Positions 1 to 64,000 of a DNA stretch of 64,000 nt are shown here, in pieces. This stretch comes from Gammaproteobacteria bacterium (GTDB lineage: Bacteria > Gemmatimonadota > Gemmatimonadetes > Longimicrobiales > Gaopeijiaceae), in the NCBI GenBank assembly GCA_009840525.1, contig VXNP01000027.1:1-64000 (forward strand). The letters run 5' to 3'. Made by a program: the position numbers and the translations under genes. Below the pieces are notes generated by a model. That model searched no databases and was not told the origin of the DNA. It saw nothing but the letters and a program-made list of their open reading frames with translations. Each line of letters opens with the position of its first letter. Position 1 is the stretch's first letter.

Positions 1-55
<55 letters not shown>

Positions 56-98
56 ACAAGAAGCGAAAGGTAAAGCGATCCCGCGAAGCGTGTCAACC

Positions 99-1478
99 TT
101 ACCGCCGTGCCAGCGCCGCCAGGGCGCCGGGATCACCTTCGATCCCCTCGGCAGGCTCGAGCTCCAGCACGCGCGCGATGAAGGGATAGATGTCCACGCT
201 CTCGATTCCGGGAAGCCGGGTAGCCGGCTCGATTCCGGGTCCCTTCACGAGAAAGATGCCGTGCATGGACGAATACGAGGGGTCCCATCCGTGCATCCCC
301 CGACTGCTTCCCCGGCGCGGGCCGATGCCGATCGTGTACCCCTCCTGCGGCACCACGACCAGATCGCCGAAGCGGGGATGGCCGTTCAGATGAAGTCGCG
401 CTGGAGCCTCATGGCTGCGGTAGACCTCTGCGTTCGGCATCCCCTCGTCGAGTTGTGTGCGCAGCTCCTCGATGCGCTCCTCGCCTCCCTCCACGAAGAG
501 GATGCCCACGGTCCCGCCGGACGTCAGTCGAGCCCCGGACAGGTCGGCGATTTCGTCGAGCGCGTCGTGCCCTTCGGGCCGAACGTCGCTCATCCCGTGG
601 TCGGAGACCAGAATGACGAAGACCTGGTCGCCGTGCGGGAGCTCATCCAGGCCGTCCAAAAGGCGTCCGAGGGCCTGGTCGACCTGCGCGACCGCCTGGG
701 CCAGTTCCGGACCCTCGCCGGGACCGAATCGGTGTCCGGCATAGTCGGTTTCGGCGAAATACAGGGAAACGAGGTGGGGTCGCTCCTCGTCGGGGAGACT
801 CAGCCAGGTCAGGACGGTGTCGACGCGCACTTCGTTGGGCACGATGGGATCGAACCGCTTCCAGCGGCTGGGCCGGATGCCCTGGACGTCAGCCTCGGTG
901 CCCACGAAGTAGAACGCGGCGCTCACCATCCCCTGTTTCTCGGCGGTCACCCAGATGGGCTCGCCCCCGTACCACTGGCCGTCCTCCACGGTCTCGCGGT
1001 CGGAGAGGGAGTAGAAGCGGTCGAACTCCCGGTCGTAGAAGGTGTTCGCTACGAGCCCGTGAGTTCCCGGGTAGAGCCCGGTCGCGATGGAGTAGTGCGC
1101 CGGGAAGGTCAGCGACGGGAAGACCGGGATGAGCCCATCGGCGCGCGCGCCCTGGGCCGCCATGCGGTCGAAGTTGGGCGTGTCGAACCTCTCCATGTAG
1201 TCGTGCCGAAAACCGTCGAACGACACCACGACCACGTAGGGCTTGTCGAGATGGCGGGGGTGGTTCCGGCCGGCGGCCGGACCGGAATCGGCCGTGGTCG
1301 CCGCTGCAGCGGGTTCGCCGCCTTCGAGGGTTTGCTGCGCACCGGCACAGCCCGCCAGCCAAAGCGCGAGAAAGATGTTCCCCACCCGGGCCGGACCCGG
1401 AGCGCGCCGCCGCCATTGGCGGATCCACAATCCTCCCCGCCTGCGAATGCCCTTGTAGCGCTGACGCCCTGCGGTCAT
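99..1478 (-). CDS. Secreted alkaline-phosphatase-superfamily phosphodiesterase (NPP-like)
   Basis: A 459-aa ectonucleotide pyrophosphatase/phosphodiesterase-type protein. From ATG 1478 the first ~45 residues form an Arg-rich start, a hydrophobic stretch and the lipobox LAGC, so it is probably an exported lipoprotein. Catalytic landmarks of the family are visible: VVSFDGF (metal Asp), PSLTFPAHYSIATGLYPG (nucleophile Thr), ETDYAGH (Asp/His), VSDHGM (Asp-His) and SMHGIF (last His). These would bind two zinc ions and cleave phosphodiester or pyrophosphate bonds; the actual substrate is unknown. The open frame extends further upstream, but that part is Arg/Pro-rich, has no secretion signal and overlaps the divergent msrA, so it was not included. 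The gene is divergent from msrA across a 131-bp gap. Confidence 0.85.
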   Translation of the reverse strand: MTAGRQRYKGIRRRGGLWIRQWRRRAPGPARVGNIFLALWLAGCAGAQQTLEGGEPAAAATTADSGPAAGRNHPRHLDKPYVVVVSFDGFRHDYMERFDTPNFDRMAAQGARADGLIPVFPSLTFPAHYSIATGLYPGTHGLVANTFYDREFDRFYSLSDRETVEDGQWYGGEPIWVTAEKQGMVSAAFYFVGTEADVQGIRPSRWKRFDPIVPNEVRVDTVLTWLSLPDEERPHLVSLYFAETDYAGHRFGPGEGPELAQAVAQVDQALGRLLDGLDELPHGDQVFVILVSDHGMSDVRPEGHDALDEIADLSGARLTSGGTVGILFVEGGEERIEELRTQLDEGMPNAEVYRSHEAPARLHLNGHPRFGDLVVVPQEGYTIGIGPRRGSSRGMHGWDPSYSSMHGIFLVKGPGIEPATRLPGIESVDIYPFIARVLELEPAEGIEGDPGALAALARR

Positions 1479-1609
1479 CTTCACGGCTTCCGGCAGCACG
1501 GCAACCTCTCCTGGAGGGATCCGTCCGCCATCGCGCGGCCGGGGAGGGGAACGAGTGCCGCGAATAATAGCTGCATGCAGGCGGCTCTTGAAGGAGGAGA
1601 CGGGTCGAG

Positions 1610-2170
1610 ATGAGCGAGAACGGACTTGAGACCGCCACGCTGGGCGGGGGATGTTTCTGGTGCCTGGAGGCGGTGTACCTGGAGTTGCGCGGCGTGCAGC
1701 GGGTGGACTCGGGATACGCCGGCGGTCATGCGCAGGACCCGACCTACCAACAGGTCTGCACCGGCGCCACCGGGCATGCCGAAGTAGTCCGCATCGTGTT
1801 TTCACCGGATGAAATCTCGTTCCGGGAGCTGCTCGAGGTCTTTTTCACGATTCACGACCCGACTACCCTGAACCGCCAGGGAGCCGACGTGGGCACCCAG
1901 TACCGCTCGGCCATCTTCCATCATTCGCCGGAGCAGGAGGCCGTGGGGCGTGAGGTGATCGCAGAACTCGAAGATCAGGGACTGTGGCGTTCTCCGATCG
2001 TGACCGAACTGGTTCCGGCAGGCCGGTTCTTCCCCGCGGAGGCGTATCACCGCAACTACTTCGCGCGCAATCCGGGCCAGGGATACTGTCGCGCGGTGGT
2101 GGCGCCCAAGGTAGCGAAGGCGCGGGCGAAGTTCTTCAACAGGCTGAGGAAGGCCCCCACGGGCAACTGA
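1610..2170 (+). CDS. msrA: Peptide-methionine (S)-S-oxide reductase MsrA
   Basis: A 186-aa protein that reduces the S-epimer of methionine sulfoxide in oxidised proteins, using thioredoxin. The N-terminal catalytic signature GGGCFWCLEAV carries the active-site Cys, followed by GYAGG and the conserved TGHAEVV segment; HDPTTLNRQGADVGTQYRS is also characteristic. Length matches stand-alone MsrA. An AAGGAGGA sequence lies about 10-17 bases before ATG 1610. It stands alone, convergent with pdhC. No MsrB domain is fused. Confidence 0.96.
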   Translation: MSENGLETATLGGGCFWCLEAVYLELRGVQRVDSGYAGGHAQDPTYQQVCTGATGHAEVVRIVFSPDEISFRELLEVFFTIHDPTTLNRQGADVGTQYRSAIFHHSPEQEAVGREVIAELEDQGLWRSPIVTELVPAGRFFPAEAYHRNYFARNPGQGYCRAVVAPKVAKARAKFFNRLRKAPTGN

Positions 2171-2234
2171 GGGAATCCCCACCGCCCGTGGACGAATCCG
2201 CGTGGAGTGAGGGAAGAAGCGCGCCCGCGGACTG

Positions 2235-3563
2235 CTAGAGCAGTACGCTCAGCGGCTTCTCCAGGACGTCCTTCAGCGTCGCCAGGAAGCGAGCCCCCTG
2301 GGCTCCGTCGATGATGCGGTGGTCGCAGCTCATGGTCATGCGCATGCGGGGCCGGACCACGACCCGGCCATCGAGCGCCACCGGCCGCTCCTCGACCGCG
2401 CCCACAGCCAGGATTCCGGCCTCCGGCGGGTTGATGACCCCGGTGAACTGTTCGATTCCGAACATCCCCAGGTTCGAGATCGAGAAGGTGGAGCCCGTAT
2501 ACTGATCGGGCGTCAGGCGCTTGGCCCGGGCCAGCGACGCCAGCTCCTTCACCTCGTTGGAGATCTCCGCGACCGGGCGCGCGTGCGCATCGCGCACCAC
2601 CGGAGTAATGAGCCCGTCGTCGATGGCCACCGCGACACCGATGTGGACGCGGTTGTGTCTGCGCACATGGTCGCCACCCCACCAGGCGTTGCACTCGGGA
2701 TGGCGGGCAAGCGCGAGCGCCGTCGCCTTGATGACGATGTCGTTGAAGGAGATGCGCGCGCCCAGTTCGAGCTCGTTGAACTGCTGGCGCAGCTCGGTCG
2801 CCCGGGCCATGTCGGCATCGGCCGTGAGGAAGAAGTGCGGTACCGGCCCCAGGGACTCGACCAGCCGGCGCGCGATCGTCTTGCGGATCTGGGTGAGCGG
2901 GACGTCCACGAAGTCCTCGCCCGGGACGTCCGGCATGGGCGCGGGAGCCGTCGCCGTTCCGGCGGCCAGGGCAGCCTCGATGTCGCGCTTGACGATCCTG
3001 CCTCGGGGCCCGGATCCCACGACTGCTTCCAAACGGAGGCCTGCCTCGCGCGCCAGGCGGCGGGCGACGGGTGACGCCCTCAGCCGGCCGCCGTCCTTGC
3101 GGGCCTCCGCGGCAGGCGCGGCCGGGGTATCCGTCCGGACGACGGGAGGTGTGGGCTGTGGCGTGGGGGGCGGAGTGGTCGGAGGCGGCGTTGTGGCAGG
3201 CGCCGCATGGGAGGGAGGCGTTGCCGTTGGAGCGGCCGTCCGCGCCGGCTCTTCCTCCACCTCGGCGGCCGGCGACGCGGTCGACGCCGGCGCGGCGGCC
3301 GCCACCAGCTCCGACACGTCTTCGTCCGCGGCCGCGATCACCGCGATCACGTCTCCCACGGGCGCCGTCCGCCCCTCGCCCAGCAGGATGGCTCGCAACA
3401 CGCCGTCGCCGCGCGCCACCAGCTCCATGGTCGCCTTGTCGGTCTCGATCTCGGCCAGCAGGTCGCCGGCCGCGATCTCGTCACCTTCCGCCTTGAGCCA
3501 CTTGACGACCTGGCCCTCCTCCATGGTGGGCGAGAGGGCTTCCATGTGCACTTTGGTGGCCAT
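2235..3563 (-). CDS. pdhC: Pyruvate dehydrogenase complex E2, dihydrolipoamide acetyltransferase
   Basis: A 442-aa E2 acyltransferase, the core of the pyruvate dehydrogenase complex, which transfers the acetyl group from lipoyl-lysine to CoA. Domains in order: one lipoyl domain (residues ~1-80; LSPTMEEG start and ETDKATME with the lipoylated Lys), a long Ala/Pro/Thr linker (~85-150), an E3/E1-binding domain (~160-195, RASPVARRLAREAG ... GPRGRIVKRDI) and the catalytic domain (~215-442) ending in the active-site motif DHRIIDGAQGARFL. Last gene of the minus-strand lipA-pdhA-pdhB-pdhC run, 58 bp after pdhB. Only one lipoyl domain is present. The E3 (lpd) gene is not in the window. A branched-chain 2-oxoacid E2 is less likely because of the Pdh-type E1 partners, but cannot be fully excluded. 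Confidence 0.93.
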   Translation of the reverse strand: MATKVHMEALSPTMEEGQVVKWLKAEGDEIAAGDLLAEIETDKATMELVARGDGVLRAILLGEGRTAPVGDVIAVIAAADEDVSELVAAAAPASTASPAAEVEEEPARTAAPTATPPSHAAPATTPPPTTPPPTPQPTPPVVRTDTPAAPAAEARKDGGRLRASPVARRLAREAGLRLEAVVGSGPRGRIVKRDIEAALAAGTATAPAPMPDVPGEDFVDVPLTQIRKTIARRLVESLGPVPHFFLTADADMARATELRQQFNELELGARISFNDIVIKATALALARHPECNAWWGGDHVRRHNRVHIGVAVAIDDGLITPVVRDAHARPVAEISNEVKELASLARAKRLTPDQYTGSTFSISNLGMFGIEQFTGVINPPEAGILAVGAVEERPVALDGRVVVRPRMRMTMSCDHRIIDGAQGARFLATLKDVLEKPLSVLL

Positions 3564-3621
3564 CGACTAGCCTCGGGTGGTCGGATCGGCGGTTACGTCG
3601 CGTCGGATGGCGCGGCCGGGG

Positions 3622-4602
3622 TCAGTTGCGGTAGAGAACCTTCCTGCACGCGTCCACGACCCGGGCCGCGTCGGGCTTCGACTGCTTCTCCAGATTCCTG
3701 GCGTAGGGCATCGGCACGTCCGCCTGGGTGATGCGCTGCACCGGCGCGTCCAGATCGTCGAAACCCTCGTCCTGAATCAGCGCGACGATCTGCGCGCCGA
3801 TGCCCGTGAACGGCCAGCATTCCTCCACGTAGACGGCGCGATTGGTCTTGTGCACGGAGCCGAGAATCGCCTCCATGTCCAGGGGACGGAGGGAGCGCAG
3901 GTCGAGCACCTCGGCCGAGATGTCCTCCTTCTCCAGCGTGCGCGCCGCCTGAAGCGCCACATGGACCATCTGTCCGTGCGAGATGATGGTGACATCCGTA
4001 CCCTCCGCCTTCACATCGGCTACGCCCAGAGGCACGACGTGCTCGCCTTCGGGAACGTCCCCGCGCGCGTTGTAGAGCAGCTCGGATTCCATCACCACCA
4101 CCGGATCGTCGTCGCGAATCGCGGCCTTGAGCAGCCCCTTCGCGTCCGCCGGCGTAGCGGGATTCACCAGCTTGACCCCGGGGGCGTGGACAAAGTACGT
4201 CTCGCACGCCTGCGAGTGCTGCGCCGCGAGCTGCAGAGCCGCCCCGTTCGGTCCGCGAAAGACGATGGGCACGTGCAGCTGCCCGTTCGTCATGTAGTGG
4301 GTCTTTGCGGCGTTGTTGATGACTTGGTCGAGAGCGAGAAACGCGAAGTTGAAGGTCATGAACTCGATGACCGGCCGGAGCCCGGCCATCGCCGCGCCCA
4401 CGCCCAGCCCGGCGAAGCCGAGTTCGCTGATCGGCGTGTCCACCACCCGTGCGTCGCCGAAGCGATCGAGCAGGCCCCGGGACACCTTGTAGGCGCCATC
4501 GTACTCCGCCACTTCCTCACCCATGAGAAAAACCGAGTCGTCGCGCTCCATCTCTTCCGCGAGCGCCTCGTTGAGGGCGTCCCGGTAGGTCATGACCGCC
4601 AT
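3622..4602 (-). CDS. pdhB: Pyruvate dehydrogenase E1 component, beta subunit
   Basis: A 326-aa transketolase-like E1-beta subunit that pairs with PdhA for thiamine-diphosphate-dependent decarboxylation of pyruvate. The start (MAVMTYRDALNEALAEEM) and GEEVAEYDGAYKVSRGL are typical, as is the C-terminal PEDVPMPY-like segment (here QADVPMPYARNLE). The start at 4602 is preferred over the in-frame ATG at 4620 because GGGGAGG sits five bases before it and it lies one base after the pdhA stop codon, which implies translational coupling. The N-terminal pyrimidine-binding domain and the C-terminal transketolase domain are both complete. Confidence 0.94.
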   Translation of the reverse strand: MAVMTYRDALNEALAEEMERDDSVFLMGEEVAEYDGAYKVSRGLLDRFGDARVVDTPISELGFAGLGVGAAMAGLRPVIEFMTFNFAFLALDQVINNAAKTHYMTNGQLHVPIVFRGPNGAALQLAAQHSQACETYFVHAPGVKLVNPATPADAKGLLKAAIRDDDPVVVMESELLYNARGDVPEGEHVVPLGVADVKAEGTDVTIISHGQMVHVALQAARTLEKEDISAEVLDLRSLRPLDMEAILGSVHKTNRAVYVEECWPFTGIGAQIVALIQDEGFDDLDAPVQRITQADVPMPYARNLEKQSKPDAARVVDACRKVLYRN

Positions 4603-4603
4603 C

Positions 4604-5668
4604 TCAGCCTCCCCGCCCATCGAAGAAGAGCCTGCCGTGCACGTCCATGTCGCTGTAGACGAATTCGTGGAGGCTGTCCTCGGGGGGGAGCGGCGAGCGG
4701 TCGGCGAAGTCGGCGGCGTCCTCGACCAGTTCGCGCACCTCTTCGTCCATCCGCTCCAGGCTCTCCCGGGTGAGATGCCCGCTCTGGATCAGCAGGTCGC
4801 GCACATGGGCGATGGGGTCGTCTTCGCGAACCCGCGACTCGACCTCTTCCTTGCTGCGGTAGGTGCCCGATACCGGATCGGACATCGAATGCCCCTTGAA
4901 GCGATAAGTCTCGGCATCCACGAACTGGGGTCCGGCACCGTCGCGCACGCGGTCCAGCAGATCTTCCATCAGTCGCCAGACCGCAAGCACGTCCTGACCG
5001 TCCACGTAGTGCGCGGGAATCCCGTGCGCCCGTGACTTCTCGACCATGGGCGTCGTGGTCACGCGGTTGAAGGCCGTCCCCATGCCGTACCCGTTGTTCT
5101 CGACGACGTAAATGACCGGCAGCTTCCAGATGGCCGCCATGTTGAGCGACTCGTGGAATGAGCCCTGGTTGACGGCCGCGTCCCCCAGAAAGCAGACGCA
5201 GACGCGGTCTTCGCCGCGGTAGCGGATCGCCCAGCCCAGACCGGTCGCCAGCGGGATCTGTCCACCGACGATGCCCCATCCACCCATGAAGTTGTGCTTG
5301 GCGGAGAAGAGGTGCATCGAGCCGCCCTTGCCGCCGGAGCACCCGCCGACGCGCCCATAGAGCTCGGCCATCGCGGCGCGCGCGGAGATGCCCTTGGCGA
5401 GCGCCAGAGTGTGTTCGCGGTAGGCGGAGAGGGCGTAGTCGTCCGGACGAAGCGGTCCGACGAAGCCCAGGGCAACCCCTTCCTGGCCGGTATGCAGGTG
5501 GCAGAAGCCGCCGATCTTGCCGATCGCGTAGGCCTCTTCCGCCTTCTGCTCGAACCGCCGGTATATGAGCATCTCCCGCAGGAAACCCAGCACTTGCTCG
5601 GCCGGAAAGCCTTCAATGACCGCTGGTGCGGCGGAGGTGGATGCATCCCGTACGGCGCTGTCAGGCAT
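4604..5668 (-). CDS. pdhA: Pyruvate dehydrogenase E1 component, alpha subunit
   Basis: A 354-aa thiamine-diphosphate-binding E1-alpha subunit. Visible signatures: YREHTLALAKG, GGKGGSMHLF (the region around the phosphorylation loop in eukaryotic homologues) and the ThDP/Mg motif GDAAVNQGSFHESLN ending in VVENNGYGMGT. Substrate-channel residues FKGHSMSDP follow. ATG 5668 overlaps the end of lipA by eight bases and is preceded by AAGGGGGGTG, a strong ribosome site. Acts with PdhB and the E2 encoded downstream. Confidence 0.95.
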   Translation of the reverse strand: MPDSAVRDASTSAAPAVIEGFPAEQVLGFLREMLIYRRFEQKAEEAYAIGKIGGFCHLHTGQEGVALGFVGPLRPDDYALSAYREHTLALAKGISARAAMAELYGRVGGCSGGKGGSMHLFSAKHNFMGGWGIVGGQIPLATGLGWAIRYRGEDRVCVCFLGDAAVNQGSFHESLNMAAIWKLPVIYVVENNGYGMGTAFNRVTTTPMVEKSRAHGIPAHYVDGQDVLAVWRLMEDLLDRVRDGAGPQFVDAETYRFKGHSMSDPVSGTYRSKEEVESRVREDDPIAHVRDLLIQSGHLTRESLERMDEEVRELVEDAADFADRSPLPPEDSLHEFVYSDMDVHGRLFFDGRGG

Positions 5669-6869
5669 GTGTCACCCCCCTTCCATCCTTTTGCCCTCTC
5701 CGGGGGCCCCTCGCCTCGATCTGGACCAGCCGGAGCCCGGGCACCTCCGCAGGCGCGGTCAGATCGGCCTCCAGCACGTGTCGAATAGAACCCGCTGCGC
5801 CGGCGGATACCTGGCGCGCCTGATCCCTGGCATGATAGCTGGAGCGGACCAGGGGACCCGACTCCACATGCCGGAAGCCGAGTTGCTCCTCGCCGATCCG
5901 CTTCCAGTCGGAGAATTCCTGCGGGGTCACCCAGCGTGCCACGGGAATGTGCTGCAGCGACGGACGGAGATACTGGCCCAGGGTGAGAATGTCGACACCG
6001 GCCTCGCGAAGGTCGCTCATCGCCTGTCGGATCTCGGGTGCGCGCTCTCCCATCCCCAGGATGATGCCCGTCTTGGTCAGGGTGTGCGGTGCCAGGCGTT
6101 TGGAGGCTCCCAGGAAGGAAATCGACCGCCAGTAGCGGCCTCCTGGCCGAACCTCGGGGTGGAGCCGCTCGACCGTCTCGAGGTTGTGCCCGAGTATCGC
6201 CGGTCGAGCGGCCAGGACCGTCGCCAGGGCGCCTTCGTCGCCCTTGAAGTCCGGAATCAGCACCTCGACCGAGCATTCCGGCAGCCGGTCGGTAATGCTG
6301 CGTACGGTCTCGGCATAGATCGCGGCGCCGCCGTCCGGCAGCTCGTCGCGATTCACGCTGGTGATCACGACGTGCTCCAGGTCCATGGCGGCCACGGTAT
6401 CCGCGACGCGCCGGGGTTCGTCCCGGTCCAGCACGGTCGGCAGTCCGTGGGCTACCGCGCAGTACTTGCACGCGCGCGTGCAGACATCGCCAAGGATCAT
6501 GAAGGTGGCGGTGCCGGCCTCCCAGCACTCGCCGATGTTGGGGCAGCCCGCCTCTTCGCACACGGTGTGAAGCGCCCGGCTGCGCATGAGGCGCTTCAGC
6601 CGCAGATAGTTCGGGCCCCCGGGAGAACGCACCTTGAGCCAGGACGGCTTGCGCTCGTTCGGGGATATGGTGGCGAGGCCTTCGTGGGCGCGTATGCGGG
6701 AAGTGCCCTTGGGCCTGACGGTGCCCGTGTCCTTCCGCGCCGGCGCGTATCCCTTCCAGGCTTTGAGGGGCTGGGTCAACCTCGAGTTCTCCGTCGCTCG
6801 TTCCCTTGAGCCGGACCCGGATGGGCCCCCCGGGGATCGCAATTCTGGCTGGTCAGGGTCCACCGGCAA
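5661..6869 (-). CDS. lipA: Lipoyl synthase LipA (start uncertain)
   Basis: Radical-SAM lipoyl synthase, which inserts two sulfurs into octanoyl-lysine of lipoyl domains. Both iron-sulfur cluster motifs are present: the auxiliary cluster CEEAGCPNIGEC and the radical-SAM CTRACKYC, with the family-specific KPSWLKVRSPGG at the N-side and SGPLVRSSYHA near the C-end. The given span is the full frame from TTG 6869 (402 aa), longer than the usual 290-340. The first ~30 residues look non-coding; an in-frame TTG at 6779 is a better start, and no ATG lies before the conserved KPSW. About 45 residues follow the normal C-terminus, overlapping the pdhA start. As first gene of the lipA-pdhABC run it supplies the cofactor of the E2 encoded in the same operon. 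Confidence 0.92.
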   Translation of the reverse strand: MPVDPDQPELRSPGGPSGSGSRERATENSRLTQPLKAWKGYAPARKDTGTVRPKGTSRIRAHEGLATISPNERKPSWLKVRSPGGPNYLRLKRLMRSRALHTVCEEAGCPNIGECWEAGTATFMILGDVCTRACKYCAVAHGLPTVLDRDEPRRVADTVAAMDLEHVVITSVNRDELPDGGAAIYAETVRSITDRLPECSVEVLIPDFKGDEGALATVLAARPAILGHNLETVERLHPEVRPGGRYWRSISFLGASKRLAPHTLTKTGIILGMGERAPEIRQAMSDLREAGVDILTLGQYLRPSLQHIPVARWVTPQEFSDWKRIGEEQLGFRHVESGPLVRSSYHARDQARQVSAGAAGSIRHVLEADLTAPAEVPGLRLVQIEARGPRRGQKDGRGVTHA

Positions 6870-7038
6870 ATGCGGGCCCGCGAAGGGTCTCCATCCCGGA
6901 TTCCGGCACGATTTGCGCGTCCCGGTGCGTAGCTTGGAATGATAAAACCCCGACGCTTTCTACGGCAACGGAGCACGCCGGTGCGGGGCATGCTCCGGAA
7001 CCCCGTCGACCAACTCCTCCCCGGCATTCGATCGACTG

Positions 7039-8214
7039 TTAGAAGCCGAATCCCCGCAGCGCCCCCGCGATGCCCATCCCTGCGTACGTACCCAGCGCGT
7101 AGCCGAGGAGACCCACCAGAATGCCCGGCAGAATGAGGGATCGCCATCCCCCCGCCACCGCTACCGCGAGTGCGCTCCCGGGTCCTCCCACGGATGCCTG
7201 GGAAGCTACGCACAGCGTGCCGATGTCCACGCGCAGGAAGCGGCCCGCCAGGAAGAGCAGCACTCCGTGGACGGCGACGACGAAGAGGGCGTAGAAGAGC
7301 ACCTGGACGCCCACCGCAAGCACTTCCGCGATCCGCGAGTAGATGCCGATCACCACAAAGAAGAACAGCAGCGCGAGGTTGCCGAGCTGGAGCGCGCCCC
7401 GTTTCGCCCTGGATGGCATGACGTGGCCCGCGACAAGGGCAAGGGTCGTGAGCCAGAGCACCGGATTGATTCCGGGAGTAATGGCCGCGACCGTCCGGGA
7501 CGCGATCACGATCGCGAATCCTGCCGCGACCAGAATGGCCACCTGATGTGTGGAAACCGATGCGCCGGCGAAGAGCGGATGTGCGGATTCGTCGTCGTCA
7601 GGGCTCGAGTCCTGCGAGGAACGATCTGTCGCCGAACCCGGCGGGACCGCTTCCGAGGAAGCCGGTGCCGGGTAGTACCGCCCGATCCATCGGGGCAGCA
7701 CCACGCATGCCGCCAGCCAGAGACCGGTGACGACGTTGTCCGCGGCGGTGGCGCCCACGAAGAGCGCGTCGGACATGTCGACCGCCCGGCTGACCGCAGT
7801 GAAGTTCAGCGATCCGCCCGAATAGGTCCCCGTGAGCGCTCCCGCCAGCTTCCAGGTCTCGTCGCCGATCGCGCTTCCGAACAGGAACGCCCCCGCAAAC
7901 GCCCCGAGAGCCGTGCCCGCCACCGCGATCCCGAAGGCGACCAGCATGGCCCCGCCGGCCTTCCGCAGATCGGCCAGGTTGACCGCCAGAAGCAGCCACA
8001 CGATGGCCAGATCGGTTACGGCACCGGTGATGGCCTGGTAGATGGGCGAAGTCGGAGGCACCAGCCCCACGTTGGAGAGAACTCCGCCAATGGCGATGGC
8101 GAGCAGGGTGGCTCCGAGCTTCCATAGCCCCGGCACCCGGCGACGCTCCAGCCAGAGGGCCAGCACCACGACGCCCGCAATGGTGGCGACGAGTGCGAGA
8201 GGGGACTCGATCAC
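7039..8214 (-). CDS. DUF819 family integral membrane protein
   Basis: A 391-aa polytopic membrane protein with roughly ten to twelve hydrophobic segments. The central region TGTYSGGSLNFTAVSRA followed by SDALFVGATAADNVVTGLW is the recognisable DUF819 (YjcL-type) signature; the second half repeats the transporter-like pattern after a polar loop (~residues 190-225, Asp/Ser rich). DUF819 proteins are uncharacterised putative transporters, so no substrate is proposed. GTG start at 8214. It is upstream of lipA, with about 170-260 bp between them depending on the lipA start, so probably a separate unit. Confidence 0.82.
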   Translation of the reverse strand: MIESPLALVATIAGVVVLALWLERRRVPGLWKLGATLLAIAIGGVLSNVGLVPPTSPIYQAITGAVTDLAIVWLLLAVNLADLRKAGGAMLVAFGIAVAGTALGAFAGAFLFGSAIGDETWKLAGALTGTYSGGSLNFTAVSRAVDMSDALFVGATAADNVVTGLWLAACVVLPRWIGRYYPAPASSEAVPPGSATDRSSQDSSPDDDESAHPLFAGASVSTHQVAILVAAGFAIVIASRTVAAITPGINPVLWLTTLALVAGHVMPSRAKRGALQLGNLALLFFFVVIGIYSRIAEVLAVGVQVLFYALFVVAVHGVLLFLAGRFLRVDIGTLCVASQASVGGPGSALAVAVAGGWRSLILPGILVGLLGYALGTYAGMGIAGALRGFGF

Positions 8215-8265
8215 GAGTGGCTGACGGCCCTGGCCGACTGCGGCGGCGGCCGACGTCTTCCGGCA

Positions 8266-9027
8266 CTACCCACCGGCCCGAGCCTCTGCCGCCTCCCTCA
8301 TCTCCGCGAGCGGGATGGCGTGCATGGAGTACTCCACTAGCCCGCGTCCCTGCTCGCTTTCCCACGCCTCCATGAACCGGGCGTAGTAGGCGTTGGCCTC
8401 GTCGTTGTCGCCGAGTTCGGAGGCCGCCCGCGCCGCCGCGCCCAGGAGGAGCAGGTGGGTGGGTGCGTCGGCCAGCGCCCTCTCGGCCACGTCCCGGGCC
8501 ATCTGGTAGTCCCCGCCCAGCGCGTGCAGCAGGGACACGTGGTAGTGGCCGTCCTCATCCAAGGGAACTACCAGGCCGTAGGCGTCAAGCGCCATCGGCA
8601 GAAACGCCAGCGCCTCGGCGGTGTCCCCGGCTGACGCGGCGCGCATGATTCGATCGTACAGCCGATCGGCCGCCTCTCGCGGCGTCATGGAGCTCAGATC
8701 CGGAGGTGTCCCGACAGCCGGCATCAAGCCCGCCGCGGGGCTGGGGCGCGCCTCCTCCTCCCGCCCATCCCGTGCCAGCGCCCAGTACCCGGCGCCGATG
8801 ATCAGCACGCCGGCGAACACGCCGCTCGCCCAGAGCACCCTCCTGCCGCCCGCAGCCGCGGGTGTCGGCCGCCGGCGCCGGAGGGGTGCGCCGCAGAAGA
8901 TGCAGAATGACGCTCCAGCCTGGACCGCTTTACCGCAGGAGGGGCATTCCGGCGGTCGGATCGCCGCGCCGCATTCCGCGCAGAACTTGCCGGCGGCATC
9001 CGCGCCGCACTGCGGGCATTTCATCAT
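8266..9027 (-). CDS. Zinc-ribbon / membrane-anchored TPR-like protein
   Basis: A 253-aa protein. The N-terminus holds two zinc ribbons: CPQCGADAAGKFCAECG and CPSCGKAVQAGASFCIFCG. After a basic linker there is one transmembrane helix (~residues 65-87, VLWASGVFAGVLIIGAGYWAL). The C-terminal ~150 residues are helical and resemble TPR repeats (LHALGGDYQMARDVAERALADAP and AYYARFMEAWESEQ). The topology suggests a cytoplasmic zinc domain and an extracytoplasmic repeat domain. No catalytic motif is seen and no specific role can be given. A GGGGAG lies just upstream of the two adjacent ATG codons (9027 and 9024). Confidence 0.75.
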   Translation of the reverse strand: MMKCPQCGADAAGKFCAECGAAIRPPECPSCGKAVQAGASFCIFCGAPLRRRRPTPAAAGGRRVLWASGVFAGVLIIGAGYWALARDGREEEARPSPAAGLMPAVGTPPDLSSMTPREAADRLYDRIMRAASAGDTAEALAFLPMALDAYGLVVPLDEDGHYHVSLLHALGGDYQMARDVAERALADAPTHLLLLGAAARAASELGDNDEANAYYARFMEAWESEQGRGLVEYSMHAIPLAEMREAAEARAGG

Positions 9028-9123
9028 GCTCCCCGCTTCTCCGTCATCGGTTTTTCAGCTCCTGGTCCAGGGTGGACTCGGCGGGCTTTACTTCGCCAGG
9101 CGCAGAACGGCTTCAGACGGTGT

Positions 9124-9876
9124 CTACAACCCCGTCGGAAAGTCGAGAAACTCCCAGGGAATGCCGAAGCGCGCCTCCAGATGGGCGGCGAGCGCGCGCA
9201 CCCCGAGGGTCTCGGTGGCGTAGTGGCCCGCATAGTACACGTTGATCCCGCACTCCATCGCATCGAAGTACGTATGGTGAGCGCCCTCTCCCGTAACGAG
9301 GGCATCGGCGCCCGATGCTGCCGCTTCGGCGATCATGGACCCGCCGCCGCCGGTCACGACCGCGACCCGGTGTATGTGCTCAGATCCTCCATTTATAAGT
9401 CGGACTGAGACTTGCAGAGATTCGGACACCCGATCCCGCAGGGATTGACGGGTCTCCGAGGTCGTCCCGATCCATCCCACATCAACGCCCTGGTAAGAGC
9501 CGAATCCCTTCTCGACTTCGATGCTCAGCGCACGCGCGAGCAAGGCACAGTTGCCGACCTCGGGATGTGCGTCCAAGGGCAGATGAGCCGAGTAGAGACC
9601 CACTTCGTTGCGCAGCAGGGCGGACAGCTTCCGGAAACGTCGGCCGGTAACGGGAGCCGCACCATCCCAGAAGAGCCCGTGGTGCACGAGCAGGAGGTCG
9701 CTTCCGCGTTCGGCGGCGGCGTTGATGGCGACTTCGCTGGCATCCACCGCCGCACAGATGCTGCGTACTTCGGCCGCCCCTTGAACTTGAAGACCGTTGT
9801 ACGCGTTGGGATAGTCGGGGAAATCCGGCACCCGCAGGTAGCCGTCGACATACTCGACTAGCGATTCCAGCTTCAT
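9124..9876 (-). CDS. Nif3-like dinuclear metal-centre protein (YbgI/YqfO family)
   Basis: A 250-aa NIF3-family protein, of the kind that forms hexameric toroids with a dinuclear metal site. Metal-ligand motifs are present: LLLVHHGLFW (two His), SAHLPLDAHPEVGN (Asp/His) and, near the C-end, GEGAHHTYFDAMECG and YAGHYATETLGV. NGLQVQG at ~residues 27-33 is also typical. The biochemical function of the family is unsettled (it is often annotated as GTP cyclohydrolase 1 type 2). It is the short form, without the inserted CutA-like domain. AGGGGGGACGGG precedes the ATG. Confidence 0.9.
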   Translation of the reverse strand: MKLESLVEYVDGYLRVPDFPDYPNAYNGLQVQGAAEVRSICAAVDASEVAINAAAERGSDLLLVHHGLFWDGAAPVTGRRFRKLSALLRNEVGLYSAHLPLDAHPEVGNCALLARALSIEVEKGFGSYQGVDVGWIGTTSETRQSLRDRVSESLQVSVRLINGGSEHIHRVAVVTGGGGSMIAEAAASGADALVTGEGAHHTYFDAMECGINVYYAGHYATETLGVRALAAHLEARFGIPWEFLDFPTGL

Positions 9877-10119
9877 GTCCCGTCCCCCCTAGGGATGGGG
9901 TCATGCGCACGAACGGCCGCGACGAGCAGGTGCCGTTTCAACGGGTTCCCGCGAGATTGTGGAAAAACAGCGGTGTCGTGGACAACGCGGTCGAAGGGGA
10001 AGGCGCGCTGGACGTCAAAACTGTGGCTTGTATGGACTTGGGAGATTGTCCACGCTTTGTGGCGAAGCGTGGAAACTCCCCGACGGACACCGAAGCCACC
10101 GGCATCCCACCCAATTTTG
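9877..10119. promoter_or_regulatory. Intergenic region with three DnaA-box-like 9-mers
   Basis: This 243-bp gap between the bactofilin 3' end and nif3 start contains TTTTCCACA on the minus strand (9958-9966), TTGTCCACG on the minus strand (9977-9985) and TTGTCCACG on the plus strand (10046-10054). The first is identical to the 9-mer in the dnaA promoter. Three such sites in ~100 bp is more than expected by chance in GC-rich DNA, so a DnaA-binding (origin-proximal or titration) cluster is possible. It also presumably carries the nif3 promoter. Function is inference. Confidence 0.4.
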
Positions 10120-10506
10120 CTACTTCCGGGGGGAGGGTGGTTTTGCTCCCCGGCTTCCCATCTTGACGGTTCCGTTGACGGTAGCGCCCTCTTCGAGAAC
10201 GATCCGACGGGTGTCGATATCGCCGTCCACGTCACAGGACGATTGGAGCTCGAGCCGCGAAGCGATCTTCAGGCTCCCCTTGAGTTTCCCCGAGATCACC
10301 GCGTCCTGGGTGGAGATGTCACCTACGACCGTCCCGTTCCTGCCGACGACAACGGCTTTTCCGGCCTCCACTCCCCCCTCGATCCTGCCTTCGATGCGAA
10401 TAGTCCCCTCGGTCTTGCAGTTCCCGATCACGGTCATCCCGGGTCCGATGATCGAAATCGTGTTGTCTGGAGGCGCGGGGGGTGAAGTCGGGCGCTGTTT
10501 GCTCAT
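10120..10506 (-). CDS. Bactofilin (polymer-forming cytoskeletal protein)
   Basis: A 128-aa bactofilin. Short disordered Pro-rich N-terminus, then the right-handed beta-helix core starting at IIGPGMTVIGNCKTEGTIRIEG with regularly spaced GxIxG/V turns (VVVGRNGTVVGDI, AVISGKLKGSL), and a short disordered tail. Bactofilins polymerise without nucleotide and scaffold cell-wall enzymes or chromosome-segregation proteins. It lies 61 bp downstream of an M23 peptidase gene that itself overlaps parB, a context known for bactofilins in other phyla. The start at 10506 was chosen over 10581 because the extra 25 residues are not bactofilin-like. Confidence 0.93.
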   Translation of the reverse strand: MSKQRPTSPPAPPDNTISIIGPGMTVIGNCKTEGTIRIEGRIEGGVEAGKAVVVGRNGTVVGDISTQDAVISGKLKGSLKIASRLELQSSCDVDGDIDTRRIVLEEGATVNGTVKMGSRGAKPPSPRK

Positions 10507-10567
10507 CCTGGCGTTTCCCCTACTGGAAGTTTGGGTGAAGTCAATGGAAAGCGGGTTCCGGCAACCA

Positions 10568-11320
10568 TCAAGGTCGCACAAGGATCGTCAACGGATCGAC
10601 GGGTTCGTTGTTTCGAAGGACTTCGAAGTGCAGGTGCGGAGCCGTCGACCGGCCCGTTGATCCACTCAATGCAATGACCTCGTTCTGGCGCACCAGATCT
10701 CCGCTTTCAACAAACGTCATGGAAGCATGGGCATATAAGCTGGTGTATCCGTCGCCGTGGTCAAGGCGCACAAATCGCCCGTAGAGCGGATCTTCTCCCG
10801 CTTCGGCTACGACGGCTGCGCCCGCCGCGCGGATGTAGGAGCCCGTGGGAACAGCGATGTCCAGGCCTGGATGTTCGCCTACCATGCCTTCCATCAAGGC
10901 CTGGGTCACAAAGCCTCTTTCCGTGAGCGGCCAGCTGGTGGGCCTGGTTTCGTCAACGAGCGACCGACCGGCGTTTGCTGCGTTCCCTACCGGCGGAAGC
11001 CACAGGTCCGAGAGCGCGGTTGGGCGGGCTCCAAAGAGTTCCGCAATCCGCCGGTAACGTGCTTCCACCGTGTCGATGTGCGCGCCCAGCGCCCGAAGCC
11101 CTTCCGCCTGGGCCGCCAGCGAGTCCGACATGATGTCCACGCGATGCGTGGTCACCGCAACACCGGCCACGTAGCCCGCGGAAAGCAGTCCAATCAACGC
11201 GAGCGAAACCAGTGCAGCGTGGGTCGCGGTCAATTCATAGCTCTGGGCATCCGTCGAGCCATCGGCGAGCAACACGACAGTCAGAGCCCGGCGATTTCGA
11301 GACTTCCTATTCCAGAACAT
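10568..11320 (-). CDS. M23 family metallopeptidase (LytM-type), membrane anchored
   Basis: A 250-aa peptidoglycan endopeptidase candidate. From ATG 11320: basic N-terminus, one transmembrane helix (~residues 35-57, AALVSLALIGLLSAGYVAGVAV), a helical/coiled segment, then the LytM domain. Zinc ligands are intact: HPGLD (HxxxD) and APHLHFE (HxH), plus LYAHAS, so it should be catalytically active rather than an EnvC-like activator. It overlaps the 3' end of parB by 14 bp and precedes the bactofilin, giving the order parA-parB-M23-bactofilin. Confidence 0.9.
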   Translation of the reverse strand: MFWNRKSRNRRALTVVLLADGSTDAQSYELTATHAALVSLALIGLLSAGYVAGVAVTTHRVDIMSDSLAAQAEGLRALGAHIDTVEARYRRIAELFGARPTALSDLWLPPVGNAANAGRSLVDETRPTSWPLTERGFVTQALMEGMVGEHPGLDIAVPTGSYIRAAGAAVVAEAGEDPLYGRFVRLDHGDGYTSLYAHASMTFVESGDLVRQNEVIALSGSTGRSTAPHLHFEVLRNNEPVDPLTILVRP

Positions 11321-12224
11321 CCGCAGCCTCCCGACCCGACACCAGCGCGAAGACGCGCTCGAGATCCCGATCATCGTGAAAGGGGATCTCGATGCGCCCC
11401 TTGCTCCCTCGCTGCCGTCGAACTACGACTCGTGTCCCGAGTGCGGCGCACAACTCTTCCTGCAACGCGCGCAGCACCGGATCCAGTGCTCTCGACTGCC
11501 GAGCCCGGCGTTTGCGGTGGTCCAGCGCGTCCTCGTTGCCAGGCGGACGCGTCGGGTTCGTGCGCACGGTCTCCTCCAGCCTGCGGACGGACCAACCGCC
11601 TTCGACCACCATTCGAGCCAACTCGGCGGCCCATTCCTGGTCGTCTACGGCGAGGAGCGCTCGCCCGTGTCCCGGCGTGAGCTTCTCTTCCCCCAGCAAC
11701 TGTCGGACCTCGACGGGGAGCTTCAGAAGGCGGAGGATGTTGGTTACCGTGGCCCGGCTCTTGCCGACGGCCAGCGCAATGTCCTCCTGTGTGCGCTTGA
11801 ATTTCTCCACAAGCACCTTGTAGCCCTCGGCTTCCTCCAGCGCGCCGAGATTGCGGCGCTGAAGGTTCTCTACAAGCGCCAGCACAAGCATGGTTTCGTC
11901 ATCCACCTCGCGGACGATTGCCGGCACGTCGCTCCAGCCGAGCCTCGTGACGGCTCGCAGTCGGCGCTCTCCCGCCACCAGTTCCCAATGCTCCGGTTCC
12001 GGCGCGGATCTGACGAGAACGGGCTGAAGCAGTCCGTTGGCGCTGATGGACGCCGCGAGCTCCCGGATTTCGTCCTCCTTGAACTCACGACGAGGCTGGA
12101 AGGGATTGGGACCCACGGAGTCCAGGGGCAGGCGGGCGACTTCGCCTTCCACGGGCCGATCGAGATGATCGCCCAGCAGGGCGCCCAGGCCGCGCCCGAG
12201 TCGAGTGTTCGGAGCAACGCTCAT
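11307..12224 (-). CDS. parB: Chromosome partitioning protein ParB
   Basis: A 305-aa ParB/Spo0J protein that binds parS, loads CTP and spreads along DNA. Start motif RLGRGLGALLG, N-terminal CTP-binding region with the GERRLRA box, central helix-turn-helix EDIALAVGKSRATVTNILRLL, and a C-terminal dimerisation domain ending in GRIEIPFHDDRDLERVFALV. The true start is ATG 12224, which overlaps the parA stop as ATGA; the long upstream frame extension runs antisense to nothing recognisable within parA and is ignored. parS-like sites lie ~0.6 kb on the far side of parA. Confidence 0.96.
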   Translation of the reverse strand: MSVAPNTRLGRGLGALLGDHLDRPVEGEVARLPLDSVGPNPFQPRREFKEDEIRELAASISANGLLQPVLVRSAPEPEHWELVAGERRLRAVTRLGWSDVPAIVREVDDETMLVLALVENLQRRNLGALEEAEGYKVLVEKFKRTQEDIALAVGKSRATVTNILRLLKLPVEVRQLLGEEKLTPGHGRALLAVDDQEWAAELARMVVEGGWSVRRLEETVRTNPTRPPGNEDALDHRKRRARQSRALDPVLRALQEELCAALGTRVVVRRQRGSKGRIEIPFHDDRDLERVFALVSGREAADVLE

Positions 12225-13024
12225 GAAGCTGCTCGGGCCTTCGACCTGGTAATCCTGTGCTGCGTTCGCTGAATGACTTCCCTCGCAAGACGGAGGTAGT
12301 AGCGAGCCCCTGCCGAGAGGACGTCGTATACGATGATGGGCTTGCCGAAGCTCGGTGCCTCGGCAAGCCGAACGTTCCTGGGAATCGCGTTGGTGAAGAC
12401 CTTGTCCCCGAAGTACTCGCGGGCTTCCCGGGCAACCTGTTTCGAGAGGTTGAGCCGCTTGTCGAACATCGTCAGGAGTACGCCCTCGATCTCCAGGCCC
12501 GTGTTCAGTCCCCGCTGTACGATCCGCACCGTGTTGAGAAGCTGGCTGAGACCTTCCAGCGCGTAGAACTCGCACTGAATCGGGATGAGCACGGAGTCGG
12601 CCGCCGTGAGCGTGTTGAGCGTCAGGAGTCCCAGCGAGGGGGGACAGTCCACGAGAATGTAGTCGTAATCCTCGCGAATGGGCTCAAGTGCCGCACGCAG
12701 AACGGATTCGCGGGCCTCTACACCTACCAGTTCGATCTCCGCGCCGGCGAGGTCGCGGGTGGTGCCTACCATGTCCAGATAGGGGAAGTGAAGCTGACGT
12801 ACCCTTGATTCGTCGATCGAGCGCCCCCCGATCATGACGTCGTACATGCCGGAGACCTGATCATGGCCCCAGAGGCCCAATCCGCTGCTCGCATTGGCCT
12901 GTGGATCCATGTCGATGACCAGCGTGCGCTGTTCAGCCACTGCCAACGCAGCTCCCAGGTTGATCGCGGTTGTGGTCTTGCCTACGCCCCCCTTCTGGTT
13001 GGCGATGGTAATGACTCTGGACAT
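12221..13024 (-). CDS. parA: Chromosome partitioning ATPase ParA/Soj
   Basis: A 267-aa ParA-family ATPase. The deviant Walker A motif KGGVGKTTT is at residues ~11-19, with the A' motif VIDMDPQAN and the Walker B-like DYILVDCPPSLGLLT. Short N-terminus without an extra DNA-binding domain, as in chromosomal Soj. Together with ParB and parS it drives origin segregation. It is the first gene of the parA-parB-M23-bactofilin run; the upstream gap holds a DnaA-box-like TTGTCCACA. Confidence 0.96.
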   Translation of the reverse strand: MSRVITIANQKGGVGKTTTAINLGAALAVAEQRTLVIDMDPQANASSGLGLWGHDQVSGMYDVMIGGRSIDESRVRQLHFPYLDMVGTTRDLAGAEIELVGVEARESVLRAALEPIREDYDYILVDCPPSLGLLTLNTLTAADSVLIPIQCEFYALEGLSQLLNTVRIVQRGLNTGLEIEGVLLTMFDKRLNLSKQVAREAREYFGDKVFTNAIPRNVRLAEAPSFGKPIIVYDVLSAGARYYLRLAREVIQRTQHRITRSKARAAS

Positions 13025-13252
13025 GGCTAGCCGTGGTCAGCTCTTTCCGGGGCGAGGGTTGTCCACAACAGGGGCAGGATTCCTGGGTCGGACTCGGGGT
13101 TCGTGGGAAGAGGTCGCACTCGAAAGCTACCTGACCCCCGGTTTGCGGAAAAGGTGGATGCCCGTCGTCGGCATGGAGTTTTGCGCCCGATTGCGGGTTA
13201 TCCTGACATGGGCTTGCTGCCCGCTGTCCCCGGTCCGTGCCGGGCAGTGCTC
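13025..13252. promoter_or_regulatory. parA upstream region with a DnaA box (13059-13067)
   Basis: A 228-bp gap between the LAGLIDADG-like gene and parA. It contains TTGTCCACA at 13059-13067, one mismatch from the E. coli consensus TTATCCACA, about 35 bp before the parA start. DnaA control of parAB is therefore possible. No other element was recognised and no clear sigma-70 hexamer pair was found. Confidence 0.4.
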
Positions 13253-13615
13253 CTAGCCCGCGGCGGCATCCGAATCAGGGAAGTACCGCGCCTTCATCGC
13301 CTGGAAGCGGTGGGCGGCCTTTGCATCCAGCTTCTCGTCCAGATACCGGTCCAGCAAGGGAACCAGGTGTTCCCGCAGGAAGGATCCACGGGCCATCCAC
13401 TGGTAGTACTGCCGTCCGCCGTGCCGGTAGGGACCGTACAGCTTCCCACCGGGGAAGTGTTCCATGATCCAGTCGAAGAGCGCCTTGTGGTCGGTGTGCA
13501 TGCGGAGCGTGACGTGCGGTTGCCGCCCATCTCCACCGAAATGTCCCTCTCCAACGAGGACCCCCACCAGGAACCCGATGTCGAACTCCCGAGATGCGCC
13601 TTGTTTCACCGTCAT
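13253..13615 (-). CDS. Small LAGLIDADG-like protein next to parS
   Basis: A 120-aa single-domain protein. Residues ~12-22 read FDIGFLVGVLVGEGHF, which fits the LAGLIDADG helix including the terminal acidic residue (Glu). The rest follows the fold of this domain: VTLRMHTDHKALFDWIMEHF, GGKLYGPY, YYQWMARG, HLVPLLDRYL and a late Lys-containing helix. One motif per chain implies a homodimer. Whether it cleaves DNA or only binds it is not decided by sequence; WhiA shows that bacteria can domesticate this fold as a DNA-binding regulator. ATG 13615 overlaps the mnmG stop (ATGA) and lies inside a parS-like repeat. It occupies the place where rsmG usually stands between mnmG and parA. There is no sign of an intron or intein around it. 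Confidence 0.68.
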   Translation of the reverse strand: MTVKQGASREFDIGFLVGVLVGEGHFGGDGRQPHVTLRMHTDHKALFDWIMEHFPGGKLYGPYRHGGRQYYQWMARGSFLREHLVPLLDRYLDEKLDAKAAHRFQAMKARYFPDSDAAAG

Positions 13616-13677
13616 GTTTCCCGTGAAACACGGTCCGTTCTACGATGTTGTTTCACCGTCATGTTTCCCGTGAAACG
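13601..13677. repeat. Tandem parS-like sites (47-bp period)
   Basis: The 29-bp sequence beginning TTGTTTCACCGTCATG and ending CCCGTGAAAC occurs at 13601-13629 and again, identically, at 13648-13676. Each copy holds a 16-bp near-palindrome: TGTTTCCCGTGAAACA (13615-13630) and TGTTTCCCGTGAAACG (13662-13677), one and two mismatches from the universal parS consensus TGTTTCACGTGAAACA, plus an extra half-site TGTTTCAC. Both copies lie in the last ~70 bp of mnmG and the start of the LAGLIDADG-like gene. They are the expected ParB targets for the adjacent parAB genes. Confidence 0.8.
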
Positions 13678-15612
13678 TTCTGGAGCGACGCGCCCCTGCT
13701 TCCGGATCTCCATGACGAGGTTCTGAAGATCTGCCGGCGAGACACCCGAGACCCTTGAGGCCTGCGCCAGTGTGGCCGGTCGCACCTGATCGAGCTTTTC
13801 GCGGGCTTCGTGCGACAGCGTCACCAATCCTTCGTACACGATGTCCTGCGGGATGCGGAATGCCGCACGCGCCCGAAGGGCGGCCGCTCGATCCCGCTCG
13901 CGCTGCACATATCCCGTGTACTTCAGGTCGACCTCGACAGCCAGCAGCGCCTCCTCCCAACCCTCGTCAACAAACGACGCATTTGCCGCCCGAATCAGCG
14001 CGTCCGAACTCACCTCCGGTCTTCTCAACAACTCCACCGCTCGTGCGGGAGTGCGCAATGGGCTCGATCCCGCTTCCGCCAAAGCGTCGTTAACCTGCTC
14101 GGGCTTCAGGCGCGTCGAGCGAAACCACTCGATCAGACGTCCTTCCGTTTCCAGGCGTTCTTCAAGCACCCGGGTCTGGCTGGGCGATAACAGACCTCTT
14201 TCGCACGCTACCGGTCCCAGGCGCGAGAGCGCGTTGTCCTGGCGGAGCAGCAGCCGAAACTCCGCACGCGAGGTGAAGAGGCGATAGGGTTCATCCACCC
14301 CCTTGGTGACCAGGTCGTCGATCAGCACGCCAATGTACGCCTGGTCGCGCTCCAGAATGAAGGGTGCCTCCCCCAGGGCGGCCAGGCCGGCGTTTGCACC
14401 GGCCACCAACCCCTGCCCGGCGGCCTCTTCGTAGCCGGTCGTGCCGTTGATCTGCCCGGCGAAGAAGAGCCCGTCTATCGATTTCACCTCCAGCGTGTGT
14501 CTCAGCTGATGAGGAAGGAAGTAGTCGTACTCGATCGCGTACCCGCTTCGGGTCATGCGCACCTGCTCCAATCCCGGCACGCTCCGCAGGAACCGGAGTT
14601 GCACTTCCGGAGGCAGGGAGGTCGACAACCCGTTCACATAGAGTTCGGTCGTGTCCAACCCCTCGGGCTCCAGAAACACCTGGTGCCCGCGAGCGTCTGG
14701 AAACCGTACGATCTTGTCTTCGATAGACGGGCAGTATCGCGGCCCCCGGCCCGCGATGGACCCCCCAAACCGCGCGCTCCGCTCGAGGTTTTCCTGCACG
14801 ATGTCCCTGAGTTCCTTCCCCGTCCATGTAATCCAGCAGGGACGCTCGCCCGGAAACTCCTCGCGCACAAACGCGGAGAAGCGAGCCCCGGGCTCCGACG
14901 GTTGCTCCTCCAGCTTGCCGTAGTCCACGGACCGGCCATCGATGCGGGGCGGCGTACCCGTTTTGAAACGCGCCACCTCCAACTCGCGACCCTCGAGCGC
15001 ACAGGCCAGCTCGACCGAGGCCTCTTCTCCGGCGCGCCCTCCGTCCACCCCGGCTCCCAGGCCGACATGAATGCGGCCCCGAAGAAATGTCCCTGTCGTG
15101 ATGACCACGGCCGGAGCCCTGAACTCGAGTCCGGTGCGCGTGCGCACGCCGGCAATCCGGTCGTCCCGACGCACGAGATCGGAAACCATGTCCTGAAAGA
15201 GGTCCAGCGTCGACAGCTCTTCCAGCACCCGCCGCACCGCCAGCGAATACAGGGTCCGATCGCACTGGGCGCGCGGACCCCACACGGCCGGCCCCTTGGA
15301 ACGGTTGAGCATGCGAAAGTGGATGCGCGCCGCGTCTGTGGCCCGTCCCATGACCCCGCCGAGCGCGTCGACCTCGCGCGCAACGACGCCCTTCGCAATG
15401 CCTCCGATCGCAGGATTGCAGCTCATCTGACCGATGCGCGCCAGGTCCGGCGTGATCAGCAAGACCCGGGTTCCGAGGCGGGCGGCTGCCGCCGCTGCCT
15501 CGGCCCCCGCGTGGCCTCCGCCTACTACGATCACGTCGTATTTTCTATCCACGATCTGCAATCCGCGCTTCCCGCACCGTCCGCCGCAGCGGCCCGCGAC
15601 ATATTGTAACAT
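13612..15612 (-). CDS. mnmG: tRNA uridine-5-carboxymethylaminomethyl modification enzyme MnmG (GidA)
   Basis: A 666-aa FAD-dependent enzyme that, with MnmE, installs (carboxymethyl)aminomethyl on U34 of certain tRNAs. FAD motif VIVVGGGHAGAEAA near the start, then GQMSCNPAIGGIAKG, and GQINGTTGYEEAAGQG in the centre; C-terminal helical domain follows. The first ~20 residues before IVDRKYDV are Cys/Gly/Arg-rich and atypical; GTG 15552 would give the standard N-terminus. The last 16 codons are translated from the parS-like tandem repeat and are probably not conserved. Downstream gene overlaps by ATGA. Confidence 0.95.
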   Translation of the reverse strand: MLQYVAGRCGGRCGKRGLQIVDRKYDVIVVGGGHAGAEAAAAAARLGTRVLLITPDLARIGQMSCNPAIGGIAKGVVAREVDALGGVMGRATDAARIHFRMLNRSKGPAVWGPRAQCDRTLYSLAVRRVLEELSTLDLFQDMVSDLVRRDDRIAGVRTRTGLEFRAPAVVITTGTFLRGRIHVGLGAGVDGGRAGEEASVELACALEGRELEVARFKTGTPPRIDGRSVDYGKLEEQPSEPGARFSAFVREEFPGERPCWITWTGKELRDIVQENLERSARFGGSIAGRGPRYCPSIEDKIVRFPDARGHQVFLEPEGLDTTELYVNGLSTSLPPEVQLRFLRSVPGLEQVRMTRSGYAIEYDYFLPHQLRHTLEVKSIDGLFFAGQINGTTGYEEAAGQGLVAGANAGLAALGEAPFILERDQAYIGVLIDDLVTKGVDEPYRLFTSRAEFRLLLRQDNALSRLGPVACERGLLSPSQTRVLEERLETEGRLIEWFRSTRLKPEQVNDALAEAGSSPLRTPARAVELLRRPEVSSDALIRAANASFVDEGWEEALLAVEVDLKYTGYVQRERDRAAALRARAAFRIPQDIVYEGLVTLSHEAREKLDQVRPATLAQASRVSGVSPADLQNLVMEIRKQGRVAPERFTGNMTVKQHRRTDRVSRET

Positions 15613-15689
15613 CTACGCTCACAACAACTTACCTCGATTACGCCAAGCCCGTACTGCCCTCTCTCGCGGTGCCCTTGCACCACACAAAC

Positions 15690-17162
15690 CTACTTGCCGA
15701 TGCAGAAGTCGCGGAACACCCGGTCGAGGATCTCATCCAGGGTAACGATCCCAAGGATATCCTCCAGGGCCGTCTCCGCCGGCCTCAGATGGGTCGCGGC
15801 CACTTCAGCCGGAATCCTTTTCGCCAGGGCGCGTTCAAACGCACTCAGTTCCTCTACCGCTCGTTCGAGGGCGCGTCGGTGCCGCCTGCGGGTCACGACC
15901 GGCGTGTCTGCGTTCGCCTGGACCAGTCCTCCGAAGACCATCCCCGGCAAGACCCTGCCCAGCTCCTCCAGTCCCTCGCCCGTGACCACCGAGGTGGCGA
16001 TCCGCCGAGGCAGGGCTTCGCTTCGACCGCTAGCGGGCGCCAGGGGGCGACCCCGCTGTCCGGCTTTCGCAATGCCGACCCGGTCCGGTCCGGCTTCCGA
16101 TCTGGAATACCCGTTCTCGCCGGCGTCAACGTACTCGCGCGTGGCACCGTTTCCCTGCCGGGCCAGATCGGCCTTGGTGTCCAGAACCAGAAACGGGCAG
16201 TCACATGCTCCCAGAAACTCCAGATCGACCTCGGACACCCCTTTGCTCCCCTCCGCGCAGTACAGCACCAGGTCCGCCCGCGCCAGATAGCGGCGGGCAA
16301 CCTCGATCCCCAGTGCTTCGACGCGCTCCCCGGTTTCCCGGAGCCCGGCGGTATCCACAAGCCGGAATGGATAGCCGCTCAAGGACACGGTTGCCTCAAG
16401 CGCGTCTCGCGTCGTCCCCGGCACTTCGGTGACGATGGCACGTTCGTATCCCACTAACGCATTGAAAATACTTGACTTACCGGAGTTGGGGCGCCCGGCC
16501 AAAACGGTCAGCGCGCCTTCTCTGAGCAGTTCCCCCTCCGGTGCCGTGGCCAGCACGCCTTCAAGCCGGAGACGCACCTCCCGGGCCTCGCGGGCTACTG
16601 ACTCGAGGCTCGTCGGGGGCTCGTCCTCATCCGGAAAGTCCAGATGGTGGACGAGCAGTGCCTCCAGCGTGACCAGGGACTCGCGCGCCGCGGTCATCCT
16701 GGCCGACAGCCCACGCTCCATCTGATGCACCGCCACCCGGTGCAGCGCCCGGCTGCGCCCGGCCACCAGATCGCACACCGCTTCCGCCTGTAGCAGATCC
16801 ATCTTCCCGTTCAGGTAGGCCCGCCGGGTGAATTCTCCGGGTTCCGCCATGCGGGCGCCTGCCTCGATAGCGTGTTCCACGAGGAGGCCCGGGATGAGAT
16901 ATCCGCCGTGGCAGGAGATCTCCACCATGTCCTCGCCGGTGTAGCTGGCGGGCGCCTGATAGCTGGTGACGATCCCGCGGTCCAGGAGCTCTCCCGTCTC
17001 CGGGTCGTGCAGTCCCGCCAGCGTCGCTCGCCGGTGCGCGGGGGCACGAAGATCCGGCGCAAGCGCGCGTCTGACGGAAAAGGCGCTCGGCCCGGAGATG
17101 CGCACCACTGCGAGGGCGCCGGGCCCCGGCGGGGTGGCCGCTGCAACGATGGTGTCCGTCAA
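15690..17162 (-). CDS. mnmE: tRNA modification GTPase MnmE (TrmE)
   Basis: A 490-aa GTPase partner of MnmG. N-terminal formyl-THF-binding domain (DTIVAAATPPGPGALAVVRISG, ISCHGGYLIPG, PGEFTRRAYLNGKMDLLQAEAV), helical domain, and inserted G domain: G1 GRPNSGKSS, G3 DTAGLRET, G4 TKAD (Thr instead of Asn), then the terminal FCIGK with the conserved catalytic-site Cys. About 53 residues separate G4 from the SVVTGEGLEEL G5 region, longer than usual. TTG 17162 is chosen because AGGGAGCAGGA precedes it and it gives the standard N-terminus; GTG 17180 is the upstream alternative. Lies 77 bp before mnmG. Confidence 0.95.
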   Translation of the reverse strand: MTDTIVAAATPPGPGALAVVRISGPSAFSVRRALAPDLRAPAHRRATLAGLHDPETGELLDRGIVTSYQAPASYTGEDMVEISCHGGYLIPGLLVEHAIEAGARMAEPGEFTRRAYLNGKMDLLQAEAVCDLVAGRSRALHRVAVHQMERGLSARMTAARESLVTLEALLVHHLDFPDEDEPPTSLESVAREAREVRLRLEGVLATAPEGELLREGALTVLAGRPNSGKSSIFNALVGYERAIVTEVPGTTRDALEATVSLSGYPFRLVDTAGLRETGERVEALGIEVARRYLARADLVLYCAEGSKGVSEVDLEFLGACDCPFLVLDTKADLARQGNGATREYVDAGENGYSRSEAGPDRVGIAKAGQRGRPLAPASGRSEALPRRIATSVVTGEGLEELGRVLPGMVFGGLVQANADTPVVTRRRHRRALERAVEELSAFERALAKRIPAEVAATHLRPAETALEDILGIVTLDEILDRVFRDFCIGK

Positions 17163-17204
17163 TCCTGCTCCCTGTACCACGCCTGGCCGGCAAGCCCTTC
17201 CGGC

Positions 17205-18872
17205 CTAGGATGCCTTGTTCTTCGCCTTCTGTCGCTCCCTTGCGATCCAGTACTGCTGGGGCAACGTCGCGATGTTGGCCGTCGCATAGTAGAGGTTCAG
17301 CCCCGATGCCAACTGGAAGAAGATGAAAACCATGAAGATCGGCATGAACCACAGCATCATCTTCATCTGGGGGTTCACCTGATCCATCGTACGCATGCTC
17401 ACCCACTGCAGCAGGAACATGGATACGCCCAGAAAGACGGGAAGCAGGTAAAGGGGATCCGGGGCGGAGAGATCAGGGAGCCAGAGGAAGGAGACGCCGC
17501 GAAGCTCGATGGTGTTCTGGAAGACGAAGAAGAGCGTGATGAGCACCGGGAAGGGGATGAGCATGGGAACACATCCGGCCAGCGGATTGAATCCGTGTTC
17601 CCGGTACAGCTTCATCATCTCCTTCTGCTGCCGTTCCGGGTCGTTCTTGTACTTGGCCTGGATTTCCTTGACCATGGGCGCGACCGCGGTGTTCCTCAAC
17701 TGCGCGCGCATGGCCTTCTGGTTCAGCGGAAAAAGCACCACGCGCATCATGACCCCGAACAGGATCAACACCCATCCATAGCCCCAGCCCAACTGGTTGT
17801 GCAGGTAGATGAGGATGGTGGTGATGATCGCTGCGAACGGCTGGATCACGGGCCGCAGCCACCTCCAGCCGACCGGGTTTACATCCTCCAGGTCGCCGCC
17901 GATCGCCCTCAGCCGGGTGAAGTCCTGCGGTCCCAGGTAGATCCGGTAGGCGAACGAATCGTCGGGCAGGAGGCTCTGCGCCGCGGTTACCGATACCCGC
18001 GGCTCCTCTCCGCCGTACAGGTCGACCGGGCGCCGCGCGAACACCCCGCCCAGGAAACGCTCCGTCTCCAGGTCTTCCCCGGCCAGAAGGGCAGCCAGAA
18101 AGTACTTGCTCTTGAGCGCCACCCACAGCAGCGGACCGTCCTCGACCCGATCCTCCTCGAAATTCCTGAGCGGCCGCTGCCGGATCCCGTCCTGGGTATG
18201 GTTGACCACGTAGGCCAGCGCCTGTTCATCATCCGCAGGGCGCGCTTCGTTGAACGCCAGTCCCTGGCCCAGATCGGTGAGAAGCAGACCCCGATCGACC
18301 CCGAGAACGCGCCCGCGGACATCGATCAGGTACGAGTCGGGGTCGAAACGGTAGTGAATCTCGAAACCGGTCTGCCCATCCGGACTGCGGAAGGTGAAGC
18401 TCAACTCCTGCGGGTCACCTCCCTCGACCAGCACAAGTCCTTCCGCGGGAGACACTTCGAACGGCACACCGGAGAAATCGAGGGTGTCTCCGGTGACCGC
18501 GACCCGGCTGCCCAGCGCGCCCGGCCCGTTGCGCAGGAGAAGCTGTACGGGACCGTCGTCCGCGAACGATCTGAATCCCGGCAGCATCGCGGAATGGAGC
18601 TGTGCCCCGTAGTTGCTGAACTCGAATTCGTAGAGCGGCCCCCGGACGCCGATCCGGCGCTCCGGCACTACCGGCGGATCCGGCGCCGCCGTCGCGGTCC
18701 TGCTGCTCGGCGAGACCGCAGGCTCAGTCGGCTCCGCCGGTTCGGGCTCGCCTTCCACCGCTGCGGGGACCGGCGCCTCCGGGGCGGGGGGAGGCGGAAA
18801 AAGCAGGTTGGTTCCGAACAGGACGCCGACCATCAGAAGGATGGCGAGGACGAAGCGCAGTTCCGGTCTCAT
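17205..18872 (-). CDS. yidC: Membrane protein insertase YidC
   Basis: A 555-aa insertase of the Gram-negative type. N-terminal anchor ([20 protein letters not shown]), a Pro/Glu-rich linker, the large periplasmic beta-supersandwich domain (~residues 75-330), then five hydrophobic segments with the conserved hydrophilic-groove Arg region and basic C-tail ([12 protein letters not shown]). It inserts membrane proteins alone or with Sec. The start at ATG 18872 overlaps the yidD stop as ATGA. The periplasmic domain is evidence for a two-membrane envelope. Confidence 0.96.
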
Positions 18873-19081
18873 CGCTGGTGTCCCCGAGGCACCGGATCGA
18901 ACCCCTTCCCGCCAAGGGGATGGCACCGGCAGAGCCGCCGCAGCGTCAGCCAGCAGCCGCGCAGGGTTCCGTGCCGCTCGAGCGCTTCCAGTGCGTAGGC
19001 CGAACAGCTGGGCACGAACCGACAGGCAGGCGGCGTCAACGGGGAGATCGCCGCGCGATAGAATCGAATGCCGCTCAGCAA
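18869..19081 (-). CDS. yidD: Membrane protein insertion efficiency factor YidD
   Basis: A 70-aa YidD (DUF37) protein. Characteristic [28 protein letters not shown] with the three cysteines of the family, followed by [17 protein letters not shown]. It assists YidC-dependent insertion. Position between rnpA (5 bp upstream) and yidC (4-bp overlap) is the classical arrangement. Confidence 0.95.
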
Positions 19082-19086
19082 GAACT

Positions 19087-19416
19087 TCAGAGGAGCTCCT
19101 CGGTAAGCTTCACCAGTTGATTCCTGAGCTGCTGGAACGACACGTGGTACGCCTCCCGTCTGGCCCTGACCAGGAAGTCCAGATCCCGAGGGTGGGTGTC
19201 CAGCCGCGGCAGCACCTCGAGTCGCCCGATCTCACGCAGTCGGCGCCTCAGCCGGTTGCGATCCACGATGGTGTGGCCGTGCTTTGGCACGATCGCCCCG
19301 AAGCGTGCACAAGATGTGGGGGAAGCCGCGAGGAAGACATCGAGTTCGGACGTCCTCCTCCGCTTCCCCCGCCTCAACAGGCCACGGATCTCGCCAGAGC
19401 GCCGAATTCGTCTCAC
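19087..19416 (-). CDS. rnpA: Ribonuclease P protein component
   Basis: A ~109-aa basic protein that binds RNase P RNA and aids 5' maturation of tRNA. The family core is visible: [41 protein letters not shown] (RNR signature, basic helix), [22 protein letters not shown] 19416 is the only sensible start just before RRIRRSGEI; the open frame continues far upstream over rpmH in a different frame, which is artefactual. No strong ribosome site precedes the GTG, so the start could be a few codons away. Confidence 0.9.
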
Positions 19417-19466
19417 GGGAGGGAAGCATACTTCGGTTGGAGGTCCCGGCTCGGCGGCTGCGCCGT

Positions 19467-19616
19467 CTACTTCGAGCCGACCTCCACGACCAGCCGGCGG
19501 CGCCCCTTCCTCCGCCGCCTCGACAGCGTCTTGCGGCCTGCCCGAGTGCTCATTCGGGCGCGGAATCCGTGGGTGTTCTTTCTCTTTCGGTTCCGTGGTC
19601 TGTATGTCGGTTTCAT
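19467..19616 (-). CDS. rpmH: 50S ribosomal protein L34
   Basis: A 49-aa gene read on the minus strand from ATG 19616 to the stop at 19467. The product starts [20 protein letters not shown] and continues [19 protein letters not shown], which is an unmistakable L34. It is 50 bp upstream of rnpA and divergent from dnaA, as in most bacterial origins. Slightly longer C-terminus (RLVVEVGSK) than the 44-46-aa norm. Confidence 0.96.
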
Positions 19617-19895
19617 GAGGAACGGTCGTGAAGGGAACCACCCGCATCCTGTCGACCCCTGTGTACCGGCCGGCAGACGAACGCGGGACGGGCGAGGAAC
19701 CTACCGGCAATCCGCGCGGGCCGTCAACCCCGCCGCGCCGCGCCATCCGCGCGCGAACACCGTGGCCCGGGGGCGCAGGCCCGCGATCGGCGATTGACTT
19801 TTCCACACTCCCGGGATACCGTTGCATCCTTCGCTGCCCCGGGGGCTCTCCGCGCAAGCCCCGGCCCTTGATTCTCCTCCCCCAGTCCTTTCTCG
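19617..19895. promoter_or_regulatory. rpmH-dnaA divergent region; dnaA promoter with embedded DnaA box
   Basis: This 279-bp gap separates the divergent rpmH and dnaA genes. On the plus strand TTGACT (19794-19799) is followed after 17 bp by TACCGT (19817-19822), a plausible sigma-70 promoter about 75 bp before the dnaA ATG. The DnaA-box-like TTTTCCACA (19799-19807) begins at the last base of the -35 hexamer and fills the spacer, which would allow DnaA autorepression. The rest shows no further clear element. Confidence 0.5.
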
Positions 19896-21284
19896 ATGGA
19901 ACTCTCTGCTTCCGAGATCTGGGCTCACGCCCTGGCGGCCGCGCGGACCTACCTTCCGGAGCAGAGTTTTCAGACCTGGCTCTCGGGCACCGAGGCGGTC
20001 GGCTTCTCGGACGACGAGTTGCTGGTCGAGGCCCCCAGCCAGTTCCACGTGGAGTGGATCGAGGACAAGTACGGCGCCCTTCTCCGCAGGAGCATCGAGC
20101 AGAGGCTGGGACGCCCCCTGTCGGTCTCCTACCGTTCGTCGGCTTCACACCCCTCGCCCGCGGCCTTCGCTCTGCCCGCGGATGGCCCCAACTATTCCTC
20201 ACCCGCATATCGGTCCACGATTGCCGAGTCGAAGCCGACGGTCCCCTCCGACAAACTGAACGAACGGTACACCTTCGACCGCTTCGTCGTAGGCAACAAC
20301 AACCAGCTTGCGGTCGCTGCCTGCCGCGCGGTCGCCGAGAAACCGGCTCGCATGTACAACCCCCTCTTCGTCTACGGAGGGGTGGGACTGGGAAAAACCC
20401 ATCTCATGCACGCGATCGGCAACTATCTCCAACAGTACGCCCCGCAGACGCACATCGCGTACGTTCCCACCGAGCAATTCACCAACGAGCTCGTCACATC
20501 CATCCAGGAAGGCGCCACCCCCGGTTTCCGTCGGCGTTATCGGCATATCGACCTCCTGCTCGTCGACGACATTCACTTCCTCGAGGGCAAGGAACGCACG
20601 CAGGAGGAGTTTTTTCATACCTTCAACGCCCTGTACGACGCGCAGAAGCAGATTGTTCTCACCAGCGACCGCGCGCCCAGCAGCCTGTCCGGGCTCGAGG
20701 AACGCCTGGTGTCGAGGTTCGCGTGGGGTCTGGTGGCAGACATCAAGCCCCCCGACTACGAAACCCGGATCGCCATCGTCCGCAAGAAATCCGCCGCCGA
20801 CGGGCTCTTCCTGGAGGATGACGTGATCGACCTCGTAGCCCGTTCGTGTACCTCTTCAGTCCGCGAGATGGAAGGCGCGATCATCAAGTTGCTCGCCTTC
20901 TCGTCGCTGACCAATCAGGAGATCACGATCGCGCTCGCGCACGAGGCCCTGCAGGAATCGCGAATCCCGACCCTCGTCCCGTCCCCGTCCACATCGGCAA
21001 CCGACATCCTGAATGCCTCCGCGGCGGCATGGGGGGTGGAACCCCGAGGCCTCGTCTCGAAGCGGCGTACTCGCGACGTGACCGTGCCCCGTCAGGTCGC
21101 CATGTTCCTGATCAAGGAGATCCTCGACCTGCCCCTTACCAGGATTGGCGCGGCCTTCGGGGGACGGGATCACTCCACGGTGATCCACTCGATCAGAAAG
21201 GTGGATCGGGATCTGCAGACGGACGAGGAGTTCGCCAGCCGTGTCTCCCGCCTGCGGGAGCAGATTCTCGCGGGAGGAGTCTGA
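19896..21284 (+). CDS. dnaA: Chromosomal replication initiator protein DnaA
   Basis: A 462-aa initiator. Domain I (residues ~1-80, IWAHALAAARTYLPEQSFQTWL), short linker domain II, AAA+ domain III starting YTFDRFVVGNNNQLAVAA with Walker A GGVGLGKTH, Walker B LLLVDDIHFLEGKE, and domain IV with the DnaA-box recognition signature GGRDHSTVIHSIRKV. Start at 19896 aligns with the usual domain I start; no strong ribosome site is visible. It is followed by the origin and dnaN. Confidence 0.98.
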   Translation: MELSASEIWAHALAAARTYLPEQSFQTWLSGTEAVGFSDDELLVEAPSQFHVEWIEDKYGALLRRSIEQRLGRPLSVSYRSSASHPSPAAFALPADGPNYSSPAYRSTIAESKPTVPSDKLNERYTFDRFVVGNNNQLAVAACRAVAEKPARMYNPLFVYGGVGLGKTHLMHAIGNYLQQYAPQTHIAYVPTEQFTNELVTSIQEGATPGFRRRYRHIDLLLVDDIHFLEGKERTQEEFFHTFNALYDAQKQIVLTSDRAPSSLSGLEERLVSRFAWGLVADIKPPDYETRIAIVRKKSAADGLFLEDDVIDLVARSCTSSVREMEGAIIKLLAFSSLTNQEITIALAHEALQESRIPTLVPSPSTSATDILNASAAAWGVEPRGLVSKRRTRDVTVPRQVAMFLIKEILDLPLTRIGAAFGGRDHSTVIHSIRKVDRDLQTDEEFASRVSRLREQILAGGV

Positions 21285-21579
21285 GAATCATGTTCAAACC
21301 GCTGGGGAGAACCGGGGAAACTGCGTGGCTTGTTCCGCTCCCGAAGCTCCCGTTGTGGATTCATGGAAAGCCGGATGATCTTTTGCATCCGCAATCCACG
21401 GCATCCCTCCATTCCCGAGACCGTTGGGAAGAACCAGTTTACCCGGGCGGAGGCGAGGCGTTGTCTACAACTCCACAGCCTCTACTACTACTACTTTCTT
21501 GCAGTACAAGGGTAGAACTCGAACTTCCTCTCGTGGATTCCCGCAAGATCGCAACTCCATCTCCCAGGATCCGAACCAG
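21285..21579. other. Replication origin oriC (DnaA boxes and DnaA-trio run)
   Basis: The 295-bp dnaA-dnaN gap. DnaA-box-like 9-mers: TGTGGATTC (21354-21362, minus orientation), TTGTCTACA (21461-21469) and weak ACTCCACAG (21470-21478). After a short CCT spacer comes CTACTACTACTACTT at 21482-21496, i.e. four CTA triplets plus CTT. Adjacent boxes, spacer and CTA repeats match the basal unwinding element (DnaA-trios) described for Bacillus subtilis, where DnaA strands bind the repeat to open the duplex. The gene-direction switch at dnaA, parABS nearby and the mnmG-rpmH block support the placement. Confidence 0.8.
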
Positions 21580-22695
21580 ATGAAACTTGCCCTGACTCGG
21601 CAGAACCTGTACCAGGGACTCACGGCAGTCTCCCAATCCGTTCCAGCCCGCACCACGCTGCCGGTTCTCTCCAACATTCTCTTCGATGCAACCGAAGACG
21701 GCCTCTGGATCACGGCCACGGATCTGGATGTCACCGTTCGGACCCGCGTAGCCGCGGAGGTTCAGGAGACAGGTTCGTTGACGGTCCCGGGTAGGAAGAT
21801 CCAGGAAATCGTGCGGGCGCTGCCCGACCGCCCGGTGCTGGCCAGCACTCTGGGGAGCCAGATGGAGCTGGTCTGCGGCAAGAGCCGCTTCAAGCTCAAC
21901 GGTCTGCCCGCAGATGATTTCCCGTCGTCGCCCCACCTCGACTTCGATCAGGCATGGACTACCTCGGGCGCCGAGCTCTTGTCGCTAATCCGCAACACGT
22001 CCTTCGCGGTATCGAGCGAAGAAAGCCGACCGATCCTGAGCGGAGTACTCTGGGAGTTGCGCGGCAACGAGATGCGAATGGTGGCGACCAACGGCCACAG
22101 GCTTGCGAGGATGTCGGTGAAGACCGAGACGTCCGGGCCAGCGGCGTCGAACCTCATCGTACCCCCCTCGGCGCTGAGGCTGGTTCAGCGGCTTTTCGGT
22201 GAAGAGGATGAACTCGAGTTGGGCCGCGACGGCAACTTCCTTGGCTTCCGCTCGGGTCCAACCGAGGTCTATACCCGGCTGATCGATGGCACCTACCCGA
22301 ACTACAAGCAGGTAATCCCCCGGGACAACGACAAGTTCGCGGTGGTCGACAAGAACAGCCTGCTTGCCGCCGTGAAGCGCATGGATGTCGTCGCCAGCGA
22401 CCAGACGCACCGCATCAAGCTCAGCTTTTCCGGTAGCCGGATGAACCTGAGCGTGAGTACTCCCGATCTGGGCGAGGGCTACGATGAGGTGGATCTCGGC
22501 TATGAGGGCGACGACCTCGATATCGGGTTCAACGCCAGCTATCTGATCGAGGTGCTCCAGCACATGCCCACGGATGACGTTCGGCTGGCGTTCAAGGCGC
22601 CGGAGCGTGCGGCAACTGTCGAGCCGGTGCCTCCGGAGGACGGCGACGCGATCGACTACCTCTGCCTGGTAATGCCCCTCCGACTACTCGACTGA
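21580..22695 (+). CDS. dnaN: DNA polymerase III beta sliding clamp
   Basis: A 371-aa clamp with three repeated domains. The start MKLALTRQNLYQGLTAV is typical; ARTTLPVLSNILF, VPGRKIQEIVRALPD, NTSFAVSSEESRPILSGVL and the C-terminal LVMPLRL (clamp-protein-binding tail) identify it. ATG 21580 was chosen; the reading frame is open farther upstream through oriC, but that part encodes no DnaN sequence. Convergent with pyrE. Confidence 0.98.
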   Translation: MKLALTRQNLYQGLTAVSQSVPARTTLPVLSNILFDATEDGLWITATDLDVTVRTRVAAEVQETGSLTVPGRKIQEIVRALPDRPVLASTLGSQMELVCGKSRFKLNGLPADDFPSSPHLDFDQAWTTSGAELLSLIRNTSFAVSSEESRPILSGVLWELRGNEMRMVATNGHRLARMSVKTETSGPAASNLIVPPSALRLVQRLFGEEDELELGRDGNFLGFRSGPTEVYTRLIDGTYPNYKQVIPRDNDKFAVVDKNSLLAAVKRMDVVASDQTHRIKLSFSGSRMNLSVSTPDLGEGYDEVDLGYEGDDLDIGFNASYLIEVLQHMPTDDVRLAFKAPERAATVEPVPPEDGDAIDYLCLVMPLRLLD

Positions 22696-22698
22696 CCG

Positions 22699-22715
22699 GT
22701 CGGCGAGGGGCCGAC
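22699..22715. terminator. Hairpin between convergent dnaN and pyrE
   Basis: GTCGGC (22699-22704), loop GAGGG, GCCGAC (22710-22715): a perfect 6-bp GC stem lying just 3 bp past the dnaN stop and 17 bp before the pyrE stop. No T-run follows on either strand, so it could be a weak bidirectional terminator or a 3' stabilising hairpin. Confidence 0.4.
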
Positions 22716-22731
22716 GTCGGGTTGGGTGGTG

Positions 22732-23322
22732 CTAGCCCGGCGTCCCCGGAATCCATGCGCCAGCCTGCTCCTGGCGGGCGGCGAGGAGTTCGCTCGCGGG
22801 AAATACGGTTGTCGCGTCATACCCTTCGGCCGCGATACGCTCGCGGGCTCCTTCCTCACGGTCGACGAGTGCCAGGACGGCGAGAACCTTGGCGCCGTGG
22901 TTCTCGACCGCCCGGATGGCCTTGAGGGTGCTCCGGCCGGTCGTCATGGCGTCCTCGATGACCACCGCACGCGCATCCCCCGGGATCCCGCCCTCGACCC
23001 TGCGCCGGGTGCCGTACTCCTTCGCGTCCTTGCGGACGGAAAACGCGTCGATGGGCCGGCCCTCCTCCCAGCTCTGGTGCGCGATGGCGTAGGCGATCGG
23101 ATCGGCTCCCATCGTAAGGCCGCCGACGTGTGTGGGATCCAGACCGGCGCGCCGGAGGTAACTCAGGCATACGCGGCCGACGAGCGCCTGTCCCTCGGCG
23201 GTCATCGTCGTCGCTCGCGCGTCTACGTAGTACGTCGAGCGGGCGCCGCTGGCGAGCGTGAAGCGGCCAACCCGGAGAGACCGCTCGATCAACAGGGCAA
23301 GCAGGCGGTCGCGGGTGTCCAT
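22732..23322 (-). CDS. pyrE: Orotate phosphoribosyltransferase
   Basis: A 196-aa type I phosphoribosyltransferase that converts orotate and PRPP to OMP in pyrimidine synthesis. FTLASGARSTYYVDAR (orotate-site region), the flexible catalytic loop FSVRKDAKEYGT and the PRPP-binding motif VVIEDAMTTGRST are all present. Sits alone, convergent with dnaN. Confidence 0.94.
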   Translation of the reverse strand: MDTRDRLLALLIERSLRVGRFTLASGARSTYYVDARATTMTAEGQALVGRVCLSYLRRAGLDPTHVGGLTMGADPIAYAIAHQSWEEGRPIDAFSVRKDAKEYGTRRRVEGGIPGDARAVVIEDAMTTGRSTLKAIRAVENHGAKVLAVLALVDREEGARERIAAEGYDATTVFPASELLAARQEQAGAWIPGTPG

Positions 23323-23470
23323 GTGACTCCTTTGCGCGGAGGCCCGAGGAACGATTGTGTGCCTCCGCCCGCAGCGGCGAGGCAGCAGGACGGACGGCGG
23401 GAAGCGCCGTATATTGGTGCTGCCGGTTCGGCACCGTCAAACCAGCGAAGGGGCTGACGAAGGTACGGGT

Positions 23471-24472
23471 GTGACGAGCAAGTTCGGAGTGCCGTGGATC
23501 CGGGTGGCCATGTTGGCGGCCGCCGCGTCTGCGTGCGAGGAAAACGGCGTGGAGCCACCCATGCTGCGCTTTGGCCAGTCCGGTCAACTGGTCGTGGAGG
23601 TCTTGACCCCGCGACAGTCTCCGCCGTCGCGGGGCATGGGTGAGCTGCGTCAGACGCTCACCTGGCGGTCGACCGGTGCCTGGCAGTTGTTGGAGTCGAT
23701 CGCCTATCGGGGCGTGGTAGGGAGCGAGACCACCTCGCGGAGCCCCGGGCTAGCGGGCGCGTTCACCGCATCCTACGCCACCCTGGTCACTCAGATCCAC
23801 GGAGCGGCCGGCCTGGATCTCTTCATCGACGACCTTGATCCGAACCTGAACCCGCAATGTGACGGCGAGGCCCGCGTAACTCTCCGAATCCAGGATGAGA
23901 TCAGGAGCGAGGAGAAGAGCTGGATCCGGTGTGCCAAGGGTCCCCTCGGATCGCTGAACCCCGCCGGGTCCGGGCCCGACATACACGCCAGCCGGGTGAT
24001 CCAGGTGTCCAGGCTCGTGCACGACCGCACCCTTGGAGACTCCGCCACCAGCGTCTACCACCTGAGCGTACCGTTCGCGTCCCTCGACAAGGGCGCGCAG
24101 CCCGGTGAACCGGACCTCGCATCCCGGGTGTTCTTCGGAGGGCCCGAAGCGGGCGACGCACCCGCCGGATGGGGGGACTTCTGGGGGCGGCACGCCGGTA
24201 GCGCTTCCCTTCCCGACATCGACTGGGAGGCCGATATGGTGGTGGTCGCGGCAGACGGCGCCCGACAGGAGGCGGGGAGCATTCTGGAAATCAGGGAGAT
24301 CCAGGCCATACGCGACGGCGCGATCGTAAGACTCGTCGAACTCGCCCCGGGCGACTTCTGCTCGCCTGCGGCGGTGGTGGAGACCCCCTTCCATCTGGTC
24401 ATCGCGCCACGGACGGGATCGGCGATTCAATTCAGCGAAGTTGCCCTGGAGCGGGTGCCCTGTGGTTTGTGA
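23471..24472 (+). CDS. Hypothetical lipoprotein
   Basis: A 333-aa protein of unknown function. GTG 23471 gives a short basic start, hydrophobic segment and lipobox ASAC (VAMLAAAASACEENG), with GAAGG ~10 bases upstream. The mature part lacks recognised domains; it has a predicted beta-rich C-terminal half (VVVETPFHLVIAP, AIQFSEVALERVPCGL) and two pairs of cysteines. No family is recognised. It is separated by 76 bp from the sensor kinase, so may or may not be co-transcribed. Confidence 0.7.
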   Translation: MTSKFGVPWIRVAMLAAAASACEENGVEPPMLRFGQSGQLVVEVLTPRQSPPSRGMGELRQTLTWRSTGAWQLLESIAYRGVVGSETTSRSPGLAGAFTASYATLVTQIHGAAGLDLFIDDLDPNLNPQCDGEARVTLRIQDEIRSEEKSWIRCAKGPLGSLNPAGSGPDIHASRVIQVSRLVHDRTLGDSATSVYHLSVPFASLDKGAQPGEPDLASRVFFGGPEAGDAPAGWGDFWGRHAGSASLPDIDWEADMVVVAADGARQEAGSILEIREIQAIRDGAIVRLVELAPGDFCSPAAVVETPFHLVIAPRTGSAIQFSEVALERVPCGL

Positions 24473-24548
24473 TCCAGGGCCGCGGGCCGGGCGAAACCGG
24501 AGAGCGTGCTCCTGAGCTGGAGCCAAAGCGGAAACGGAGATCGCGAGA

Positions 24549-26063
24549 GTGCCTCTTCGACGCCTGTACGTGCTGGTCCTGGTCGCCTTCGCGGTAATCT
24601 TTACGGCGGCGAGCAGCTGGATGGCGTTCTCGGTCACCGATCGGGCGCTCGAGGACGAGTTGGACGACAAGCTCCAGGTCACAGCGGGCGTGGCGGCGGA
24701 GACCGGGCTGGACGCGGAAAACCTGCTCCTGCTCCGCCCGGGCGACGAAGGGAATCTGTTCTGGACGGAGGCCCACGAGCGCCTGCGCAGTCTGGTCGAC
24801 CGTGGATACGTAGACGCGGCCTGGATCATCCGCCGCCAAAGTCCGGCCTCTCCCCGGGAAGGCTCGGTGCCCGGGGGACAGGTCACCGTCGATCGGCTGC
24901 CCTCCTATACGGCCATCGTTTCGACCGAGTCGGCCGCGTCCCTTCCGATCATCGGGACCGACGTCTTCATCTTCTCCGGCTACGACCTGAGCGGACTCTG
25001 GGAGAACGGATCAGCGACCTCGACGTTCTTCGAGGGAACGGACGGCCGCTCCTACAAGTACGGTTTCGCGCGGCTGGAGGAATCCGACGAGGAATCCGAC
25101 CTCGCCCTCGCCGTGCTCATGCGGGCGGACTACCTCGATCCGCTGGCCAGGCTGCGGAGGTCGGTCCTCCTCGCTTCCGCGATCACGGTTGTGCTCTCGG
25201 CTCTCGTCGCCATCGGCCTGGCCGCCCGCATCGCGAAGCCTCTGGAGCGGCTCAGCAGGGTGGCGCTTCGCATCCAGCGGGGCCGCATCACGCGGTCGGT
25301 AGAAGTGGAGGCGGGTGTCGAGATCGGCCGTCTCTCGCGGGCGATGGAACGCATGCGCCTGGGAATCATCCAGCGGGACGAGCAGCTCCGGCTCATGCTC
25401 GCGCAGGTGGCTCACGAGATCCGGAATCCTCTGGGCGGGCTGAAACTCTTCTCGGCCATTGCGGCAGACAGCGCCGATCCGCAGGAACGGGCCCAGCTCT
25501 TCCGCAAGATTCAGGCGGAAGTGGATGCCCTCAACAGCATCATCACCGACTTTCTGGTGTACGCCCGTCCCCGGGCGCCGCAGCCGACGCTGCACGACAT
25601 CCGGGGTCCGCTCAGGGAGGCGGCCGAACTGGTTGCGACGGAACTCGAGTCGCGGGGAGGCAGCCTCGAGGTCGATCTGCCGGACGCGCAGTTGGAGGTG
25701 GTGGCGGATTCGGGGCAGGTCAAGCGCATGGTGCTGAACCTGTTGCGCAACGCCGCCGAAGCCGGTGACCGGGTGTGGCTCAAGGGTGCGTTCAGCAACG
25801 GCGAAGTCATCGTGTCCGTGCGCGACAACGGGCCGGGCGTGCCGGAATCGTTGCGGGGACGAATCTTCCAGCCCTTCGTCACCAGCAAGGAACGGGGCGC
25901 GGGCCTCGGGCTCGCGATCGTGGCGGGCGTGGCACGGGCCCACGACGGCAGGGTCGAACTGGTCTCCGGCGACGGCGCTGCTGGGAATGGCGCCGAGTTC
26001 CGTCTATATTTGCCGGGCTCGGAGGTGTTCCCGGTCGCGCGAAGCGAAGCGAATGGCCGCTAG
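24549..26063 (+). CDS. Membrane sensor histidine kinase
   Basis: A 504-aa two-component kinase. Transmembrane helix at residues ~7-28, extracytoplasmic sensor (~30-205), second helix (~207-230), HAMP (IAKPLERLSRVALRIQRGRI), dimerisation/phosphoacceptor H-box QVAHEIRNPLGGLKLF, and HATPase domain with N-box NLLRNAAEAG, G1 DNGPGVPE and G2 GAGLGLAIV. The H-box NPLGG form is characteristic of kinases that pair with NtrC-type regulators, and such a regulator follows 147 bp downstream. Signal unknown. GTG start. Confidence 0.93.
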   Translation: MPLRRLYVLVLVAFAVIFTAASSWMAFSVTDRALEDELDDKLQVTAGVAAETGLDAENLLLLRPGDEGNLFWTEAHERLRSLVDRGYVDAAWIIRRQSPASPREGSVPGGQVTVDRLPSYTAIVSTESAASLPIIGTDVFIFSGYDLSGLWENGSATSTFFEGTDGRSYKYGFARLEESDEESDLALAVLMRADYLDPLARLRRSVLLASAITVVLSALVAIGLAARIAKPLERLSRVALRIQRGRITRSVEVEAGVEIGRLSRAMERMRLGIIQRDEQLRLMLAQVAHEIRNPLGGLKLFSAIAADSADPQERAQLFRKIQAEVDALNSIITDFLVYARPRAPQPTLHDIRGPLREAAELVATELESRGGSLEVDLPDAQLEVVADSGQVKRMVLNLLRNAAEAGDRVWLKGAFSNGEVIVSVRDNGPGVPESLRGRIFQPFVTSKERGAGLGLAIVAGVARAHDGRVELVSGDGAAGNGAEFRLYLPGSEVFPVARSEANGR

Positions 26064-26210
26064 CTCCTTCGCCGGTCAGGAGCTTGTCGCCGGCTCGCCC
26101 GGGTATCGAGCAGCGCGCGCATCCCGGGCTCCAGGCCATGCGCGCCTCCGGCCTCCGTCCCGTTTTGGCCTTCCTTCCACCGCCCCCAGCGGGCCCGTCC
26201 ATCTGGTGCC

Positions 26211-27599
26211 ATGGCGCGAGTGCTGATTATCGACGATCACGATGCCATCCGTGAAGGCCTCGAGTTGTTGCTGCGCAAGCACGGCCACCGCACCTATTCG
26301 GCCGAGAACGGCAGGCAGGGTCTGGATCTGCTCAGCGAGCATGGCGCCGAGCTGGTCGTCACCGACCTCAGAATGGCGGGCATGGACGGCATCGAGGTGC
26401 TCCGCCAGGTGCGGGCACAGGCCCCGGAGACGGACGTGTTGATGATCACGGCGTTCGGCACCGTCGACAGGGCCGTGGAGGCGATGAAGCTGGGGGCGGT
26501 CGACTTCATCACCAAGCCGTTTTCTCCGGAAGAGTTCGCGGTCAAGGTGGGCCGCCTGCTGCGCGAGCGGGAAGAGCGCGACGAACTGCGGCGGGAGAAC
26601 GTGGCGCTGCGGATCGAGAACACTTCGCTGAAGGAGCAGACAGAGGCCCGCTACGGGCAGATCATCGGCGAAGCGCCCGCGATGAAGCGGGTGTACGACT
26701 GGATCAGCCGGGTGGCTCCCAGCGAGTCGACGGTCATGATCTACGGAGAGTCCGGCACGGGCAAGGAGCTCGTAGCCCGCGCCATTCACGCCAGCTCGAC
26801 GCGCAGGGATGGCCCCTTCGTGCGCGTCAACTGCGGAGCGCTCGCCGAGAGCCTGCTGGACTCCGAGTTGTTCGGACACGAGAAGGGTGCCTTTACGGGT
26901 GCGGACCGGAGGCGGCGGGGGCGCTTCGAACTCGCCCACGGCGGGACCATCTTTCTGGACGAGATCTCAACCATCTCCACCATGACGCAGGTCAGGCTCC
27001 TGCGGGTGATCCAGGAACGCGAACTCGAGCGCGTGGGGGGAGAGAAGACGATTCCCGTGGATGTGCGCATCATCGCGGCAACCAACACTCCCGCGGACGA
27101 ACTCCTGGCCAGCGAGGACTTTCGCAAGGATCTCTTCTACCGACTGCATGTGGTCCCGATCGTGCTCCCGCCGCTGAGGAACCGCGTCGAGGACATCCCT
27201 CTCCTGGTGGACCACTTCATCGCAAAGTTGCGCAAACGCACCAACTCGCGGGTCGGCGGCGTCGAGGCGAAGACGATGGACAAGCTGACCGGCTACGCAT
27301 GGCCGGGAAATGTTCGCGAACTCGAGAACGTGATCGAGCGGGCGCTCCTGCTTGCGGACGGTCCCACAATCGACGCCGGGGATCTGCCTGCGATGAACGC
27401 CGGGGACGTCGTGCCCCGGACGGATGAGCTGCCCGAGAACGGAAAGAACCTGAACGAGGTGCTCGAGGGTATTGAGGAGAGGCTCCTGAGGCAGGCTCTC
27501 GAACGGGCGGGAGGAGTCAAGGCGAAGGCCGCCAGAGACCTGGGACTCAAGTCGAGCGCCTTCTACTACAAGCTCGAGAAATACGGCATCGACGCCTGA
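26211..27599 (+). CDS. Sigma-54-dependent response regulator (NtrC family)
   Basis: A 462-aa regulator. Receiver domain 1-120 with DD acidic pair (LIIDDHD), phospho-Asp in VVTDLRM and Lys in FITKPFSPEEF. AAA+ domain from ~140: Walker A GESGTGKE, the sigma-54 contact loop GAFTGA, Walker B GGTIFLDEIS, and the sensor region ATNTPADELLASEDFRKDLFYRL. The C-terminal Fis-type HTH reads LNEVLEGIEERLLRQALERAG and AARDLGLKSSAFYYKLEKYGI. All features for activating RpoN promoters are intact. Presumably phosphorylated by the preceding kinase; the target genes could include the two genes that follow. Confidence 0.95.
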   Translation: MARVLIIDDHDAIREGLELLLRKHGHRTYSAENGRQGLDLLSEHGAELVVTDLRMAGMDGIEVLRQVRAQAPETDVLMITAFGTVDRAVEAMKLGAVDFITKPFSPEEFAVKVGRLLREREERDELRRENVALRIENTSLKEQTEARYGQIIGEAPAMKRVYDWISRVAPSESTVMIYGESGTGKELVARAIHASSTRRDGPFVRVNCGALAESLLDSELFGHEKGAFTGADRRRRGRFELAHGGTIFLDEISTISTMTQVRLLRVIQERELERVGGEKTIPVDVRIIAATNTPADELLASEDFRKDLFYRLHVVPIVLPPLRNRVEDIPLLVDHFIAKLRKRTNSRVGGVEAKTMDKLTGYAWPGNVRELENVIERALLLADGPTIDAGDLPAMNAGDVVPRTDELPENGKNLNEVLEGIEERLLRQALERAGGVKAKAARDLGLKSSAFYYKLEKYGIDA

Positions 27600-27612
27600 A
27601 CCGAGGCGGGTC

Positions 27613-28509
27613 ATGGCCCCATCGGCCGCAAAGGGCAAAGGACGGAAGCCGGCGGGCCTGCTCCGCCTGGTGGCCCTGGCCGCGAGTCTGTGCGCAGTAG
27701 TTCCCTCCGCCGCGACATCGCAGGATGTGGAGCAGTCCGAGTATCGCGCGGCCGAGAGTGCCTACAACGCCGCCCTCAGCGCCCGCGATCTGGAGCGCGA
27801 CCTGCTCGACGACGCCCTCGACGAAGTGACCGAGGCCCGCCAGTCCGGCGATCAGGCGCGGTACGAGCGTGCCCTGGCGATCTATCAGGATCAGGCGCGG
27901 GAGCTGGAGCAGAGCGAAAGGGAACTGACCGATGCCGCGGGCCGGCTGGAGCAGGTTCGGCGGTCCTACCTGTTGAGCGTGCTCGACGAGCTGGACGAGT
28001 TGTACGAGGAACTACCCCAGGCCCCTGATGCGCGCGGCCGAGACCTCATCGGTCGCCGGATCGACATCCTGCTTGCCGACGCCAACCAGCTTGAACGTCC
28101 CATCGACGTCGACGACAACGATCCGTTCCCGGCAATCAACATCGAGCCCGGAGACACCCCGGACGAAATCCGGGCCAAGGCGGACCTGCTGGAGCGGTAT
28201 GCGGCGGGTTACGACCTGATGGTGCTCGACATCGATGCCCAGATCGAGTTGGTCGAACAACGGCGGCGTCATGCGCGCATGGTGCGGGATTTCGGAGCGG
28301 ATCTCTCCCGCTTCGGCGACCTTCGCGTGCCCATGGGACGTCCGGAGGCGACATCCGACAATGCGGAGGACCTGATCGGCGGCGAGGAGTTGTCGCAGCG
28401 TCTCGAGGAACTGCAACAAACCAGGGAATTCGTGATCGAAAGACGAGACGTCGCCAGGGCGCGGGCGGAAGAGTTTCGCCAGCGCATCGGGGGCGAGCAC
28501 ACCGCATGA
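27613..28509 (+). CDS. Exported coiled-coil protein of unknown function
   Basis: A 298-aa protein. Basic start then a hydrophobic signal (LLRLVALAASLCAVVPSAATS) with a likely cleavage after ATS/A. The mature protein is strongly acidic and largely alpha-helical, with long heptad-like regions at ~35-125 and ~185-295, split by DVDDNDPFPAINIEPGDTP. No family recognised. It begins 13 bp after the response regulator and overlaps the next gene by ATGA, so the three genes are likely one operon. Possibly a periplasmic partner of the beta-barrel protein that follows. Confidence 0.75.
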   Translation: MAPSAAKGKGRKPAGLLRLVALAASLCAVVPSAATSQDVEQSEYRAAESAYNAALSARDLERDLLDDALDEVTEARQSGDQARYERALAIYQDQARELEQSERELTDAAGRLEQVRRSYLLSVLDELDELYEELPQAPDARGRDLIGRRIDILLADANQLERPIDVDDNDPFPAINIEPGDTPDEIRAKADLLERYAAGYDLMVLDIDAQIELVEQRRRHARMVRDFGADLSRFGDLRVPMGRPEATSDNAEDLIGGEELSQRLEELQQTREFVIERRDVARARAEEFRQRIGGEHTA

Positions 28510-29660
28510 GCCGCTCCACCCGGATCGCGACCCTCGCCGTCCTCATGGGTACCGGATGGGGTACGACGCTCTCCGCCCAGGCGCGCGTGACGGACCTGGT
28601 CTTTACCGGCGGGACGCATGTGGAACGGTATGGCGGCGGAATACCTTCCGTGACGCTTGCCGTGGTCGACAGCGTCGATCGGGCCTGGGCGACGAGCGCC
28701 GAACTGGGGGTCCGAGCCGTTCTGAGCTCGAACGCCAACGGGTTCGACGGCCTCACCGTCACGGTGGATGGCGGCGTCCGGCAGTTCGACGCGTACGGCT
28801 TCAAGCTGCGCGACTATGCGCCCCGGGTTTCGAGCGGGGTCCTCGACGCCGTGTTCCGCACAACGACGAACCGCGGCGTCCTGCAGTTCAGCGGGCGGGC
28901 GGGCGGCCGCGATGTGGCGGACCGGACGCCCACGCCCCTGTTCCTCGAGCCGGGTTACACGAACTACGAAGGCTCGGCCCTCTTCCAGACGCGGGAAATA
29001 GGCGGGACCTACTGGGACGTGAGCGTCGAGGGCGGCCGGGCCGACTACAACGCCCAGGAAATCGTGCCGCAACTCGATCTGCTCGACCGCAACAAGATCG
29101 GGTTCGAACTGGGTGCCGCACAGGCACGGATGTGGAACGCGGCGAGGATGACGATGCGTTTCTACGGATCGTTCACCGAATTCCGGTATCCGAAGCAGGG
29201 CACTCGCTATGAACCCGATCCCTTCCGCCGGGACCAGGCATATCAGCTAGGTGCGGTGTGGCAGTATGACGGGATCGAGTCTTCGGATGGCTTCGACTCG
29301 CCGGGGGTCACCGCGGAGGTCGGCATCCAGGGCACGATCAACAGATCCAACGCGAGCCGGACCGAATACAACGCCGTCTCGGTGAACACCGAGGTGACGA
29401 TCCCCATGCCCGCGGACATGAGGTTCTATTTCACGGCGGTGCTTACCGCGAAGGACTACCTGACCGAAACGGAGTTCATCCGCCTGATTCCGGGCGAAGA
29501 GGCCGACAATGCGTCGAGGGTGTACGTAGGAGTCGGCCGGGAACTCACCGACGCGGTCGACGGCCGCTTCCGAATCGGCTGGACACGGGCGGAGACGGAG
29601 ATCGGCGACGCCTATTTCGAGCGCTACAGCGGATCGCTGTTCTTCAGCTACCGGCCCTGA
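28506..29660 (+). CDS. Predicted outer-membrane beta-barrel protein
   Basis: A 384-aa protein with an N-terminal signal (IATLAVLMGTGWGTTLSAQA). The mature chain is made of alternating beta-strand patterns with many Gly/aromatic positions and ends SGSLFFSYRP, the aromatic-rich last strand typical of outer-membrane proteins. No known porin family recognised. ATG 28506 overlaps the previous stop by four bases. It is the last gene of the kinase-regulator-coiled-coil-barrel group. Confidence 0.72.
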   Translation: MSRSTRIATLAVLMGTGWGTTLSAQARVTDLVFTGGTHVERYGGGIPSVTLAVVDSVDRAWATSAELGVRAVLSSNANGFDGLTVTVDGGVRQFDAYGFKLRDYAPRVSSGVLDAVFRTTTNRGVLQFSGRAGGRDVADRTPTPLFLEPGYTNYEGSALFQTREIGGTYWDVSVEGGRADYNAQEIVPQLDLLDRNKIGFELGAAQARMWNAARMTMRFYGSFTEFRYPKQGTRYEPDPFRRDQAYQLGAVWQYDGIESSDGFDSPGVTAEVGIQGTINRSNASRTEYNAVSVNTEVTIPMPADMRFYFTAVLTAKDYLTETEFIRLIPGEEADNASRVYVGVGRELTDAVDGRFRIGWTRAETEIGDAYFERYSGSLFFSYRP

Positions 29661-29696
29661 GGGCCGCGCAGGCCTGGGTCGCTCGGGAGACTCCAA

Positions 29697-29769
<73 letters not shown>

Positions 29770-29816
29770 AGACCGCCTGCAGTAGCCAGCAACCGTACCC
29801 CAAGCCCGTCAGCGTG

Positions 29817-30365
29817 TCAAGTTGCGCGCTCGGCGGCCTCGAAGACGCCGCGCAGCGCGGGACCGATGTCGTGCGCCAGGTCCCACATCTCCTGAAATCG
29901 CTCTCGCACCCCGTCGGCCTGCCCGCCGCTGTACACCACAGCGAGCGCCGGACCGCGCGAGGGATAGGGAATCTGGAACCAGTGGACGCCCAGGAGCAGT
30001 TCGCAGCGGCCCTGCCCGTCGACGAAGACGGAAAAATTGGGCGCCCAGTCGAGGAGGGGCGCGCAGCGAACCCGGAGGCGCTCTTCGGCGAGCAGGCGCA
30101 TGACGACGCGCAGATTCTGGCTGCGCTCGGGATCGGCCAGCATCGCCTCGGCTTCGAACTTGAGCGTCGCCGCATTGATCTCGGTGATGAGCACGCGCAG
30201 CTCTTCCACGGAGGCCAGCTCTTCGTAGGCGAGATCGATGCCGGAAAGCCGGATCCGATCTACCGCCGCATCGATGTGCCGGGCTTCGCGCGCGAGGTCG
30301 CTGTAGACCGACCGGAAGCTCCCGCGGGACCGGTCGTGGATCAGTTTGCTGTGCGTCGGCGGCAT
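29817..30365 (-). CDS. Hypothetical protein, 182 aa
   Basis: No signal peptide or membrane segment. N-terminal helices (LAREARHIDAAVDRIRLSGI, LASVEELRVLITEINAATLKF) are followed by a mixed alpha/beta region with regularly folded appearance (LLAEERLRVRCAPLLDWAPNFSV, CELLLGVHWFQIPYPSRGPALAVVYSG). The second half resembles a regulatory or PLD-like sandwich but I cannot name the family. ATG 30365 was chosen; the frame is open upstream but that portion is antisense-like Arg/Gly-rich. It lies 161 bp downstream of the SARP-type regulator on the same strand. Confidence 0.65.
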   Translation of the reverse strand: MPPTHSKLIHDRSRGSFRSVYSDLAREARHIDAAVDRIRLSGIDLAYEELASVEELRVLITEINAATLKFEAEAMLADPERSQNLRVVMRLLAEERLRVRCAPLLDWAPNFSVFVDGQGRCELLLGVHWFQIPYPSRGPALAVVYSGGQADGVRERFQEMWDLAHDIGPALRGVFEAAERAT

Positions 30366-30526
30366 GGTAGAAGCAAGCGGAAGACCTCGGGCGACGGAAT
30401 GGCGGGATGGGGCGTCGGGGGATCCTCGCCGGCGGACCTCGCGGGGCGGGATCTTTTTCGCTAGCACCAGGGTGCGCCACCCGTCGCGACGGCTGCGCCG
30501 GCGCAGCCCGGTACCGGGCCACCGGC

Positions 30527-33445
30527 TCAACCCGCCATCCTCGGCCAACGCGCTCGTTGTAGCGCCGCCTCCAGGAGCTTGACCCGGTGATCGATCCCCA
30601 GGCTGGCCGTCGCTTCCGCAGCCGTCTCCGCGACCTCGTATCGCTGCGGGAGCGAATGCCGCAACCGCAGGAGCGCCTCCTCGAACTTGAGCCGAGCCCA
30701 ATGGGCGGGCTGAGATGCTTCGATGAGCGTCGCGATGTTGCTGACGGCGTCCACACCCTCGCTGATGGCGCCCCTCCACTCGCACAGGCGCGCCGTGAAC
30801 AGGGCGAACACCCATGGATCTTCGAACCAGCTTGCCGGCGGCTCGGGAATGTCGCCCACCATCTCGCGGGCAACCGACATCTCGCCCATTCGCAGCGCGG
30901 TCAGGCTGACGCCCGAATGGCTGATGATTCCCAGATGGCGCCCCATGCCGGGTGTCCAAAGCTGCCGTGCGCGGGCAAAATGCGCGGCGGCCAGGTCCAA
31001 CTCCCTCGCCTCCAGCGCCAGCTCTCCCATCCTGCATTCCAGGGCAACGTGGGCTTCGCAGACATTCACTCCGGCAAGCAGCGGGCCGGCCTTGGCAAAC
31101 CAGTTCCTTGCCTCGTCGAGGCGTCCGAGCGCGCGGTATCCTGTACCGGCACTGATCAACAGGTTGTAGTGATCGACGAAATCGTCGCGGTTCCCACCCA
31201 GCGTCTCCCCCTCCTCCACCGCCGATGTGACCTCCGGGTCGGTAATGAGTCCCCTGGCGCCCTGAATCGCAACCAGGCGCACCAGTGCCCGCAGCAGTTC
31301 ATCCGGGGCGCGCTTGCGGCGCGCGATGGCGATGGCTTCGCGGGCATGCCCGAGCCCGGCATCCAGATCACCCTGATGATGGAGTGCGAGGATGGCATGC
31401 AGGGGGCCCCGCGACTTTGGCGCAACGCGATCGAGCAGCGCTCTGGCGCGGGCGGCGACCTGGTCCGCCTCGGGGCCGTGTCCGTCCCTTCTGTGGATGT
31501 GGAGCTCGAGTTCGATAGCCTTGGCGCTCGCCTTCCAGTGCCCCTGCTCGCCGGCGGCCCGTCCGAGTTCACGGTCGTTCATTCGATCGTAGACCGTATG
31601 GAGAATGAGGTGGTAGCGGGCAACAAACCCGCGCGAGTCCCATTCGATGAGCCGGGACTCCTGCAGCTGGTCGAGCGCCTGCAGGCACGAGTCGTGCGAG
31701 TTGCCGGTCAATTCGGACAACGTGTCGACGCCCATGGGATGCCCAAGGACGGTGAGGAGCTGCAATGCACGCTCGGCGTCGTCATCCAACTCTGACAGGC
31801 GGCCCGCAAAGACACTGGCGATGGACTGAGGGGCCGGCACGAAGTCGCCGGGATCGAGGTTCGGCAGACGTCGGCCCGAGCTTGCGTGATTGGTGAGTTG
31901 CACAATGAAGAACGGGTTCCGGCCGCTCAGTTCAACGATCCGGTCCCGCACCCCCGCCTCGATCCGGCCATCCGAAATGGTGTTCACCAATTCCGAGGCA
32001 GCCTTCCTGCTGAGTTCGCCGAGAAAGAACTCGCTCGGCTCGTATCGCATCAGGGAACCACCAAGCAGCCGGCTGACGGCGTCCTTCTCACGCAGGCTAT
32101 CCGTCCGGGTCGCCAGCACGACGGCCAAAGGGAGGGAGGGCCATCGCTCCAGAACGTATTGCAGACCTGCTATCGAATCCGAATCAACCCACTGGAAATC
32201 ATCGATGAAGAGAACGGTGGGTTTGTTGCGGGTAACCTCCATGAGCAACCGCCAGACTGCTTCAAGGCATCGCCGGTTGGATCGACCGGCCGCAGCCGGA
32301 GCCGGTTCGGCGGATGACTCCGTACCGCCGGTGGCCTTTGGCAACAGTCTCAGGATGATGCCCCGCCACGGTTCCGCAAGCCGGGTGATTTCCGCGCCGA
32401 GATCGGAGGATCCAAGCGCATCCAGCAGGGTGTCCAGGAAGGAGACCTGCGTGGGGCTCGTCACGTGACTGCGAATGACCCGGATACCGGTCAGCAGGCC
32501 CCGAGCCAGGGCTTCTTCTGCGAACCGCGTCTTCCCGATGCCGCGCTCGCCGCGCAATACGACCACGCGTAACCCGTCGCCGGGCCGAGGGAGCATCGCG
32601 CCCAGCAGCGCGGTCAGTTCCTCGGAGCGCCCGATCAGGGGATGACCGACGATCGGTCGGGCGGCGCTCTTCCTGCTGGCCCGCCCGGGCATGTCATGGA
32701 GATGGCCGACCAGCGACAGGGTCTCCGCATGTGGAGACCAGTCGGCGTCACCCATCCCGGATCTTTCAACGAAACTGTGGAAGGCTGCCTCCGCCTCGCC
32801 CACCCTTCCGGACATGGCCTCGGCTCGAATCAGCATCCGAAGTGCTCGTTCGTCATACGGATTGAACGAAATCAGGACTCGAGCCGGGTCGGTGGCGCGA
32901 TGCCAGTGGCCCTGGCCGGTCAGGCGGGTCCACTGTTCCACGGCAGCCTGTCGGATCCGGGACCGGAGCTGGAGGCTCGTTTCGTCCAGCCATTCCGAAA
33001 ACGCATCCGAGGGGGACTTGGTCAGCTCCGAGAGAAACCCTCGTTTGCACAGTTCGGCGGCTTCAACCAGGCGTTCATCCGAGATCGCCGCCAACAGGAC
33101 ACCGTAGTCCGTGGCAATCGCATCACTCAGCCATTGGCGGTCATGTTTCCTCACGACCAGCCGCTGGGGAAACTCGCGGTTCAGCGAATAGATGAGCTGA
33201 CTGATCCGGTGTCTGAGCCGACTGGAAGGCGCAGGCTGCCAGAGCAGTTTGATGGCGCGCGCGGTAGACACGCCGTCCGGCGCGGCCGCGAGCATGCCGA
33301 GTAATGCCGCTCTGAGGGGAGACAACGCAAGATGCCTGGTGCCCGCGTACAACATTGGGCCGCCGAAGGTCACCAAACGAAACGTTGGGCGGGGATTGCC
33401 TTGATGGGCTTCTGTGTGTCCCGGCCCTAAAGGCCTTTCTGACAT
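30527..33445 (-). CDS. SARP/BTAD-type ATPase transcriptional regulator
   Basis: A 972-aa regulator. N-terminal winged helix (~residues 20-110, TFRLVTFGGPMLYAG ... LRHRISQLIYSLNREF), bacterial transcriptional activation (BTAD, TPR-like) domain to ~250, then an ATPase module: Walker A LRGERGIGKTRF, Walker B VLFIDDFQWVDSD. The C-terminal ~400 residues form TPR-like helices that probably sense a partner. This architecture is typical of AfsR-like regulators common in Actinobacteria and Gemmatimonadota. Start at ATG 33445. It is adjacent to an AraC-like regulator on the same strand (19 bp). Confidence 0.85.
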   Translation of the reverse strand: MSERPLGPGHTEAHQGNPRPTFRLVTFGGPMLYAGTRHLALSPLRAALLGMLAAAPDGVSTARAIKLLWQPAPSSRLRHRISQLIYSLNREFPQRLVVRKHDRQWLSDAIATDYGVLLAAISDERLVEAAELCKRGFLSELTKSPSDAFSEWLDETSLQLRSRIRQAAVEQWTRLTGQGHWHRATDPARVLISFNPYDERALRMLIRAEAMSGRVGEAEAAFHSFVERSGMGDADWSPHAETLSLVGHLHDMPGRASRKSAARPIVGHPLIGRSEELTALLGAMLPRPGDGLRVVVLRGERGIGKTRFAEEALARGLLTGIRVIRSHVTSPTQVSFLDTLLDALGSSDLGAEITRLAEPWRGIILRLLPKATGGTESSAEPAPAAAGRSNRRCLEAVWRLLMEVTRNKPTVLFIDDFQWVDSDSIAGLQYVLERWPSLPLAVVLATRTDSLREKDAVSRLLGGSLMRYEPSEFFLGELSRKAASELVNTISDGRIEAGVRDRIVELSGRNPFFIVQLTNHASSGRRLPNLDPGDFVPAPQSIASVFAGRLSELDDDAERALQLLTVLGHPMGVDTLSELTGNSHDSCLQALDQLQESRLIEWDSRGFVARYHLILHTVYDRMNDRELGRAAGEQGHWKASAKAIELELHIHRRDGHGPEADQVAARARALLDRVAPKSRGPLHAILALHHQGDLDAGLGHAREAIAIARRKRAPDELLRALVRLVAIQGARGLITDPEVTSAVEEGETLGGNRDDFVDHYNLLISAGTGYRALGRLDEARNWFAKAGPLLAGVNVCEAHVALECRMGELALEARELDLAAAHFARARQLWTPGMGRHLGIISHSGVSLTALRMGEMSVAREMVGDIPEPPASWFEDPWVFALFTARLCEWRGAISEGVDAVSNIATLIEASQPAHWARLKFEEALLRLRHSLPQRYEVAETAAEATASLGIDHRVKLLEAALQRARWPRMAG

Positions 33446-33464
33446 TGTTTCGATGCGGTTGGAG

Positions 33465-34349
33465 TCACTTCGAGACCGACCTTCGAGCGGCCAGCTTCCT
33501 GGCTCTTCGGGCCGGATCTCGATGGGCTTGGAACACGCGGGACGATCGGGTCGGGGAGCCACCCCTGCGCAAGTCGTGGGCCAACGCTCCGGTCGCCCGC
33601 TCCTTCTGCAACCAGCACTCGATCAGCCACTCCCATCCCAAACAACGTCGGGCTGTCGAGGGCCGAACGCCGATAAGCCGGTTCATCTGATTGCTCAGCG
33701 CGAACCCGTCGGGATAACCCAGGCCACACGCGACGGAGTGCAGGCTCTGCGACGAGTTCTGCAGCCGGAGGACAGCGTGCAGAATCCGGCAGAACTGCAA
33801 CCAGTGCGAAGGCACCGGCAGCCCTCTTGACACGAAGCGGCGTCCCAGTGCGCGGCGCGACAGGTAGATCGTTCGGGACAGGCTGGCGATCGTGGTGAGG
33901 TGTCTCGCCAGCCTCACCGTGCGGCGAATGATGTCGCATGTGCCGCGGTCGACCCGCAATCCTCTCCACGCGAGATACTCGGTGAACTCAACCGGGAGGT
34001 CGGCGGGAGGTCGGCGGATGAGCGACTTCATGTCGCCCGGATCGATGTCGTCGTGATGAGGGACGATGGCTGTCGGCCTACATCGCCCGATGACGTGAAG
34101 GAGATCCGTCTCCGCCGTCAGCGACGAAGCGGGCGGAAGAATGAGAATCAGAACGACGCCCGCCGGTCGCCGGCGTGCGACCCTCAGGTCGTCGGCCAGC
34201 TCCCCCGTCCCCAGACGCCAGATGAGAGCCGAGCCCCTGAGTCCCCTTTCACGCTCAATGAACTCGGCCGTCGCCGTTAGCGGAACAAGCTTCCGGTACG
34301 GGACGGAAAAGAGCAGAAACGGCGGCTGGGGGCGCTTTGAGCGGGGCAT
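33465..34349 (-). CDS. AraC-like helix-turn-helix regulator
   Basis: A 294-aa protein. The N-terminal ~130 residues show no cupin signature (LILILPPASSL, VIGRCRPTAIVPHHDD). The C-terminal part has a divergent double HTH of AraC type: LSRTIYLSRRALGRRFVSRGL and SLHSVACGLGYPDGFALSNQMNRLIGVRPS, where the second helix keeps the family's GY.D...F....... P pattern. Basic C-tail. ATG 34349. It precedes the SARP-type regulator and may form an operon with it. Target unknown. Confidence 0.72.
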   Translation of the reverse strand: MPRSKRPQPPFLLFSVPYRKLVPLTATAEFIERERGLRGSALIWRLGTGELADDLRVARRRPAGVVLILILPPASSLTAETDLLHVIGRCRPTAIVPHHDDIDPGDMKSLIRRPPADLPVEFTEYLAWRGLRVDRGTCDIIRRTVRLARHLTTIASLSRTIYLSRRALGRRFVSRGLPVPSHWLQFCRILHAVLRLQNSSQSLHSVACGLGYPDGFALSNQMNRLIGVRPSTARRCLGWEWLIECWLQKERATGALAHDLRRGGSPTRSSRVFQAHRDPARRARKLAARRSVSK

Positions 34350-34650
34350 GGGCGGTTCCTTTGCAAGATGAGGCGACGGACAACAGTAGTCCCCCACCAT
34401 CAGCGACCTATCAGCAAACGACGAACGCAACACGCCGGACGGTCCCGCGGTTGGCCGTACCCGGTCGTGGTGCTGCGCCCGGATGACAGGCTGACGGCCC
34501 CCGTCGAAGACGGCTGAACAAGCCCTTCGCCACACCTGCTCGCGGCTGGCGCAACCACGCTCAAGGCCGAATGATTCCAGTCCGGGTTGCACGCCAACCC
34601 GGCGACGATCGCGAACCCACACACCCGGACGAACGTCCAGGAGGCCGCAG
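34350..34650. other. Intergenic region, no feature recognised
   Basis: A 301-bp gap upstream of both the AraC-like gene (minus) and the cyanophycinase-like gene (plus), so it must contain divergent promoters. AGGAGG at about 34639-34644 is the ribosome site of the plus-strand gene. No clear promoter hexamers, repeats or conserved ORF were found. Confidence 0.5.
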
Positions 34651-35538
34651 ATGAACCGGAGCACAACCGTGATCGCCATCGGGATCGCCCTCGCAATGGG
34701 TACCGCCGGAGACGGTACGACGACACCTCTGGGGGCCCAGGAGGTAGGCCCCGCAAACGGCTCGTTGGTCGTGGTGGGGGGCGCCATGCAGGATCTGGGC
34801 ATCGTGCGCCGCTTCATCGACCTGGCGGGCGGCGCCGACGCCAACATCGTCGTGATCCCGACCGCGGGCGGCGCGGCGGAATACGACCAGTTCTACCCCG
34901 GCCTGCGCCAGTTCCGCGCGGCGGGCGCGACCAATCTGACGGTGATCCACACCAACGACCGTGACGAGGCCGACAGCGAGGCCTTCGTCAGGCCGATCCG
35001 GGAGGCCGGAGGGGTCTGGTTCCCGGGCGGCCGGCAGTGGCGCATCGCGGATTCCTACCTGGACACGCGCACCGAGGAGGAACTCCACCTCCTGCTCGAG
35101 CGCGGCGGCGTCATCGGCGGCTCGTCGGCCGGCGCTTCGATCCAGGGGTCGTACCTCATCCGCGGGGACACGCAGACCAACACCATCATGATGGGGGACC
35201 ATGAGGAAGGGTTCGGCTTCCTGCGCAACGTGGGCATCGACCAGCACCTGCTCCGCCGCAACCGCCAGTTCGACATGCTCGAGGTGATGGAGGCGATGCC
35301 CGACCTGCTGGGGATCGGCATCGACGAGAACACCGCCATCGTGGTCCAGGGCGACGAATTCGAGGTGATCGGCGAGAGCTACGTCGTCATCTACGACACC
35401 TCGGTGCAGATCGACACCGGCGGCGACTTCTACTTCCTGGCCCCTGGAGACCGGTTCAACATGGCCACCCGCGAAGCCCGGCGGCCGGCGAACACGGCGC
35501 GCCCGCTCGACCGCGTGCAGCGGCGGCCGGGGGGTTAG
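34651..35538 (+). CDS. Secreted cyanophycinase-like peptidase (S51 family)
   Basis: A 295-aa serine peptidase of the cyanophycinase/peptidase E type. Residues 1-29 form a signal (MNRSTTVIAIGIALAMGTAG ... GAQ). VVVGGAMQD and VVIPTAGG start the core; the nucleophile elbow is GGSSAGAS, with FPGGRQWRI and the basic residues of the pocket downstream. Cyanophycinase cleaves multi-L-arginyl-poly-L-aspartate into Asp-Arg; extracellular homologues exist. Substrate here is inferred from family only. No cyanophycin synthetase gene is in the window. A strong AGGAGG precedes the ATG. An imperfect hairpin (35546-35572, AGGCTG/CAGCCT core) follows the stop. Confidence 0.86.
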   Translation: MNRSTTVIAIGIALAMGTAGDGTTTPLGAQEVGPANGSLVVVGGAMQDLGIVRRFIDLAGGADANIVVIPTAGGAAEYDQFYPGLRQFRAAGATNLTVIHTNDRDEADSEAFVRPIREAGGVWFPGGRQWRIADSYLDTRTEEELHLLLERGGVIGGSSAGASIQGSYLIRGDTQTNTIMMGDHEEGFGFLRNVGIDQHLLRRNRQFDMLEVMEAMPDLLGIGIDENTAIVVQGDEFEVIGESYVVIYDTSVQIDTGGDFYFLAPGDRFNMATREARRPANTARPLDRVQRRPGG

Positions 35539-35945
35539 CCGCCCGAGGCTGGGTTCCCAAATCCCGCAGCCTGGGGGCCTTTCTCCGGCGATGCGGTCTC
35601 GGAGTGGCTGCTCCCCCGCGCACTCGCCCACGCCGGGACGAAGTTCAGACTGCACAGGCCGCGCGCATGTGGGGAGGGAGAGGGAGTGGCTCGAGTTCTC
35701 GGGTGATACCGTTGGTATTCCCCCTGCGGGGAAGCGCTCGAAGTGTGGCATTGTCGATGCCGACACTACGCAGATATAGCTGCGGCATGGTACGAAAATA
35801 ACGCTGCTCTCAATACGAAATTATCGTTGACCATTGGCGCGCCCTGGAGATGGTCAGGGAAAAGCAAACCTTGCGCACCCAGAGCCGGAGCCCTGGGACA
35901 CTACCCGTTTTGTCTTCTGACCACCATGCCCTGAAGGGGATCGCC
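35539..35945. other. Non-coding stretch with decayed gene 5' region
   Basis: About 400 bp with no convincing gene. From ~35830 onward it resembles the sequence upstream of the degenerate receiver gene at 42.0 kb (inverted orientation): CCATTG, CTTGCGC, CAGAGCC, CGTTTTG and CTGACC blocks occur in the same order. The part nearer 35540 holds an imperfect hairpin. Otherwise nothing identifiable. Confidence 0.45.
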
Positions 35946-36152
35946 ATGCCTTCCGACCGGGACTACAGAGCCGTGTTCAAAGCGTCGCCCGACGCGGTGC
36001 TCATCGTGGATGCGAACAGGGTGATCCGGAAGGTCAACCCTCGGGTACTGACGATGTTCGGATGGAGCCGTGCGGAGACGGAGGGCTCTCGCGTGGAACG
36101 CCTGATTCCGGCCGCCGCTCGCGATCGACACCGGCATGCTCCTGGCCGATGA
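35946..36152 (+). pseudogene. PAS-domain fragment (truncated sensor)
   Basis: A 68-residue frame reading as the start of a PAS domain: YRAVFKASPDAVLIVDANRV, IRKVNPRVLTMFGWS and VERLIPAAARDRHR, the last being the usual end of a PAS core helix. It then runs into APGR and a stop, with no kinase or other output downstream. Its N-terminus is paralogous to the degenerate receiver at 41.5-42.0 kb. Most likely the surviving 5' end of a sensor kinase gene; the following sequence belongs to another decayed gene. Confidence 0.65.
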
Positions 36153-36544
36153 CCACGCGTGACGAGCAGGATTCGGTGACGAAGGCCGTACCGTCCAGTG
36201 GCTATGTGCGGCTCTCGTGCCCGAGCAGCGGCGAGATGCTGGCGGGCAACGTGACTCTTCCGACCACCAGCCAGGTTTACGGCGGCTCGTCCAATACCTT
36301 TGGGACGCTTACCCCAACGAGGGTGGTGACACGATCAGGGTCCAGGGCACATCGCATACCTATATGCCGTGGCGCCATCTTGACCAGACGATCCCGCTCG
36401 TCGACTCCCATCGCCCAGAAGTGGACAGCCGCGCACGAGTATACCCACGCGCTCAGCGAGGACGCGTTGAACTATCCCGGCGAGTCGCTCTGGCTGAGGC
36501 TGTGGCCCTTCTACGACTGCCCGCCGGGTGTCGTCTGTTTCTGA
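36149..36544 (+). pseudogene. Frameshifted remnant of a zinc metalloprotease
   Basis: Two reading frames must be combined. The frame from 36149 gives SSGYVRLSCPSSGEMLAGN and VTLPTTSQVYGG, then loses sense; the +2 register from about 36290 gives YLWDAYPNEGGDTIRV and TSHTYMPWRHLDQTIPLVD; from ~36415 the first frame resumes with KWTAAHEYTHALSEDALNY, an HExxH-type zinc motif (HEYTH). Two compensating shifts over ~130 bp and loss of the C-terminal metal ligand region indicate a pseudogene. Family cannot be named precisely. Confidence 0.55.
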
Positions 36545-36693
36545 GCGACAGCCCCCGATTACACAATTTACGCAAAACACGTAATCCACGATGCGAACGT
36601 CTTCGGCGCGATCGAACGGTAGGCGAGCCCCGGGTCGGACCGGGTTTGCGCGTGCCTGTCCCTGTTGGCGCTGCCGGAATCCGTCCGGCAGGC

Positions 36694-39654
36694 TCAGAAC
36701 CCGAACCGCAACACGAACGTGACGGTGGTTGGCGCGGGCACGCGATCGGAGGTGCCGACGCCGTCGCCGTTCGCGCCGTCGTTGCCCGGGATCTCGAGGT
36801 CCCACCAGGGGATCTCCCGGTACCAGGTGAACGCGTTCGAGAGGGTGACGGTGAGCAGGGCGTCGCGGATGCGGCCGGGGAGCGTGAAGCCGACGGGGAT
36901 CGTGGCGGCGACGCTGCGGAGCTTGAAGTAGTCGCCGTCGAACCAGTAGTCGTCGGCCGCGGCAGGCGTGCAGCGCTCCCGCCACAGATCGGGCGTGTCG
37001 GGTCTCAGGTCCACCGATGTCGACGGGTCGACGTAGTACGGCAGGCAAAGCGGCGAGACGATGCTCCTCGACACCGCGACGGGATTGACGAACCTGACAT
37101 TGCCTCCCCGGTACTCGCCGAGGGCCGCGACCGCGACGCCGCCCGGGATGCGGACCGAGACGGAGGAAGTCAGGAACCGGGTCGGCAACTGTGGGCCGAG
37201 CGGACGCCACGCGTTGCCCTCGGCGTCGGTCAGGTACCGGTCGGGCTTCCACGGCCCGTTTACGGCGTCCGGGTCCGCGACCCGCCGGCCCCGGCTCAGG
37301 AGCGCCGGGTGCCCGACCACGAAGCGGGACTCCCGGTCGTTGAACGTCTCCGCGCCGCCCAGGTCGAGCACCCTCGAGTGGTTCGTGCCGATCCCGAGCC
37401 CGGCATCGATCGCCCAGTCCGCGGTGCTCAGAATCGTCGCGTCCAGTTGAAGCTCGGTCCCCTGATTGCGCACCCCGCCGATGTTGAGGAGCTCCTGCCG
37501 CCGGGGGATGGACTCGGCGTCGACGGTCACGGGGACCAGGGCGTTCGTGGTCGTCTGGACGTAGCGGGTGAAGCCGATGGTGAGGCGGTCGTCCAGAAAG
37601 GCCCCGTCCAGGCCGACCTCCCACTCGGCGTTCGACTCGGGCTCGAGCGAGCCGCCCGCCGCGGCGTTTGCCGGCGCCGCACCGCCTAAGTACCGGGTTG
37701 CCTGCAGGAACGGGCTCAGCGCGGTGCTCGAGTGCCCCCAGGCGGCGCGCAGCCGGAGCGCCCCCAGGGCCTTCGGCCAGAACGCCTCGTCGCTCGCCAC
37801 CCACGCCAGCCCCACGCGCGGGTCCAGGTGGACGGAGGCCTCGCCCCGGGTCTCGTGCCGGTCGACGCGCAACCCCGTGGTGAGGAAGTACCGGTCGCCA
37901 AGCGCAAGGACGTTCTGCGCGAAGACGCCGGCCGTCGACGCATCGCCGGTCAGATCGAGGGTCTCGGCGTCGCCGGCCTCGTCGGACGCCGGCGGCAGGT
38001 CGTCGAACAGGCCCGCCCGGGACCGTGTCGTCCACGCGAGGTCGTCGGTCACGAGTTGAGCGCCGAACGACAGGGTCGAGCGCGTCGCGCCGCGCGTGAA
38101 CGCGGTGACGCCCAGGTAGTCGAGCGTCCACAGGCGACGGTCCCAGTCCCGCGTCGTCGTCGCGCCCTCCGCGCGAAGGGATCCCGGCAGGTACACCGAG
38201 CGCAGGCCCTGGCGCGAGAAGTCGTACCCCAGCGACAGGCGATGGGACGCGAGCGCGCTCCGGCTGAACGTCGTGCTCAGCCCCCCCGTGAAGCGGTCGA
38301 TCCACTGGTCGTTGCGGTTGCCGAGCAGCCGCGCGATGTCGCGCGGATCGGACGAGCCAAGGATGTTGCGGTCCTGGCGCATGGTGCTCAGGAGGATGCT
38401 CTCCGTGCTCCGGCCCGAAGCCGTGTTCGATGTCCAGAAGCTTGTGTAGGCCGCCCGCACGCGGCCTTCGAGGCTCGGCGTGAGGGCGAGGCCCAGATTG
38501 CTCCGCAGCCCGTAGCGCTCGAGCTGGTCGAGCGGCAGGGCGTACGTGTCGTCCTGGTATTCCGCCGACACGAAATAATCCACGGTCCGGGTGCCCCCGT
38601 CGACGGCGACCCGGTACTTCTGGTACCACTGGCTTCCCGGCCAACTGCACCCTCCTTCGGCTGCCCCGTTTGCGCCTGCCCAGCGCGGATCGTCCGTGAC
38701 GCACTCACCGGACGCGGCGCCGCCTTCGTAGCCTCCGCCCCACCAGGCATCGCGCAGGAAGTGCTCGACGTGCAGGTAGTCCACCCCGTTGACCCCGAAG
38801 CGCGGCACCCAGCCCGTTCCCTGCGACACCTCGGCGGTCCAGCGCGGAGGGCCCCTCACGCCGCGCCTGGTGAAGATCCGGATGACGCCGTTCGACGATC
38901 CGGTTCCAAAGAGGGTGGTTGCGGCTGGCCCCTTGACGACCTCGATGCGCTCGATGTCCCCCACGCTGACGAGATCCAGCGGGCTGGTCGTGACGTTGGC
39001 ACCCTCGGGAAGCCCGCCGACGGGGCGGTCGAAGACCTCCGACGGAAAGGCGCCCTCCATCATGCGCACCCCGTCGATGTAGATCAGCGGGTGGCTGGAC
39101 AGGATCATGCTGCCGTTGCCCCGCAGCCGGATCTGCCTGCCCTGGCCCGCCTCGGCGCTGCCGCCCGTGACCGCAACGCCGACGGCCGCACCCTGCAGAA
39201 AGTCCGACAGGGTCGGCGGGCGGTCCGTCAGCTCGTCGATCTCGAGCCGGGCCACGGTGTTGCCCACCTCCCGGCCGCGCCGGATGCCCGCGTCGCTCGT
39301 AACCACGATCTCGTCCATCGCGACCGGCTCCGGGGTCAGCGCGAAGTCGACGATCGCGGCGCCGTCCGTCGGAACGCTCACCGACCGCCGGAGGGGGCGG
39401 TACCCGAGGAGCTCGACCCGGAGGACGTGGTCACCGGCCGGCACCGCAATGAGCATGAACCGTCCGTCGTCCCCGGAAATGACGGCGTCGGTCGTGCCCT
39501 CAAGGATCAACTGCGCACCCGGAAGCGCCGCTTGCGACTGGATGTCGCTAACGCTGCCCATGACGGTCCCGGTCTGGGCGCAGAGGCCCGGGACGAAGCT
39601 CGCGGCCAGAAGCAGCGCCGAGGCGGTCAAGGCGAGGATACGCGGACCCTTCAA
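36694..39654 (-). CDS. SusC/RagA-type TonB-dependent outer-membrane receptor
   Basis: A 986-aa TonB-dependent receptor. Signal peptide (ILALTASALLLAASFVPGLCA), carboxypeptidase-like N-terminal extension (GTVMGSVSDIQSQAALPGAQ ... VPAGDHVLRVELLGYRPLRR) as in SusC/RagA, plug domain (ELTDRPPTLSDFLQGAAVGV, QIRLRGNGSMILSSHPLIYI), then a ~700-residue barrel ending TTVTFVLRFGF, with terminal Phe. The only start that fits the signal is TTG 39654, whose TTGA overlaps the stop codon of the upstream lipoprotein gene. No SusD-like gene is adjacent. Substrate unknown. Confidence 0.88.
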   Translation of the reverse strand: MKGPRILALTASALLLAASFVPGLCAQTGTVMGSVSDIQSQAALPGAQLILEGTTDAVISGDDGRFMLIAVPAGDHVLRVELLGYRPLRRSVSVPTDGAAIVDFALTPEPVAMDEIVVTSDAGIRRGREVGNTVARLEIDELTDRPPTLSDFLQGAAVGVAVTGGSAEAGQGRQIRLRGNGSMILSSHPLIYIDGVRMMEGAFPSEVFDRPVGGLPEGANVTTSPLDLVSVGDIERIEVVKGPAATTLFGTGSSNGVIRIFTRRGVRGPPRWTAEVSQGTGWVPRFGVNGVDYLHVEHFLRDAWWGGGYEGGAASGECVTDDPRWAGANGAAEGGCSWPGSQWYQKYRVAVDGGTRTVDYFVSAEYQDDTYALPLDQLERYGLRSNLGLALTPSLEGRVRAAYTSFWTSNTASGRSTESILLSTMRQDRNILGSSDPRDIARLLGNRNDQWIDRFTGGLSTTFSRSALASHRLSLGYDFSRQGLRSVYLPGSLRAEGATTTRDWDRRLWTLDYLGVTAFTRGATRSTLSFGAQLVTDDLAWTTRSRAGLFDDLPPASDEAGDAETLDLTGDASTAGVFAQNVLALGDRYFLTTGLRVDRHETRGEASVHLDPRVGLAWVASDEAFWPKALGALRLRAAWGHSSTALSPFLQATRYLGGAAPANAAAGGSLEPESNAEWEVGLDGAFLDDRLTIGFTRYVQTTTNALVPVTVDAESIPRRQELLNIGGVRNQGTELQLDATILSTADWAIDAGLGIGTNHSRVLDLGGAETFNDRESRFVVGHPALLSRGRRVADPDAVNGPWKPDRYLTDAEGNAWRPLGPQLPTRFLTSSVSVRIPGGVAVAALGEYRGGNVRFVNPVAVSRSIVSPLCLPYYVDPSTSVDLRPDTPDLWRERCTPAAADDYWFDGDYFKLRSVAATIPVGFTLPGRIRDALLTVTLSNAFTWYREIPWWDLEIPGNDGANGDGVGTSDRVPAPTTVTFVLRFGF

Positions 39655-41294
39655 CCGCCGGCCCGCCCGGAATTGGCTTGGTCGCCGCGCTGCGTCGGCC
39701 AGGGCGAGCCGGCATAGCCACCGTTCGCCGACTCGGTCTCGACGATCCCGTGTATCGTGCCCCCATCCGTGTGGGAGACGGAGGTCGCGATGATGGTCCC
39801 ATCGGCACCTATGGCGGGTGATGCGAGAACGTAGACACCCGAGAGGGCGTCGGTGCCCGGCTGGTAGTCCCAAAGGTGCCTGCCCTGGGGGTCGAGCGCG
39901 GTGACGGTAACGCCCGAGCCGAGATAGACGGTGCCGTCCGCCCCAAGGAGCGGGGTGGTCCTGAACCCGGACGTATTTGAATCGAAGTGCCAGCGAATCG
40001 AGCCGTCGGGATTGATGGCGAACAGGCCCCTGCCCAGAACATAGATCGCGCCGTCCGGCCCGATCGAAGGCGGCGAACTGACACTTACGGGGGAGCCCTC
40101 GTAGCCCGGGGGAGGGCGGCTCACCACAACGTTCCATCGCTCGCTCCCGTCGGGGTCAACCGCGTAGAGCCGTCCGTCGTCGGAGGGGACGTAGATTGTG
40201 CCGTCCGCGCCGATCGAAGGCGGCGCCCTGATCAGGTTCCCCGTCTCGAACTGCCACCGCGGCGAGCCGTCGCGGTTGATCGCGTGCAAGGCATGATCGT
40301 TCCCGCCGACGTAGATCGTGCCGTCGCTCGCGACCGCGGGCGAGGAAAGGAATGTCCCGGCGGAGATCTCGTAGGTCCACCGGATTTCACCCTGGGGATC
40401 GATCGCGTAGACGTGGCGGCCGGCGGCCACGTGGATGGTCCCGTCCGGCGCGAGAGCGGGAGACGACGAGGTTCGGTCGAGACCGTCCAGTATCCACCGA
40501 ATGGATCCGGCGGGATCCACGGCGACGAGACTGCCCGCGGAGCCGATGCTGGAGCCGAAATACAGCGTCCCGTCGGCCCCGATGGCGGGCATGCCCCATT
40601 TGGTGTGCCCGGGCACGTCCACGGTCCAGAGAATGCCTCCCTGAGGCGAGAGGGCGTACCAGTGGCTTGTTTGCGCGGGGCTGTCATTCCACCCGACGTA
40701 GATCGTGCCGTCGGTTCCGATCGCGACACCGGCCCCAATCAGGATTGGCGCCACCGCATCCGGAAAAGACCATTCGAGCGGAACGGACCAGGCGAGACGA
40801 GCCAGCTCCCGCACCGTGACCGTCATGCTGCCCGTCACCCCCTGACTGGTCGCGGTGATGGTCGCGGTGCCGTCGCTCAACCCCGTGACGGTACGAGTGG
40901 ACCCGCCGGTGCTCAGGATGCTGTCCCCGCTCACGGACGCGATCTCGGGCGCCGAGGACGACCACGCAAAACGGCCGGGATCCCGATTTGAGCGGTACAG
41001 CGTGGTGCCGTCCGCGGCCAGCGCCGCCGCTCCCGTGTTGAACCGGGTGCCGAGGAAGCCGATGGTTCGTTCGGATGGCGTTATCCGGATCGACGCGACG
41101 ACCGTGTCGGCGGCCGTGGGAGCGACTGTGTCCGGAGTTGTGGGACCCACCGGCGCGGCGCGCTCGCCGCCGCACCCGCCGAGAACCAGCGACATGCACA
41201 AGATCACGGCTGGAAGTATCCCCACCCGGCGCGGACCGATCAACCGCGGCACCCCCATCGGGTTCTCTAGGTGGGGCGACTGAGCTTCACCCAT
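39651..41294 (-). CDS. PQQ-type beta-propeller lipoprotein with bacterial Ig-like domain
   Basis: A 547-aa protein. Signal with lipobox LGGC (AVILCMSLVLGGCGG) after ATG 41294, which has GGAGGTAGGAAG directly upstream. Residues ~65-165 are an Ig-like (Big_2-type) domain (ASIRITPSERTIGFLGTRF ... TVTGLSDGTATITATSQG). The rest consists of about nine repeats with the signature IGADGTIYVG / LAPDGTIHVA and alternating WxY/DPxG turns, i.e. a PQQ-like propeller. Translationally coupled (TTGA overlap) with the downstream TonB receptor, suggesting they function together at the outer membrane. Confidence 0.85.
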   Translation of the reverse strand: MGEAQSPHLENPMGVPRLIGPRRVGILPAVILCMSLVLGGCGGERAAPVGPTTPDTVAPTAADTVVASIRITPSERTIGFLGTRFNTGAAALAADGTTLYRSNRDPGRFAWSSSAPEIASVSGDSILSTGGSTRTVTGLSDGTATITATSQGVTGSMTVTVRELARLAWSVPLEWSFPDAVAPILIGAGVAIGTDGTIYVGWNDSPAQTSHWYALSPQGGILWTVDVPGHTKWGMPAIGADGTLYFGSSIGSAGSLVAVDPAGSIRWILDGLDRTSSSPALAPDGTIHVAAGRHVYAIDPQGEIRWTYEISAGTFLSSPAVASDGTIYVGGNDHALHAINRDGSPRWQFETGNLIRAPPSIGADGTIYVPSDDGRLYAVDPDGSERWNVVVSRPPPGYEGSPVSVSSPPSIGPDGAIYVLGRGLFAINPDGSIRWHFDSNTSGFRTTPLLGADGTVYLGSGVTVTALDPQGRHLWDYQPGTDALSGVYVLASPAIGADGTIIATSVSHTDGGTIHGIVETESANGGYAGSPWPTQRGDQANSGRAGG

Positions 41295-41525
41295 CTTCCT
41301 ACCTCCATCGCTGCGCAATCCGAGAAGGCGGGTCGGCGGAAACAACTTATGATAGCGACCCGCTGGACGACGAGAGGTGCGCAAAGGACCTGTAGAAGAT
41401 GACCGGCCCCGACACACCCCGGAGCCCGAGGGGCCGGAGTTGCTGGCAGTGCAACCCGGCCTTCGGGCTTCGGGGACCGACCCTGTCGGCCTCAACTAGA
41501 AAGGCTTCTAGCGGGCTAAGCCGGG
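41295..41525. other. Intergenic, upstream of the propeller gene
   Basis: About 230 bp. Contains the ribosome site for the minus-strand propeller gene next to 41294. No promoter, repeat or gene was recognised in the rest. Confidence 0.45.
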
Positions 41526-42002
41526 CTACCCTTCGCAGTCAGGATTGTATTCACCCCCCGTTTGGTACCATTCAACATCATGAGCCAAGTCACCATCGGA
41601 ATCTTCGACCGTCACTCTCAGGAAGCCCGTCGCGCCCGCCTTGAGGGCGGGAACCAGGAACTCGTCCTCGTCGTGGATCGCGAGAACCAGGATTCTCGCT
41701 CCGAGCTCGAGTGCGGTTATACGCCGCGTCGCCTCTATTCCGTCCATCCCGGGCATCGCCCGATCCATGACGACGATGTCCGGTTCCAGGGTCGCGGCCT
41801 TTTCCACCGCTTCCTCTCCCGACGATGCTTCACCCACGATCTCCACCCGCTCGGCGGCTTTGAGAAGTGTCTTCAGACCGGTGCGCACCACGGCGTGGTC
41901 ATCGACCAGGAGCACCTTCACCACGGTTCGGGTGGAGTCGCCGATGGGCGTCGCGTCGGGTGACGCCTCGAAATCGGGTCCATAGTTCTGATCGGCAGGC
42001 AT
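41526..42002 (-). pseudogene. Degenerate PAS-start/receiver protein lacking its output domain
   Basis: A 158-aa frame. The first ~20 residues (MPADQNYGPDFEASPDATPI) resemble the PAS start of the 36-kb fragment, then the sequence jumps to a NarL-type receiver: VKVLLVDDHAVVRTGLKTLL, EPDIVVMDRAMPGMDGIEATRR with the phospho-Asp kept, but the switch Thr/Ser is Ala (LVLAIHDEDEF) and the conserved Lys is Arg (GATGFLRV). There is no LuxR-type HTH; the frame ends DVEWYQTGGEYNPDCEG. It is best read as a decayed or rearranged response regulator; a short functional protein is less likely. Confidence 0.5.
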
Positions 42003-42150
42003 AACGATCCTGTTCAAAGAGGATACGGTCAGCAGGCAAAACGGCAGACTTAATAAGGCTAGCGGTTCTGTCCGCGCAACATTTTCCTCCAAAGGCGCCC
42101 GCCGCGGATGTCAATGGTGCATCGAGAATGTCAGGACTTGCCCCGCTATT

Positions 42151-42206
42151 ATAGAGGGGTACGACCCCTCCTTATTACAGGGTATGATGCCTGCAAAATA
42201 AGGAGG
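42151..42206. repeat. Two consecutive inverted repeats
   Basis: GAGGGGT-ACG-ACCCCTC (7-bp arms, 42154-42170) is immediately followed by and overlaps CCTCCTTATT ... AATAAGGAGG (10-bp perfect arms, 42167-42206) with an inner CAGG/CCTG pair. The second hairpin has a 10+4-bp stem around an 8-nt loop. They lie between the stop of the DsbA-like gene (42243, minus strand) and the degenerate receiver. They could terminate transcription from the DsbA-like gene or be ends of a small mobile element; no T-run is present. Confidence 0.6.
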
Positions 42207-42242
42207 TCGGGCCTGGAACGGATTGATGGCGTAAGGGGAAAA

Positions 42243-43010
42243 CTAACCCCCTGACCCCGCAGCCTCGGCCAGCGCCTCCAGTTCGTTGTCCAGGATGTCG
42301 CGGAAGAGCTGGGTGGGAAGGGCGCCCTGAACGGGGAACCCGTTGATCAGGAAGCTCGGGGTTCCGCGCATGCCGAGCGCCCGGGCGGCCCGTCCGCCGT
42401 CGGCGATGCGGCGTCCTGGCCGCTCCTCAGCGATGCAGGACTCGAACTGCTCGGAGTTCAGGCCCAGCTCGGCGGCGTAGCCCAGGAAGTGGGGCATGGG
42501 ATCGCCGCTGCCCTTCCACGTCCCCTGATCCTCGTACAGCCGCACCATCATTCCCTCGAAGCCGTCCTGTTCCCCCGCGCACTCGCCCGCGAGCGCCGGC
42601 AGGTCTCCGTGGGGAAACATGCCGCTCACGATCGGGATGTACTTCCACAGCACGGTTCCGGCATCGATGTACTCCTCCTGGAGCACGGGGAAGGTCTGCT
42701 GGTGGAACTGGCGGCAGAAGCCGCAGCCGAAGTCGCTGAGCTCGGCGATGCGCAGCGGCGCTTCCGGGTCTCCGAAATCGTAGCCCAGGCCCGGGAAGTC
42801 GATCTGCTCGCCGGGGAGCGTTTCGGGGGGAGTGATGAAGAGGCTCCGGGTGAGGGACTGCGTGGATTCATCCTCCGCGGGAGGATTCGCGTCGCCCTCT
42901 CCGCCCGCGCAGCCGGTCGCCAGCGCGAGCACGAGCGGGGCCAGGGCCCGGCGGCGGAGCCTGGCGGCGAGCCGACTCCCGCCGGGCGGCGTGGGGTGCT
43001 GTAGCTTCAT
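42243..43010 (-). CDS. DsbA-family thiol-disulfide oxidoreductase lipoprotein
   Basis: A 255-aa protein. Signal with lipobox ATGC (LAPLVLALATGCAGG). The thioredoxin fold carries the active-site motif GCGFC (LSDFGCGFCRQFHQQ) and the cis-Pro segment GTPSFLING, with the inserted helical domain of DsbA between them. Expected to act in the periplasm on folding or oxidised proteins; the exact partner is unknown. ATG 43010 chosen because the signal peptide starts there. Confidence 0.85.
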   Translation of the reverse strand: MKLQHPTPPGGSRLAARLRRRALAPLVLALATGCAGGEGDANPPAEDESTQSLTRSLFITPPETLPGEQIDFPGLGYDFGDPEAPLRIAELSDFGCGFCRQFHQQTFPVLQEEYIDAGTVLWKYIPIVSGMFPHGDLPALAGECAGEQDGFEGMMVRLYEDQGTWKGSGDPMPHFLGYAAELGLNSEQFESCIAEERPGRRIADGGRAARALGMRGTPSFLINGFPVQGALPTQLFRDILDNELEALAEAAGSGG

Positions 43011-43057
43011 CGTCACTTCCCGATCGTTGGCTGAATAGTGCGTGGAAAGGGGCCGCG

Positions 43058-43456
43058 TCACCGGCGGCGCAGGAGGCGGGAGATCAGCACCCCCGCGACC
43101 ACGCCGAGAACCAGGGAACCGGCCAGCGCGCGCCCGCTCCATACCCGGGGTTCGCGGATTGGAGCCGGTTCCGGGGCGTGTCGGGCAAGTGCGGCGGATT
43201 GCATCTGGTCCGTCGGCTCGCCGACGAAGGCGCATTCGGCGCATTCGGCCAGCCCGCGGTCGCGGGCCGTCCGGTTGCCGAAGCTCAGGGACGCACCGCA
43301 GTCGGGGCAGGTGCCGTCGGCGGGCGCCGGCTCGATCATGGCGTAGAGGGCGCCCTTGGAAAGATCGAGTTGGTCGGCGATCCGGTTGACGCTCTCGTCG
43401 GAGTCCCAGTACATGCGGTTTACCACCTTCGCCAACTCGGTCGGTCCGACGGTCAT
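43058..43456 (-). CDS. HTH / zinc-ribbon / single-TM protein
   Basis: A 132-aa protein. Residues ~5-42 look like a helix-turn-helix (ELAKVVNRMYWDSDESVNRI, ADQLDLSKGALYAMI), then a four-Cys zinc ribbon (CPDCG ... CAECAFVG), an Ala/Pro linker, and one C-terminal transmembrane helix (ALAGSLVLGVVAGVLI) with an Arg tail. A DNA-binding domain tethered to the membrane by its C-terminus is unusual. GGAGG lies ahead of ATG 43456. Function unknown. Confidence 0.7.
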   Translation of the reverse strand: MTVGPTELAKVVNRMYWDSDESVNRIADQLDLSKGALYAMIEPAPADGTCPDCGASLSFGNRTARDRGLAECAECAFVGEPTDQMQSAALARHAPEPAPIREPRVWSGRALAGSLVLGVVAGVLISRLLRRR

Positions 43457-43527
43457 CGATCCTGGTCCTCCGGCTGCCCTTGACCCGGTTCGCGGCAGGC
43501 GGACAGAATAGCCCCGCCCCGAACGAC

Positions 43528-44226
43528 ATGCGAACAAACCGGATCCTCATGCCACCTGCATCGACGGGAGGCTATCTCCCGATACCCGTCTCGCACGGCC
43601 TGCTCGAGGCTGTGCTGCGCCGGCCGCTGGAGGCTCCCCGCGGGGCCGCGGTCATGTGCCACCCGCATCCCCTGCACGGGGGCACCATGCACACCAAGGC
43701 CGTCTATCGCGCCGCCCAGGCCATGACCGAGGCCGGGCTGGCGGCGCTCCGCTTCAACTTCCGCGGCGTGGGGCGCAGCACCGGCTCCTACGACGGGGGG
43801 CTTGGCGAGACCGAGGACGCGCGCGCTGCACTGCGGCACGTCGAGCGTCTCTTTCCGGGGCTGCCGCTGGTGGCCGGCGGATTCTCGTTCGGGTCGCTGG
43901 TCGCGCTGAGGGCGGGCGCGGGCCATGCGCGCGTCGCCGCCATGGTCGGCGTGGGGCTCGCCTTCGACCGCCACGACTACGGGTTCCTGGCGGAGGCGCG
44001 CTGCCCGGTGCTCATCGTTCAGGGCGAACGCGACGAGTTCGGTTCGGGCGCTCGGGCCGAGGAATTCGCCCGCCGGCTGGGCGAACGGGTGGAGGCGGTC
44101 GTCATCCGGGGAGCGGACCACTATTTTCACGGGCACTTCGACGAATTGCGCCGCGGCATACGGGACTTCCTCACCCGGCCGGCGGTCGCCCGGGCGCTGG
44201 AACGGAAGAGGGTCGAGACAGGATGA
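43528..44226 (+). CDS. Alpha/beta hydrolase
   Basis: A 232-aa hydrolase. Core motifs: VMCHPHPLHGGTMHT (oxyanion region HGG), FNFRGVGRSTGSYDGG, nucleophile elbow GGFSFGSL (Gly-x-Ser-x-Gly-like with Phe), catalytic Asp in QGERDEFG and His in GADHYFHGHF. CHPHPLHGG places it in the DUF3530/YcjY-like short hydrolases; substrate unknown. ATG 43528 chosen; ATG 43549 is also possible. Overlaps the next gene by ATGA. Confidence 0.84.
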   Translation: MRTNRILMPPASTGGYLPIPVSHGLLEAVLRRPLEAPRGAAVMCHPHPLHGGTMHTKAVYRAAQAMTEAGLAALRFNFRGVGRSTGSYDGGLGETEDARAALRHVERLFPGLPLVAGGFSFGSLVALRAGAGHARVAAMVGVGLAFDRHDYGFLAEARCPVLIVQGERDEFGSGARAEEFARRLGERVEAVVIRGADHYFHGHFDELRRGIRDFLTRPAVARALERKRVETG

Positions 44227-44474
44227 GAGAACGCAGCCGCATCGTCGGCAATCTGGAGGCCATCTACACCAGCGCCTTCAGCAGGGCCGAACGCGACAAC
44301 GACCGCGCCGAGATGGATCGGCTGGACTTCGCCTTCCAGCGCGACCAGCTCTACCTGGAAGCGCTGCTCGACATCCGCGACCTCCTCCTCCCCGAAGCGG
44401 AAGGCGCCGTGGACAAGGCCACGAGCCTGATCGACAAGGCGAAGGTCCTCCGGAGGGCCGTCAAGCTGCGGTAG
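44223..44474 (+). CDS. Small conserved-looking helical protein, 83 aa
   Basis: Starts at ATG 44223 inside the stop of the hydrolase gene (ATGA). Highly charged helices: LEAIYTSAFSRAERDNDRAE, FAFQRDQLYLEALLDIRDLL, SLIDKAKVLRRAVKLR. No known motif. The 4-bp overlap suggests co-translation with the hydrolase. Its 3' end overlaps the convergent acetyltransferase by 14 bp. Confidence 0.65.
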   Translation: MRERSRIVGNLEAIYTSAFSRAERDNDRAEMDRLDFAFQRDQLYLEALLDIRDLLLPEAEGAVDKATSLIDKAKVLRRAVKLR

Positions 44475-45012
44475 CCGACTTGGACATGTAGATGTCCGGC
44501 CGGCCCCGGCCGTTGGCGTCGGGCATGCACCCGGTGACCACGTAGCCCAGCCGCCGGTAGAAGAGAAACGGGTGCCGGCTGCCCAGGTCCCGCAGTGCGG
44601 CGATGTGACGCGGGACATCCTCGTAGAGGTTCACCTCCGCGAGCGAAGTCTGACCGCCATCGTCATCGGTGCCGAGCGTGAAAGTCAGCGCACCGCGGCG
44701 CCGCGCCTCATCCTCGAATGCGGCCACCAGCGCCCTTCCCACGCCGCGAAGCCGGTGCTCGCGCCGCACGACGAGCGGGTGCAGTTCCCACACCCGGCCC
44801 TCGTATTGCGGCAGACCGCCGATCCACCCCAGGAGCCGGACACCGTCGAGGGCGGCGAAGGCGAAGCCCTGGCGAAGGACCTGCGACACCTCCTCCGCGG
44901 CGGCCTCGAGATCCGGCCACCCCCGCGGATGATCGTCGAAGCCCTCAACCAGCAGCGCCGCGGCCTGCCGGTGCACGGCGTCGGGCTGGCCGCCCAGCTC
45001 GGCAATCGTCAC
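44461..45012 (-). CDS. GNAT acetyltransferase, AAC(6')-like
   Basis: A 183-aa GNAT protein. ELHPLVVRREHRLRGVGRAL is the acetyl-CoA-binding motif A, and LGTDDDGGQTSLAEVNLYED, HPFLFYRRLGYVVTGCMPDA and RPDIYMSK closely follow the pattern of aminoglycoside 6'-N-acetyltransferases of the AAC(6')-I type. Whether it confers resistance or has a housekeeping substrate cannot be told from sequence. The start is GTG 45012, preceded at good spacing by AGGGAG; ATG 45066 upstream gives 201 aa. Confidence 0.82.
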   Translation of the reverse strand: MTIAELGGQPDAVHRQAAALLVEGFDDHPRGWPDLEAAAEEVSQVLRQGFAFAALDGVRLLGWIGGLPQYEGRVWELHPLVVRREHRLRGVGRALVAAFEDEARRRGALTFTLGTDDDGGQTSLAEVNLYEDVPRHIAALRDLGSRHPFLFYRRLGYVVTGCMPDANGRGRPDIYMSKSATAA

Positions 45013-45131
45013 ATCGCTCTCCCTGTGTGCGGTTCGCACGGCGCTCGGCCCCGGAGCAGGGGTCATGCACCGGTATTATACTCCGCACTGGATGCACGCT
45101 GGCGTCGTACACGGACCTGCGATGGATGCGG

Positions 45132-45683
45132 ATGAAGATCTATACCAGACGAGGCGACGAGGGAGACACCGGCCTGCTGGGGGGTGGGCGGGTGGCCAAG
45201 GATCATCCGCGCCTGCACGCGTACGGCACGGTGGACGAGCTCAGCTCGTGCCTCGGGCTCGCCCGCAGCCGGACCGGGGTTCCGGCCACCGCCGCCCGGC
45301 TGGTCCGGATCCAGCGCGATCTCTTCGCCATCGGCGCCTCCCTGGCGCGTCCGTCGGCCGCGGAGGGACGCAAGCAGCCGCCGGTGCCCGAGGTGCCGGT
45401 CGAGCGGGTCGCCGAGATGGAGGCGTGGATGGACGAAGCCGACGCCGGGCTGCCCCCGCTGCACAACTTCATCCTGCCGGGCGGTGTGCCGGCCGCCGCG
45501 ACGCTGCACCTCGCTCGCTCCGTGTGCCGGCGGGCGGAGCGAGTCACCGTGTCGCTCGCGGCGCGCGAAGCGGTCGACGAAGGCATCGTCCGCTACCTCA
45601 ACCGGCTGTCGGACCTGCTCTTCGTGCTGGCCCGGGTCGAGAACCACGCCGCGGGAACCGCCGACCAGACCTGGGAGAAGTGA
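45132..45683 (+). CDS. Cob(I)alamin adenosyltransferase, PduO type
   Basis: A 183-aa ATP:cob(I)alamin adenosyltransferase making adenosylcobalamin. Family hallmarks: [20 protein letters not shown] at the start (ATP-binding loop), [41 protein letters not shown] and [14 protein letters not shown] at the C-end. No other cobalamin gene is nearby. Two ATG codons (45126, 45132) are close; 45132 gives the normal N-terminus. Confidence 0.93.
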
Positions 45684-45879
45684 GCCGCCTCGCCGGCGAG
45701 GTTACAAGGGAACCGCAGGGCGCGAGCCCGGCACTTCCGGGGAGCGTGGTCCTTGCAACCGCTATTGGCTTCCTGCATCATTCAGCGCGGTATGGAGCCG
45801 GAATAACGCTCGGTGGGCCCGCGGTGTGCAGGTCGGCAATGCGCCATGCCCCGGGCCACTTCGAGTCTCAGGAGGGACC
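45684..45879. other. Intergenic, upstream of ferredoxin
   Basis: 196 bp with no recognised gene. The 3' end holds the strong ribosome site GGAGGG of the ferredoxin gene. No clear promoter or repeat was seen. Confidence 0.4.
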
Positions 45880-46113
45880 ATGACATACATCATCACGGAG
45901 CCGTGCATCGGGACCAAGGACGCGAGTTGCGTCGAGGTCTGTCCGGTGGACTGCATCTACGAAACCGAGGATCAGTATCTCATCCACCCGGATGAATGCA
46001 TCGACTGCGGAGCGTGCGAGCCGGAGTGTCCCGTGCAGGCCATCTTCCCGGACACGGATGTCCCCGACGAGTGGACGAACTACATCGAGAAGAACAAGGA
46101 CTACTTCGAATGA
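45880..46113 (+). CDS. Seven-iron ferredoxin (FdxA-like)
   Basis: A 77-aa bacterial-type ferredoxin. [27 protein letters not shown] supply the first cluster ligands with the spacing typical of 3Fe-4S plus 4Fe-4S ferredoxins, and [17 protein letters not shown] gives the second. C-terminal tail [15 protein letters not shown]. Acts as a low-potential electron carrier. It starts immediately after a strong ribosome site; a terminator-like hairpin lies downstream. Confidence 0.93.
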
Positions 46114-46163
46114 TCCCCGGCGGACGGCGGGTATTTGCCTGAGGGTCACCCCTTCCCGGCAGG

Positions 46164-46182
46164 GGCGCGAGCGGGTCGCGCC
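46164..46182. terminator. Hairpin between convergent ferredoxin and small membrane gene
   Basis: GGCGCGA-GCGGG-TCGCGCC, a perfect 7-bp GC stem with a 5-nt loop, set 50 bp after the ferredoxin stop and flanked by the further complementary CCCGGC/GCCGGG. No T-tract follows, so it is a possible rho-independent-like terminator or 3' stabilising structure. Confidence 0.5.
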
Positions 46183-46205
46183 GGGGAATCGGGGCGTCAG
46201 ATGAT

Positions 46206-46409
46206 CTAGATGCCCAGTTCCCGCAACTGCTCCGGGGTGAGCGCTCGCCGGTAGGCGTCCCGAGCCCGCGTGCGGTGGCGGGACCGGGTGCCGACGAGGA
46301 TGAGGGTAGCCACGGCAGCGGCACCCAGCAGGCCAACGGTAAAGACTCGGATGATCCCCTCCCCATTTTGCAGATCCCGTATTCCAACCAGCCTTCGCCG
46401 CCCCTTCAT
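46206..46409 (-). CDS. Small single-TM protein, hypothetical
   Basis: A 67-aa frame with one hydrophobic helix (VFTVGLLGAAAVATLILVG), basic juxtamembrane Arg/His residues and the C-terminal ALTPEQLRELGI, a motif seen at the end of many short membrane proteins. No family recognised. Coding potential is only moderate; a shadow ORF is possible. Confidence 0.4.
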   Translation of the reverse strand: MKGRRRLVGIRDLQNGEGIIRVFTVGLLGAAAVATLILVGTRSRHRTRARDAYRRALTPEQLRELGI

Positions 46410-46597
46410 AGCATGAACCGTGCCTCGCGCGATTCGGGCGCCAAAACGCCCCTGAGGGCGGCAATCTCCCCACTTCGGGCGTGCTTGCCCGAATCATGGC
46501 GGATACGTGCAATCGGAAAACCGGCAACGATCTTGCCGGAGCCACTGAAAACTGATGCCCGCCCGGGTCATGGGCCGCCCCTCGGCGGGACTCCGCG

Positions 46598-47773
46598 ATG
46601 ACCCCGCGGGAGAGCGTGGAGAGCCGCGCGAGGGAGGGCGACGCGCTCGCGCTGGCCCGGCTTCTGGTGGCCGTGCCGTCCGTCAATCCGCGCATCGAGG
46701 CTTCCGGCGGCGGAGAAGCGGAGATCGCCGCCTGCGCGGCCGGGTTGCTTGAAGGCTGGGGATTCGATGTCTCGCTGACGGAGCCCGAGGCGGGCCGCCC
46801 CAACGTGGTCGGACGCACGGGCGACGGGCCCCGGAGCCTGATGTTCAACGGTCACCTGGACACCGTCGGCGTCGATGGGATGACCATCGACCCGTTCGGC
46901 GCGCAGGTTCGGGACGGACGCCTGTGGGGGCGCGGGTCGTGCGACATGAAGGGTGGAGTGGCGGCCCTCTTGAGCGCCGCGGCCGCCCTGGCGCGCCGGG
47001 GTTCGCCCGGTGAACTCATCGTCGCGCTGACCGCCGACGAGGAGCACGCCAGCACCGGCATGGCGGGACTCACCGAGGCCGGCGTGGGCGCCGATGCGGC
47101 CGTGGTGTGCGAGCCGACCGGGCTTGCGGTCATGCCCGCCCACAAGGGCTTCGTATGGGTCGAGGCCGCCTTCGCGGGTCGAGCGGCGCACGGTTCCCGA
47201 CCCGACCAGGGCGTGGACGCGATTCTGCACGCCGCCGAGTTCCTCGTCGCCATGGCCGAGTACGAGGAGAGCCTGTTCGAGCGGGCGCCGCATCCCCTGC
47301 TGGGCTGGGGGTCGATTCACGCGGGGACCATCTCCGGGGGGGCCGCCCCGTCGGTCTACCCCGAGCACTGCGAGGTCGTGGTGGAACGGCGAACCCTGCC
47401 CCACGAGTCGCCCGAAGCCGTCATGCAGGAGCTCGCCGCCGTGGTGGCGGGGCTCGGAGAGGAGGCACGGTCCGGCGCCGCGCTGCGAATGACGCTGGAG
47501 CGTCCGGGGACGGAGGTGCCGGAGGCGTCACCATTGGTGCAGGGCCTGCTCGGGGCGATCGCCGCCAGCGGACGGGATCCGACCATCGAGGGCATGACGG
47601 CCTGGGTCGACGCCGCCTTCCTGAACCGCTCCGGGACTCCGGCCGTATGTTTCGGTCCGGGGTCGATCGCGCAGGCCCACTCCGCCGACGAGTGGATCGC
47701 GGTCGACGAGATCGAGGCCTGCGCGCGCATCCTCGAGGATTTCGGGCGGGAGTTTCTGTCTGGAGGAAGGTAG
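46598..47773 (+). CDS. M20 family metallopeptidase / deacylase
   Basis: A 391-aa zinc amidohydrolase of the ArgE/DapE/CPG2 type. Metal ligands: NGHLDTVGVDG (His/Asp), WGRGSCDMKGG (Asp), TADEEHASTG (catalytic Glu-Glu); dimerisation domain between ~residues 180-290; C-terminal His in CFGPGSIAQAHSADEWI. Probable substrates are N-acyl amino acids or dipeptides; specificity cannot be assigned. The next gene begins at the following base. Confidence 0.9.
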   Translation: MTPRESVESRAREGDALALARLLVAVPSVNPRIEASGGGEAEIAACAAGLLEGWGFDVSLTEPEAGRPNVVGRTGDGPRSLMFNGHLDTVGVDGMTIDPFGAQVRDGRLWGRGSCDMKGGVAALLSAAAALARRGSPGELIVALTADEEHASTGMAGLTEAGVGADAAVVCEPTGLAVMPAHKGFVWVEAAFAGRAAHGSRPDQGVDAILHAAEFLVAMAEYEESLFERAPHPLLGWGSIHAGTISGGAAPSVYPEHCEVVVERRTLPHESPEAVMQELAAVVAGLGEEARSGAALRMTLERPGTEVPEASPLVQGLLGAIAASGRDPTIEGMTAWVDAAFLNRSGTPAVCFGPGSIAQAHSADEWIAVDEIEACARILEDFGREFLSGGR

Positions 47774-48487
47774 ATGAAGAACGATCCCGCGACCGGCGGC
47801 ACAGCGCTCGACAAGGTGCGCCAGGCCACCATCGACCGGTTGTGCGAGCGGTTCGCCGAGGATCGCCTGTCCATGCGCGACTTCGAGCGCCGCCTTGATC
47901 TCGCGCATCGGGCGACCTCGACCCGTCAGCTCGCGACGCTCGTGGCCGGTTTCCCTGCCCCGACGCAGGAGCCCGCCGCCGCCGGCCTCGTCCCGGCGAC
48001 TCCCGCCCGCCAGACCCTCCCCGCGGATGTCGTGCCTCCGGAGCGGGTGCCGGCCCGGCAGTTCATGGCGGGTGTGCTGGGCGCGAGCACGCGGGGCGGG
48101 GCGTGGATCGCGCCTCGCGAGATGTACGCCGTCGCGCTCATGGGGGGCGTCGAGCTCGATTTTCGGGAAGCCGGCTTCGGCCCGGGTGTGACCGAGGTCA
48201 CCGTCTTCGCCCTCTGGGGAGGCGTGGACATCATCGTTCCTCCAGGTCTCCAGGTCGAATGCAGCGGCGCGGGCATCATGGGAGCGTTCGAACGGACGCC
48301 CGACGAGCTCGCGGACGCGTCCGCAGGCTCCCTGGATCCGGGATCTCCGGTGTTGCGGGTCAACGGGGTGGCCATGATGGGTGGCGTTGACGTGACCACG
48401 CGGCTGCCGGGCGAAAGGGAGAAGGACGCGGCCCGCCGCCGCAAGCTGGCGCGGAAGGCGCGCCGCAAGGAGCTCCGCGGATGGTGA
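47774..48487 (+). CDS. DUF1707 / LiaF-like membrane-stress-associated protein
   Basis: A 237-aa soluble protein. The N-terminus (RQATIDRLCERFAEDRLSMR, DFERRLDLAHRATSTRQLA) is the DUF1707 helical domain; the C-terminal part (VALMGGVELDFREAGF, VTVFALWGGVDIIVPPG) matches the LiaF-like C-terminal beta domain that responds to cell-envelope stress in Gram-positives. ATG starts one base after the M20 stop. It overlaps the arginase gene start by 7 bp. Confidence 0.78.
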   Translation: MKNDPATGGTALDKVRQATIDRLCERFAEDRLSMRDFERRLDLAHRATSTRQLATLVAGFPAPTQEPAAAGLVPATPARQTLPADVVPPERVPARQFMAGVLGASTRGGAWIAPREMYAVALMGGVELDFREAGFGPGVTEVTVFALWGGVDIIVPPGLQVECSGAGIMGAFERTPDELADASAGSLDPGSPVLRVNGVAMMGGVDVTTRLPGEREKDAARRRKLARKARRKELRGW

Positions 48488-49392
48488 AAGAGCTGGCGCT
48501 GGTGTCGGTGCAGATGGATCTCGGCGCCGGGCGGCGCGGCGTGGACATGGGGCCGTCCGCGATGCGCATCGCCGGCCTCCGCGACGCGCTGGAGCGACTC
48601 GGCTATCGTGTCCGCGAGATGGGAACGGTGGTGGCGACCGATCCCGAGCGCACCGAGCAGCGGGACCTGCAGGCGCGCTACCTGCCCGAAGTCGAATCCG
48701 TGTGCCGCCGCGCCCGCGACATGGTCGAGGATGCGCTGGTGCGGGGATGGATGCCGCTCGTGCTGGGCGGCGACCACAGCATCGCCATCGGATCCGTGGC
48801 CGGCGTCAGCCGCTTCTACGCGCGCAGCAGGGAGAGGATCGGTCTCATCTGGGTGGATGCCCACTCGGACATGAACACGCCCGAGTCCAGCCCGTCCGGC
48901 AACGTGCACGGGATGCCGCTCGCGGTGCTGACCGGCCACGGGCCGCAGGTGCTGAGATCGCTTGCGGACAGGCACCCGGCGGTGCGGCCGGAAAACGTGA
49001 GCATGATCGGGGTGCGCGAAATCGACCGGGCCGAACGAGAGGTGGTCAGGTCATCAGGCGTGCGCGTGTTCACCATGTCGGAGGTGGACGAGCGCGGGAT
49101 CGCCTCCTGCGTGGACGAGGCGATTGCCAGAGCGAGCGCCGGCACCGCCGGGTTCCACCTCTCCTACGACCTCGACAGCCTCGATCCCATGATCGCACCG
49201 GGGGTCGGCACGCCCGTGGCCGGCGGGCTGACCTTCCGCGAAGGACACCTGATCTGCGAGAAGGTGGCGCGGTCGGGAAGGCTCGTCGGCCTGGAAATGG
49301 TGGAACTCAACCCGGTCTTGGACGCACGCAACCGCACCGCCCGGATGGCGGTGGGGCTGATCGCCTCCGCGCTGGGACAGACGATCCTCTGA
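48481..49392 (+). CDS. Arginase / agmatinase-family ureohydrolase, probably arginase
   Basis: A 303-aa ureohydrolase. Binuclear Mn ligands: VLGGDHSIAIG, IWVDAHSDMNTP and SYDLDSLDPMIAPG are complete, and SPSGNVHGMPLAV matches arginase rather than agmatinase. It would produce ornithine and urea. ATG 48481 lies in the end of the previous gene. No urease is in the window. Confidence 0.9.
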   Translation: MVKELALVSVQMDLGAGRRGVDMGPSAMRIAGLRDALERLGYRVREMGTVVATDPERTEQRDLQARYLPEVESVCRRARDMVEDALVRGWMPLVLGGDHSIAIGSVAGVSRFYARSRERIGLIWVDAHSDMNTPESSPSGNVHGMPLAVLTGHGPQVLRSLADRHPAVRPENVSMIGVREIDRAEREVVRSSGVRVFTMSEVDERGIASCVDEAIARASAGTAGFHLSYDLDSLDPMIAPGVGTPVAGGLTFREGHLICEKVARSGRLVGLEMVELNPVLDARNRTARMAVGLIASALGQTIL

Positions 49393-49443
49393 GCGAGCGG
49401 CGCCGCTTCCGCCCTTCGGCTGGCGGACGCCGCCCCGCCCGAC

Positions 49444-49863
49444 CTACGCGCAGTGCTCGTCGAAGGCGCTGCCCAGGTCGGCGGCGATCTGGTAGGCCGA
49501 ATGCCCCTCGATCTGGTGCCGTTCCATCATGTACACGAGCTCGCCGTCCTTGAACAGCGCGACCGAGGGAGACGACGGCGGGTAGCCGGCGATGAACTCG
49601 CGGGCCTTGGCCGTGGCATCCATGTCCTGACCGGCGAACACGGTGGTCAGGATCTCTGGACGGTTCTCGTTCTCCAGCGCCAGGGCGACGCCGGGACGCA
49701 TGGCGCCGGCCGCGCAACCGCAGATCGAGTTGACCACCAGCAGCAGCGGGCGGTCCTCACCGTCCACGACCGCCTGCACCTGATCGGGCGTGCGCAGTTC
49801 CTGAAAGCCCAGGCGGACGAGTTCCGCGCGCATGGGGGCGACAATCATCTCCGGGTATGGCAT
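49444..49863 (-). CDS. Bacilliredoxin (BrxA/BrxB family, DUF1094)
   Basis: A 139-aa thioredoxin-fold protein. The unusual active site reads NSICGCAAGAMRP (Cys-Gly-Cys), and VALFKDGELVYMMERHQIEG follows as in YphP/YqiW. The family de-bacillithiolates proteins in Firmicutes; in organisms without bacillithiol its partner is unclear. ATG 49863, convergent with arginase. Confidence 0.9.
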   Translation of the reverse strand: MPYPEMIVAPMRAELVRLGFQELRTPDQVQAVVDGEDRPLLLVVNSICGCAAGAMRPGVALALENENRPEILTTVFAGQDMDATAKAREFIAGYPPSSPSVALFKDGELVYMMERHQIEGHSAYQIAADLGSAFDEHCA

Positions 49864-50049
49864 CGGGAAATCACTCCGCTCGCGGGGGACGACAGGGGAC
49901 GGGATACGTAGCGGGCGATGGTACCTTACCGGATCGCCGCTTCGAACATCCCGGTGGGCGGAAGGTAACGAGGAGCGAACTGTCGCCTCAAGTCCTGGTA
50001 TTATTGGTTTCGGGAAGCTCACAGGGAAGCGGGAGGCTGCCGCGCTCGC

Positions 50050-50562
50050 ATGGTGAAGGCCACGACCTGCATCGTCCATCTGCGCGTCAACGGAGACGAC
50101 TACGCGCCGGGCGTGCCCTCGCACTACACACTGCTGGAGACGCTCCGGTACGTGATTGGGCTAACCGGCTCCAAGCAGGGCTGCGACAAGGGCGATTGCG
50201 GGGCCTGCACGGTCATCCTCGATGGAGAGCCGCACCTGTCGTGCATCACCCCGGTGCTGGCGGCGGAGGGGCGCGAGATTCGCACCGTCGAAGGGCTGGC
50301 CGGCGCGGGACGGCCGCACCCGCTCCAGGACGCCTTCGACCTCAACGGGGCAGCGCAGTGCGGTTTCTGCACGCCCGGCATCCTGTGTTCGGCGGTCGCC
50401 CTCCTGGAGCGCAACGATGCCCCGACCCGGACGGAGATCCGGGAGGCGCTCGCCGGCAACCTCTGCCGCTGCACCGGCTACACCAAGATCTACGATGCCG
50501 TCGAGTCGGCCGCCGAGGTGCTGCGCGGGCAGAGCGGCGGCGGAACGGGGAACGGCGAATGA
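50050..50562 (+). CDS. Xanthine-oxidase-family [2Fe-2S] subunit
   Basis: A 170-aa iron-sulfur subunit. First cluster: GSKQGCDKGDCGACTVILDG plus Cys in HLSCIT; second cluster: QCGFCTPGILC and NLCRCTGYTKIYDAV. It passes electrons from the molybdenum to the flavin subunit. The next gene starts inside its stop (ATGA). With the 4Fe-4S-containing FAD subunit downstream this points to the 4-hydroxybenzoyl-CoA reductase-like branch. Confidence 0.92.
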   Translation: MVKATTCIVHLRVNGDDYAPGVPSHYTLLETLRYVIGLTGSKQGCDKGDCGACTVILDGEPHLSCITPVLAAEGREIRTVEGLAGAGRPHPLQDAFDLNGAAQCGFCTPGILCSAVALLERNDAPTRTEIREALAGNLCRCTGYTKIYDAVESAAEVLRGQSGGGTGNGE

Positions 50563-53117
50563 GCGATCTCCCGAGGCGTAACCCGGCCCTGGGGGATCTT
50601 CCGTTGTGGGCGGAATCGGGCGATACCGCTCATCCGGAATCTGCGACGGATGCGGGTGACGCGGAACCCGGGGCGGCGCCCGGCGTGGCTCATCCGGAAT
50701 CCGGGACGGCGTCCGGTTTCACGCTCATCGGCAAGCCCCAGCGCAAGGTGGACGGGCTGGCCAAGGCGACCGGCAAGGCGGCGTACACCGACGACATCTC
50801 GCTTCCCGGGATGCTGCACGGGAAGATCCTGCGCAGCCCGCACCCCCACGCCCGCATCCTCTCCATCGACGCCTCCCGGGCGCTCGCGCTCGAGGGCGTG
50901 CACGCTGTCGTCACGGGCCGCGACATGCCGGTCCGATACGGAATCATTCCGTGGACGCCCGACGAGTACCCGCTTTGCGTGGAGCGGGTGCGCTACATCG
51001 GCGACGGCGTGGCGGCGGTGGCGGCCGTGGACGAGGACACCGCGATCCGGGCGCTTTCGCGGATCCGCGTCGAGTACGACGAGTTGCCCGCCTGTCTCGA
51101 TCCCGCAGAGGCGCTGGCCGCCGATGGGAGCGAGGAGCATCCCTTCATCCACGAGCCGCGCCGGGAGGGACGGAACGGCAACGTCACCAAGCGGGTGCAG
51201 CTCAGCTTCGGCGAGGTGGACGAGCGCATGGCGGACGCCGACGTGGTGGTGGAGGGCGAGTACTTCTTCGAGGGCACCACCCACACCCCCATCGAACCGC
51301 ACTGCGCCATCGGCCGCTACGACGAGAACGGGCGCCTGACGGTGTGGTCGGCGACCCAGGTGCCGCACTACCTGCACCGCGAGCTGGCCTCGGTTCTGGG
51401 GCTGGACCCCGCGATCATCCGGGTCGTGCAGCCGCCGGTGGGCGGGGCGTTCGGCGGCAAGTCCGAGCCCTTCGACCTGGAGTTCTGCGTCGCCCGCCTG
51501 TCCATGATGACGGGGCGCCCGGTCAAGATCCTCTACACCCGCGAAGAGGTGTTCTACGCCCACCGCGGGCGCCATCCCTTCCACATGAAGTACCGCACCG
51601 GCGTCGACGGCGAGGGCCGGCTGCAGGCGGTGGACGCGGAGGTCGTTCTGGACGGCGGCGCCTACGCATCCTTCGGGCTCGTGACCACGTACTACGCGGG
51701 CCAGTTGCTCACGGCGCCCTACGCCATGCCCGCGTATCGCTTCGACTCGACGCGCGTCTACACCAACAAGCCCGCCTGCGGCCCGAAACGCGGCCACGGC
51801 TCGGTGCAGCCGCGCTTCGCCTTCGAGGTGCAGTTGGACAAGCTCGCCGAGAAGCTGGCGATGGACCCCATCGAGCTCCGGCGCGTCAACTTCATGGGCG
51901 GCAACACGCGCACGGTGAACGAGCTGCGCGTCACCTCGAACGGCTTCCTGGAGTGTCTGGATGCCGTGGAAAATGCGAGCGGATGGCGGGAGCGCCATCG
52001 ACGGCTGCCGCCGGGGCGAGGACTCGGCGTCGCCGGTTCGTGCTACATCTCCGGGACCAACTACCCGGTCTATCCCAACGAGATGCCGCAGTCGGCGATC
52101 CAGCTGCAGGTGGACAGGTCGGGGCGGGTGGCGGTGCTGAGCGGAGCGTCGGAGATAGGCCAGGGGTGCGATTCCATGGTGGCATACATCACCGCGGAGG
52201 AGCTGGGGGTGCCGCTCGAGTACGTGCGCGTGCTGGCCGGCGACACCGACTTCACCCCGGTGGACCTGGGCGCCTACTCGTCGCGCATCACCTTCATGCT
52301 CGGCAACGCCTGCATCGATGCCGCCCGCAAGCTGCGGCGAAAGGTGCAGGACGCCGTGGCGGAGGAATGGGAATGCCGGCCGGGCCAGGTTCAGATGGCG
52401 GGAGGGTGGGCGTATTACACGCCGGACACCGGGCGGCGGATGCCCATCGCCCAGGCGTTCAACCTCGCCGAGGCGCGTCATGGCACGCTGGGGGCCACGG
52501 GCTGGTACAACACCCCGCGCGACAACCACGGCGATTACCGCGGCGGGACCATCGGCGCCTCGCCCGCGTACTCGTTCACCGCGCACGTGGCCGAGGTAGA
52601 CGTGGATGTCGAGACCGGCGTCGTGGACGTGGTCCGGATCTGGGTGGCGCACGACTGCGGGCGCGCCCTCAACCCGCTGCTGGTGGAGGGCCAGATGGAG
52701 GGGTCCGTCTACATGGGCTTCGCCGAGGCGCTGATGGAGGAGCAGATCTTCAAGTCCGCCGCGCAGGGACGCGCGGGGCTCCACAACGCGCCTTCGCTCC
52801 TCGACTACCGCATTCCCACCAGCCTGGACACGCCGGAAATCGAATCGCTGATCGTCGAGTCGATCGACCCGGAGGGCCCCTACGGCGCCAAGGAGGCGGG
52901 AGAGGGGCCGCTCCACTCGTCGATCCCGGCGATCGCCAACGCCATCCATGACGCCACGGGAGTTCGCATGGACCGTCTGCCCTTCTCCGCTCCGAACGTG
53001 TGGAGAGCCATCCAGGAGGCGGGGGGTCCGAAGGCGCTGGGGCCGCCAGGGCGCGCGGCCGCTCCGCCACGGGAGCCCGCGAGAGTCGACAGGGTGGCGG
53101 TGGGGGTGGGCCGATGA
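50559..53117 (+). CDS. Molybdopterin-binding subunit, 4-hydroxybenzoyl-CoA reductase-like
   Basis: An 852-aa molybdenum hydroxylase subunit. N-terminal ~45 residues are Ala/Gly/Pro-rich and unique. The aldehyde-oxidase/xanthine-dehydrogenase core begins KPQRKVDGLAKATGKAAYTDD; cofactor motifs VGGAFGGKSEPFD and GASEIGQGCDS are present, and the end carries GPYGAKEAGEGPLHSS with the catalytic Glu. Similarity of spacing to benzoyl-CoA-reducing enzymes is moderate. It overlaps the previous gene and the next by ATGA. Confidence 0.9.
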   Translation: MSDLPRRNPALGDLPLWAESGDTAHPESATDAGDAEPGAAPGVAHPESGTASGFTLIGKPQRKVDGLAKATGKAAYTDDISLPGMLHGKILRSPHPHARILSIDASRALALEGVHAVVTGRDMPVRYGIIPWTPDEYPLCVERVRYIGDGVAAVAAVDEDTAIRALSRIRVEYDELPACLDPAEALAADGSEEHPFIHEPRREGRNGNVTKRVQLSFGEVDERMADADVVVEGEYFFEGTTHTPIEPHCAIGRYDENGRLTVWSATQVPHYLHRELASVLGLDPAIIRVVQPPVGGAFGGKSEPFDLEFCVARLSMMTGRPVKILYTREEVFYAHRGRHPFHMKYRTGVDGEGRLQAVDAEVVLDGGAYASFGLVTTYYAGQLLTAPYAMPAYRFDSTRVYTNKPACGPKRGHGSVQPRFAFEVQLDKLAEKLAMDPIELRRVNFMGGNTRTVNELRVTSNGFLECLDAVENASGWRERHRRLPPGRGLGVAGSCYISGTNYPVYPNEMPQSAIQLQVDRSGRVAVLSGASEIGQGCDSMVAYITAEELGVPLEYVRVLAGDTDFTPVDLGAYSSRITFMLGNACIDAARKLRRKVQDAVAEEWECRPGQVQMAGGWAYYTPDTGRRMPIAQAFNLAEARHGTLGATGWYNTPRDNHGDYRGGTIGASPAYSFTAHVAEVDVDVETGVVDVVRIWVAHDCGRALNPLLVEGQMEGSVYMGFAEALMEEQIFKSAAQGRAGLHNAPSLLDYRIPTSLDTPEIESLIVESIDPEGPYGAKEAGEGPLHSSIPAIANAIHDATGVRMDRLPFSAPNVWRAIQEAGGPKALGPPGRAAAPPREPARVDRVAVGVGR

Positions 53118-54106
53118 GCGCCAGGGGCACTGCGTGCCGGGGCACATCTGCGCGCGTAATACACGCGTATTACAGGCGCCTGGTACGCCCCGCCGCGGCC
53201 ATCGCGGCACTCCTGGCCCTTGCCTCGTGTGATTCGGGGTCGTCCGCCGAGGAGGCCCGCCTGCTGGCGTCGTCGGAGGGGACGGCGGAGGACTGGGGCA
53301 TCGTGCGCTCGACGCTTGCCCGGGCGTGGGACGAAGATCTGCATCTCCTCCCGCTGGGCGAAACCATGGCGCGCATCGGCGTGACCTTCGTGGGCACCGC
53401 GTACGTGCCGCAGACCCTGGAGGTGGAGGGTCCGGAGCGCCTGGTCGTCAACCTGCGGGAGCTCGACTGCGTCACCTTCGTCGAGAACGTGCTGGCGCTC
53501 GGCCGCTTCGTTCATCTCCACGACCCGTCGTTGCTCGGCGATGAAGCGCGGTTGCGCGCCGAGTACCGGCGGCTGCTCACCGAGATCCGGTACCGGGGCG
53601 GCGAGCTGGGGGGCTATCCGAGCCGGCTGCACTACTTCTCCGAGTGGATCGCCGACAACCAGTCGCGGGGGCTGGTGCGCGACGTCTCCCGGGAGCTGGG
53701 CGGGATGGCCGACGACACCCCGATCGACTTCATGTCGACGCACCCGGACGCCTACCGGCAGCTCTCCGGGCCCGGCATCGTTGACGAGATCGCGCGCGCG
53801 GAGGCCCGGTTGAGCGCGCGGCCCCGCTACTTCATCGGCGAGGCGCACATCGAGGACGCGGCTCCAGATATCGCCAACGGCGACATCATCGCCGCCACGT
53901 CGACCGTGGACGGGCTCGACATCGCGCACACCGGGCTGGCGCTGGTGCGGGACGGCAGCGTGTTCCTGCTGCACGCGCCCCTGGTCGGTTCCGAGGTCCA
54001 GATCAGCGAGGTTCCGCTCTCCGAACGCGTCCAGCGCATCGGAGGCCAGGACGGCATCATGGTGGCTCGACCCCTGGAGCCGGGCGCCGCCGCCGGAGAT
54101 CGCTGA
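53114..54106 (+). CDS. DUF1460 amidase-like lipoprotein embedded in molybdoenzyme operon
   Basis: A 330-aa protein. Lipobox ALASC (AAIAALLALASCDSG). The NlpC/P60-like DUF1460 core shows VNLRELDCVTFVENVLALGR with the nucleophile Cys, and ADDTPIDFMSTHP, DIIAATSTVDGLDIAHTGLA with the catalytic His. DUF1460 proteins are thought to cut peptidoglycan stem peptides (AmpD/amidase-like). It sits between the Mo subunit (ATGA overlap) and the FAD subunit (next base), so is co-transcribed with an unrelated-looking oxidoreductase. Confidence 0.85.
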   Translation: MSARGTACRGTSARVIHAYYRRLVRPAAAIAALLALASCDSGSSAEEARLLASSEGTAEDWGIVRSTLARAWDEDLHLLPLGETMARIGVTFVGTAYVPQTLEVEGPERLVVNLRELDCVTFVENVLALGRFVHLHDPSLLGDEARLRAEYRRLLTEIRYRGGELGGYPSRLHYFSEWIADNQSRGLVRDVSRELGGMADDTPIDFMSTHPDAYRQLSGPGIVDEIARAEARLSARPRYFIGEAHIEDAAPDIANGDIIAATSTVDGLDIAHTGLALVRDGSVFLLHAPLVGSEVQISEVPLSERVQRIGGQDGIMVARPLEPGAAAGDR

Positions 54107-55108
54107 ATGCTGCGCCTGCCCCCGTTCCGCTATCACCGGCCCCGAACCATCGACGAAGCCGTGGGGCTGCTGGATCGGTGGGGAAGCCGGGCGCTCCCGG
54201 TCTCGGGGGGCACGGACCTCATCCCCAACATGAAGCATCGGCTCTTCACCCCGGACCACCTGATCGCGCTCAAGCAGATCCCGGACATGAGGGGATTCCG
54301 GCGAGACGGCAGCGCGCTGGTGATCGGTGGGGCGGAGACGCTGGCCTCGGTGGCGCGCCATCCCGAGGTGCGGCGCCGGTTCCCGTCGCTGGCCGCGGCG
54401 GCCGGGCAGGTGGCGGGACCGCAGTTGCGCAACATGGGGACCCTGGGGGGCAACATCTGCCTGGACACGCGCTGCACGTACTACAACCAGACGGAGTTCT
54501 GGCGTGATGCCCTCGGGTACTGCCTCAAGAAGGATGGGGATGTGTGCCACGTCACGCGCGTGGGGAAGAAGTGCGTGGCCGCGCATTCGGCCGATACCCC
54601 GCCTGTGCTCATGACGCTGGGAGCGACCATCGAACTGGCCGGACCGGAGGGGCGCCGCGACGTGGGCCTGAACGACTTCTTCCTGGCGGACGGCATCTGG
54701 AACAGCCGCAGAAAGCCGGGGGAGATCGTGACCCGGGTGCGCATTCCCTTCCCTTCGCGTGACAGCCGCGCAGCGTACACCAAGCTGCGCCAGCGCCGCT
54801 CCATCGACTTCCCGCTGCTGTCGGTGGCCGTGTCCGCCGACTTCCAGCGCTCCGGGCGAGTCTGCCAGATCATGGGCGTGGTGACCGCGCTCGGCGCCCG
54901 CCCGCGGCTGCTGACCGGATGGGCGCGCATCGCGCTGGGCCGACCGCTCTCGAACGAGGTGATCGAGGCGCTCGCCGAGCGGGCGCACCGCCAGTGCCAT
55001 CCGCTGGAAAACGCGATCGTCGATGCGGACTGGCGCCGGGCGATGGTGCCGGTGCAGGTTCGTTTGGCGCTGGAGGCGTTGCGGCCCTCAGCCGCGAGTG
55101 CTTCGTAG
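54107..55108 (+). CDS. FAD-binding subunit with extra [4Fe-4S] loop (HcrB-like)
   Basis: A 333-aa FAD subunit. FAD motif VSGGTDLIPNMK and GPQLRNMGTLGGNICLDTRC. Between GNICLD and SADTPPV there is an ~45-residue insertion carrying four Cys: CTYYNQTEFWRD..LGYC, DVCHV, KKCVAAHS. In 4-hydroxybenzoyl-CoA reductase the beta subunit has exactly such an additional [4Fe-4S] cluster loop; ordinary xanthine dehydrogenases do not. So a reductive (dearomatising or dehydroxylating) role is possible, but unproved. ATG follows directly after the previous stop. Confidence 0.88.
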   Translation: MLRLPPFRYHRPRTIDEAVGLLDRWGSRALPVSGGTDLIPNMKHRLFTPDHLIALKQIPDMRGFRRDGSALVIGGAETLASVARHPEVRRRFPSLAAAAGQVAGPQLRNMGTLGGNICLDTRCTYYNQTEFWRDALGYCLKKDGDVCHVTRVGKKCVAAHSADTPPVLMTLGATIELAGPEGRRDVGLNDFFLADGIWNSRRKPGEIVTRVRIPFPSRDSRAAYTKLRQRRSIDFPLLSVAVSADFQRSGRVCQIMGVVTALGARPRLLTGWARIALGRPLSNEVIEALAERAHRQCHPLENAIVDADWRRAMVPVQVRLALEALRPSAASAS

Positions 55109-55155
55109 GGCCGGCCACACACCCCAACCCGCATCCGACCAACTTCGAGCCAGCC

Positions 55156-56400
55156 ATGCGCGCCGTCCGCTTCCACGTTTCCATCCCCGGGTACCTGATC
55201 GCCAAATCGCTCGGCCGGGTGACCGACTGGGCGCTCTTCGGAGCCGCCGGGGGCGTCAAGCTGGAGGATCTCCCCGTCCCCGCGCTGCCGGGGCGGTCAT
55301 GGGTGGGGCTGGAGGTGCTGCAGAGCGGCATCTGCGGCTCCGACATCAGCAACGTGAGCTACGCCGCCAGCCCGTCCATGGAGCCCTTCGGTTCCTTCCC
55401 CGCGGTGCTCGGGCACGAGATCCTGGCCCGGGTGGTGGAGACCGGGCCGCAAGTGCGGGCGGTGGAGGTGGGGCAGCGGGTGGTGGTGGACCCGATGATC
55501 TCGTGCACCACCCGCGGCTTTGGGGCGGGTGACCACTGCCGGTCGTGCGACGCGGGCCTCCATTCCACGTGCGAGCGGGCGGGGGAGGAGGGTCCTCCGC
55601 GGAAGGACGGCAGCTGTCTCGGGCGCGGCCTCACCATCGGCTACCACGGCGATCTGCCGGGGGGCTGGGGGGAGCGCATGGTGGCGCACGAGAGCCAGTT
55701 GTTTGTGGTTCCGGACGCCGTCCCCGACCGCCGCGCGGTCCTGACCGAACCGGTCTCGATCGGGTTGCACGGCGCGCTCCGCAGCCCTCCGCACCCGGAC
55801 GAACCGGTGCTGGTGATCGGCAGCGGCCCCATCGCGCTGGGCACCATCTGGGCGCTGCGCGCGCTGGGTTTCGACGGGTTCCTGCTGGGCCAGACCAAGC
55901 GCCCGCACGAAGCGGAGCTGGCGCGCGCGTTCGGCGCCTCCGACGTGGTGTCGCCGGGCCTTGAGGCCCGCAACGCGCTGGTCGATACCGGGGCGGTGGC
56001 CTATCAGCCCATCGTGGGCGCGGAGGTCTTCGAGCGCGGGGGGTTCCCGCTGATCTTCGACTGCGTGGGCAGCGAGGGAAGCCTGGCCCAGGCGTTGAGC
56101 TTCGCCTCGCCGCGGGGCCGGGTGGTGATGCTGGGATGCGCGGGCCAAACCCGGCTCGACCTCACCTGGATGTGGGCCCGGGAAATCGAGCTGAAGGGCT
56201 ACGTGGGCTATGGGCGGGAGCGCTGGCGCGGCGGGACCCGCCACACCATGGCGATCGCGCACGAGCTGATGGAGGAGACGGGCACGCCTTTGGAGAAGAT
56301 GGTCACCCACGTCTTCCCGCTGCGGCAGTTCCGCACCGCGCTGGGCGCCGCCGCCAACCATCGCTCCAGCGGGGCGGTGAAGGTGTTGCTGGAGCCCTGA
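55156..56400 (+). CDS. Zinc-binding medium-chain dehydrogenase
   Basis: A 414-aa MDR-superfamily oxidoreductase. Catalytic zinc: SGICGSDISN and GHEILARVVE; structural-zinc-like Cys cluster around GDHCRSCDAGLHSTCE; Rossmann GSGPIALGTIWALRALG. ATG 55156; long frame extension upstream overlaps the FAD subunit gene and is not used. Position at the end of the molybdoenzyme operon suggests a role in the same pathway, e.g. dehydrogenation of an alicyclic intermediate, which is inference. Confidence 0.84.
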   Translation: MRAVRFHVSIPGYLIAKSLGRVTDWALFGAAGGVKLEDLPVPALPGRSWVGLEVLQSGICGSDISNVSYAASPSMEPFGSFPAVLGHEILARVVETGPQVRAVEVGQRVVVDPMISCTTRGFGAGDHCRSCDAGLHSTCERAGEEGPPRKDGSCLGRGLTIGYHGDLPGGWGERMVAHESQLFVVPDAVPDRRAVLTEPVSIGLHGALRSPPHPDEPVLVIGSGPIALGTIWALRALGFDGFLLGQTKRPHEAELARAFGASDVVSPGLEARNALVDTGAVAYQPIVGAEVFERGGFPLIFDCVGSEGSLAQALSFASPRGRVVMLGCAGQTRLDLTWMWAREIELKGYVGYGRERWRGGTRHTMAIAHELMEETGTPLEKMVTHVFPLRQFRTALGAAANHRSSGAVKVLLEP

Positions 56401-56442
56401 GCCCGGGCGAACGGGGCCCCGCAAGATTGGGGTGGTGCCCTC

Positions 56443-56910
56443 TCAGCCGCCAGCCGGACTGTCTGCCTGACTCCGGACCCGCTTTGCGGCCTCCTGCAGC
56501 GCATCGAAGCCGAGCAGCGCGCACTTGATGCGCACCGGGAACTTGCTCACTCCCTGGAGCGCGCGCAGTTCGCCCAGCTTCCGGTCGCGGGCGGCTTCCC
56601 TGCTTCCGTGCATCATCTCGGTGAAGCGCTCGGCCAGCGCGAGGGCCTCGTCGAGGGTCTTCCCCTTGAGGCGCACCGTCATCATCGAGACCGACGCCTG
56701 TGAGATGGAGCAGCCCTGGCCGATGAAGGTGGCGGCCTGTACGCGCTCCTCGCCGTCCAGCTGCAGATGCAGGCGGATTTCGTCGCCGCAGACGGGGTTG
56801 GCCATGTGCACTTCGACCGTGGCTCCCGGGAGCACGCCCTTGTTCCGCGGCTTCCGGTAGTGCTCGAGGATGAGTTGCTGGTAGAGCGAACTCAGGGCGA
56901 TCTCGGTCAT
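56443..56910 (-). CDS. sufU: SUF scaffold protein SufU
   Basis: A 155-aa SufU/IscU-type scaffold and sulfur acceptor. Cys residues: NPVCGDEI, GCSISQASVS and KCALLGFDAL, the arrangement that binds zinc or a nascent cluster. LILEHYRKPRN at the N-end is typical. It works with SufS next to it; no SufE is present. Last gene of the suf run. Confidence 0.93.
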   Translation of the reverse strand: MTEIALSSLYQQLILEHYRKPRNKGVLPGATVEVHMANPVCGDEIRLHLQLDGEERVQAATFIGQGCSISQASVSMMTVRLKGKTLDEALALAERFTEMMHGSREAARDRKLGELRALQGVSKFPVRIKCALLGFDALQEAAKRVRSQADSPAGG

Positions 56911-56935
56911 GGTGCGCGGTCTGCCGTGTGTCGCG

Positions 56936-58213
56936 TCATCCGAAGATGGCCTTCACGCGGTCCAGCCCCTCGACGAGCCGGTCCACGTCTTCGGTGCCGT
57001 TGTAGAGATAGAACGATGCGCGCGAGGTGGCGGCCACGCCGAAGTGCTTCATGACGAGTTGCGCGCAGTGGTGGCCCGCCCGCACCGCAACCCCGTCCGC
57101 GTCCAGGATGGTAGCGACGTCGTGGGCGTGGGCATGGTCGAGGAGGAACGACACCACTCCGCAGCGCTCGTCGGCGGGCGGCCCGAAGAGGCGAATGCCG
57201 TCGACGGCCGCCAGCCGGTCGAGCGCGTACTCGAGCACGGTGCGCTCGTGCTCGGCGAGCGCGGCGTGCCCGATGCCGGTGAGGTAGTCGGCGGCCGCCC
57301 CCATCCCCACCGCGCCGGCCACGTTGGGGGTGCCGGCCTCAAACTTGTGGGGCACCTCGGCCCAGGTGCTGTAGTCGCGCTCCACCACCGAGATCATCTC
57401 GCCGCCGCCCTGGTAGGGTTCCATCTGCTCGAGCAGCTCGCGCCGCGCCCAAAGCGCGCCGATCCCGGTGGGTCCGCACATCTTGTGGCCCGAGGCGGCG
57501 TAGAAGTCGCACCCGAGCGCCGCCACGTCGATGGGGAGGTGGGGGGCCCCCTGAGCGCCGTCCACGAGCAGGAGGGCGCCGGCGGCGTGCACCTGCTCGG
57601 CGATCTCCGCGACCGGGTTGACCGTGCCCAGCGCGTTGGACACGTGGGAGAGCGCCACCATGCCGGTGCGCGGCGAGAGCAGCTCCGGCAGCCGGTCGAG
57701 CAGGAGCCGGCCCTCGTCGTCGAGCTCCAGGTAGCGCAGGCGGGCTCCGGCGCGGGCAGCGGCGAGCTGCCAGGGCACCAGGTTGGAGTGGTGCTCCTGG
57801 GTGGAGAGCACGATCTCGTCGCCCTCACGGAGGAAGGTGTGGCCCCAGGCGCTCGCCACCAGGTTGATCGCCTCGGTGGTGCCGCGCGTCCAGACCACCT
57901 CGGCGGGGTCGGCGGCACCGAGGAAGCGGGCCACCTTGCGGCGCGCGCCCTCGTAGGCTTCGGTCGCCCGGCGCGCCAGCTCGTGCATGCCCCGGTGGAC
58001 GTTGGCGTGGTCGTGCCGGTAGTAGTCCGCGATCGCGTCGATGACCGCGTCGGGCTTTTGGGTGGAGGCGGCGTTGTCGAGGTAGACCAGCGGCTTGCCG
58101 CCCACCTCCTGCTGCAGGGCCGGGAAGTCGCGCCGGGCCCGGGCGGCGAAGGCGTTCGCGCGCGAACGCCGGTCGCTGACGCGGGCTCCGGCCGGCGCCG
58201 CCGGGCCGTTCAT
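56936..58213 (-). CDS. sufS: Cysteine desulfurase SufS
   Basis: A 425-aa PLP enzyme giving persulfide sulfur from cysteine. VYLDNAASTQKPDAVI, THEHHSNLVPW-like TQEHHSNLVPW, VDGAQGAPHLPIDV, PLP-Lys in FYAASGHKMCGPTGIG and active-site Cys region VRAGHHCAQLVM (Cys in GHHC). N-terminal ~20 residues are extra. ATG 58213 overlaps the upstream Rieske gene by ATGA. Confidence 0.95.
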   Translation of the reverse strand: MNGPAAPAGARVSDRRSRANAFAARARRDFPALQQEVGGKPLVYLDNAASTQKPDAVIDAIADYYRHDHANVHRGMHELARRATEAYEGARRKVARFLGAADPAEVVWTRGTTEAINLVASAWGHTFLREGDEIVLSTQEHHSNLVPWQLAAARAGARLRYLELDDEGRLLLDRLPELLSPRTGMVALSHVSNALGTVNPVAEIAEQVHAAGALLLVDGAQGAPHLPIDVAALGCDFYAASGHKMCGPTGIGALWARRELLEQMEPYQGGGEMISVVERDYSTWAEVPHKFEAGTPNVAGAVGMGAAADYLTGIGHAALAEHERTVLEYALDRLAAVDGIRLFGPPADERCGVVSFLLDHAHAHDVATILDADGVAVRAGHHCAQLVMKHFGVAATSRASFYLYNGTEDVDRLVEGLDRVKAIFG

Positions 58214-58536
58214 TTTCCCACCAGCACGAATACCGCCGAGTCCCTCACCTCGGTCGGGTAGGAGCGGACCGGGCGGATCGCGGGCAGGCATTTGGCACGG
58301 CCGCTGGCGAGGTCGAAGCGGGCCCCGTGGTACATGCACTCGACCTGGTCGCCCTCAAGCGTCCCGTCGGAGAGGGGATAGTCGGCGTGGGAGCAGCGGT
58401 CGCGCAGCGCGTAGAAGGTACCGTCCACGTTGGCGAGCACTACCGGCGTGTCTCCCGCCATCACGGCGAGCAACGACCCCGGAGGGCACGACTCGACATC
58501 CGCCACGCAATGCCACTCGGGCTTCTTCCTAAACAC
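58210..58536 (-). CDS. Rieske [2Fe-2S] ferredoxin inside the suf operon
   Basis: A 108-aa non-heme-oxygenase-type Rieske protein. Ligands RCSHADYPLSDG (Cys-x-His) and VECMYHGARFD (Cys-x-x-His). Starts with GTG 58536. It lies between sufD and sufS, 62 bp after sufD, overlapping sufS by four bases. A Rieske protein is not a core SUF factor, though co-occurrence with sufS in some high-GC bacteria is known; it may supply electrons to cluster assembly or simply be a resident client. Confidence 0.9.
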   Translation of the reverse strand: MFRKKPEWHCVADVESCPPGSLLAVMAGDTPVVLANVDGTFYALRDRCSHADYPLSDGTLEGDQVECMYHGARFDLASGRAKCLPAIRPVRSYPTEVRDSAVFVLVGK

Positions 58537-58598
58537 CAGCCTTCGTCCTGGCAGCCCGTGGACGAGTTTCCCACGGCCGCAGCCTCATCCACGGACCG

Positions 58599-59963
58599 CT
58601 AGTGAGCACGGAGCTTTTCCTCGATGGCGCGCGTCACCTTTTCGGTAACGCTTCCCGGCGGACGCCGCTGTAGCACGTCCTGCAGGAAGCCACGCACCAC
58701 CAGGCGTTCCGCCCGCCGCCGCGACAGCCCCCGGCTCTGCAGATAGAAGAGGGCTTCCTCCTCAAGCTGGCCCACCGTGGCCCCGTGCGAACAGCGGACG
58801 TCATCCGCTTCGATCTCGAGGTTGGGCAGCGCATGCGCCGAAGCCTCTTCCGAGAGGAGGAGGTTGCGGTTGGTCTGGTAGGCGTCGGTGCGCTGGGCGC
58901 CGGGCGAGACCCGGATGATGCCGCGGAACACCGACCCGGACGCGTCGTCGAGCGCCCCCTTGTAGAGCAGATCGCTGGTGGCGTGGGGCGCTGCGTGGTT
59001 CTGGCTGGTGCAGTGGTCGAAGTGCTGGTCCTCGCTGCCGAAGTAGAGGCCGAGGATGTGGCTGTGCGCTCCGGGCGCGGCCAGCTCCGAGTTCAGGTCC
59101 AGGCGTGCGGTGCTCGCCCCCAGGGTCACGTGCAGGGAATCCGTGCGCGCGTCACGGCCGACCAGCGAGCGGTAGAGCGCCATGTGGAAGGCGCCGAGCC
59201 CCATTCTCTGGACGGACGCGTAGTGGGTGGTGCTGTTGTCCCCGGCCAGAACCTCCGTCGCGGACAGGAAGAAGGCCTGCTCGTCGAAGTGCGGCGAGAG
59301 GATCTCCTCCACGACGGACAGCGTGGCCCAGTCCTCTCCGATCACCAGGGTGCGGGTGAAGTAGGCAGCCGCCGGATCGGAAACCCAGCGCGTGATCCGC
59401 ACGGGCAGGGGAAGAGTCACGTTGCGCGGCACGAATAGCACCGTCCCGTCCGTCCAGAGCGCCGCGTTGAGCGCCGAGAACTTGCCCTGGTCCGGTGGGA
59501 TGGCCCCGGCTGCCAGGTGCTCGCGCAGCAGATCCGGATGAGCGTGCACCGCCTCCCGCAGCGAGGCCAGCACAACCCCCTGCGCAGCGGCCTCGGCGGT
59601 CAGATCGGCGTGCACCACCCGGCCATCGATCTCGACGATGTGCCCGGCGGCGTCCCAGTCCTCGCGCATAGCCTGCCGCAGCTCCGGGGGCCATGTGTTG
59701 CGGGAGATCGCGCGCGTCCCGCGGGCCGCGGGGCTCAGGGCGTCGAGATCGAGCCTGCGCGACAGGTCGGTGTAGCGCCACTCCTCGAGCCGGGTCGTGG
59801 GAAGGGGGGTCCGCTCGTAGGCCTCCCAGGCCCTCCAGCGCCGCTCGGCCAGCCAGTCCGGCTCGCCGGCGGCCAGGCGCTCCACGGCCGCCGCGTTGAT
59901 GGTCGCCGTCACTCCCTCCAGCGGCCCCGCGGCTGGAGCCTGCAATGTCGATGTCCGGGACAT
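58599..59963 (-). CDS. sufD: SufD, SufBC2D complex subunit
   Basis: A 454-aa SufD. C-terminal beta-helix with HYASVQRMGLGAFHMALYR, LDLNSELAAPGAHSHILGLYF and the end FYLQSRGLSRRRAERLVVRGF, shared with SufB. It scaffolds Fe-S assembly with SufB and SufC. 66 bp downstream of sufB. Confidence 0.94.
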   Translation of the reverse strand: MSRTSTLQAPAAGPLEGVTATINAAAVERLAAGEPDWLAERRWRAWEAYERTPLPTTRLEEWRYTDLSRRLDLDALSPAARGTRAISRNTWPPELRQAMREDWDAAGHIVEIDGRVVHADLTAEAAAQGVVLASLREAVHAHPDLLREHLAAGAIPPDQGKFSALNAALWTDGTVLFVPRNVTLPLPVRITRWVSDPAAAYFTRTLVIGEDWATLSVVEEILSPHFDEQAFFLSATEVLAGDNSTTHYASVQRMGLGAFHMALYRSLVGRDARTDSLHVTLGASTARLDLNSELAAPGAHSHILGLYFGSEDQHFDHCTSQNHAAPHATSDLLYKGALDDASGSVFRGIIRVSPGAQRTDAYQTNRNLLLSEEASAHALPNLEIEADDVRCSHGATVGQLEEEALFYLQSRGLSRRRAERLVVRGFLQDVLQRRPPGSVTEKVTRAIEEKLRAH

Positions 59964-60029
59964 GCCGTTGCTTCTATGCTCAACGCCCGCGGGCGGGCGC
60001 GGATGTGCGTGTGATGGTGCCGTTCCTCG

Positions 60030-61445
60030 TTATCCGACCGACCCTTCCATCTCGAGCTCGATCAGCCGGTTCAGCTCCACGGCGTACTCCAACGGCAACT
60101 GCCGGGCGATGGGCTCGATGAAGCCGCGCACGATCAGCGCCATGGCTTCCTCTTCCGGCATTCCCCGGCTCATCAGGTAGAAGATCTGCTCCTCCCCCAC
60201 CTTGGAGACGCGGGCCTCGTGCCCGACCGTGGACTGGTTCTCGTCGATCTCGATGTAGGGATAGGTGTCGGTGCGCGCCGCCTCGTCGATGAGCAGGGCG
60301 TCGCACTCCACGTTGGACTTGGCGTCCGTGGATCCCTCGTAAACCTTGCACAGCCCCCGGTAGCTCGCCCGTCCGCTCCCCTTGGAGATGGACTTCGAGA
60401 CGATGGAGGAGCTGGTGCGGGGCGCGGCGTGGATGACCTTGCCGCCGGTGTCCTGATGCTGGCCGTTGCCGGCGTAGGCGATCGACAGAATCGAGCCGTG
60501 CGCCCGCTCGCCCACCAGGAAGCACGACGGGTATTTCATGGTGAGCTTGGAGCCCAGGTTCCCGTCCAGCCATTCCATGGTCGCGTTCTCGTGCACCAGC
60601 GAACGCTGGGTCACGAGGTTGTACATGTTGTTGGACCAGTTCTGGATGGTGGTGTAGCGGAAGTGCGCGCCCGGCTTGACCACGATCTCGATGACGCCGG
60701 AATGGAAGGACTCGGTCGAGTAGACGGGGGCGGTGCATCCCTCGATGTAGTGTGCGCGCGAGCCCTCGTCGGCGATGATGAGGGTGCGCTCGAACTGCCC
60801 CATCTGCTCCTGATTCACCCGGAAATACGCCTGCAGCGGGGTCTCGAGTTCGACGCCGGGCGGGATGTAGACGAAGGATCCCCCCGACCACACGGCCGAG
60901 TTCATGGCCGCGAACTTGTTGTCGCCGGGTGGGACCACGGTGGCAAAGTGCTCGCGGAAGAGCTCGGGGTGGTTGCGCAGGCCGTCCTCGATGGAGTCGA
61001 AGATGACGCCCTGGGCCTCCCACTCCTCCTTGAGGGAATGGTAGACCATCTCCGACTCGTACTGGGCACCGACGCCGGCCAGGATCTCGCGCTCCGCCTC
61101 GGGGATGCCCAGGCGGTCGAAGGTCTCCTTGATATTCGCCGGGACATCGTCCCACGAGCGCTCCATGCGCTCTTGCGGGCGCACGTAGAAAAAGATGTCG
61201 CCCAGCACCGATTCCAGCTGGGAGAGGTCGCCGCCCCAGGTGGGCATCGGCTTGGCGTTGTAGATGTCCAGCGACTTGAGGCGGAAATCGAGCATCCAGT
61301 CGGGCTCGCCCTTCTGCGCCGAGATCTCGCGCACGACCTTCTCGTTCAGGCCGCGTCCGCTGCGGAAGACGGGCTCGTCCTCCGTGATGAAATGGTACTT
61401 GTAGTCGTCGAGCCCGATGTCTTGTACGGCTTCGTTGGTGGGCAT
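60030..61445 (-). CDS. sufB: SufB, SufBC2D scaffold subunit
   Basis: A 471-aa SufB, the cluster-binding scaffold. Central motifs [40 protein letters not shown] and [20 protein letters not shown] (Cys ligand, catalytic region) are characteristic, ending [21 protein letters not shown]. Downstream of sufC (29 bp). Confidence 0.96.
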
Positions 61446-61473
61446 GGTGGACCTCGCGGGTTGGCCGTCCCGC

Positions 61474-62259
<786 letters not shown>

Positions 62260-62421
62260 TGCTGTCGGTCAGGAGGGGTTCCGGCCCGCGCAGATGCGGG
62301 GGCACACGGGTGGCAGAGATGACTGAGGGCTCCGTCGGGGAGCCCCTTGTAATCAAGAATGATTCTCCGTTTCAAACAATCTAGAATTGGGCGTCCCAAG
62401 GGTCAAGCAATCGACGCCGGA
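62260..62421. promoter_or_regulatory. suf operon upstream region with palindrome
   Basis: 162-bp region between the TPR gene (minus, ends 62422) and sufC. AGAATGATTCT (62356-62366) is a perfect 5-1-5 palindrome inside AATCAAGAATGATTCTCC; its AT-rich character stands out from the GC-rich surroundings and resembles iron-responsive repressor boxes of the Fur type, less clearly those of Rrf2 regulators. It sits ~95 bp before the sufC start. A sigma-70 pair could not be picked with confidence. Confidence 0.45.
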
Positions 62422-63414
62422 TCAGCCGGCATCCAGGCGCGCGATCTCGGCTTCTGCGGCGATATGGCCGAAGCCGGCCCAGCCGGAGCCCTCCAGGATG
62501 CGCCGATACATCTCCCGCGCCTCCTCTTCGCGCCCGTTGTAGAGGTGCCAGGTCGCCACGCCGTACGCGATGGCCACGCCGGACGGGTCCTCCTGCTCGG
62601 GGTTCCACAGCTCGTCGGCTTCGATCTCGCCCTTGTACATCAGCAGGAGCTGGTGGTAGGAGGTGTTCTCGATGACGTCCAGGTCGGCGGTCACGGGTTC
62701 GAGGACGGCGGCCGCCTCCTCGTCGCGTCCAAGGCGGCGGAGCGCCATGTACCACCAGTGCGAGATCGCGACCAGCTGGTCGGGGTTGGTGGTGACGGCG
62801 ATGTAGTCCTCGTACGCCGGCACGGCGGCTTCGAAGTCGCCCTTCAGGTAGTGCGCCAGCGCCAGGTGGTAGTGGATGTTGGACTGGAGGGTGCTGGTGG
62901 GGATGCCGCGTTCGTTGGGCTGGCCGTCCGGCTCCACCTCGTCGGGCTCGCCTTCCTCCAGGGTGGCGGCGTGGGAGAGGTCGTCGATGGCCCGGTCGAA
63001 TTCGCGCACGCTGATCCAGCGATGGCCCCGGTGCCGATACATGCGGGCGTCCCCGGGATGCTTCTCGATCCCTTCGCTGAAGACGTCGATGGCCTCGCGA
63101 TAGAGCCCCGTATAGCCGATGCGGCGTCCCAGCCAGATGATGGCGTCGGCATCGTCGGAATCGGCGTCGTAGTCGGCGCGGGCCACATCGATGTCCTCCG
63201 CCTGCTGCGCCGCGATGTCGGGCGGAGCCGGGTTGGGGTACAGGGGCTCGCCGAGGAGGGAGAAGGCCTGGGCGCCTTCGGGAAGCGGGGGAGTCGCTTC
63301 GGAGGCGGGCTCGTCCGCAGGAGCGTTTCCGGGGGCCGGCGCGTCCGCGGTGCAGGCGGCGAGGACGAGCGCCGGGAAGAGGATGGCGAAGGCGGCGAGG
63401 GGTTGATGATTCAT
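62422..63414 (-). CDS. TPR lipoprotein, hypothetical
   Basis: A 330-aa protein. Signal with lipobox LAAC (AILFPALVLAACTAD). The mature part is built of helix-pair repeats (IWLGRRIGYTGLYREAIDVF, WISVREFDRAIDDLSHAATL, WWYMALRRLGRDEEAAAVL, GREEEAREMYRRILEGS), i.e. about five to six TPR-like units. No catalytic motif. Its role is unknown; start at ATG 63414 gives the signal peptide. Confidence 0.8.
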   Translation of the reverse strand: MNHQPLAAFAILFPALVLAACTADAPAPGNAPADEPASEATPPLPEGAQAFSLLGEPLYPNPAPPDIAAQQAEDIDVARADYDADSDDADAIIWLGRRIGYTGLYREAIDVFSEGIEKHPGDARMYRHRGHRWISVREFDRAIDDLSHAATLEEGEPDEVEPDGQPNERGIPTSTLQSNIHYHLALAHYLKGDFEAAVPAYEDYIAVTTNPDQLVAISHWWYMALRRLGRDEEAAAVLEPVTADLDVIENTSYHQLLLMYKGEIEADELWNPEQEDPSGVAIAYGVATWHLYNGREEEAREMYRRILEGSGWAGFGHIAAEAEIARLDAG

Positions 63415-63451
63415 CGTGCTGTCCCGGGGATGATGAGGATGTGGTGTCGAA

Positions 63452-64000
63452 CTAACCCGTCCCGTCTCGCAGGAACTCGCGGACCGCTTCCGCGAGCGTC
63501 TCGATTTCGGCACGGGTGTTGTAGTAGTGGGGAGAGACGCGCAGGGTGCTTTCGACGCCCTTGGCGTCCAGGTCGATCAGGGCGTAGCCGTGGGGCGTGG
63601 CGGAGGTGTTGATGCCCCGCTTGCGCAGCGCGGGGACGAACTCGACCGCGTCATGACCCGTCAGGTGCACCGAAACGATGGCCGAGCGGACCCGTCCCTG
63701 GTCCAGGACGGTTACGCCGTCCAGCGCGTCCAGCGTTTCGCGCGCGAAGTCGGCAAGGCTCCAAGCCCGTTCGCGGATGGGTTCGAGACCCAGCCGGGTC
63801 GCGTAGCGCACCGCCTCGCCGGTCGCCAGCACGAGCGCGTACGCGAACTCCCAGTTCTCGAAGCGGGTCGCGTCGGGGGCGGGCTGGTAGAGGTCGTCGT
63901 CGATCCAGTGGGCGCCCCTCAGGTCCGGCATCAGGGGCTCGAGGTCCATGTCCAGGACGCGGTCCGAGACGTAGAGGAAGCCCGCCCCGCGCGGCCCGCG
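63452..64000 (-). CDS. Class-V PLP aminotransferase, 5' end beyond window
   Basis: The minus-strand frame continues to the window edge. Near the edge it encodes GPRGAGFLYVSDRVLDM, the usual post-lysine segment of class-V aminotransferase/desulfurase-type enzymes; RFENWEFAYALVLATGEAV and RGINTSATPHGYALID and the C-terminal YYNTRAEIETLAEAVREFL follow. The PLP-lysine itself is outside the window. Isopenicillin-N-epimerase-like or cysteine-desulfurase-like activity cannot be distinguished. Confidence 0.8.
   Translation of the reverse strand, partial: RGPRGAGFLYVSDRVLDMDLEPLMPDLRGAHWIDDDLYQPAPDATRFENWEFAYALVLATGEAVRYATRLGLEPIRERAWSLADFARETLDALDGVTVLDQGRVRSAIVSVHLTGHDAVEFVPALRKRGINTSATPHGYALIDLDAKGVESTLRVSPHYYNTRAEIETLAEAVREFLRDGTG

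Follow-up and report, generated by a model that had tools for sequence, protein, structure and literature searches.

The closest described system is the basal unwinding system (BUS) of Bacillus subtilis. In the BUS model, DnaA bound to two co-oriented DnaA boxes is directed to trios on single-stranded DNA, and two bases of each trio sit in a pocket between adjacent DnaA subunits (PMC6669920, PMC10721633). A 2021 BUS survey of 2070 species accepted a box with at most two mismatches to TTATCCACA, a spacer shorter than 16 nt and at least three NAN trios, and it suspected that some deviant trios lack a central A (PMC8287927). A second co-oriented box with up to four mismatches is optional, the spacer, measured between the trios and the better-matching box, covers 0–16 nt with a peak at 10–13 nt, and the trios, at least three in frame on the correct strand, read 3′-NAN-5′, with 3′-GAT-5′ the commonest. 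Pelliciari et al. (2023) reported that C can substitute for the central A, and G and T less well, and proposed that Asn187 of DnaA recognises a primary amine, as carried by A or C. The system described below, from a member of Gemmatimonadota, is a standard BUS of this known and widely predicted kind.

The dnaA-dnaN gap as predicted origin

The window is the whole stretch of DNA that was analysed (64,000 nt), and the assembly containing it comprises 3.99 Mb in 155 contigs. The nearest named relatives of its DnaA were Gemmatimonadota (Candidatus Benthicola marisminoris and Gemmatimonadetes MAGs, 54–57% identity). The replication initiator gene dnaA lies on the plus strand at 19896–21284 (TIGR00362, 501.6 bits), and dnaN, encoding the DNA polymerase III beta clamp, lies on the same strand at 21580–22695 (TIGR00663, 289.8 bits). 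The 295-bp intergenic gap between them (21285–21579) is the predicted oriC, as judged from the gene limits and a switch of GC skew at 21–23 kb. Directly 3′ of dnaN, a pyrE-like gene (TIGR00336) occupies 22732–23322 on the minus strand. In other phyla the position after dnaN is often taken by recF.

GC skew in the window was negative before 21–23 kb and positive after. In a closed chromosome from the window's family (G014), the sign of the skew flipped between 3.00 and 3.20 Mb, with dnaA at 3.124 Mb, and a second flip was located near 1 Mb, opposite dnaA, in sampled 20-kb blocks. Across dnaA of G031 the skew passed from −0.042 to +0.044, and in G034 a weak and noisy signal fitted an origin at dnaA loosely. 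A BUS sits at the chromosome origin, and the skew switch places the gap there in the window and in its closed relatives. The sequence-only reading, which had taken the dnaA-dnaN gap for the origin, agreed with the skew of both the window and the relatives' complete chromosomes. When box-like nine-mers were counted by script in 1-kb bins over the whole window, the 21–22 kb bin was the richest (7 against a mean of 1.14), most of its nine-mers being weak and some lying inside coding sequence.

Upstream of dnaA, TTGACTTTTCCACACTCCCGGGATACCGT at 19790–19825 was invariant or nearly so in nine genomes of the genus. A DnaA box in it, TTTTCCACA (19799–19807), overlaps the spacer between a −35-like TTGACT and a −10-like TACCGT 17 nt on. 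As far as the letters go, this is the layout that would be expected of a DnaA controlling its own promoter.

The box-spacer-trio unit and its conservation

The four strings that the sequence-only reading had named within 21353–21496 were all found in the gap: TTGTCTACA at 21461–21469, ACTCCACAG at 21470–21478, a CCT spacer at 21479–21481 and CTACTACTACTACTT at 21482–21496. The first is BUS DnaA-box 1 (plus strand), with two mismatches to TTATCCACA. BUS DnaA-box 2, AACTCCACA, has three mismatches and the core TCCACA, and it occupies 21469–21477 on the plus strand. Both boxes are as weak as had been claimed, but they are not placed end to end: their cores lie 8 bp apart and the two nine-mers share one base. 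A GC-rich spacer, GCCT (21478–21481, plus strand), was delimited from the sequence and the genus alignment. It is followed by the DnaA-trios at 21482–21496 on the minus strand, written (CTA)4CTT on the plus strand and read 3′-GAT GAT GAT GAT GAA-5′ on the captured strand. The unit falls within the published BUS rules, with two mismatches in box 1, a 12-nt spacer from the end of box 1 to the first trio and five trios (four GAT and one GAA), and box 2, which overlaps box 1 by one base, provides the optional second box.

Behind the trios, a more AT-rich stretch (21497–21531) varies within the genus; it is likely a continuation of the melted region. AT content was 57% over 21482–21530 compared with 41% upstream. 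Three further box-like sites were recorded in the gap: GAATCCACA at 21354–21362 (minus strand, two mismatches, invariant in the nine genus genomes), CAATCCACG at 21392–21400 (plus strand, three mismatches, with a genus-invariant core AATCCACG) and GAATCCACG at 21532–21540 (minus strand, three mismatches, invariant in the genus). The first two fall within the range proposed earlier, which began at 21353. The trio run is not a product of chance, since CTACTACTACTACT was absent from all 20,000 dinucleotide shuffles made of the dnaA-dnaN gap and (CTA)4CT is a single copy in the whole 3.99-Mb genome.

The genus set consisted of nine genomes with eight distinct sequences, whose DnaA proteins are 93–99% identical. 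The trio run was letter-identical in all nine, which bore out the conservation expected by the sequence-only reading, while many columns differed in the 20-odd bases following. From box 1 to the trios, one base varied in box 1 and one in the spacer. Three AATCCAC(A/G) sites, two of them on the minus strand, were invariant as well.

The order of two boxes, spacer and trios, with fixed spacing, was likewise found to be widespread over the families of the phylum. Of 113 dnaA-dnaN gaps, some of them nearly identical to one another, 41 contained the strict unit CCAC-N5-CTANTNNT on the expected strand and none on the other; shuffles gave about 0.1. In families f1–f8, most gaps had CTA-type trios next to a box pair, and in family f11 the trios read CTA ATA ATA ATA. 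The pattern TCCACA-N4-CTACTACTA, which contains (CTA)3, matched 37 of 390 genomes. Thirty of these 37 matches were checked: all 30 lay just upstream of dnaN and 29 had dnaA on the other side, the contig stretch of the remaining locus (L246) being too short to show dnaA. The control with one base less (N3) matched 5 of 395 genomes, of which three were true dnaA-dnaN origins that have this shorter spacer and two were unrelated to dnaA. The box-trio spacing is therefore specific. In the origins of family f9 (L138, L139 and L141), boxes and trios are the same and the spacer has one base less. When only the boxes and the first CTA were fixed, 61 of 395 genomes matched, nearly all with trios that the pattern had not required; about four of the 61 look like chance. 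A strict anchor rule fitted 72 of 114 gaps, box or spacing drift was seen in families f4, f5 and f7, and a clear unit was not seen in a few f11 gaps (L181, L183 and L184). The gap of L121 (genus g14) carries CTA TTA CTA CTA CTA CTA with no recognisable TCCAC box pair adjoining it.

Aligning DnaA with Bacillota DnaA sequences gave the correspondence of residue numbers. N197, V200, I203, R212, K232, E233 and E238 of the window's protein correspond to Asn187, Ile190, Ile193, Arg202, Lys222, Glu223 and Glu228 of B. subtilis, and the ISM residues that capture single-stranded DNA are therefore present, with valine at the Ile190 position.

From the sequence, position, uniqueness, conservation and spacing of the unit, the skew and the DnaA contact residues, we conclude with high confidence that the gap represents the chromosome origin, with 21461–21496 as its BUS. 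Binding, unwinding and helicase loading would proceed as in B. subtilis and the other species tested. DnaA would bind both co-oriented boxes as double-stranded DNA and, across the GC spacer, be guided onto the minus strand. Each pair of subunits would capture the first two bases of a trio (3′-GA-5′), and the duplex would be stretched and opened towards dnaN, leading to helicase loading. The earlier proposal that a Bacillus-like origin architecture operates in this phylum thus gains support at the level of sequence: the unit is conserved, the skew agrees and the DnaA contact residues are kept.

Three other explanations were weighed. The stretch could code for extra N-terminal residues of the dnaN product or serve as the dnaN promoter or leader, with the repeat conserved for that. 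An open frame does run from TTG at 21424 into dnaN, and within the genus the trio run lies at a fixed 98 nt before dnaN. However, the distance to dnaN varies widely across the phylum and not in multiples of three, the dnaN family model begins at ATG 21580, and a search of the gap revealed neither a sigma-70-like promoter nor a terminator. We regard this explanation as very unlikely on its own, although the unit may have a dual role, as a BUS and as dnaN leader, promoter or coding sequence. It is highly improbable that the boxes mainly regulate dnaN transcription while the strands open elsewhere. The box in the conserved promoter-like region upstream of dnaA makes DnaA-controlled transcription nearby plausible, but GC skew switches at the dnaA-dnaN locus, the trios are conserved and not the boxes alone, and there is a single such unit per genome. 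That the CTA run is chance or a slippage-prone microsatellite with no role in a non-coding gap is barely credible, even though slippage can make perfect trinucleotide repeats and the adjoining boxes are weak, and it is refuted by the conserved box-trio spacing: no slippage is seen in the length or sequence of the run in the genus, its distance to the boxes is fixed in many genera, and imperfect runs of relatives (CTA CTA TTA, CTA TTA CTG) hold the trio frame, which slippage leaves unexplained.

The central trio base and a deviant clade

Canonical sites of the phylum were picked by their boxes and a CTA/TTA-type first trio. At 54 distinct sites of this kind, the central base of trios 2–5 was T in 172, G in 32, C in 11 and A in 1 on the plus strand, that is, A in 172, C in 32, G in 11 and T in 1 on the trio strand. 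The central base in the phylum tolerates A or C, G less often and T almost never, as expected if a primary amine is contacted. Base changes were counted on the DnaA tree by simple parsimony, in a test devised after CGA trios had been noticed, and its p-values are descriptive. With the deviant clade described below left out, the central changes in trios 2–4 were T→G 11, T→C 3 and T→A 0, mostly giving C on the trio strand, compared with 21 transitions and 9 transversions away from consensus at trio positions 1 and 3, an ordinary transition bias (Fisher p = 0.004 for the contrast). A first tree, with the deviant clade and trio 5 included, gave 7 transitions and 18 transversions for the central base, compared with 28 and 10 at the other positions (p = 0.0006). 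Raw counts for Bacilli, from 44 distinct sites chosen by eye as true units and not tree-corrected, were T 201, G 12, A 5 and C 2. In Gemmatimonadota, the pattern of central bases fits the experimentally proposed primary-amine rule, with A or C read by Asn187. Outside the deviant clade, lone CGA trios have arisen repeatedly in the phylum.

The deviant clade consists of genera g25 and g22 of the window's family (support 0.999; loci L118, L126, L003, L072, L157–L163 and L204). Its ten distinct sites have the usual boxes and box-trio distance, but read (C/T)TA TGA TGA (C/T)GA. When the frame is counted from the boxes, trios 2–4 are C-centred in all ten; CTA TGA TGA CGA, adjoining intact boxes, corresponds to 3′-GAT ACT ACT GCT-5′. 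An alternative register two bases on may apply, 3′-TAC TAC TGC TAA-5′, with central A, A, G and A and a pyrimidine first. Ordinary trio-like triplets (CTG TTA CTA ATT and similar) are found about 24 nt downstream in the gaps of this clade. Asn187 and the remaining contact residues are conserved in its DnaA, and the differences fixed in the clade cluster around the ISM (positions 188–234); on this long branch, such differences are not distinguishable from an effect of common descent. The chances that the natural origins of g25 and g22 use cytosine-centred DnaA-trios seem to us evenly balanced. If they do, the evolutionary record would support the view that a primary amine, carried by A or C, is recognised and not adenine itself. 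No description of natural C-centred variants was found in the literature searched.

Comparison with known systems

The case for a BUS is here extended, at the sequence level, to Gemmatimonadota. No description of a BUS in this phylum was found in the literature searched; the main text of the survey does not name Gemmatimonadota, and its supplementary species table may list Gemmatimonas (PMC8287927). For an uncultured group, the unit supplies exact and compact predicted origin coordinates. The primary-amine rule has so far come from B. subtilis mutants and modified bases, and the natural trio variants of the phylum allow a test of it on evolved origins. The variants also suggest how some origins could evade searches that require a central adenine. 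The survey demanded a central A in every trio (PMC8287927), and the C-centred g25/g22 sites would be missed or score low.

The nearest counterpart is the incC BUS of B. subtilis, with boxes 6/7, a GC-rich spacer and trios (PMC6669920, PMC10721633). That system has an experimental basis, whereas the unit in the window is known from its sequence. The boxes in the window are further from TTATCCACA, and its trios are four identical ones and 3′-GAA-5′, in contrast to the mixed trios of B. subtilis. The two systems are alike in the gene gap they occupy, in the order and strand of their elements, in the co-oriented box pair, in their 3′-GAT-5′ trios and in the conserved DnaA contact residues, and the 12 nt separating box 1 from the first trio equal the distance in the Bacillota loci examined in the same way.
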